Below are positions 1 through 37,939 of a DNA stretch of 37,939 nucleotides, in pieces. Position numbers and translations under genes: made by a program. The stretch lies in the NCBI RefSeq assembly GCF_000003605.2, contig NW_003135350.1:372831-410769 (forward strand), in the 5' to 3' direction. Within the stretch, counting starts at the first letter, position 1; every line of letters starts with the position of its first letter. The notes under the pieces are model-generated. The model was not told where the DNA came from, searched no databases, and was given only the letters and a program-made list of their open reading frames with translations. The stretch comes from Saccoglossus kowalevskii. Lineage: Eukaryota > Hemichordata > Enteropneusta > Harrimaniidae.

Positions 1-334
1 CATCCATGTGCCAAGTTTCATCAAAATCCAATGAGTGGTTCTTCATATATCAGTGGAACAGTCATGGAACAGCTAAAAATCAGCTAATTATCATGAAAAT
101 TAGGTAATTAATATTCATAGATTTTTACCAAAACCTAATCAACTCTGCGCATTATCCCAGAGCATCTATGTACCAAGTTTTACCAAAATTTGATTAGTGG
201 TTCTTGAGATAACGGTGGAACAAAAAAAGTGACATACATACATACAGACATACGGACATACGGACATACAGACATACAGACATACAGACAGGGTAACTGC
301 AAAGACTCCCTTTTGTGCTTCGCACACGGAAGTC
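1..334 (+). repeat. Family A interspersed repeat, hairpin-ended copy cut by the window edge
   Basis: This segment matches 9,658-9,979 almost base for base by eye. It carries the same AT-rich body, the same ACAT/ACAG/ACGG microsatellite (about 233-290) and the same terminal hairpin. The window begins inside the copy, so its left end is not visible. The hairpin at 304-334 has GACTCC/GGAAGTC outer arms and a GTG-CTTCG-CAC inner stem. There is no coding potential. It is probably a non-autonomous mobile repeat; the class is not determined. Confidence 0.75.
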
Positions 335-339
335 AATCA

Positions 340-1680
340 GGTTGTTTAAACCTGTGCACTTAGGTATATTTGTTTTAATAGCTAATAGTCATACCCAAAA
401 TGGTACAATGCATAATACCTGGAATCAAACAGAGGTATATTGGTAAGGCTACAAAGCATGGAGGTGTACTATGGGTGCATACAATCAAACCTCTCGGAAG
501 TAGTTGTGCAGCAAGTTAGCAAACTTGTGCAATGAAACCAGCCTGCAAAATATACTGTAGATTTAAATTTAGATTAACGGGTTAATAGTGCAGGACACAA
601 ACTAGTTAACAGTCAAGTCCATACATGTGTGCTCTCTGTAAGACTGGTTGTTTAACCAGGTATTGACAATATGTAAATTACATCAATATAAGCCGATTAC
701 ATGGTTAATCAAGAAACAAACTCAAATTCAGGATCCTACCTGGTGTGCCGAGATATATTTGTTGAGCTAATCATCATATCTACGGCACTTGTAGGTTTAT
801 CACGATGCATACATACAAAACCTCCCACTCTCTGAATTATTCGGGTAAAATAAACAAGAGAGAGCACACACAGGTGATCGACCTGGAAACGCCACATTGG
901 AAGATTTCTGCGCCGTTTTAATGGTGTATCTATCGCCATTGAATATTTTTGGAATAATTTTAGTGTATTTGGTGTCCAGACACATTGTCAGCTGGTGTTG
1001 CTGAGAGGTTTTCATGCAGAAAAATATATTTGAGAAAGATTTCATATTGTATGGCAGCACAGAAGTGCGTGGCTCTAGAAATATATTTATGACTTGAAAG
1101 TTCAATCATCAATTCAGTTAGAGGGCGCCAGCCAGGAGTATCAGGGCGCTGCGCCCCTGTTCCCCGGTTTAGAAAAAACCCTGGGGTAGCAACTTAGCTG
1201 AAGTGGCTAACTGACTAGACAGATGCAGATAATCTACCAGACAAGCGGGTCTGCACCCATTCCAGATCAATCCATATTACAGCAGGAATGAACATTTGCG
1301 ATCATACCCAAGTCTTTAAAACTATTATTTTAAACTTGCATGAAAACATCATAAATTTCAGAAAATATAAATTTTTTTAGAGAAAACTTAATTTTTAATA
1401 TCATATCTGTCTTTAAAATAAAACAGTCAAAGTTATAAAGTATCCACTGCTCTTCTGTTGCCAGAAATTGGTTAATTTATTAAGGAAAAATTGTTGTATT
1501 ATTCAAAGGTCACCAAGACAGCACCTGATAAATAAAGGGTGCCAATCTGAACTGAAATGGTTCTACCTCTAAAAAAAATATATTTTCCACACAAAATTTG
1601 AGGGTAACATTTTTATAATTTTTTTTCTATAATTTGTTTGTTTTATACCAAATGAAAATAATTTCTTATTTGCTGCAGAT
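340..1680. other. Non-coding AT-rich stretch, no gene seen
   Basis: I see no convincing coding sequence. The short minus-strand ORFs around 736-1,105 do not resemble any protein I know and are of a length expected by chance. The only local structure is the GC-rich double hairpin near 1,130-1,190, listed separately. Confidence 0.6.
1150..1187. repeat. GC-rich double hairpin
   Basis: Two adjacent inverted repeats stand out from AT-rich surroundings: GGGCGC-TGC-GCCC, then CCCCGGTTT facing AAACCCTGGGG. Paired GC hairpins are common at the ends of mobile repeats or as terminator-like structures. I cannot assign this one to a family. Confidence 0.4.
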
Positions 1681-2230
1681 CCTGATCAAAATATATGTAG
1701 CTCTGATTTGCAAAAAAAGAGAAAAGCTGATTTTGATTTTCAAATGATTAGTTCTTGAGATATCGATGGAAAAGAAATGACTAATTAATATGCAAATTGG
1801 GTAATCAATATGCATAGATATACACCAAAACTAATCAGATGTGTGCATTGATTTAGAGCATTTATGTTCCAAGTTTCATTGAAATGTGATTAATACTGGA
1901 GATATTGGTGGAAAAGCAAAAAATTGACTATTTAATATGCAAATTACGTAATTAATATGTACAGATTTACAAAACTAATCAGGTATGTGCATTGTCCTAG
2001 AAAATTTATGTATCAAGTGTCATTGAAATCTGATGATTAATAATTGACTAATAATTATGTAAAACATAGGATTAATATGCAGATTATTACCTAAACCTAA
2101 TCCAGTTTGCACATTGTACCAGAGCACCTACATGTATGTACCATATTTCATTGAAACTAAACAAACTACCACAAAGGATACCTGCAAAAACTCGACTTTG
2201 TGAGCTTCGCACACAGGTGTTAAAAATGTC
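1680..2230 (+). repeat. Degenerate family A repeat units
   Basis: Diverged copies of the family A body recur here. They show the phrase for a fragment ending in caagtttcattgaaatgtga near 1,868, 2,010 and 2,145, alternating with 'taattaatatgca' blocks. The right end (about 2,185-2,220) has a mutated version of the terminal hairpin, with TGTGAGCTTCGCACA. An ORF crossing this zone is a by-product of the repeat. Confidence 0.6.
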
Positions 2231-2650
2231 ACAGAATGCGAAGCTAACAAAGACGAGTTATAATATGTTATGTTATGTTATACTATTTTATATTCTGTTC
2301 TATTATCAAGGTTCTATTATCAGAATTTTTTTTTCAATCAAGAAATTCTATGAAACTAGTTATTTTTCTGGCCTGGCCTTCAATGTGCATGTAAGCACGT
2401 AGGTTATTTTTATGTAAGGGTTATGTACTTTTAATGAAGGATAAGATGTTTCACAAATCATGGTTTTCCACCGACACAGACATTATTACAAGAATCAATA
2501 CATAATTGCATAAAGTGTGTATTACTTCTCTGTGGCATAGTGTAGTAACCACCGCAATGTTTACTATAGAAATAGCATTAGTAGAATGTACAATGAATCT
2601 ACCTAAATGTATGTACAGCAGAAAATATTGAGTAATCACAAACATGCATG

Positions 2651-2862
2651 TACTGTAAAGGGCTTAATTATTCACTGGGTTTTAATTTTGCTTATTTCGC
2701 TGACGGGAAAAATGTGCTGAATTAAAACCCAGTGAATATGTAAAATTTAGCATAGAACACATTAGCTAAATGATAAAACAGTGAATTTAAAACCTACTGA
2801 ATATGCCTGAAATGATAAATCAGCGAAATTTAAACCCAGTGAAAATTAGTCATTTTACAGTA
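2651..2862 (+). mobile_element. MITE-1 copy 1 (foldback, TA-flanked)
   Basis: This 212-bp element begins TACTGTAAAG and ends TTTTACAGTA. Long imperfect inverted arms carry the recurring phrase TTCACTGGGTTTTAATTT, and the middle repeats related phrases in both orientations. Near-identical elements lie at 15,746-15,953 and 36,711-36,921, the last inverted. The outer TA on both sides fits a TA target duplication of the Tc1/mariner type, but no transposase is present, so it is non-autonomous. Confidence 0.8.
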
Positions 2863-5616
2863 CAAGGCAATATTTAGGACAGACAAACCAAACAAATGAA
2901 CAGGAAAACATTGATGAGAGAGTAGCATCATGACATGGACGGCAATATTCAGAACAGTTAAGATCTGTAGCCAAAAATCTGTTTGGTCTAAAATCAAATA
3001 AGAAATTGTAAAAAAATAGGCAAAAATGAAAGCAAAATTTTTTTACAAGTGGTTAACAGAATTAATTGTACATCCCAGTTTTCAAAAACGTTTTTACTCA
3101 TGAATTTAGAATTACTGGTAGCCAACTGCAAACTATGTATACTTGACTGCAATTAGAGAAAATGTAAAGAGAATCTAATAAAACAATGTTCTGGTGACAA
3201 ATTAGCTCAATTCCTCTGTGAAAGTGAAGCTCATGCATTCAGGCTACGCTAATGTATAGTTACTGACATTGTCTGCACTGGGGACACATTTTTTTCTTAT
3301 CATTAAATTGAATGAATTTGTTTAAGCTTTTTTCTGCATTACCATATATCATTTTCATTAACAATAAAACATGGAGAGAGAAAAAAAATTATAATATATA
3401 AGTGAAGTGACCAAATTTAATATTGATGCCACCAGTGTCCATTTTTTGAAGACTCTCCATTAACATAATTTAAATCCAATGCAGATCAGATTTCAAAATC
3501 ATCCAGTAACATATTGACTCTGACGACAGAATTATTTGCGAACATTTCCCCCAAAATTTGGTTTGTGAGACTGTTCTTTTTAATAATTTTCTTCTGCCTA
3601 GTACTGACACAAGGAAGACTACAAACAAATGTTTAAGTATTAAACGATCACACCATGAGAAAATTGTAAACCAAATAATTTGTTGTAATGTTCCAACCCC
3701 TGCATAACCAGACAATGAATAAATATAAAGAGATATCAGAAGTTCTTTTTTTACTTTTTATTTTGTAACGCTACCAACGATGAATCGTAAAATATTCATA
3801 GTGGACATCATACAACGAGATAAAATGTAGAGCTCATAGACCTTCTCATTACCATTGGAGACACACCGAGATAAAATGAATAGCTTGCAATCTAGAAACA
3901 CGTCTCATATTACAGAGCATTTTATATAAATATGTATTTTCACACAGAAAACTACAAACATTTGCTATCTCCCACACAGATTAAGCTCTATAATATCAGA
4001 GCTTCCAATTATCTACTGATAGTGAATGCAGAACCATGCCAACGTAAGGACATAGAGAGTGATATGATAGGCATATATCAACCAAACACATATACATGTA
4101 TAAGCACTCAACGTAAACGGAAACACTAAATATTGAGAAAAAAAACATTATTATAAATACATGTATATTTTATCCCAAATTAAAAAAAAAATTAATATAA
4201 AATTATTTATAATAAATACACATTAACGTTTCTTTAACAATTAAAAAAAAATATAGATTGTACATCTGCTTCAAATCATGATAAAATATTCTGCCGAAAG
4301 AAAACCGCTAACGCTGCATTTATGATGACACACGGGTATACAATAAAGAAAAATGAAAGGCTTACCATACGTATACATTACTGGCATCATACATACAGAA
4401 TACTGGTAGTGCTGTATATATGGGATGTGGGACTCAGTAGAAGTGATGACAAAGTTTGGTGATTTTAACTGATGCGAGGTTTTCAGGTGAAATGCCTGGT
4501 ATATTTAAATGAACGGACCATGTACTCAGCCATTCAAACGCTCCAGCTGTTTAAGGTAATGGCAGGGGTGGACTACCTAGGTTAGTCTGAATAATTGTAA
4601 GTGCCCTGCAGTCTTGTGAGATATTTCAAACGGCCCCTGGATCCCTGTGCTGCAGACTATTAAGGCTGAGGTCACGTGTAAATCATCCAACTAATTACTG
4701 TCTTTCTGTAATATTTTTTTCATTATTATTTTTCTAATTCCCTTAAGCTCATCAAGACACTATCAGCAAGCCAAATTTGACTTCATATGTTATGTCATGT
4801 AGTCCCCATCATTATAATTGTGCTACTTAAGTGAAAAGCCTACTCATAAATTAAAAAACCCAGAATTTATTCATTTTGAATAAATGAATATATAGGGGGG
4901 AAAAGTTGGGGGGGGGGGCGTGATTATTAATGGTTGTATTTAAAGTGGATACATGTATTGGCAGTATTATAACACCTTTACCATAGGTTCCTATGGCAAC
5001 ATATGCCATGTTATATCTCAAATTGTAGGCTTGTGACAGATAAAAATCATACATGATGGGGTACTTTTTGTTGTCTTCAATTATTTAAAAAATCTGGGTT
5101 TTAAAAAGTGTCAAAATATGCAATTCTATAAAATAGTTCTAAAAATAGTGATTTCTAAAAATATTTGGGCAAGTTAATCAAAAAAATGTCACAAAAAATT
5201 GCTCTTTCATTGTGCCACGAGACAATAGCTCCATGATTGTACACAATAAACCAATAAACATTGTCATGCGATTTATGACCAACTTTTTTCAAAAAATTAT
5301 GAGGAAGCTTTTACCTGGAGAAAGCTCTACTAAGAACTCAGATTGGAAGCATACTAGTGTACACATCACCCACACCTTGCCCTTTGCCAGCAGGCAAGTT
5401 ATAAAATCAAAATTTATAAATATACATACAACATTTTATTTTAAGCCTTCCACCAACCTTGTCAACTGAAATCACAATTGTAAAACATTTTGAAAATCAG
5501 TTGTGAATGAGAATCAAAATGCATTCTCAATCCGCAGAAAAACATGCAACTTTCACTTCCACATTTGTATAGTGGTTGCAAATGGCTTTTATGCAAGTTA
5601 GGTTATTTAAGGCTCA
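2863..5616. other. Non-coding AT-rich stretch
   Basis: No gene or long repeat is recognised. There is a G-run of about a dozen Gs near 4,907-4,918, a purine-rich flank, and an X-box-like site at 4,987-5,000. Short ORFs here lack codon structure or any recognisable family signature. Confidence 0.6.
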
Positions 5617-5748
5617 TACACTGAAAATACTTTATTTTAGCTAGAATTAATTTTCACTGAGAAAACATTTTGGCTGTTTTGTATGGAGTTTATTTTCACT
5701 ATTTTTACTGAAGGGAAAACCTCAGTGAAAATAAAGTACATTACCGTA
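5617..5748 (-). mobile_element. MITE-2 internally shortened copy
   Basis: The ends share the AATACTTTATTTT and AAAATAAAGTA arms of the full copy at 27,221-27,432. The middle holds the same ATTTTTACTGAAGGGAAAAC-type block, but this copy is only about 132 bp, so part of the interior is missing. The GTATGGAG phrase (complement of CCATAC) suggests the opposite orientation to the other two copies. Confidence 0.6.
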
Positions 5749-6160
5749 TATCAGAGTACACTATGAAGTTGAGTTGGAAAATTTGATAATTTAAGACCAC
5801 TTTAACATTTATGTTTGATGAGTTTTTTAAATTACTAAATAACCAATGTGAGAAATTAATATCTAAAGTTTACTATAAAAATACACTTATAGAGAGACAA
5901 TAGATTAGCCACTAACTTAGCAACGTCGTAAAACAACATCTACTTGTACAAAAATTGTGAAATTAGTCAACTTGAAGCTGTCATTTAGTCAATAGATTAG
6001 CATTAACGATCTACAAATTTATTACAACATTATTATAACTAAATACGACGCCATTTGCCATAATTTAGACTGCAAAATTTGTGCCATAAAAACAATTTTC
6101 TGCAATATGGAAGGGTTTAAATAAACTCATCCTTTGTCACATCCATGAAACATCAATCTT

Positions 6161-6193
6161 GCAACCAAGGCAACACTGGTTGCCTGGGGCAAC
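6161..6193. promoter_or_regulatory. Paired RFX X-box-like sites
   Basis: GCAACCAAGGCAAC (6,161-6,174) and GTTGCCTGGGGCAAC (6,179-6,193) both match the imperfect-palindrome pattern GTTNCC-N(1-3)-GGNAAC bound by RFX-family factors. Two sites within 33 bp is unusual. No transcript is identified next to them, so function is inferred from the motif only. Confidence 0.35.
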
Positions 6194-6713
6194 ACAAATC
6201 CTGACCTCCAATAACCCTGATTTAAGGTAATGAATTGTAGAGTAAACTGAGATATACATGTCCATCTATAACCTTGATAGAAGAGCATTATTATACTGCA
6301 CAATGAGGAGTGTAGTGACGACAATTCTCATCAATTCAGCTCAACACATGACTCAGGGCAGTAACTAGGCTAGCGGTTCAACACAAGTTCAACACACCAG
6401 CATATAAAAGTATTTAACTACAGAGTAACCTTGAAATGAATAAATTTATTATGACTACACAGCACGGTCTATAAATTTTTATAATTGAATGTTTATTAAG
6501 TTATTGTGTATGCAAAGTAGAGAGCAATAAATTCTATAAGCTCTGATGTCTGAAATGGTATTCAATGATTTCAAGGGTACATTAAACTGGGGGCATACAA
6601 GAGCTATATCATATGTACCAGATATACACCAAACCGCACAACACTTAACACTTTTCATGTTCCTACAGATATGTTATGTATATAAACATGGCAAGAATTT
6701 ACTGAAAGGTTAG

Positions 6714-6760
6714 TGGTGGAGGAGGTAGTGGTGGAGGGGGTGGTGGTGTTGGGGTTGAGT
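6714..6760 (+). repeat. G-rich (GGTGGA/GGTGGT)n minisatellite
   Basis: A short run of GGTGGAGG, GGTGGTGGT and GGGG blocks, able in principle to form a G-quadruplex. On the minus strand one frame reads a short proline-rich peptide that meets a stop at once, so I treat it as simple repeat rather than coding. Confidence 0.6.
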
Positions 6761-8280
6761 TTATTGTCAATGTCTTCATATTGGCATAAGTACTATACCA
6801 CAAATATGGAGACAAATGTCTGCGCATAAGTACATACATGTAACTTTGAAATTTAAAAGTCTTTGAATGAGACTTTCAAATATTTTCTACCAACAGTACC
6901 ACTATGATGCAGGAAGTGACAGGTGTTTGTGTATCCATTTTGAGAGTTTTTTTTCAAAAAAACATATATATCGCATGTTGTTGCAAAAACTACATGTGAT
7001 CGTGAATTTTTGCCATGAAAAATATTTCATGTTTTGGACTACAGTGTACATGACAGTGCTGATATGTGATCATATTTCTATAATGACATTAAAGCAATTT
7101 AATGCAATATCACAGTATCAGGTCCTGAGGAAAAATTAATCTAGGTCTATAATCAGGATTCTCCTAAAGTCACACCTATTAGTGAATAAAGCTGTGGCTT
7201 CATTGAGTCAGAATAGAGGTCAATCCTAACATTAGGGTTCAAAGCGAGCAACCAGCGAAATAACTACTACGCTTCCGACAATCCATATGGTGTATTACAA
7301 AAATCAAAGATGATATCATTCAAATTTACATGACGATACACGAGTATAAACCCAATGCTGACCTGTACTAAGAGTACGCTACATCTAGGCATTGTAATAA
7401 CGTGACTCAAGTCACGTAGTATCAAGTAAATGACCAGCTGTTTCAGGTCTATCAGTTTGCGTAACTAAAACGTGTGAACTAATTAATGATCTCTGTTAAC
7501 TTTTCTAAATAAAATATATATAAAAATACAATTTTTAATTGATCAACTACGACTCAATTAAAAAAAAAATAGTGTTAAACTCTTAAAAGAGATTCTTACC
7601 CTTAAGAAATTTAATTAATAATTTATTTGCCCGGAGTAATATCCAAATGGTGGGCATTGAGATTTCAGACTAGCATGAACACAAAGCAAACATCACTGAT
7701 AGTCTTTAAAACTAATTAGAGTTGATGAGTCGATCCATTGCACGATGTATGTAAACCAAATCCTACCCTAGAGTATTGAAGAAATTATTTGAAATTTCAA
7801 AGACTCACAGCAAAAATACTTTTTTTTTGCAGCAGCAGCATGCCAACCCCTGGGAATACATTTAAAGGTGATGCCTTAATATGCAGATCGCCTGTACTGA
7901 GGATGTTCACCTTTTTGAAATTATAAAATCCTTCAGCGGACATTCACCCGCACGTTGTATCTGAAACTTCACATTAAAGAATTCCATCAGTAAATGGTTT
8001 TCAGGTGTAATTTTTTTATGTTTTATAAATTAAATATAACAATTTCAATCAATATTCTTGAGATCTATGATAATAAATTAATTGTTTTCCACAGAAACAT
8101 TTTGACAGCTGTAAAATGATAATACTGTAAAATATCCACTAGATGCACATCTATCCTTTGTGTATCATTGCATGTTCTAACATGCCATGCACGGCACAGT
8201 CCCCGTTAGTTGTCAAATTTAAGATATGTAGTTTTGTTTATATTAATACATGTATAGTTGGAACATAAACAAGATCAAAA

Positions 8281-8567
8281 AGCTGATGCTTAATTACGAT
8301 AATTTTTTAACATTAAAATGATTGACATTCAGTCATCTTGCATCTGATCGTCAAACATGTACTTGTCCATACAGTAATTAACAAGTAACAGATGAAGTGC
8401 AATGTCGCTGTGAAACGTGATTGCAATCAGACAAAGAATGTTGGAGACATTGCGAAAGAACAGCATTCATTATGAAATAGAATGGAATGGAGGAAATGCT
8501 TGATTTTGATGATTTTTTAAAAACTAAAACAGTCGCCATTCAGCCATCTTGAATCTGATCGTCAAAC
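8281..8567 (+). repeat. Family C repeat fragments (two copies)
   Basis: Two related segments (8,281-8,356 and 8,493-8,567) share the order: a 'gatgcttaat/gaaatgcttgat' block, GATNATTTTTTAA, then CATTCAG(C/T)CATCTTG and TCTGATCGTCAAAC. The same order recurs at 21,844-21,917, where the copy continues into a strong hairpin. No coding sequence is present. Confidence 0.6.
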
Positions 8568-8689
8568 TATACTTATAAAATGCATATGTGCAACATGATG
8601 TAAATGCATGTATAACACTATTAACAACATTCATAATCAAAGAAAGCTTAGAAAGAACTCCCGTGTGCTGAGAGTTTTGGAGACACATT

Positions 8690-9650
8690 ACAAATTAATT
8701 CAAAATTACTTATACTTGAGATATTGATGGAATAGCTGAAAACTAATTATGCAAATAAGGTAACTAATATGAACAGATTTAAGTGTAAAACTAATAAGGT
8801 CTGCACAATGTACCAAGTTTCATTGAAATGTGATTAGAACCAAAAAAATATTAATTATTATACTAATTAGAGAATTAATATGAACAGATTTTAACCCAAA
8901 ATTAATCAGACTGTCTATTGTCCTAGAGAATTTATGTACCAAGTTTTATTCAAATGTGATGATCAATACTTGAGATATCAGTATTAAATAATTATGTTAA
9001 TTAGGTGATTAAGTAGCATAAATATTTACCAAAAACTAATATGGTGCATAGTCTTAGGTTCATTGAAATGTGATGGGTACTATTTAAAAGTTTCATTGAA
9101 ATCCAATGAGTGGTTTTTAGACATCATAGAACAGCAAAAAATTAACTAGTTATGCAAATTAGGTAATTAATAGGCACAATTTGAATTATTTATCCCAAAA
9201 TTAATCAGGTCTCTGCATAGTCCTAGAATATCTATGTCGCAAGTCTCATTGAAATGTGATGATTAGTACTTAAGATATCAGGTGAAAAGCTGAAAATTAA
9301 CTAATTATGCTAATAAGGTGATTAATATGCACAAATATTTACCCAAAAACTAATTAGGTCTCTGCACAGTCCTCAAGTACCAAGTACCAAGTTTCATTGA
9401 AACGTGATCATTACTACTCGAAATATCAAAAGCTGAAAATTAATTAATTATGCAAATTAGGTAATTAATATGTACTGATATTACCTTAAAAACTATCAGG
9501 TATGTGCAGTGTCCCAAGTTTTATTGAAATGTTATGATTAGTACTTGAGATATCAGTGGAAAAGCCGAAAATTGATTAATCATTATGTAAATTAGGTAAT
9601 TAATAATATTAACAGATTTTTACCCAAAACTAATCAAATCTGCGCACTAG
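8690..9650 (+). repeat. Degenerate tandem-like array of family A body units
   Basis: About eight diverged units occur at roughly 115-160 bp spacing. Each has a 'ccaagtttcattgaaatgtg' phrase (for example near 8,811, 8,937, 9,237, 9,391 and 9,507), an 'agatatcagtggaaaagctg' phrase and an 'aaattaggtaattaatatg' phrase. Units are clearly related but heavily mutated, so the array is older than the conserved copy that follows. Confidence 0.7.
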
Positions 9651-9657
9651 TTCAGAG

Positions 9658-9979
9658 CATCCATGTGCCAAATTTCATCAAAATCCAATGAGTGGTTCTT
9701 TAGATATCAGTGGAACAGTCTTGGAACAGCTAAAAATCAGCTAATTATCATGCAAATTAGGTAATTAATATTCATAGATTTTTACCAAAACCTAATCAAC
9801 TCTGCGCATTATCCCAGAGCATCTATGTACCAAGTTTCACCAAAATTTGATTAGTGGTTCTTGAGATAACGGTGGAACAAAAAAAGTGACATACATACAT
9901 ACATACATACAGACATACATACAGACATACAGACAGGGTAACTGCAAAGACTCCCTTTTGTGCTTCGCACACAGGAGTC
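9658..9979 (+). repeat. Family A repeat, well-preserved right end with terminal hairpin
   Basis: A near-copy of positions 1-334 in the same orientation. It has the conserved body, an (ACAT)n/(ACAG)n microsatellite at about 9,889-9,935, a GGGTAACTGCAAA spacer and the terminal hairpin at 9,949-9,979 (ACTCC...GGAGT arms with a TGTG-CTTCG-CACA inner stem). The length differs from the other copy mainly in the microsatellite. The 322-bp match 9.66 kb away is a possible substrate for ectopic recombination. Confidence 0.78.
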
Positions 9980-10056
9980 AAAAACTAAATGGTTGCAAGT
10001 TACCCATTTCAGATCTAATCTGAAAAACAAATTGATGTGTATCAAGGTACCATAAT

Positions 10057-10790
10057 ACCAACCCTACCAAACGTTAAAATGGTTAACTACCAACCCCACC
10101 AAACATTGAAATGGTTAACTACCAACCCAACTAAACATTGAAATGGTAACTTCCAACCCTACTAAACATTGAAATGGTAACTACCAACCCTACCAAACGT
10201 TGAAATGGTAACTACCAACCCTACCAAACATTGAAATGGTAACTTCCAACCCTACTAAACATTGAAATGGTAACTACCAACCCCACCAAACATTGAAATG
10301 GTTAACTACCAACCCAACTAAACATTGAAATGGTAACTTCCAACCCTACTAAACATTGAAATGGTAACTACCAACCCTACCAAACGTTGAAATGGTAACT
10401 ACCAACCCTACCAAACATTGAAATGGTAACTTCCAACCCTACTAAACATTGAAATGGTAACTACCAACCCTACCAAACGTTGAAATGGTAACTACCAACC
10501 CTACCAAACATTGAAATGGTAACTACCAGCCCTACCAAACGTTGAAATGATTAACTACCAACCCAACCCTTTTCTCCAGCCATGTTGAACTGGTTAACTA
10601 CCAAACCATAAAATGGTCAATTACCAACCCTGCCAAACATTGAATTGGTTAACTAAAGACCCTACCAAATGTTGAAATACAGTAGTTGACTACCAATCCT
10701 ACAAAATGTTGAAATGATAACTACCAACCCTACTAAATGTTGAAATGGTTCACTATAAACCCTATCAAACTTTAAAATAGTTAACTACTA
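10057..10790 (+). repeat. 31-bp minisatellite with higher-order structure
   Basis: About 23 tandem units of 31-32 bp, each opening like ACCAACCCTACCAAAC and closing like GAAATGGTAACT. The first 16 or so units (to about 10,560) are highly uniform. The rest are diverged and include a unit with an insertion near 10,565. Variants differ at fixed sites (CCTACC/CCAACT/CCCACC, ACGTT/ACATT, starting ACC or TCC). A six-unit block at 10,089-10,275 is repeated without visible change at 10,276-10,462. Confidence 0.95.
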
Positions 10791-10887
10791 ACAATATATC
10801 ACCTCTCCACTATTATTTTAGCAGACACCATTCTCACAGAATGTATTAAAATGTGCCAGGCATCTCAACATTCTGTCAATTTATTTT

Positions 10888-11157
10888 ATGTCCACTTGCA
10901 CTTTCAATCGAATCCAAGTATTTTACCGAGGTCAAATACATGTTCTCTTAGTAGTCACGCATGGCTATGTGGGGAATACATTGAAATTTAGTTCACAAAA
11001 CCATGCGATTCAAACGATGAAAAAATTACAGAAGACTGACATTTTGAACAAAAATTTTGGTGGGATCAAACTTGGCAGTGAAGAGGATAAACTTGATTTC
11101 TATTCAGTGAAAAGACAATTTGCACTCTTTGACTTTTTTCCCCCTTTCACAAAATAA
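10888..11157 (+). CDS. Unrecognised 89-codon ORF between two minisatellites; doubtful gene
   Basis: An ATG-initiated open frame of 89 codons lies between the 31-bp and the 56-bp arrays. The product has no motif I recognise. It has no signal peptide or obvious membrane segment, and is lysine/asparagine-rich in the middle with an aromatic, proline-containing C-terminus (LFDFFPPFTK). The last 55 or so bases of the frame are a diverged first unit of the downstream 56-bp array, so the stop and C-terminus come from repeat DNA. There is no clear splice site, Kozak context or neighbour to support it. It is most likely a chance ORF, listed because it is the longest non-repeat ATG frame in this 2-kb zone. 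Confidence 0.12.
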   Translation: MSTCTFNRIQVFYRGQIHVLLVVTHGYVGNTLKFSSQNHAIQTMKKLQKTDILNKNFGGIKLGSEEDKLDFYSVKRQFALFDFFPPFTK

Positions 11158-11160
11158 ACC

Positions 11161-11932
11161 TGTACAAAATGAAATCTTCACTCTTTGAATTTTTTTAAAC
11201 TTTCACAAAATAAATCTGTACAAAATGAAATCTTCACTCTTTGAATTTTTTTAAACTTTCACAAAATAAACCCGTACAAAATGAAATCTTCACTNNNNNN
11301 NNNNNNNNNNNNNNNNNNNNNNNNNNNNNNNNNNNNNNNNNNNNNNNNNNNNNNNNNNNNNNNNNNNNNNNNNNAATGAAATCTTCACTCTTTTGAATTT
11401 TTTTTAAACTTTCACAAAATAAATCTGTACAAAATGAAATCTTCACTCTTTGAATTTTTTTTAAACTTTCACAAAATAAACCCGTACAAAATGAAATCTT
11501 CACTCTTTGAATTTTTTTAAACTTTCACAAAATAAACCCGTACAAAATGAAATCTTCACTTTTTGAATTTTTTTAAATTTTCACAAAATAAATCTGTACA
11601 AAATGAAATCTTCACTCTTTGAATTTTTTTAAATTTTCACAAAATAAATCTGTACAAAATGAAATCTTCACTCTTTGAATTTTTTTAAATTTTCACAAAA
11701 TAAATCTGTACAAAATGAAATCTTCACTCTTTGAATTTTTTTAAACTTTCACAAAATAAACCTGTACAAAATGAAATCTTCACTTTTTGAATTTTTTTAA
11801 ATTTTCACAAAACAAATCTGTACAAAATGAAATCTTCACTCTTTGAATTTTTTTAAACTTTCACAAAATAAACCTGTACAAAATGAAATCTTCACTCTTT
11901 GAATTTTTTTAAACTTTCACAAAATAAACCCA
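11161..11932 (+). repeat. 56-bp minisatellite interrupted by an assembly gap
   Basis: About 13 tandem units of 56-57 bp, each opening TGTACAAAATGAAATCTTCA and closing TTTCACAAAATAAACC. Units differ at a few sites (TTTAAACTTTC vs TTTAAATTTTC; CCCG, CCTG or TCTG at the joint; CACTC vs CACTT). A diverged edge unit precedes it at about 11,105-11,160. A run of 80 Ns at 11,295-11,374 lies inside, so the true copy number is unknown. The minus-strand ORF here is only the repeat read through. Confidence 0.95.
11295..11374. other. Assembly gap (80 N)
   Basis: Eighty consecutive Ns sit inside the 56-bp tandem array. The gap very probably reflects failure to assemble near-identical repeats, and its real length need not be 80 bp. 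Confidence 0.99.
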
Positions 11933-12839
11933 TGCAATTTTTCCAAAAATACTGATAAATACACCACACCAAATATGATGTGCAGTTAAATCCATAACAG
12001 GTCAGATACAAATGCCAGTGTGAACCATGTCAACATCAGATGAACACACAAAGTGAATCAAATTACTTAATTACTTGTATGGTGTAAATTAGAGCTTTTA
12101 TCTCAATATATCAGGCGTTTCCTTGGATATACCCTGGTAGTACTATTTGAATAAATACCTACTTAAATAAATCAGTGAACACTAGCTACAGCTATAAATC
12201 CAGACTAAAAAAACACCCCCACTCACCTGCAATTGCAGGGTGAATGCCCGAATGTACAGCAAAGTTCACCAATGTTTAAAAAGCTCTTACAATAATTACT
12301 ATCGCCCTATGGGAATATTTGTCAAGGTGCTTACACTTTACCACTACTCAGAATCATCATTAAGCTTTTACATTAACTTCCTCTTCTAAAGTCACCCATA
12401 TTGAGAGCTGTTACATGTATTGTTGCATCTCCCAGTGGGAGACAGAATAAAGGAATTCTATAATGAAATCCTATCAGTAACGTGTATTCCAATTTTAATA
12501 TTGTAAATAATAATAACTTTATTGTCAACCTATCTCCATTGAGATCTGGACTAACATACAATAAAGATTAAAAGATACAGAAAATATAAATATGTGAAAC
12601 TACAAACTACTAGTGTCGATGTCAGCCACAAATTCTGACTTCTGTATGAGAGTCAGAACATAAAATGTAATGTTTGTCACAGACTCTCATAAACTGTCCT
12701 TCCAGTCTCATTAACAATACGAGCCAAACATAATTCACTTTTGTATGAACTGTGCCAGATGAAACCCAGGGTTTAGAAATAGCTGTTCCATTTACTGAAA
12801 TATCCCTCTGAGGGAATACACAAATTTTCACACTTGAAC

Positions 12840-12881
12840 CATGGAGGTAATAAGAATGGATCCATTCTTATTACCTCCATG
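12840..12881. repeat. Perfect 42-bp palindrome flanked by 7-bp direct repeats
   Basis: The arms 12,840-12,860 and 12,861-12,881 are exact reverse complements, centred on GGATCC with no spacer. The outer bases read CATGGAGGTAATAAG and CTTATTACCTCCATG. CTTGAAC lies immediately outside both ends (12,833-12,839 and 12,882-12,888), as a target-site duplication would. It may be a collapsed foldback MITE; other origins are possible. Confidence 0.85.
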
Positions 12882-14141
12882 CTTGAACACTGATTGGCTG
12901 TTACTCTATTATCAACAATCCTGTCAAAAATTTCCTTTCACTTTGCTAATTAATTGCAATAATTAAAGTAGGTTTATGAGAAAATATCAAAGAACTGTCA
13001 GTTTCAACATTTATATGATGGTAACAACCGCTGCTAAGTTTGATGTTCAATAATCAAGATGAATATTGTTAAGAATTCTGACCTTGGTACAGTATATGTA
13101 TAACTCAGTAACATTACACGCTTAATTATTTATTCATCAGATTTTATTTTTTTCATACATTGTAATTTCTACTGAGTGTATTTCTGTTTAAATTAAAATC
13201 TATATATTAAAAATGACACATGATAAAAGACACAAACCAAAAGTAAGAAATATCTACCCAAAAATAGTTAAAAGATAAGTTTTATGATTTTTTTTTTTTC
13301 ATTTATAATTTTTTAATATAATCACAGTTACCCTGAACTGTCTGCTGGCGGGTACGATTCTTATTCTACTCCATCACACAATAAATGAATAAACCGACAA
13401 TGCTCTGATTATTAAAAGTTGACTGCATGCTGTTGCTATAGAAACTACCCTTGAACTCAAACTTAGCGAGTTCAATTCAAAATTTAGCATTGAGCAGAGC
13501 ATCATGGGACAAAAATTCTCATCGAGTGTAATATGAAAAAAAAAAATTGGCTCTGAATTTGACTTTTTAACTTAAATGACAATTATCTTTGGTAATAATG
13601 TCAGGATTATATCACTATTTCAGGCGTTGTCACAAAATACAATCACCTTAGCAAGTAATTCATAAATAATGAGGAAAAGATAATTTTGACATTCAGGAAT
13701 TTAGACTTTCAAAAAATATAATGACAGCATTTCTTTTTTTTTGTCGCTCTACCATGCTGGCTCAGTAAACATATTGAGATATATTAACAAATATGTTATA
13801 TAACATGAATACAAGAATGGATAACATTAGTATTAAACTTAGTAATTCAGATACCTTGTGATCATCACATAAGTCATGCAAGAGACACTTGAGATGAAAA
13901 CCTTATAATAATGGGACTAAGCCTACATTCACTACATGCTAAAATGCCACCGAGGGAGGGTAGCAGGTTTCACTCAAAACTAACTAATCAAACAACTCAT
14001 TGTCAATGACAAGTCCCAGTTGAGTTTTTAGTGACATTATTGTCAAATTTTAGAATGAAATCAGTTCAGGCATGTCTGAGATACAGGTGCAGATGAACGA
14101 ATGGACACACGGACACATGGACCAACAGAACTGAAATTATA

Positions 14142-14175
14142 AGTCCTTGTTTTGAAATATGGTCAATCGGGGACT
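14142..14175 (+). repeat. Degenerate AGTCC...GGACT hairpin (family C-type end)
   Basis: AGTCC at 14,142 faces GGACT ending at 14,175, followed by AAAAT. This resembles the intact hairpin at 21,982-22,016, which is followed by AATAAA. It is preceded by a GGACACACGGACACATGGACC microsatellite-like stretch, another feature seen beside such repeat ends. Confidence 0.4.
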
Positions 14176-14385
14176 AAAATGATACATAACTGAGCAATGC
14201 TAACAACAAGGATAAACAGAGCAACTAAAATGATCACTACCTGAGGTGTAACAATGTATAGACTGACAAATATAAACTCTCTGCTGTATGCCTGAAATGC
14301 TCATTATTTATCATTTTCTGTATCACAATGATATAAAGACTCAAATTATTAAAGTCCAAATTGTTGATGGCCTACTGGAAAATTT

Positions 14386-14512
14386 ATTTCATATACTGAT
14401 CATGATCACTTTGATTCAAATTTTGCAACAGACTCCCTAGCAGGCTGCATTTCATATCTAGATCATGATCAATTTTGATTCACACTTGACGACAGACTCC
14501 CTAGCAGGCAGC
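14386..14512 (+). repeat. Tandem duplication, about 63-bp unit x2
   Basis: Units 14,386-14,448 and 14,449-14,512 share ATTTCATAT, GATCATGATCA, TTTTGATTCA and the long block CAGACTCCCTAGCAGGC. They differ by scattered substitutions and one indel. Confidence 0.85.
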
Positions 14513-15562
14513 ATTTGCAACATCAGGAAAATTATCGCCCTTAGACTAGATACTGTATATTATGATAAAGACTATGGAGAATAAACTAGGGAGTCAGTCA
14601 AGAGTGTTGTAGGCATAAGGATCAGTCTGTGCATACAAGTTTCATGATAATATCTTGAAGTCATGGAGACAGCCAATCAGTGATGACACAGAATTCTGTA
14701 TCGACTACGGAGTTACATAGCGATTCATAAGGCCATTCTTGAGTGTACTTGGAATGTTTGGATTCCAGGCTACAGCGCCCTATGCACAGAATGAGGATCA
14801 CTTTCAATCCCATCATTCTACTGCACAAACTGCATGATGTATATGCATCGATGGTCATACGTCATTTCACAATTAAAATTAAATGGATAATAAAATGTAG
14901 ATGTGCAAAGTGTTGAATTATGGGTAGAACTGTGCCTCCAAGAACTGCCAAGCTTTACACACTGTTTTACATTACGGGGTACATCAAGTTTTGTCACAAA
15001 CCAGATGGTTTTTTTTTTTAAGTTGGACAAATGACAATGTTGATATTTTATAAATTATCATTCACTAAATATAATCACCATGGCAACCAAAATGGTGGAA
15101 ATTTAGAAGAATTCTAACACTTTCGAGGCAGCACCTCCTATACATATACCTTAGTGTTGACCGTCGATTCATGACCACCTTTGACATTTATTCTTCTCCA
15201 ACACTACTCACACCTTGGAGTTAAATTAAACTACATGCATAGAAAACAGACAGTATACATATTAGAAGCAATACAAGCTAATAAACACAGATAAAAAGCA
15301 GCCAAAAAATAGCAACGCTAAACATTTCTTTGTATCATCTCCTGAGGGCACTAATCAAGAGAAAAAAAAAAAAATTCCACAGGGTGTTTTTAAATACCGG
15401 TATACACATTATAGACAATACAGAAGCCTTGTGTCTGTGTTGAACGTAACTATGCACAAAAAGGAGTCACAATAATATTTTGATATTATTGAGTACTTAT
15501 CTCCTGAGAAAGGTAGTTTAACCATAAATGAGACATGTTCTATCCAGTGAGTGCCTTTTTGA

Positions 15563-15614
15563 GACGTACTAATTACACTTGAAATGTAGACGTACTAATT
15601 ACACTTGAAATGTA
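15563..15614 (+). repeat. 26-bp tandem duplication
   Basis: A 26-bp unit beginning GACGTACTAATTACACTTGA occurs twice head to tail with no visible difference. Confidence 0.9.
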
Positions 15615-15745
15615 CATGTACTTGAATGTGTACTAGCGTCACGATGAATAATTATGCCCACATCTCACATTGCATGTAAACACTCAACAGGAAGCTGTGA
15701 CATTGAACTGTCCACAATAACAGTTGTAATTCCACCTGATTTGTG

Positions 15746-15953
15746 TGTAAAAGAATTAATTATTCACTAGGTTTTAATTTTGCTTATTTCGCTGACTGGA
15801 AAATACGCTAAATTAAAACCCAGTGAATATGTAAAATTTAGCATAGAACACATTATCTTAATGATAAAACCGTGAATTTAAACCCCACTGAATATGCCTG
15901 AAATGGTAAATCAGCGAAATTTAAACACAGTGAAAATCAGTAATTTTACAGTA
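15746..15953 (+). mobile_element. MITE-1 copy 2
   Basis: Aligns end to end with 2,651-2,862 in the same orientation, including TTCACTAGGTTTTAATTTTG, the central AAAATTTAGCATAGAACACA block and the right terminus TTTTACAGTA. The left terminus is mutated to GTGTAAAAG, so the TA there is less clear. Confidence 0.78.
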
Positions 15954-16554
15954 CTCTCATTCAAACTGTTGAGTCCATCATAAGAGTTGTATTTCCACTG
16001 TCTTAGGGTATTCAAACATAAAAATGGTCTTCAATTGCTCTTTAATGTGTACTAGCACTTTACTATTATCACAATATGCTAATATTAGTTAGAATGTAAA
16101 ATAGCTACTTTACATGCACAAGTTTGGACCAAAATCAGATTAATTTATTCATTTTGCTTTGTGTATTGAATGGACAAACAACATTTTTGCTGCTAAAGAA
16201 TTTCAGTCAGCCTAAAGTTTTAGCGATAAACAATATATCACACTCACTTAGTGGACTTTGGGAAAAAAAGCACCAAATTGCTAGTTTCACTTAGGGTAAT
16301 TTAGAAAACATCTACACACTTTATTTTTGCTTTGACCCAAACGAAAATGTTGATTTTGTATTAAAGTCACAATCAACAATTTTTATACCATATCGCAATG
16401 TGAAGAGCGTGATAACGATAAAACCACAAGTACATGAAGAACAGTTAATAAATGTAATATTAGGGCCTTATACTCATGTAAAAAACAGGTGCTGAAGAGC
16501 TTAGAGCGATTGGTAATAATATCTGTACCGATGTGACCTCTAAGATGATATGAC

Positions 16555-16596
16555 GTTCCACTGACACAGAGTTGCGTTCCACTGACACAGAGTTGC
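16555..16596 (+). repeat. 21-bp tandem duplication
   Basis: A 21-bp unit beginning GTTCCACTGACACAGAGTTG occurs twice without change at 16,555-16,575 and 16,576-16,596. Confidence 0.9.
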
Positions 16597-19121
16597 GGTG
16601 ACAGAACCAGTTGCGCTAAATCACTGGCGCATCATTGACAGAACAAAAAAATCACACATGGATATCTTGAATACTATCTTACTAAAATTATGGAGTTCAT
16701 AATTTGTTGAAATGAAATTCACAACAAAATAAGAGTGAATTCGAAGAAAATCAGGGGTTACAACATTTTTGTTTGCGCCTTAAGTCACTCATACAAATCA
16801 CTTAATATTTAATTTTTCTTGAAGATGAGCTTCCTCGTCAGTCAACAAGCTGACTGAACTTGATTTTGCGGGGATTCCATTTTGACTCGGACTAAATCAG
16901 TTCTGTACGAAGGCACACACACTCACAGTCAACAACATGTTTGAAAGAGACAAAAAAAAAAAGAAAAAAATGTTGCAATTTGATGAATTTTTCCCGAGCA
17001 CTCACTAGCTATTGATATACAGTCATAAGACATCAGCAATGATATAAATATAGGTCGTGCTGTCCTAGTTTAGTAAGTCCTCATAAAATAATAAGGGTTA
17101 GTAGGTCTATTAAACATGAACCATTAGTGATTTGACCGGTGACGAATATTATCATTACTACCAAACTTAACAGTTTGTATTTCAAGATTACATGTCAAAT
17201 TATATAGATATAATGAGATTATCGTAATTATGCTGAAGGCAGTACAGAGATTATGTCAACTGAAAACCTTTTCCCAGCTTCGACATGTAGTAATAATTTA
17301 TAGCCCAAAATAGCAATCAAAAGCAATTTGTGTTATGTGATCATTTGCATTCCCTTTCGGAATTCTAGTCTATAGCAATAAAGAGCAAATAAAAATCAGG
17401 GATACCAAAACTTGTTTCTACGGAAACAATAATTTGCAGTTTATGGATTGGAAAATGGAAAAAAAATTATCCAATGAGGTTCATTATTCAACAGCCAATC
17501 ATGCAGAATAATTCAGTAAAGTATCAAGAAATGTGTGTCTCAAAAGTTTGTTACAGATTTATAGCCATTGTCAGTGATTTAATGTGACATTCACAGTGTG
17601 TGATGAAGAGAGGAATTAGGAGATGTATATAAAGTATTCACTGATTGATGAAGACATGTGGAATATGTTGTCATAACAACATGTGCATATTAGGACTCAA
17701 AATTATTAACTGTTGTTTTGTTCTCCTGAATAACCATATTTAGCATAAACAACTACATGTAAAAACTTGCTAATTTGAAAATAAATCACAAATACAAAAA
17801 CAAACTGTTTTTCGTTTAATAAGATTACCTATATTTTTGTAGAAAAATGAACATTTCCAAATAGTTTTTTTGTAACTTTTAGTAAAAACAAAAAAAATGA
17901 CACCATATTGAAACTACATAACGAGTAATCTCAATCAAATCTTGCTTTTTGTGAGAGTTAATTCAGTGTGTTTGTGATTGCACTGTGAGGGCGCTACAAA
18001 ATATGATAACACATGAAACTCAATATGCAAAATCATTATACAAATTAGTTTAAATAAAAGTGACCTGTGGATCCTGAAAAATAGACATGTCTACAGACTA
18101 CAGATAAAATGGCTGTCAATTCGACAAATCACAAAATAACACATCCAACGGTATTACAGTATTATAACTGTACTATACATGAGTATAGTATGAAAACTTT
18201 CAACTGTATTAGGCAAAATATAGTGAGTATCGGTAATCAATACAAACATTAACAACAAAATATCCACCAGGCGGCCATTTTAGTCTGAATCTCAAAAAAA
18301 AAACATGAGATGCACTGTAAACCAATATGCATAATCAAGATACAAAGTTTGAATAGAATTGCCCTGTTCATCAATAAGAAACAGTTCAAGACATGTTTAA
18401 ACATAAGAATTTAGCAAATTTGACGACTAAAATAGCCACCAGTTAGCTACATGTAAGCGTTTCCCACGAAGATCTAGATGTACTTTCACAATAACCACTG
18501 CCCCTTCAGTTATTGTGCCACATGTGCAAATTTTATACGTATAGACTACGCACTATAACAAGAGGTACATGTATACGTTATGCCAGTCTCATGAGGACTA
18601 GTGCAGTGCAACAATCGATGTACGCTAAGTTCAGTTACAGGTTAACTGACATGACTCATCTACACGTTATTCTCACTAAAGGTTTTTTAGAATGGTAATA
18701 TTGAGTATATTGAAATGAGTAAATGTGATTATTACGATTTCAATTATTTATAACAGTACAGGAGTAAAAGAAGCTTTAGCTTTCAGTAACCATGTGAATT
18801 CACACAGATCAAATCACAGATATTACAGAGGAATAGCAACCATTCTAAAGCCTGAAGGAAAAAATAATCTTTTGTATGTTTTTCAACAAGAGATTTCAGC
18901 AATTTCACATGGTCAGAGATTGAAAACAATCAGTTTTGTCTACTTTGAACATTTCCAGATAAATTTATTGATGACCCCACCCATTTTTTCTTTCAAAACA
19001 AAAACACGACACTAGAATCCAGAACCTGCAGACTATGGTAAACAAACAACTTACAAATAATAGCAATGTATTTCAATTTATTAGAAACACATTTCATTCT
19101 ATCCAGAATGATCAATTCTTA

Positions 19122-19135
19122 GTTTCCATGGAAAC
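19122..19135. promoter_or_regulatory. Perfect palindromic X-box-like site
   Basis: GTTTCCATGGAAAC is a perfect 14-bp dyad close to the RFX-binding consensus. No adjacent gene is identified. Confidence 0.3.
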
Positions 19136-20005
19136 AAGCAGATTGAAACCAGGAGAAAGACAACTACAAATACATATATCTGCAGGTGCAAGGCACAACA
19201 TATTTCTCTTTTTACATCCTGACTACATGCTGAACCGTTAAGGTAAATTCACAGACAATACCAGCATATTGGCAGCTGGACATACGGAAATGAACACAAA
19301 AGATCAAATTCTTTGAGTGTTTCCTTCTGTCTGTTGGAATTTACATGTGTACACAAACAGACATGCCCAGGTGGTGAGATACAACAACTACTTCAAGCTA
19401 CCTTGACTTTTCGTAAATAGTTAGAAAATATGCGGCAGTGCTGTGCTTTGAAATTTTCTAGGTTGTTAACCTCAGAAGCCAGAATCAAAGGAATGCATGG
19501 GTTACAGTCCAGCCTTGCATCATGGGTAAAAATAATGGGCCGGGAAATACTGCTGTCAGATTTACTTTGGTTTTCCCTTCGCACCTGATTCCCAGGGTTC
19601 TCATTATTAATCTTTCCAACATTTTTGCACATTATTTATGTATTTTCTATAATATACATGTATTTGTTAATTTTCTACTTAAATGGACAAAATTTTCAAT
19701 TAAAATTGAAAAGTATGCTGATTTATTTTGTATAAGATAAAGAAAGTTGACTCAATCATTAAAAGAGTGAAAATACAGAATTTCTCATGTAAGACAGAAC
19801 ACAATAATTTTTCTCGCTAAAATAGTGGTCCAATATTTAGCACATAGTCTGGAATTTTTTGTATTTATGGACCTGAGTTATCTAGATTCCCATCTGGGAA
19901 ATATCCTGAAGGTTATGACTTATGTAAGGTAATGATAGTTTACTTTGGTAGTCAAAGGATTGTCAATATTACAAATACTTCTACATCTCACATTGTTACT
20001 GCAGT

Positions 20006-20104
20006 CAAATTAGACTTTAGCATGTATGCAAATTAGACTTTAGCATGTATGCAAATTAGACTTTAGCATGTATGCAAATTAGACTTTAGCATGTATGCAA
20101 ATTA
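20006..20104 (+). repeat. 23-bp minisatellite x4.3
   Basis: Four perfect head-to-tail copies of a 23-bp unit beginning CAAATTAGACTTTAGCATGT, then a partial fifth (CAAATTA). The lack of mutation between units suggests recent expansion. Confidence 0.95.
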
Positions 20105-21395
20105 ATAAATGCAATTTCTCTAGCAGAATTTGAAAACTTTCAAGAGAGTCGTGTCTGTTCCAAACCATGTCAATACTTTTCATTAAACACATATACCGTA
20201 TTTACACTTCCCTACTGCTGAGGACTATAAAGTCAAGGTGAATCAAATGCCCTGTTAATTTGCTACGCTTTTTACAACTTGTTCAAATGTTGACTATTAA
20301 CAGGATTTTTAAGACGTGATTACTCAATTTACCCATTTACGCAATGAAGTGATACAGATACACTTTACTGTTTTAAATAAATCAGGATGCATATTAAGAA
20401 GGGTGACGTAAACAGACTCATTGACATTTTGTGAGTCCCAATAAGAAGACATTTAACAGCACTCTAGTCAAGGTAAAAGAATTTCTTATCAGACCAAACA
20501 CATGCATTTAATGCTTTTAAGCGGTTGTATTGCTTCAGTCACGTCACATTTTAAAATTTAAATATACAAATAAATAAAATAAATAGAAACTTCATTTCTG
20601 TGGCCATGCATGGTTAACCAGTCTTCTTTAAAGTTTGAGGTTTTTGAGTCCTATATTTATAATGAGAAGGAATTTCAACAGATCAATGTGTGTAGAAAAA
20701 AAATTACAAAGTGGTATTCAGATTTCCATTTCAAACTCCTCCTCCTTAGTTCACATGTTGGAAAGGCAACCGTACACAAAAAGTAAAATCATTTATTTAA
20801 GTACAGGGTTTGGAATTCAATATTTAAACCAGGTGCAAAAAAAAAAAAAAAAACTAAAAAAAAAACTGATTAATTTTTTTGGTTTAGAATGACATTTTGC
20901 TCAAATCATTAGTTGCTTTGTTGAAAGAAACAAAAATATATAGAAACAAAGTCAATACCGGCAACAGTTTTTTCATGGCATGATTTCCCATCTCTTATAA
21001 TTCTTCATTTTTTTAAACCTCTGAGGGCCACAATTTTTCCTAGCAAAATTTGTATGCATCATTTTGTCTGTTTCTATGTATCTTGTGTTCAATTTTTTTT
21101 TTCTGATCAATTGGACATAATATTCTATTGGCTGCAGGATCTTGATCAAAATTTAAAAAATAAAAAATGAAAAAATGTGGGTTTTATGAAAGGTTTTGGT
21201 AAAAGGTGACGAAAGTACTAAAAAATCATTTCTAATGCCATTTAGTAATTTAGAAGTAGTAAAAACTAAATCGTGGGAGAATAACAAGTTATATTGTGCT
21301 TATCAGTGTATTTCACAGATTCTCAAAAAAACAAAACAGAAATTAGGTCATGCTTGGCTTTCTAGAATGATACAACTCTGTTTTTGCACGATTCC
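20105..21395. other. Non-coding AT-rich stretch
   Basis: No gene is seen. It contains A-tracts near 20,837-20,867 and several poly-T runs. ORFs here begin at non-ATG codons and end in homopolymer-derived lysine runs. Confidence 0.55.
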
Positions 21396-21399
21396 ATTC

Positions 21400-21592
21400 T
21401 CTTTTTACAGCCCTGTGGCAACTACCGAGTGCTACCGATGCATCTTGTCACATTTCGCTATCACAAACACTCCACAGAGGCAAGACCTGTTGACATTGCA
21501 CTTGACATCAATGCAGGCCAATGACTGAATAACCCCCGAGTCACCCACAGTTTTATCACTACCTGGTTCACGTCGGTTAAGCTCACTTTTTT
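21400..21592 (+). other. Isolated less AT-rich island; possible exon, SINE or pol III RNA relic
   Basis: About 190 bp stand out in base composition. A pyrimidine-rich tract and AG (CTCTTTTTACAG, about 21,400-21,411) precede it, as a splice acceptor would. A frame from 21,412 reads PCGNYRVLPMHL, then a segment ending RPVDIALDINAGQ and a TGA at about 21,523. A second plus-strand frame and one long minus-strand frame are also open, so no frame is privileged. The right end is a run of nine or more Ts (21,588-21,597), which could equally be a pol III terminator or a reversed A-tail. I do not recognise the family. Confidence 0.3.
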
Positions 21593-21843
21593 TTTTATCA
21601 GTATAATATATTTATTAAATCTTAAAAACTGCACGATAAATGAAATTAAAAAAATAAAAAGAATTCAGATTTTTTCATTGTTATAAGCAGCCAATGACTC
21701 CTTTGACCAACACATTTTCACAATAATCCCAGATATATTTTATATGAGCTATATATAATACCTATCTGAAAAAAAAGTTGTTTGCATCAAGGTCCCATAA
21801 TGTCTAATGTATATACAAAACAAAATCCATCTGTAAACAGGCG

Positions 21844-22016
21844 AGAAATGCTTGATTATGATGATTTTTTAGCACAAAAATGGTCGCTATTCAGCCATCT
21901 TGAATCAGATCGTAAAACAAATTGACGTGTATATGTATAATATCATACACGGAAGCACGTACGCACAAGGGTCAAAACATAAGTCCCCGTTTTCGGGCTG
22001 TGTTCGAACGGGGACT
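21844..22016 (+). repeat. Family C repeat with intact terminal hairpin
   Basis: The left part (21,844-21,917) matches the two fragments at 8,281-8,567. The right end carries a perfect 10-bp stem, AGTCCCCGTT (21,982-21,991) and AACGGGGACT (22,007-22,016), with a 15-nt loop. Related but mutated hairpins lie at 14,142-14,175 and perhaps 29,362-29,393. Structure and dispersion suggest a non-autonomous mobile repeat. Confidence 0.65.
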
Positions 22017-22796
22017 AATAAATGTAAATACACACACACTATTAATAAAATAATATATTACCAGTTTTTTTCTTCTAGGACTTTCAAACAGCTAATTGCA
22101 GGGAATATTTTTGCAATATTTCAGGAAATTCTCGATTTTAATGAATATGATATTGAAAAGAAAGGGATCAGATAAAGTATGTAACATGTGTTCAATTTCA
22201 TTTCATTAATGTTTGCAAAATATTGTTGTGGAATTTCTGAATAAAATAGATTAACCTACCAGTATTGTGACCTGTTGGGTTAAACAGTTGTTTCAGACTC
22301 GCATACTGATCCATTGACTCTCTCTCCAGTTTTATCCAGATTTAGTGTTAAACAGCGTTATTTTTAACAGTTCCTAAATATTTTATTGAGACTACCCTTT
22401 GTTGATAAATGCGTGTACATGTATAACCCATCTCCATGATTTGAAATTGCTGAGCAAACCAAGTCAGAAATTAGTGGTTGATCCAGATATCATATGTGCA
22501 GTAAATTCTGACATCTCTGTGTTGCTGCTTGTGTATTTTTAATTTTCTCGCTAATGCAGCTCCGCCCTTTCACAAACACAGTTATTTGTAAATACTAAGA
22601 AATGTTATTTCCTGTGACTGAAAACAAATTCTTTTGTTTATATTAGAATAGCAGAAATAGAATCAGACAAAGTACTAAATGTATGAATAAACATTATATA
22701 TCAACAGAATGTGCTTCTGTGTGATAGTTTAATAACAAATAAATATGTAAATTATTAATTAGTAAGCACTGAACACCTATAAAACAAATAATCAAC

Positions 22797-22975
22797 TACT
22801 GTATAATACTTTATTTTCGCTTGGAATAAATTTTTGCTATTTTTGCTAAATAAAATCCAGCAAATATACCTTTTGTTCTATATTTTACATTCAACTTGTC
22901 AAACATCAGTGAAAATATATTCCATACAAAACACCCAAAAAGTCTTTTTAGTGAAACTTAATTCAAGCTAAAAAC
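22797..22975 (+). mobile_element. MITE-2 copy, right end eroded
   Basis: Starts TACTGTATAATACTTTATTT like the copy at 27,221 and follows it through TTTTGCTATTTTTGCT, the ATATTTTACATT block and ATTCCATACAAAACACCC. The terminal arm after about 22,975 has decayed and no closing ACAGTA is seen. Confidence 0.75.
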
Positions 22976-22977
22976 AA

Positions 22978-23349
22978 GCAGCCTGTCGGCTGAGATAAAT
23001 GTAGCTCCGCTGTTAGCAATGCACATTTCAATTAAAGAACTTAAGATATTATTACAAAAATGAACAATTTGTATAGTATCAAAGCAACAGAACTTGCTGT
23101 TTTCAACAAGAATTCAAAAATATCACTTTTCACCAAAAACAATCATCAAAATTAGAGAATTGAAGATATCATCATGAAATGAACAAATCTGAGAGAGGTC
23201 TACCCAAGGTACATATAAACCAAGTATCAAAGCATTCTGGCTTGTAGTTTTCAAGAAGAAGTCGAAAAAGTAAAACATTGACACAGACGACGACGGACAA
23301 TCACTCATATGATAAGCTCCGCTCGACAAAGTCGACAGCGGAGCTAAAA
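22978..23349 (+). repeat. Family D hairpin-ended repeat, copy 1
   Basis: Opens with GTCGGCTGAGATAAATG then TAGCTCCGCTGTTAGCAAT, and closes with a GACGACGGACAATCACTCAT block and a strong hairpin at 23,315-23,345 (AGCTCCGCT-CGAC-AAA-GTCG-AC-AGCGGAGCT) followed by AAAAA. An internal phrase on the pattern AATTGAAGATATCATCA occurs twice. The hairpin end with trailing GAGCTAAAAA resembles a motif I recall from several marine invertebrate genomes; the class is not certain. There is no coding capacity. Confidence 0.7.
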
Positions 23350-23714
23350 AGTGTTTTATAGTATCTTATGATTTGACTTGAACCAGGAACTTTTTTTCTG
23401 CAATGTAATACTGGTATCAAATATTATCAGGAAGGAAGTAAGAAATCTAAAGTTCAAAAAACTGTTGCCATGGTAATCATGGGGTAAAGTTTATCATCAT
23501 AGCACTTAAAGAGGAAATCAGAATTTAGTCTACTTTCTGTAAATGATAATGAGCATCCTGTATGTCACAGATTTAGACCAATTGAAAACCAAAAACGGAT
23601 AATATCTTTGTTACACTTTGCAAACAAAATTTTATGGCATACACATTTTTAAATTTTGCATGTTTCATCACTCAGTCAACAGAGGGTGCTGTGCAGTGGC
23701 AAAATAGGTGAAAC

Positions 23715-24001
23715 AAACAGCCACTTGGCTGAGATAGCTCTGCTGTTAGCAATACACATTTCAATTAGAGAATTGAAGATATCATCACAAAATGAATAAA
23801 TCAGAGATTAATCCACCTGAAAAAGTTGAAAAAAAATGACCAAAATATTCACCAAAATATTTAATAGAGAATAAGATAAACCCGGTAGTTACAAAATGAA
23901 CAAATCCAAGAGAGGTCTACCTAAGATACATATACACCAAGCACCAATGCAATCACTCATATAATAAGCTCCGCTCGACAAAGCCAACAGGGGAGCTAAA
24001 A
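23715..24001 (+). repeat. Family D hairpin-ended repeat, copy 2
   Basis: Same order and orientation as copy 1: TTGGCTGAGATAGCTCTGCT, TTAGCAATACACATTTCAAT, AATTGAAGATATCATCAC, then AATCACTCATATAATAAGCT and a mutated hairpin (23,967-23,997) followed by AAAAAA. It is shorter and more diverged than copy 1, about 365 bp downstream of that copy's end. Confidence 0.7.
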
Positions 24002-24320
24002 AAAGGCCAGGACTGACCAGGAATTTTTTTGTTAGGCCTATTTATATAGCAGCCTGAAAAAAATAATTTTGCACATATAACGTACTGATCACACTGCGAT
24101 GAGAAAAATTGCGAGAAGTATTGATATCATAGAATATTCATATTCCGACATTTGATTGGTGGCCTACCCCACCAGTATGCACTGAGATTGACTAATTAGC
24201 CTTGGGGTCATAGGTCAGTTTTCAAAGGAATGACAAATCATCAATGATTCATACAACACGCAGTTTGACAGATTTTTTTATTTTTTTTTACAATAAATCC
24301 AACTTGTTTGGTGAGTGTCA

Positions 24321-24391
24321 TACCCCAGACCATTCGTCCCGGTGTTATCGCTATCGCCACACGAGACTCCAGCTTGTCTCCTATACAATTT
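24321..24391 (+). repeat. Left terminal inverted repeat (71 bp)
   Basis: Exact reverse complement of 25,758-25,828. Begins TACCCCAGACC and ends CTATACAATTT. Confidence 0.95.
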
Positions 24392-24679
24392 TCCTTCTGC
24401 CCACTTAATTTTAATATTCATATGACCTTTGCACTGACATCGATAGCCAATCGCATTCGACCGCGGACGTCACTCTAAATAAACAACTGAATAAATTAAT
24501 ATACCATATTTGGAAGATAGCGGGTAAATTCAACGTTGTTGGTGTGTTCCTTCGGGTTCCGAAGTCGCACGAAACGAGTTCATGTTCCGTTATCTTTCGC
24601 AAGTAAAACAGGTCGATATGTATTAAACATGGCATTTGTTTTCTTGTTTTAACCCCCTTATTACGCAAGCTTCCGTCGA

Positions 24680-24930
24680 GTGGTGTTTTTTTCGACGATT
24701 TGTGGCATGTTGCAAAACGAACGAAACATTGCGGCATTCTTAGCGGTGGATAAGGGATCGACTATGTCGTCACATTTATGTCTCGTTTGAAAGAGAATAA
24801 ACAACCGCTCAGAAAAATATGTTGCTAATATTTAAGTGCGGTGCCTTGAAATCGCCTGCCCGACGTCCAAATTTCAAAAGGATGTTCGATTTGCAATGAC
24901 GACCGTTCATATGTACTAGGCGACGTTACT
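24680..24930 (+). pseudogene. Decayed duplicate of the ZAD-like gene
   Basis: This stretch aligns with about 24,987-25,560 in the same orientation. Shared blocks are ATGTTGCAAAAC, GCGGCATTCT(T/C)AGCG, the cysteine-pair region around 24,770-24,790, CCTTGAAATCGCCTGCCCGA and ATTTGCAATGA(C/T)GACCG. Three lesions are readable. The start is GCGGTGG instead of GCGATGG. About 210 bp that encode the CRLC pair and the LF segment are deleted. In the second pair the TGT of LVCK has become TGA. A further deletion removes the segment before KSPARP. It is clearly non-functional, and older or less constrained than the neighbouring copy. Confidence 0.75.
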
Positions 24931-25088
24931 AATTACTACTAGGGTCGGTGTTTGCATTAAGAATTATAGAACAAAAGATCAGCAAAGCGGTGCTTTTGTC
25001 GGCGATTTTGTCAAAGGGAATATTGATAAAATGTTGCAAAACAGAATCGCGAGTTGGGTGAAAAATTGCGCCGGCGGCATTCTCAGCG

Positions 25089-25436
25089 ATGGCGACACCC
25101 GAGAAACACCGTGTCACGGTGCATTCGTGCATCAGTACACCGAAGAAATACATACATATTGTTGCGGACGACTATTGTAGACTGTGTTCGTGTAGTCTTC
25201 GAGTTTGTGGACAGTTAAAGTCGTGTGTGAATTTATTCAAGCCAGGAAAAGCAGGAGGGATAACTTATAGAAATCGTCTTTCCAATTTGATCCAGTGCGA
25301 CGTTGTGAAAGGAGCGACTCTGTCGTCTCATCTATGTCTAGTTTGTAAGAGAAAGATTGATAGCGCAGAAAAATCCGCCAATAATGTAAAACAGTGGCGT
25401 GAAATTGTCAGTCATTCTATATCTCCCAACCTGTGA
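25089..25436 (+). CDS. ZAD-like CxxC...CxxC zinc-binding protein, transposon-borne
   Basis: An ATG in good context (GCGATGG) opens a 115-codon frame. Residues about 28-33 read DYCRLC, followed by a short cysteine-containing loop (CSCSLRVCG), an LFKP segment at about 49-52, a leucine-rich stretch (LSNLIQCDVV) and HLCLVCKRKI at about 79-88, then a charged helix to the end. The order CxxC, LF, helix, CxxC is that of the zinc-finger-associated (ZAD-type) fold, known for dimerisation in arthropod zinc-finger proteins and seen in many uncharacterised invertebrate proteins. The frame stops at 25,434-25,436, and an overlapping frame continues with KSPARPRSSSKRR, so a frameshift or a spliced tail is likely. 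No DNA-binding C2H2 array is present. Its role, for instance as captured host gene or element accessory, is unknown. Confidence 0.55.
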   Translation: MATPEKHRVTVHSCISTPKKYIHIVADDYCRLCSCSLRVCGQLKSCVNLFKPGKAGGITYRNRLSNLIQCDVVKGATLSSHLCLVCKRKIDSAEKSANNVKQWREIVSHSISPNL

Positions 25437-25660
25437 ACGAAAGGGTTAAGCGTGCTGCCTTGAAATCGCCTGCCCGACCACGTTCAAGTTCAAAACGACG
25501 TTCCATAACTTTCTCACATTCAATTTGCAATGATGACCGCAGTTCAAATGTACTTAGCGACAATTTCCTTAGAAATCATTTTGATTTGATTTATGGATGG
25601 CGAGCACCGACACTCCGATCCGATGAACTAATCAAAACTAAAATGGCGCGTGTCACGTGA
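25437..25660 (+). CDS. Possible frameshifted C-terminal continuation of the ZAD-like protein
   Basis: The frame overlapping the stop of the ZAD-like ORF stays open for some 75 codons without its own ATG. It reads a basic serine/proline linker (RVKRAALKSPARPRSSSKRR), then SITFSHSICNDDRSSN. Such a basic linker suits the region after a ZAD-type domain. The decayed duplicate preserves the same DNA block (CCTTGAAATCGCCTGCCCGA), so it belongs to the ancestral unit. The simplest reading is a frameshift in the present copy; an intron boundary or chance are alternatives. Beyond about 25,573 the match to the duplicate ends. Confidence 0.35.
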
Positions 25661-25757
25661 CTTTGTTTACTAAAGATAGCGTGGGCGTTTGATTGACACT
25701 CAACTCATTAGTATTCCACCAATCACAGCTACATCTACTTTCTGGATGTGCGCAGTC

Positions 25758-25828
25758 AAATTGTATAGGAGACAAGCTGGAGTCTCGTGTGGCGATAGCG
25801 ATAACACCGGGACGAATGGTCTGGGGTA
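25758..25828 (-). repeat. Right terminal inverted repeat (71 bp)
   Basis: Exact reverse complement of 24,321-24,391; ends GGTCTGGGGTA directly before the TGAGTGTCA target duplication. Confidence 0.95.
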
Positions 25829-25837
25829 TGAGTGTCA

Positions 25838-26545
25838 GTAACATGGCCTGCATGTAAAGTCAACTTGTTATAATTACATGGGCATGTAACAGTACAAAAA
25901 ATGCATTTACTTTAAAAGATTTTTTTTTCTCTGCAAATGTTACATTACCGGTACTCAATTGATTTGGATGGAATTCATGAGTTATGAAAACGTAGAAATC
26001 AATAATCTTGTCAAACGAACAGCTATCTGATGTGAATACAGCAAATACGAGACAGCCAGCTTCTCTGACTGTATGATAACATGCCACAATTTTACCAGGC
26101 TTAGACTGTCTCAGATACAACATTAGAGTGCTAGCCAGTATTTTACAACATCAAATAAAACACGATTATTATTATCAATGTTATTTTGAGCTAGAAAGCC
26201 CTTTATTTCTGTTCAGGAGAATTTGATATGGAAAAAAAAATCATTTGTACTTTATTAATGTTAACGCTCATGTGATGAATATTATTTTTAGAAGCCATTG
26301 TACTTCATATTGTTTTTGTTTCATATTATAATAAATTGTTGTTTTTGAAACTGATCCTACACACGAGTGGAAAAGTTAATTGCTTCTAGTCAAGGTATAG
26401 GAACAGCTGTGAAAGTGAAATCTTATGAAACATGATTGCTATGTGTAGTGTTTTGAATTAAATGGCAAGATATGCACGAGTACACTCCAATGCCTACAAC
26501 TGAATATACCAGTACTTGTATATACAATGTAGCACCAAATATGAT
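25838..26545. other. Non-coding AT-rich stretch
   Basis: No gene or repeat is recognised between the TIR element and the 95-bp tandem array. Confidence 0.55.
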
Positions 26546-26549
26546 AGTA

Positions 26550-26960
26550 CACTGCAGCATTGACCCAGACATGACCCTAAATATAATCTGAAGCACATAC
26601 AGCATAAGTATGAAGTACCAACTGATATAAAAGCACAATTTAGTAGTCTTAGACATGCCCTCATTACCTCATTAATATGCATAAATGTAATCGAAAGCAT
26701 ATAGGTGTATTATGATGTACTAACTTATAGTCACAATATAGCAGTGACTCAGACATGACCTCATTAATATGCATAAATGTAATCAAAAGCATATATAAGT
26801 GCATGTATGATGTACTAACTTATAGTCACAATATAGCAGTGACTCAGACATGACCTCATTAATATGCATAAATGTAATCAAAAGCATATAATAGTAAATG
26901 ATATACTAATATGAAAACACACTGTTGCAGTGACTTAAACATGTTCTCATAAATATGCAT
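26550..26960 (+). repeat. About 95-bp tandem repeat, 4-5 units
   Basis: Units are anchored by a CAGACATGACC-type phrase at about 26,566, 26,649, 26,750, 26,845 and 26,938. The two central units (26,742-26,836 and 26,837-26,930) are near-identical; the outer ones are diverged. Most units carry CATTAATATGCATAAATG followed by AATCAAAAGCATAT. Confidence 0.85.
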
Positions 26961-27220
26961 AAACTAAATGAGAACAATTTTAGCAACAACTTATCAAGAA
27001 TTTACAATCTACAGAAACTTTTACCAATTAACAAACATACATAAGCAAGTAAATGTACATTGCCTCCAATGACAACAGAAATGCTCTACTCTCAATAAAA
27101 GTGGTATAGAAATATATCCATCTATAGTGTAGCATGTAGCATATAGTAAATTCAAATTTTCTGTGATTTTATATTGGTTTGAACAAATGAAAGAATAGAA
27201 TTCCATACACCAACATAATC

Positions 27221-27432
27221 TACTGTAGAATACTTTATTTTCGCTTGGAATTTATTTTTGCTATTTTTGCTGAAGGGATGATTCCGTGAAAATAAAATCC
27301 AGCGAATATACTTTTTTTCCTATATTTCACATTAAACTCATCAAAAATCTGTGAAAATAAATTCCATACAAAATGCCCAAAGTGCCTTTTCAGCGAAAAT
27401 TAATTCCAGCGAAAATAAAGTATTCCACAGTA
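27221..27432 (+). mobile_element. MITE-2 full-length copy
   Basis: This 212-bp element begins TACTGTAGAATACTTTATTT and ends AATAAAGTATTCCACAGTA. Inverted arms extend inward through TTTTCGCTGGAATT-like sequence. The outer TA on each side fits TA target duplication. Shortened or eroded copies lie at 5,617-5,748 and 22,797-22,975. Confidence 0.8.
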
Positions 27433-28023
27433 TCAAAGGATCTAAAGAGCTCCCAGAATAAATCACATGCAAAAACAACCCCGCAATGAACAGATGACAA
27501 TGGTGTCTCCAAAGGGCACAAAGGCCATTGAAGTTAGGAGCACTACTGTAGCAACATATTTCCATATCAATACTGTAATAGCTTTTATACAATCTACTAA
27601 AATACAATCTGTCTCAATACCCCGCCTGTAGAGAAATATTCTGGTGCACGTGCACTTTTTATCCCCACACAAATCTGCCCCTCCCTTTTCTTTACAAATA
27701 ATAATGTGCAACATACTCAACCATGTGCCATGGGTTGCAAATCATTTCCTGTCAACAACTAAAGCAGTATCATTTTCAATTAGTGCCACAACAACATATT
27801 GAAAACAGTTCATATGGGTGTTCCCAAATAAATTTCACAAATAATGCTATGACTCCCAGAAACGTCGCTATGCCGACCTCATATCTTTCTACCAGGTAGG
27901 GCCAAACAGGAAGTCAGCCGTTTAGGGGTACTCAGGGTCAGTCACTTACTTTATATGCTGAACAAATTTCTCAAACCAAAGTGACAACCTGTACAGGTAT
28001 GGTTTGGTGTGTTATAAACATAC

Positions 28024-28082
28024 CGGGTACCACTATAGCAATCAACAAGCACAGCAACATCACGTTGACAATAATGGACCAT
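28024..28082 (-). CDS. Candidate first coding exon, 19 codons, unknown gene
   Basis: On the minus strand an ATG in strong context (GAAAATGG) at 28,082 opens a frame reading MVHYCQRDVAVLVDCYSGT. It meets a splice-donor-like CCCG|GTATGT with the exon ending at 28,024 (phase 2). It lies directly downstream of a CpG-rich island with the TCTCGCGAGA promoter motif (28,388-28,397), so a transcription start is plausible. The strand is the same as the PI3K regulatory-subunit gene. It could therefore be an alternative first exon of that gene or the start of an independent one. The peptide has a short hydrophobic core (VAVLV) but I recognise no family. No second exon is found. Confidence 0.25.
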
Positions 28083-28410
28083 TTTCCGTTCACTGCGAGA
28101 ATCACGCGTTATGCGTGAAATCGAACGTAAAAACAGGACAAACAAAGGTCATAGCGTCGTAGTGGCGTCAAACATCGCGTGGGATTCGACAAACGCGAAA
28201 GTATTTTGGGGCACATTTCTATGCTTAATAATGTGCTGTCTACATTTGATGATAGGCAATTTCGATTAAGTGAGGCTATTCGGAATCAATATTCCTGTGT
28301 CGAAGATCGGCCGGTTGATGTGAGCTACAAAATAAAAAAATTCGAGTTCAAAATCACGGCAGATGTTCGACGTGCGTCTTTCAGGCATCTCGCGAGATCT
28401 CGCAATTGTA
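28080..28410. promoter_or_regulatory. CpG-rich promoter-like island
   Basis: CpG dinucleotides are frequent here (for example CACGCGTTATGCGTG, CATCGCG, CGACGTGCG, TCTCGCGAGATCTCGC) against CpG-poor flanks. TCTCGCGAGA at 28,388-28,397 is an exact match to a known animal CpG-island promoter palindrome, linked in mammals with BANP and Kaiso. Either or both strands could be transcribed. Confidence 0.5.
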
Positions 28411-28449
28411 CGGAAAATCACCTATTACTTACTTACAGTCAGTTTTAGA

Positions 28450-30750
28450 AAAGCTAAGATAAAATAAAAAGTTATGCTTAAGAGAAAAACACTATTTTAT
28501 TTGCCTTTTTCACACTACCATATTTATCACTATTTTGCCGAGGGGAAAACATCTGACTTCACACATAAATAAAAAATATATTAACTGCATATATGAAAAT
28601 ATTTTATAACATCAGATGAGAATTTCAGAGAGAAACATTAATCCACTCTGATGGGGAGCATTTTGTAGAAATCCTTGCAACTTTTCGAGAAAGACTAAGA
28701 GTAAGACATCATACAATAATAAGTGCTTAATAAATCATTTACTGAGTATTTACATAATTCAGTAAAGAGGAAGAGGAAGTTAACATATAATATCATGAAT
28801 TGGACACTTTTAAGTGATAAGTAATGTTCTTGTGGAGCAGAGGCTCGAGGTACCACCAATTACTTACCGGAAATTATTAACCAAATTACATTTGCACGTT
28901 CTTCCTTTTGGGCATGATTAAATAATGTAATGATCACGACAACGAATTAGTCTTGTAAAATACACCACTAAATAATAACATATCGTCTAATGTCAGACTC
29001 ATTTATTTTTATGAAGGATAAGTGCTCTTTTTCCCAATAGGCTTGCAATATTTACGTTCATTTACCGAACATAACAGTTTTACTTGCATAACACTTTCAA
29101 ATGGAAGAACAAAACATGAATTACGTCATTGCTGGTGAATGACACCATATCAAATAGTTCCAATATTTCCCAGGGTTCCATGCTACAATACTTCAAGGGT
29201 TTCGTCCATGCATATACACACTAGAAGCAATGCATTCCAAACAATGGCATGGCAGACAAAACAGTACCGGTATTCATGAGGTTCTGGCTATGTGCTAAAA
29301 ATACAGAGCAGTAAATCGCACAAAGAGATCCCCTAAGGGATATACACAATACTGAAAATATGGGGACACTCAGCGAGTGTAATGTCAGTCCCCAAAGATG
29401 AGTTCATCGTCTAAGACTGCAGTGTACTTGAAAAACTTGCATTGTGACAGATACAAACTTAAACAATTAAATATTATGATATTCAGATTTTTCTTCACAG
29501 TAATTTCTGCCATTTTTTGTTTAGTAACTTAATAAATGTGTACCTAATAAAACAGTTGGTAGTTATTAATTGCAGTTGATACTAAAACTGCCCCTTGCAT
29601 TTCTTCACCTCAGCTGGTATTACATAACATAGATTGGAATTTACTATTGAAATGCACATAACATTATTGATGACCTCATAGCCAGGTCTCACAGTCAGGA
29701 CTCACAGGTGGTGTCTTCATTAGATATATCACTATCTTAGACATGTGTGCTCTTATTTAAATGAAATCAAAAATACATTATCACATGAGAAACTATGATA
29801 TCCACTGTGTCCATTGTTTTAGCTGTGGTAATATTCGCTGGTACTCGATTCACACCACGTGATATCTTTTGACTCCGGCATTATTTTTTTCACCTGGGGT
29901 TAAAAATAATACCAGCAGACAGAGTAATACTCTGAATCCAGAGGTAATATCACTTTTTCCACAACATAACCAGTGTTGATCACTTTGCCTTAAACACACA
30001 TGATAAATGATATTGATGACAAAAGTGATGTTCTGACTAGTTTACTCATTTTCGTCACAGTGCCACAACTAGAAGTGGAGTCAGCGAAAAAGCATCTTGT
30101 TTACTTTAGATCAGTTTATAGCAGTAGACTCAGACGATTCCATTCAGCTTATGTGCACATTCATATTTGTTCGCATTTACTACAGATTCAAATTGACTCA
30201 TTAGATTTAAATAAATTTTAAGTCAACAATTTGGCAAAGCAAGTCGTTTGATGTTCGTCAGTAATCCCAACATCAAATATTCCACAGCAATAACGCGCAT
30301 GCATCCTGCATTAAGTGCACTGTCCTCTTCGGTGCTCTCACAGGTCTAGGTCATTACTTTTCAGGCTTGTTAATTTCTTGTTTTTTGTGTTGCAGTAGTC
30401 GCACAAATGATAAAGAGGTCGTCCACATTAGCCACGAGTAATGTCTAATTGTTATACGAATCTAGTACAGATTATAATCTAAATTATCAAGATGTCTGAT
30501 CACCTGAACGACAGATAGTCTTGTTTCGACATAGCTTGTCCACAGCGTGTTGGGATAATTGGAATTAGTATAACTAACTCCATCATGGAATTTGTATAGT
30601 CTAGAGTCAATTAGCAAAACTAATGAAATAAGCAATCACTACTCCTGTTCAAGTTCAAAAACAAATTGTTCTTAAAAAGTAAAAATATAATCGCTGGCGG
30701 TCACCTTACACATTGGATTTTCTGGCTTGGTAATTCCCTACTGAACATCT
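28450..30750. other. Non-coding AT-rich stretch
   Basis: No gene is recognised. Local structure is limited to a compound hairpin at 29,362-29,393 and an inverted ATTATTTTT/AAAAATAAT pair near 29,881-29,911. Confidence 0.5.
29362..29393 (+). repeat. Compound hairpin GGGGA...TCCCC
   Basis: Outer arms GGGGA/TCCCC enclose an inner stem ACACTC-AGC-GAGTGT. A small ATCCC-CTAA-GGGAT hairpin precedes it near 29,328-29,341. It recalls the AGTCCCC/GGGGACT end of family C but has no clear family C body. Confidence 0.4.
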
Positions 30751-30756
30751 TACACA

Positions 30757-31035
30757 ATGGTAATGAAAAGGCACAAGAATGAACAGGGTGACCTGTGCGA
30801 GGTCAAATCACAGGGGGTAAGTAATACCATCATTCAAGTGAATCGCTTTGACTCCTTTATGTGCACAGAGATGAATAAAATGATTGTTTCCTTGTTATCA
30901 GTCATCAAAGGACTCAGACAGTTTGTAGGCTCACTGCACAAAGTAACCTACTCAATGCAAATATCTTCCGCCAAAGACGGAGACATCCTTTGCATTTTAA
31001 CTAATAGCTCAGGAGCAAGCGTCAAGGTCAAGTAG
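30757..31035 (+). CDS. Unrecognised 92-codon ORF with an embedded splice-donor-like site; doubtful
   Basis: An ATG at 30,757 opens 92 codons. A strong donor-like CAGGG|GTAAGTAA falls at 30,816/30,817, which would make a 60-nt first exon ending in KSQG. Alternatively the frame continues to the stop and the second half (MIVSLLSVIKGLRQFVGSL, later AKDGDILCILTNSSG) reads as ordinary protein. I recognise no domain and no neighbouring exon. It may be a small nested gene, an exon, or a chance frame in repeat-derived DNA; tgacctgtgcgaggtcaaat resembles dispersed repeat vocabulary. Confidence 0.18.
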   Translation: MVMKRHKNEQGDLCEVKSQGVSNTIIQVNRFDSFMCTEMNKMIVSLLSVIKGLRQFVGSLHKVTYSMQISSAKDGDILCILTNSSGASVKVK

Positions 31036-34000
31036 TCTCTATCAAAGCAATTGCACACATGCTGGTATCAACGATCAATAAAGTGGCAGCAGAGAATGCA
31101 ATTCATTAAAATCAAATAATCAGACCTAAACCATTATCAAAGTATCCTAGTTTAATTATAAATCACTCTAATGTTTAGATCTGGTAGCTGGGGCAGTGGA
31201 ATACTAAAAATTCCATAACACTTGGCATAGTTTTTATTTTACATGATCTATCCACAATTGCAGAAATTTGACCTCAAAAGAATCTAGAACAGATATATGG
31301 CATAGCTTCCCCACAGGATACAACCCATTGGAGGAAGAGGGAGGGGGGGGGGGGGGATAGAAGAGCTATTCCCATACTGCACAGAAATCAACACTGGTTG
31401 ATCTCTCATTTGTCAATTGTGCAATACTATACATCACAAAACAAAGATTATATTCCCCTATGTTACAGCTGGGGTTAACGAACTCCCTATTTTGCATACA
31501 AAATACCCGCAAGACAAACAAATCAGACTTAAGCCTACAGCGTCCGATCAGGTACATTTGCATGTTTGGCATCCCAACATTTGTAGCAGTTATTGTCAAC
31601 TGCTAAGTATTTGTACAGTTGATCACTATGTTGACTATTCAATTTGATTCCATAATTTACTGACGTACTCAACAACATAATAGTCATTATGTTCAAGAAC
31701 TATCGAATGTCATTTACTTATATGTAAAATTACAAGATCCCAAGGTTGCCATTACTGCATTAGTTCAAACAACACACCGTACAGGTACTTTGCAAAACAA
31801 ACAACAGATCAGCAAAATACGTCCCTGGCTGCACTACATAGTCGGTCTCACTGATACAAACAATGTGATGATTATCAACACATATTCGCATTCTGCGTGT
31901 TTACCTTACGTCGCTGCGTTTAAACCCTTTTTAGTTATTGGTCAATAAATAAGTACAAATACATCACATGCAAATAAAATTTTATTTTATTTTAATATGT
32001 TACTTTGTACTACAAGTTATAAAATTTAATAAGATATTCTTTTTTCGCATCTTTGTTCTTTGACCATAGTTGATTTTACTATGTGATTAACATTTTTTCA
32101 ACCAGCTACAATTTATTCTCACCTCCATTCTTGACAACGGTGGTTGCATAGGAACCCATGACGTAATGTATATTGTGTATGCCTAGTGTTTACTTATTGT
32201 TTTGCTCAGTCAGATTTCAGATTATCGAGGGAGGGGGAGGAAGGGGAGGGAGAGGGAAGGGGGGTCAATCTATAGTGTCATAAATAATAGAAATAACACA
32301 TCTTTGTTTATAGGGTTATAGGATGGATCAAATTATGCAACAAGTAATTGATTTATCAAAAGCCTTTTATAAGGTTTTGGTGAACACAGGTATGCAGACT
32401 GTCATGACAAGATCAATGTTGCGACAAGTTGTCCTGCATAAATAAAATATCCTATGACATACTTAAACTGAATTCAATAAGGTTATAAATAAATGATTTG
32501 TTTATTATTTTGACATTGACCTTCAGTGTCATGTGTGACAGTGTCAAGAAATAATTCATTACTTCCGAGTCACGGGCAATGTTCAAAACACTCTGTGATA
32601 TTGACGCATTCTGTCAGTTATTGCGGACATTATTTATGATAGTTAACCTTCAGTTGATGTCCATAGTGACTGTTCTCACACAATGGTTTACACATACATA
32701 TACACTAGTAAATTATCTTCACTTGAAGCGAGGGAGTTGTCACCTGCGTATGCGTCAGATGGCCATAGCGTGTATATGTTTACAAACAAGCGTCTACCCA
32801 TAAGCCTTTGGGCTTTTAGCATGTGTTGTTATCGTTGCTTGGGACTCAATTCCTGCTTTAATAGTGACGCTAAAATCAATGACTGTAAGTTTCATGGGTA
32901 AAATTAATAATATAAAAACAGTAAAAAATTCATTACATTTACAATCTACTGAAATCTATAATTACCAACTAAATCAGAGCAAAATATGAATTATTCTGTT
33001 AAATGGTTACTTAAAAATATCAACGGGTGATGCCATCACATGCCATACATGCATACCATGCTATGCCAATTACCATCAATCACCCTTAAAAAACAAAACA
33101 CACAAGTCAATGTACAACATGAATATGAAAAATGTTATGATCTTTCATAATTTTCAAAAAAGTTGATACCTGGCTAAAAAAAAAATACCATGGTACTATT
33201 ACTATTATATCGTAAGCGGAAGGCCAGAGTGTCTGCATGTGCACACAATTTGCGTTTTTTTCAATTATGAAACGATCATACACTAATGTCTCGACTCGCT
33301 GGTTATGCCATTACACTTACATTCCGCACTAAACAACAAACCAGCCAAGCAGTTTAAATGGTCAGAAAAAATAAAACAGTTTTTAAACTAAGATAACACC
33401 TACCATACAATAGCAAAAATTAAATATTAATTCATTATATGGAAGGTCACGCAGAAAACCAAAATTTTTCTGTTTTATGGTAGCAAAGCATATAGGGAAT
33501 CCACCCGAAAAGGGAACAGTTTTATTATCAACAGTTAAACTGCGTGTACCAGTCATCGAAAATATGGTAATTTATGTGTTTAAGAGAGTCATGCATGTAA
33601 TAAACTTTCCTGGTTTACTATATACTAGACACACAGCTTTGAAAATTATGCATAGAGCAGAGGATGTACAACCGCTAACATTTCCTTTAACAGAACTATC
33701 TCAAAGATTTCTCAGACTTGCATGAAAGAGTCCAATATATTGCACACATGATGGTGAATCAATTTGTTGTTCAAATCATCGAGGAATTGTCTCATCAAGC
33801 TGCAACACTAGGTTTGTAAATAGATTCTCCAACAGATTTGACAATAATAAAAAGATTAAAAAAGACTGCCATTGTGCAATAAATTTTATGTAAAGAACAT
33901 ATTTTACACATGTTGCATGAGACCAATGTCAACCATAGTAACGACATCCCCTGTCAGAAAGGGCTGAATAAAGGTATACTGTTTTAATTTCATGGCAATG

Positions 34001-34600
34001 TTTTATATTCACACTCCATATAAAGTAAAGCATACCTGAGAAATATTTTTTTAATAAGCAGGATAGCAACAATCTCATATTCTGGAACTAATAACAATCA
34101 TACAGCCATTTGTCCTCCAGTTTCCTGAGATAAGAAGAGGGTGCTTTGGGGGGGGGGGGGGTTCCAACAAATATGTCACAAACGAGCATTATATCAAATA
34201 CATCAGAGTCTTACCATACTCTACAAACGCACATCGTTTTATACCATGCACATTTCACACAAATTTACAGAAATATTGTACAGTGAATTTCATGTGCGCA
34301 TGAATGTTTTTTATGTAAAATATTTAAACATGATTTATGAATTTTAATGACGATTGAAAACAACTTAACCAATTACAACGCCTAAAAATACACCTGGTAT
34401 TAAATTGACCAATGACAAGACTGTATGAAGTGCAAGGTCTTCCAAAGTAAATAATATATAAATATTTACTAAATTCCTATAAAAAACATTCATGCTTCTA
34501 TGGAGTCAACTGCTAAATTACTCAATATTATTTCATTTATCTTGTTCATTACTATGTTTTTTTATATATTTTTTTTATAATTCCGCACCCACGCTGAATT
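31036..34600. other. Non-coding AT-rich stretch, probably intron of the PIK3R gene
   Basis: No exon is recognised. It holds G-runs at about 31,343-31,355 and 34,149-34,160, a G-rich polypurine tract at 32,228-32,264, and an X-box-like site at 32,143-32,156. It lies downstream of the PIK3R splice donor on the minus strand, so it is likely intronic unless the next exon is short and missed. Confidence 0.5.
32228..32264 (+). repeat. Polypurine G-rich tract, G-quadruplex candidate
   Basis: Six runs of three or more Gs, separated by one to three purines, lie within 37 bases of pure purine. The spacing meets the usual G4 pattern on the plus strand (template strand for the leftward PIK3R transcript). 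Confidence 0.7.
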
Positions 34601-34692
34601 TTATTTAAATATTCCAAAATGGAAACAAAATGGTTTCAGTCGGAAAGGTTTCAATGAATCAGTATTATGATGATGAAAAACGAAAAATATGA

Positions 34693-34702
34693 TACGTACG
34701 TT
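34693..34702 (-). promoter_or_regulatory. 5' splice site of the PIK3R exon
   Basis: On the minus strand CCCAAAC|GTACGTATC gives two overlapping GT choices: intron starting at 34,699 (AAC|GTACGT, preferred by consensus) or at 34,695 (TAC|GTATCA). The choice alters phase, so the next exon is needed to decide. Confidence 0.65.
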
Positions 34703-35045
34703 TGGGTGATGAGGTTTCCACATAGCCAGAGTCATTGCTAAAACCATCATCAAAGCTTGACTGGTTTGCTGGTGGAGGTGTGGGTACTGGCCTTCTCGGT
34801 TGAACTACTGGTCTAGTTCTGACAAACGTTTCTACAAATTCCACAAATGTTCCAGGGAAAAGACCTACTTCTTTTGTACGTTCATTGACGCCTTCCAGCC
34901 AACAATTGGGGTTTTCAACTGTGCCATTAAATTCAGGCGACGTTGCCACGGGATTTTCAACTATAAGTATGTCTCCTTTTGCGAGCTCCAAGTACCCGTC
35001 ATCGGAAAAATCGTGCATAGCCCTATACTTCGCCGTGACAGCCAT
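34700..35045 (-). CDS. PIK3R1: PI3-kinase regulatory subunit (p85 class), first coding exon with SH3 domain
   Basis: The p85 subunit stabilises the p110 catalytic subunit and brings it to tyrosine-phosphorylated receptors. The start is the ATG at 35,045 in AAAATGG context; upstream codons in this frame lack another ATG. Residues about 5-72 form an SH3 domain: AKYRAMHDF (ALYDY equivalent), LELAKGDIL, an enlarged loop (about 32-47) as in p85 SH3 domains, then WLEGVNERTKEVG and LFPGTFVEFV. This last block closely follows vertebrate p85 [23 protein letters not shown] in pattern. Residues about 76-92 are proline-rich (RPVVQPRRPVPTPPP), as expected after the SH3, followed by an acidic DSGYVE segment. 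The exon ends at a GT donor, AAAC|GTACGT (alternative four bases on), after about 115 codons. RhoGAP-like and SH2 exons would lie to the left, within or beyond the window; none is recognised. Confidence 0.92.
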
Positions 35046-35816
35046 TTTGAACGGTTTATCTCTTACTTCCTGTTCGCCAACAAATCGTCTGATCACGAAC
35101 CTAGCCCCGAGTAAAAAATGTATTTCCGCCTAGTCTGGAGATTATTGGCGGGTGAGGTTGACAGTGTCCACTTTGATAAGTTATATCGGTAATTCTAGAG
35201 TCTAACAGTTTGAAAACAGCAGCTTGTCAAGTTGAACAGTGCTGTAAACTAGCCCCGGAAACTTTCAGAAGTTTTGAAAAATTGCGACAGACAGTGTGAC
35301 TGACCAGTAAATATAGGGACAGCATGCATAATGTACAGTAGCCCTATTATTTCCGGGATCACACAAGGCACAGAGATAACAGAATTAGGCACACGTTTAT
35401 ACACGATTGATGATCTAGTTGTGCAAAGAGTCCATAGCAATCTACGTACCTACGCCCAAGCCATCAGACTGGCCGCCATGTTGACATCAATTTCATCAAA
35501 CGAGCGAGTTCAGTCCGAGTTGACTTACAAATCACCCCAAAATAACGTCTACTTGGCAGCTTTCATGCAATCAAATAACGTTCACTACTGGAAGGGAAGA
35601 CAAGGCAGTTCAGGATTCCACGTCTACTTGATGCTTTCGTAAATATCCGACGGAATAAACTGCAAACAGTACAGGATGCAAAAAGTACACATGGTTTGTA
35701 AAGCTGACTGACATACGTCACATGCAAATTTCTCACCCAGAGAGCGCCGCCAACGATATCAGAAAGAAACTTCGTCTTCTTTTGTTTTCTTGTACATATC
35801 GAGTTGGGATTTGGTC
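35046..35816 (-). promoter_or_regulatory. 5' UTR and promoter-like region of the PIK3R gene
   Basis: This is the sequence upstream of the start codon. It is less AT-rich than most of the window and contains AACATGGCGGC (35,472-35,482 on the minus strand), an exact YY1-type element often found at or just after transcription starts of TATA-less genes. A donor-like GCGTAG|GTACGTAG follows about 20 bases further downstream, so a non-coding first exon ending near 35,447 is possible. A 103-codon plus-strand ORF overlapping here (35,331-35,642) is not supported as a gene. Confidence 0.5.
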
Positions 35817-35925
35817 ATACATACCACAGTCAGCTGGCACACACGTGATAATGAAATAAATACAATATTTACTATATCGTATTTATTTTATTATCACGTG
35901 TGCGCCAGCTGACTGTGATACATAC
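35817..35925. mobile_element. hAT-like MITE with 8-bp TSD
   Basis: The element is 35,825-35,917 (93 bp). Its 39-bp arms (35,825-35,863 and 35,879-35,917) are inverted repeats with two mismatches and a 15-bp spacer, beginning CACAGTCAGCTGGC. ATACATAC flanks it on both sides (35,817-35,824 and 35,918-35,925), an 8-bp target duplication as made by hAT transposases. Each arm brings E-boxes CAGCTG and CACGTG. It lies about 780 bp upstream of the PIK3R start codon. Confidence 0.85.
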
Positions 35926-36710
35926 CTATGTTTACGATGACAACATTTTGATTCGCATTCAGTAACAATTAACCAAAACTTCACGGCAAAAAGACAGTTG
36001 GGAGGTCAAGAAGTATACTACAGCAAATTGAAAATAATGGTGTTGTCGTATATCTCTATTTTATTAGCAGTTTATACTAGTATAGGTTAAAGTTCAATAA
36101 GACTGGTCTTCATGAATAAGATTGGGTCGAACTAAGTGGATGTTGGCTGAATTCTAACCGCTTTATGTGTCACGGACACATGAGCGTTTCACAAGGATTC
36201 CATAAATGCATTTTGCCAAGATTCTGGTTTGTAGCATTATTACAATAAAATACTAGTACAGAGGTGGCAGTACAAACATTCCATGGGCGGCAAGATCTGT
36301 TCACCATCCCTCGTGCCAAATGCACGATTTTACTTTGAAATGTAGACCCTCTGAAATGCTATTTCCTGCAATTTTTGATGACACGAAGGGTTTCAGCCTG
36401 ATTTTTGGAGCGCCCCCCCCCCAGCATTGGGTAACCACCTTACTTGAATGTTTCAAAATCCAGATGAAGTCTATGATGGAGACAATTAATGACAGTCTAT
36501 GACACTGTATAGCGAGCTAAATCTCTATGAAATAATATTACAGAGTTGTTTTAAATAAATATTGGAAAAACAAAAGTATGCTTTATATTATTTGTTATGA
36601 ATTATTTTCCACTTTGCAGTTCCTTGTTTTTGTGGGTTCCCTTTTAAATGGGATTGTGACAAATAATCATGATAGTAAACTATCCTGAAGATATTCCTGG
36701 AAATGTTAAA
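35926..36710. other. Non-coding stretch
   Basis: No gene is recognised. A C-run at about 36,412-36,421 interrupts a 60-codon chance ORF. Confidence 0.5.
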
Positions 36711-36921
36711 TACTGTAAAATGACTAATTTTCACTGGGTTTAAATTTCACTGATTTACCATTTCAGGCATATTCAGTGGGTTTTAAATTCACGGTTTTAT
36801 CATTTAGATAATATGTTTTATGCTAAATTTTACATATTCACTGGGTTTTAATTTAGCGCATTTTACAGTCAGCGAAATAAGCCAAATTAAAACCCTGTGA
36901 ATAATTAACCATTTTACAGTA
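36711..36921 (-). mobile_element. MITE-1 copy 3, inverted
   Basis: Matches 2,651-2,862 as the reverse complement. It begins TACTGTAAAATGACTAATTT, contains ATTTCAGGCATATTCAGTGG and ends ATTAACCATTTTACAGTA. Inverted arms and outer TA are intact, so this is the best-preserved pair of termini in the family. Confidence 0.82.
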
Positions 36922-37939
36922 CATTTATGGATTGCGCCCTCTAGAGTTTGGTGCAAGGAACACAAGAACTGAGCTTATTTTGAAATACCTGCTTCAAAGT
37001 ATCTAAACCAATGGATACATTTTTTTAAAGGCTTGGATATGGAAAATTAATTTTTGCACAAATTTCTTCCCAACAGATTATACAAATTTTATATTTTTTG
37101 TGACCCAAACATGTGATATATTATTTTGTTATCAGTCGTGGAAATTTTATAATTTTTTCTTAAATCTTGGTACAATTTCTTCAAGAAATTATCATACAAA
37201 ATAATAAAATTTCATCAGGGGGGGGGGGGGGCAGGCTATATTTTTCCCTACCATCAACAATTAGTCCTGAATTCCCTGGGCGATACGTGTTTTTTTCTGC
37301 AGTTGCTAACAAAATCCAAGAAAAAAAATGTATGATCACTAAACTATTTTTAAATAGCCATTTACCAATAGTTCCTACGGTAATGTAATCTCAAAATTTT
37401 GCTCATATACACATAGCGAAAAAATAATATGTACCCGGTAGTTATAAAATATGTCTTTATGGTTTCCCCAAATTATTGGTAATTTTTTACAAATACTACT
37501 TTTTTTATGAAATAATGTTTTAATAAAAATTACTGTTGAAATAGTTTCAAAATGACCCCTTTTTGCATGTTTCAAGACTTTCTCCTCAAAGTTGATGACT
37601 GATGTCTAAATCAATAATTATATACAACACTTTGAAAACACAAAAAGAGGATAATTTGAGTCCTTGGGTTCACTATTTGAGAGGGGGTTGGCTGCCTAAT
37701 TTTGTGTGAAAAAAAATCCCAGCATGTGATTAAAAACCAAAAACTAAAAAAGGACTGTAAAAAAAAAATAGAAAAACGTGGATAGGAAATTGTTGAAAAA
37801 AATCGTACAGCCCTCCCACAATGGATGACTTTTTTGAGGGACTACTCGTTTTAAATGTGGGTGAATTCAAAATAAAAAATTCCTTAAAAAATTATTCATT
37901 TTGGCAGGGAATCATTTTAAACTTTTCATGTAAGAGAGA
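36922..37939. other. Non-coding AT-rich stretch
   Basis: No gene is recognised. It holds a G-run of about a dozen at 37,219-37,230 and many A and T tracts. ORFs here span homopolymers and look random. Confidence 0.55.

Follow-up and report, generated by a model that had tools for sequence, protein, structure and literature searches.

The genome of the hemichordate Saccoglossus kowalevskii contains a genuine, recently active family of non-autonomous transposons which, on sequence grounds, appears to be MULE-like. We examined one member in a window of 37,939 nucleotides (the whole stretch of DNA analysed here, C2731:372,831-410,769) and searched the assembly of 572 Mb and 4,830 contigs for its relatives. 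The reading that we prefer, at a probability of roughly two in three, is a young cut-and-paste family of MULE-like elements whose members arose by internal deletion from an autonomous element with a ZAD-like gene and are moved in trans. Mechanistically, the deleted copies would descend from an autonomous parent whose own or accessory gene carried a ZAD-like zinc-binding domain, probably in an N-terminal position. A transposase supplied in trans would bind the terminal inverted repeats (TIRs) and move the copies. Within this picture, we infer the superfamily as well as the part played by the ZAD-like protein.

Architecture of the window element

The element comprises 1,508 bp (24,321-25,828) and lies between two copies of TGAGTGTCA, a target-site duplication (TSD) which occupies positions 24,312-24,320 on the left and 25,829-25,837 on the right. 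The left TIR (24,321-24,391, plus strand, first bases TACCCCAG) and the right TIR (25,758-25,828, minus strand) are perfect reverse complements over 71 bp, and the termini read TACCCCAGACCATTCGTCC. The repeat finder gives 74 nt for the arms since the outer TCA/TGA of the TSDs pair by chance. Direct reading and the repeat finder together confirm the exact 71-bp TIRs abutted by the duplicated nonamer which the original prediction had described.

The interior is read on the plus strand. The left internal region (24,392-25,061) contains, as the direct repeats D3, D5 and D8 show, a degenerate, partial duplicate of the ZAD-like exon within 24,752-24,905; in many copies this duplicate matches the protein weakly (E 0.3-0.6) and includes a stop. 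It is followed by the ZAD-like ORF (25,062-25,433, or 25,436 with the stop; ATG at 25,089), which is frameshifted near 25,418. Frames read in other copies continue it across 25,434-25,660 (KRAALKSPARP...), a region of which about 160 bp are missing from many copies. The right subterminal region (25,661-25,757) is partly common to a sister family discussed below.

Elsewhere in the window, a frame on the minus strand (34,668-35,129) resembles the SH3 portion of the p85 regulatory subunits of PI3K (E 1.5e-8; Pfam SH3 models below cut-offs). The transposon may sit in an intron of this p85-like gene or downstream of it. Long minisatellite arrays with 31-bp and 56-bp units occupy 10,056-10,792 and 11,123-11,930. 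An Rfam scan of the window returned nothing above threshold, and phage records gave no match.

A recently dispersed family of copies

The original prediction had proposed a genome-wide search with the TIR. A 30-base pattern with up to three mismatches finds 91 TIR ends (47 forward, 44 reverse), and a degenerate pattern finds 101 related ends (49 and 52) in the 572-Mb genome; the control patterns, reversed in the case of the former, find none. BLAST with the whole element yields at least 125 matching rows. Among the best 40 of 93 candidates scored, rows longer than 1 kb show 94-100% identity, most of them 98-99%, and identity falls as low as 86% in a few shorter rows. The high identity of the long matches points to a recent burst. 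A recent, non-autonomous insertion had also been predicted, and it agrees with this identity, with the multiple copies and with the lack of a transposase in the copies read.

Both ends were recognised in 24 copies of the fetched loci. Exact 9-bp TSDs flank 19 of them, 10-bp TSDs flank two (L054, L059), and three (L006, L057, L040) have none. Lengths range from 51 to 1,589 bp, with 3,489 bp for L059, 2,802 N included.

Empty sites exist in the genome for three copies other than the window copy (L002, L004 and L046). Eleven joined sites served as the query, and the scored rows were filled by the repeat in the L002 flanks: joined with one TSD, these flanks give unbroken matches of 97-98% among the best 40 of 4,486 candidates. 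One such empty site, in locus L087, matches at 176 of 180 positions with no gap, whereas the version with two TSDs requires a 9-nt gap. Two further rows match the joined L005 site at 82-89%. Copies L004 and L046 each sit within their own tandem array, and adjoining units of the array lack the insertion. Flanks of the window copy are absent from the rows scored, which show no empty site for it. Inverted termini, a TSD of constant length, dispersed copies and the three empty sites are the features of a non-autonomous TIR DNA transposon.

A local inverted duplication, or a chance inverted repeat, would account for the single copy present within the window. The 101 related ends, the TSDs in 21 of 24 copies and the empty sites of three other copies argue against it and leave it a negligible probability; local inverted duplication is ruled out on these three grounds. 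A TIR unique in the genome and devoid of related copies, the outcome which the original prediction had set against a transposon, is not what the search returned.

Four micro-elements of 51-74 bp (L039, C3243:60,870; L043, C4199:8,451; L044, C2:10,834; L045, C4511:131,028) consist of little beyond two TIR ends that abut, and every one is flanked by an exact TSD of 9 bp. Abortive gap repair probably left them behind; otherwise they may be minimal mobile units. Locus L041 extends over 9.9 kb from a lone diverged end; read by eye, it shows a micro-remnant flanked by ATTATGTAA and no transposase-like frame.

Superfamily and partner transposase

Very little is known about animal MULEs, according to the excerpts of PMC6446971 used here. 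These excerpts give MULE TSDs of 8-11 bp and TIRs of 14-500 bp, and list Spectre, Phantom and Ghost among the invertebrate groups. For Spectre they report an 8-bp TSD, a C2H2 finger and a TIR of 74 bp in the text and 76 bp in the table. Arthropod MULE TIRs typically measure 20-95 bp in the excerpted part of PMC13359780. The family studied here resembles invertebrate MULEs in its TSDs (9 bp in 19 of 24 copies, 10 bp in two, none in three, against the range of 8-11 bp) and in its perfect 71-bp TIR, which lies within the 14-500 bp range and is comparable in length to that of Spectre (PMC6446971, in excerpt). In the same excerpts, the zinc fingers of invertebrate MULEs reside in transposases or accessory ORFs, a placement to be compared with that of the ZAD-like ORF. 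The family differs in two respects: the search for a MULE transposase linked to its TIRs was negative, and the finger types listed in the excerpts (PHD, FLYWCH, SWIM, C2H2, CCHC and RING) do not include ZAD. Among the papers listed in literature searches, no title or opening of an abstract deals with this element or describes a ZAD within a MULE, and a search for TACCCCAGACCATT found no paper.

The MULE assignment made at the outset thus stands as far as the TSD and the TIR are concerned; it is consistent but unproven because no transposase was found between the same TIRs. Profile searches of the genome gave 12 matches to PF10551 (MULE), one to PF12762 (Merlin-type) and 13 to PF21787 (P/TNP-like). 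All of these matches are more than 70 kb away from the 79 TIR sites compared, sites that represent the 100 ends listed out of 101; for the MULE and Merlin-type matches, this result is to be read with the many interiors that consist of N. A longer relative with the same TIRs and a MULE or Merlin transposase, which the original prediction had suggested looking for, was accordingly not met with near these sites. Since many copies are interrupted by N runs, an autonomous copy may be hidden.

Copy L059 (C2261:2,764,576-2,768,064) is a candidate for a longer or autonomous element. It measures 3,489 bp with a 10-bp TSD, and its interior holds 2,802 N, as compared to 662 bp expected from other copies. 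In the seven other copies whose gap separates two matched parts, the N run departs from expectation by +13, +19, -108, -138, -164, -223 and -447. The excess in L059 suggests that C2261 may hold about 2 kb more.

Four MULE loci were read (L069-L072), two of them more widely as L083 and L084. Six loci (L069-L072, L079 and L082) were scanned with the opening 16 bases of the TIR, four substitutions being allowed; one match with four mismatches turned up, in L071, and no TIR of the window-family kind was seen in the two wider loci. Within L084 (C1214:334,500-341,500), at 2,367-3,872, two unlike ends (GATTCTAGGCCCGTTG... and GGATGTAGGCCCGTTG...) stand 1,488 bp apart and span most of the MULE frame. 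These degenerate TIR-like ends are flanked on both sides by ATGCAGTGG (9 bp) and are dissimilar to the window-family TIRs; L084 is possibly another MULE family of the same genome with its own TIRs. In L083 (C1009:156,500-163,500) a MULE transposase fragment lies between minisatellite arrays of about 52-bp units in inverted orientation (2,005-2,709 and 4,469-4,630), an arrangement which is reminiscent of foldback-like MULEs.

Two other partners have to be considered. Merlin (IS1595-like) elements are TIR transposons of animals with TSDs of 8-9 bp, and the genome contains an open frame of 365 amino acids with an IS1595-like domain (L085, C3085:399,124). We nevertheless regard a Merlin transposase as an improbable partner: this sole match in the genome is unlinked, 71.6 kb from the nearest TIR compared, and the 10-bp TSDs of two of the 24 copies fit the 8-11 bp of MULEs better (PMC6446971, in excerpt). 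As a single frame of its kind, L085 may reflect domestication.

A P/TNP-like partner is suggested by locus L079 (C4066:843,739-846,918). There, a ZAD-like stretch (20.9 bits, under the cut-off) is followed, in other frames of the same strand, by a coiled-coil-like stretch (under cut-offs) and by an RNase H domain of the TNP-like type (E 1.2e-18). The TSDs of P elements, though, measure 8 bp, no TNP-like match lies near the TIR sites compared, and by eye the ZAD-like stretches of L079 and of the element share little beyond the cysteine pattern. This partner is very unlikely.

Origin and state of the ZAD-like frame

The ORF displays a C-x2-C ... C-x2-C pattern, as does zf-AD (PF07776), which it matches over positions 1-60 of the 75-position profile. 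The window ORF scores 16.3 bits (E 0.012) and the ORF of copy L058, 137 amino acids long, 16.0 bits, both below the curated cut-off of 28 bits; 'ZAD-like' is therefore a fair label while membership in zf-AD is unconfirmed. ZAD-like domains are known chiefly from arthropod C2H2 proteins. Unlike these, the ORFs read have no C2H2 array downstream and are carried by a transposon. A PDB sequence search with the ORF of L042 and NCBIfam searches with L058 and L042 gave no match.

In the window copy the frame ends early because one A is missing near 25,418, which is present in 20 of the 21 copies aligned there. Past this point the frames of L042 and L002 remain open (199 and 210 amino acids), and other copies hold open frames of 103-210 amino acids with the CRLC motif. 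Changes within the young burst amount to 13 nonsynonymous, four synonymous and one stop, next to a neutral N:S ratio of 3.49, and several deletions break the frame. Judged by these counts, the ORF is drifting within the burst, a decaying passenger in the copies themselves.

Older relatives place the frame further back in time. Loci L074 and L076 have the same TIRs and subterminal regions, with the ORF at the corresponding place, and their aligned pieces show about 73-89% DNA identity. L073 represents a sister family with different TIRs, in which the ZAD-like frame adjoins homologous right-subterminal DNA; both C-x2-C pairs are absent from it. Its flanks, GGTTATTCG and GGTTATTTG, form a 9-bp TSD with one mismatch (by eye).

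A search with the sister-family TIR finds 26 ends, with one pair, 2.24 kb apart, at C4450:75,000-77,243. This non-autonomous family of about 0.65-2.2 kb includes L073 and members on C1172, C2343, C4446, C4450, C4170, C2359 and C3167. They possess homologous right subterminal DNA and TIRs unlike those of the window family, and the ZAD-like frame was seen in L073 alone. Among the best 40 of 111 candidates in the L073 search, most rows belong to a different dispersed repeat nested in this locus; a further seven places match the ends of L073 or its subterminal region, and none of the seven the ZAD stretch.

The ZAD stretch of locus L075, used as a query, gave 59 rows. By our own count, 15 places reach E 1e-3 or better beyond the young family and the query place, and two of them (L086, L087) were read. 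The relic L086 shows a weak DNA match to the left end of the element (62%, E 5e-6). L087 and L075 have no similarity to element DNA beyond chance-length matches, which suggests that ZAD-like loci may in some cases lie outside elements. A scan of ten loci for TSD-flanked inverted repeats found none at the strictness used, although BLAST recognises the TIRs of L074 and L076.

Traces of selection were sought by comparing L042 with five relatives. For L073, pN is 0.33 and pS 0.93 (saturated), giving pN/pS 0.35 (95% bootstrap 0.24-0.50); L075 gives 0.36 (0.25-0.50), L074 0.58 (0.37-0.90), L077 0.67 (0.43-1.08) and L076 1.12 (0.54-4.99). The pieces were picked by protein similarity, which lowers pN. 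In 400 neutral simulations at 46% divergence the median is 0.83 and the minimum 0.48; at 50% divergence the minimum is 0.54. At 30% divergence the median is 0.77, the 2.5% point 0.51 and the minimum 0.43. None of the 400 simulations is as low as 0.35-0.36, at 46% or at 50% divergence, which supports constraint for just two of the five relatives, L073 and L075. The sequences of L074, L076 and L077 display no clear constraint; they fit relics and weaken the claim of a lasting function. Old constraint combined with drift in the burst fits an ancient element gene that is now passive in deletion derivatives.

The original prediction had spoken of a Pack-MULE-like element. Non-autonomy, long TIRs, a 9-bp TSD and a coding-like interior are features of plant Pack-MULEs, all of them found in the window family as well. 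In such a scenario a fragment of a host ZAD-like gene was captured and is carried as cargo by a non-autonomous element. The absence of a transposase from the copies read, the neutral drift of the ORF, as expected of cargo, and the tendency of MULEs to acquire host gene fragments (PMC6446971, in excerpt) speak for it. We consider it unlikely all the same. The window-family interior differs from that of plant Pack-MULEs in being old, common to families and without an identified host donor; the ORF was present before at least two element families diverged. Protein searches (in six frames and exon by exon) met no long intact relative outside the family, and none of the five zf-AD matches in the genome exceeds the cut-off, the best reaching 27.4 of 28 bits; a donor of the internal sequence was found by neither approach. 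A recent capture of a host gene is thus unsupported, since the ORF is common to old relatives and the sister family (L074, L076 and L073) and no donor was found in these searches; an ancient capture may have occurred. The other possibility raised at the outset, a genuine element protein, fits better with an ORF that occurs both in diverged relatives sharing the TIRs and in a sister family. Most likely, going by these sequence relationships, the ORF is a leftover piece of an old gene that belonged to the element itself.

A further proposal, also improbable in our estimation, assigns the ZAD-like protein to an undescribed lineage of animal transposases as their DNA-binding part; the lineage would be MULE-like, or else a new group whose TSDs measure 9 bp. 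Copies with the ZAD alone would then encode a small TIR-binding protein which interferes with the full transposase as a self-limiting repressor, and the C2261 copy would be a candidate for the complete element.

In the reading that we prefer, that of deletion derivatives moved in trans, the unread C2261 interior is a concrete target for locating the parent element. Should this parent turn up and prove to be a MULE, ZAD would add a zinc-finger type to those in the table of PMC6446971, as excerpted. That a recently active family has kept a ZAD-like exon which bears signs of old constraint suggests that transposons carry zinc-binding domains of this kind along with them.
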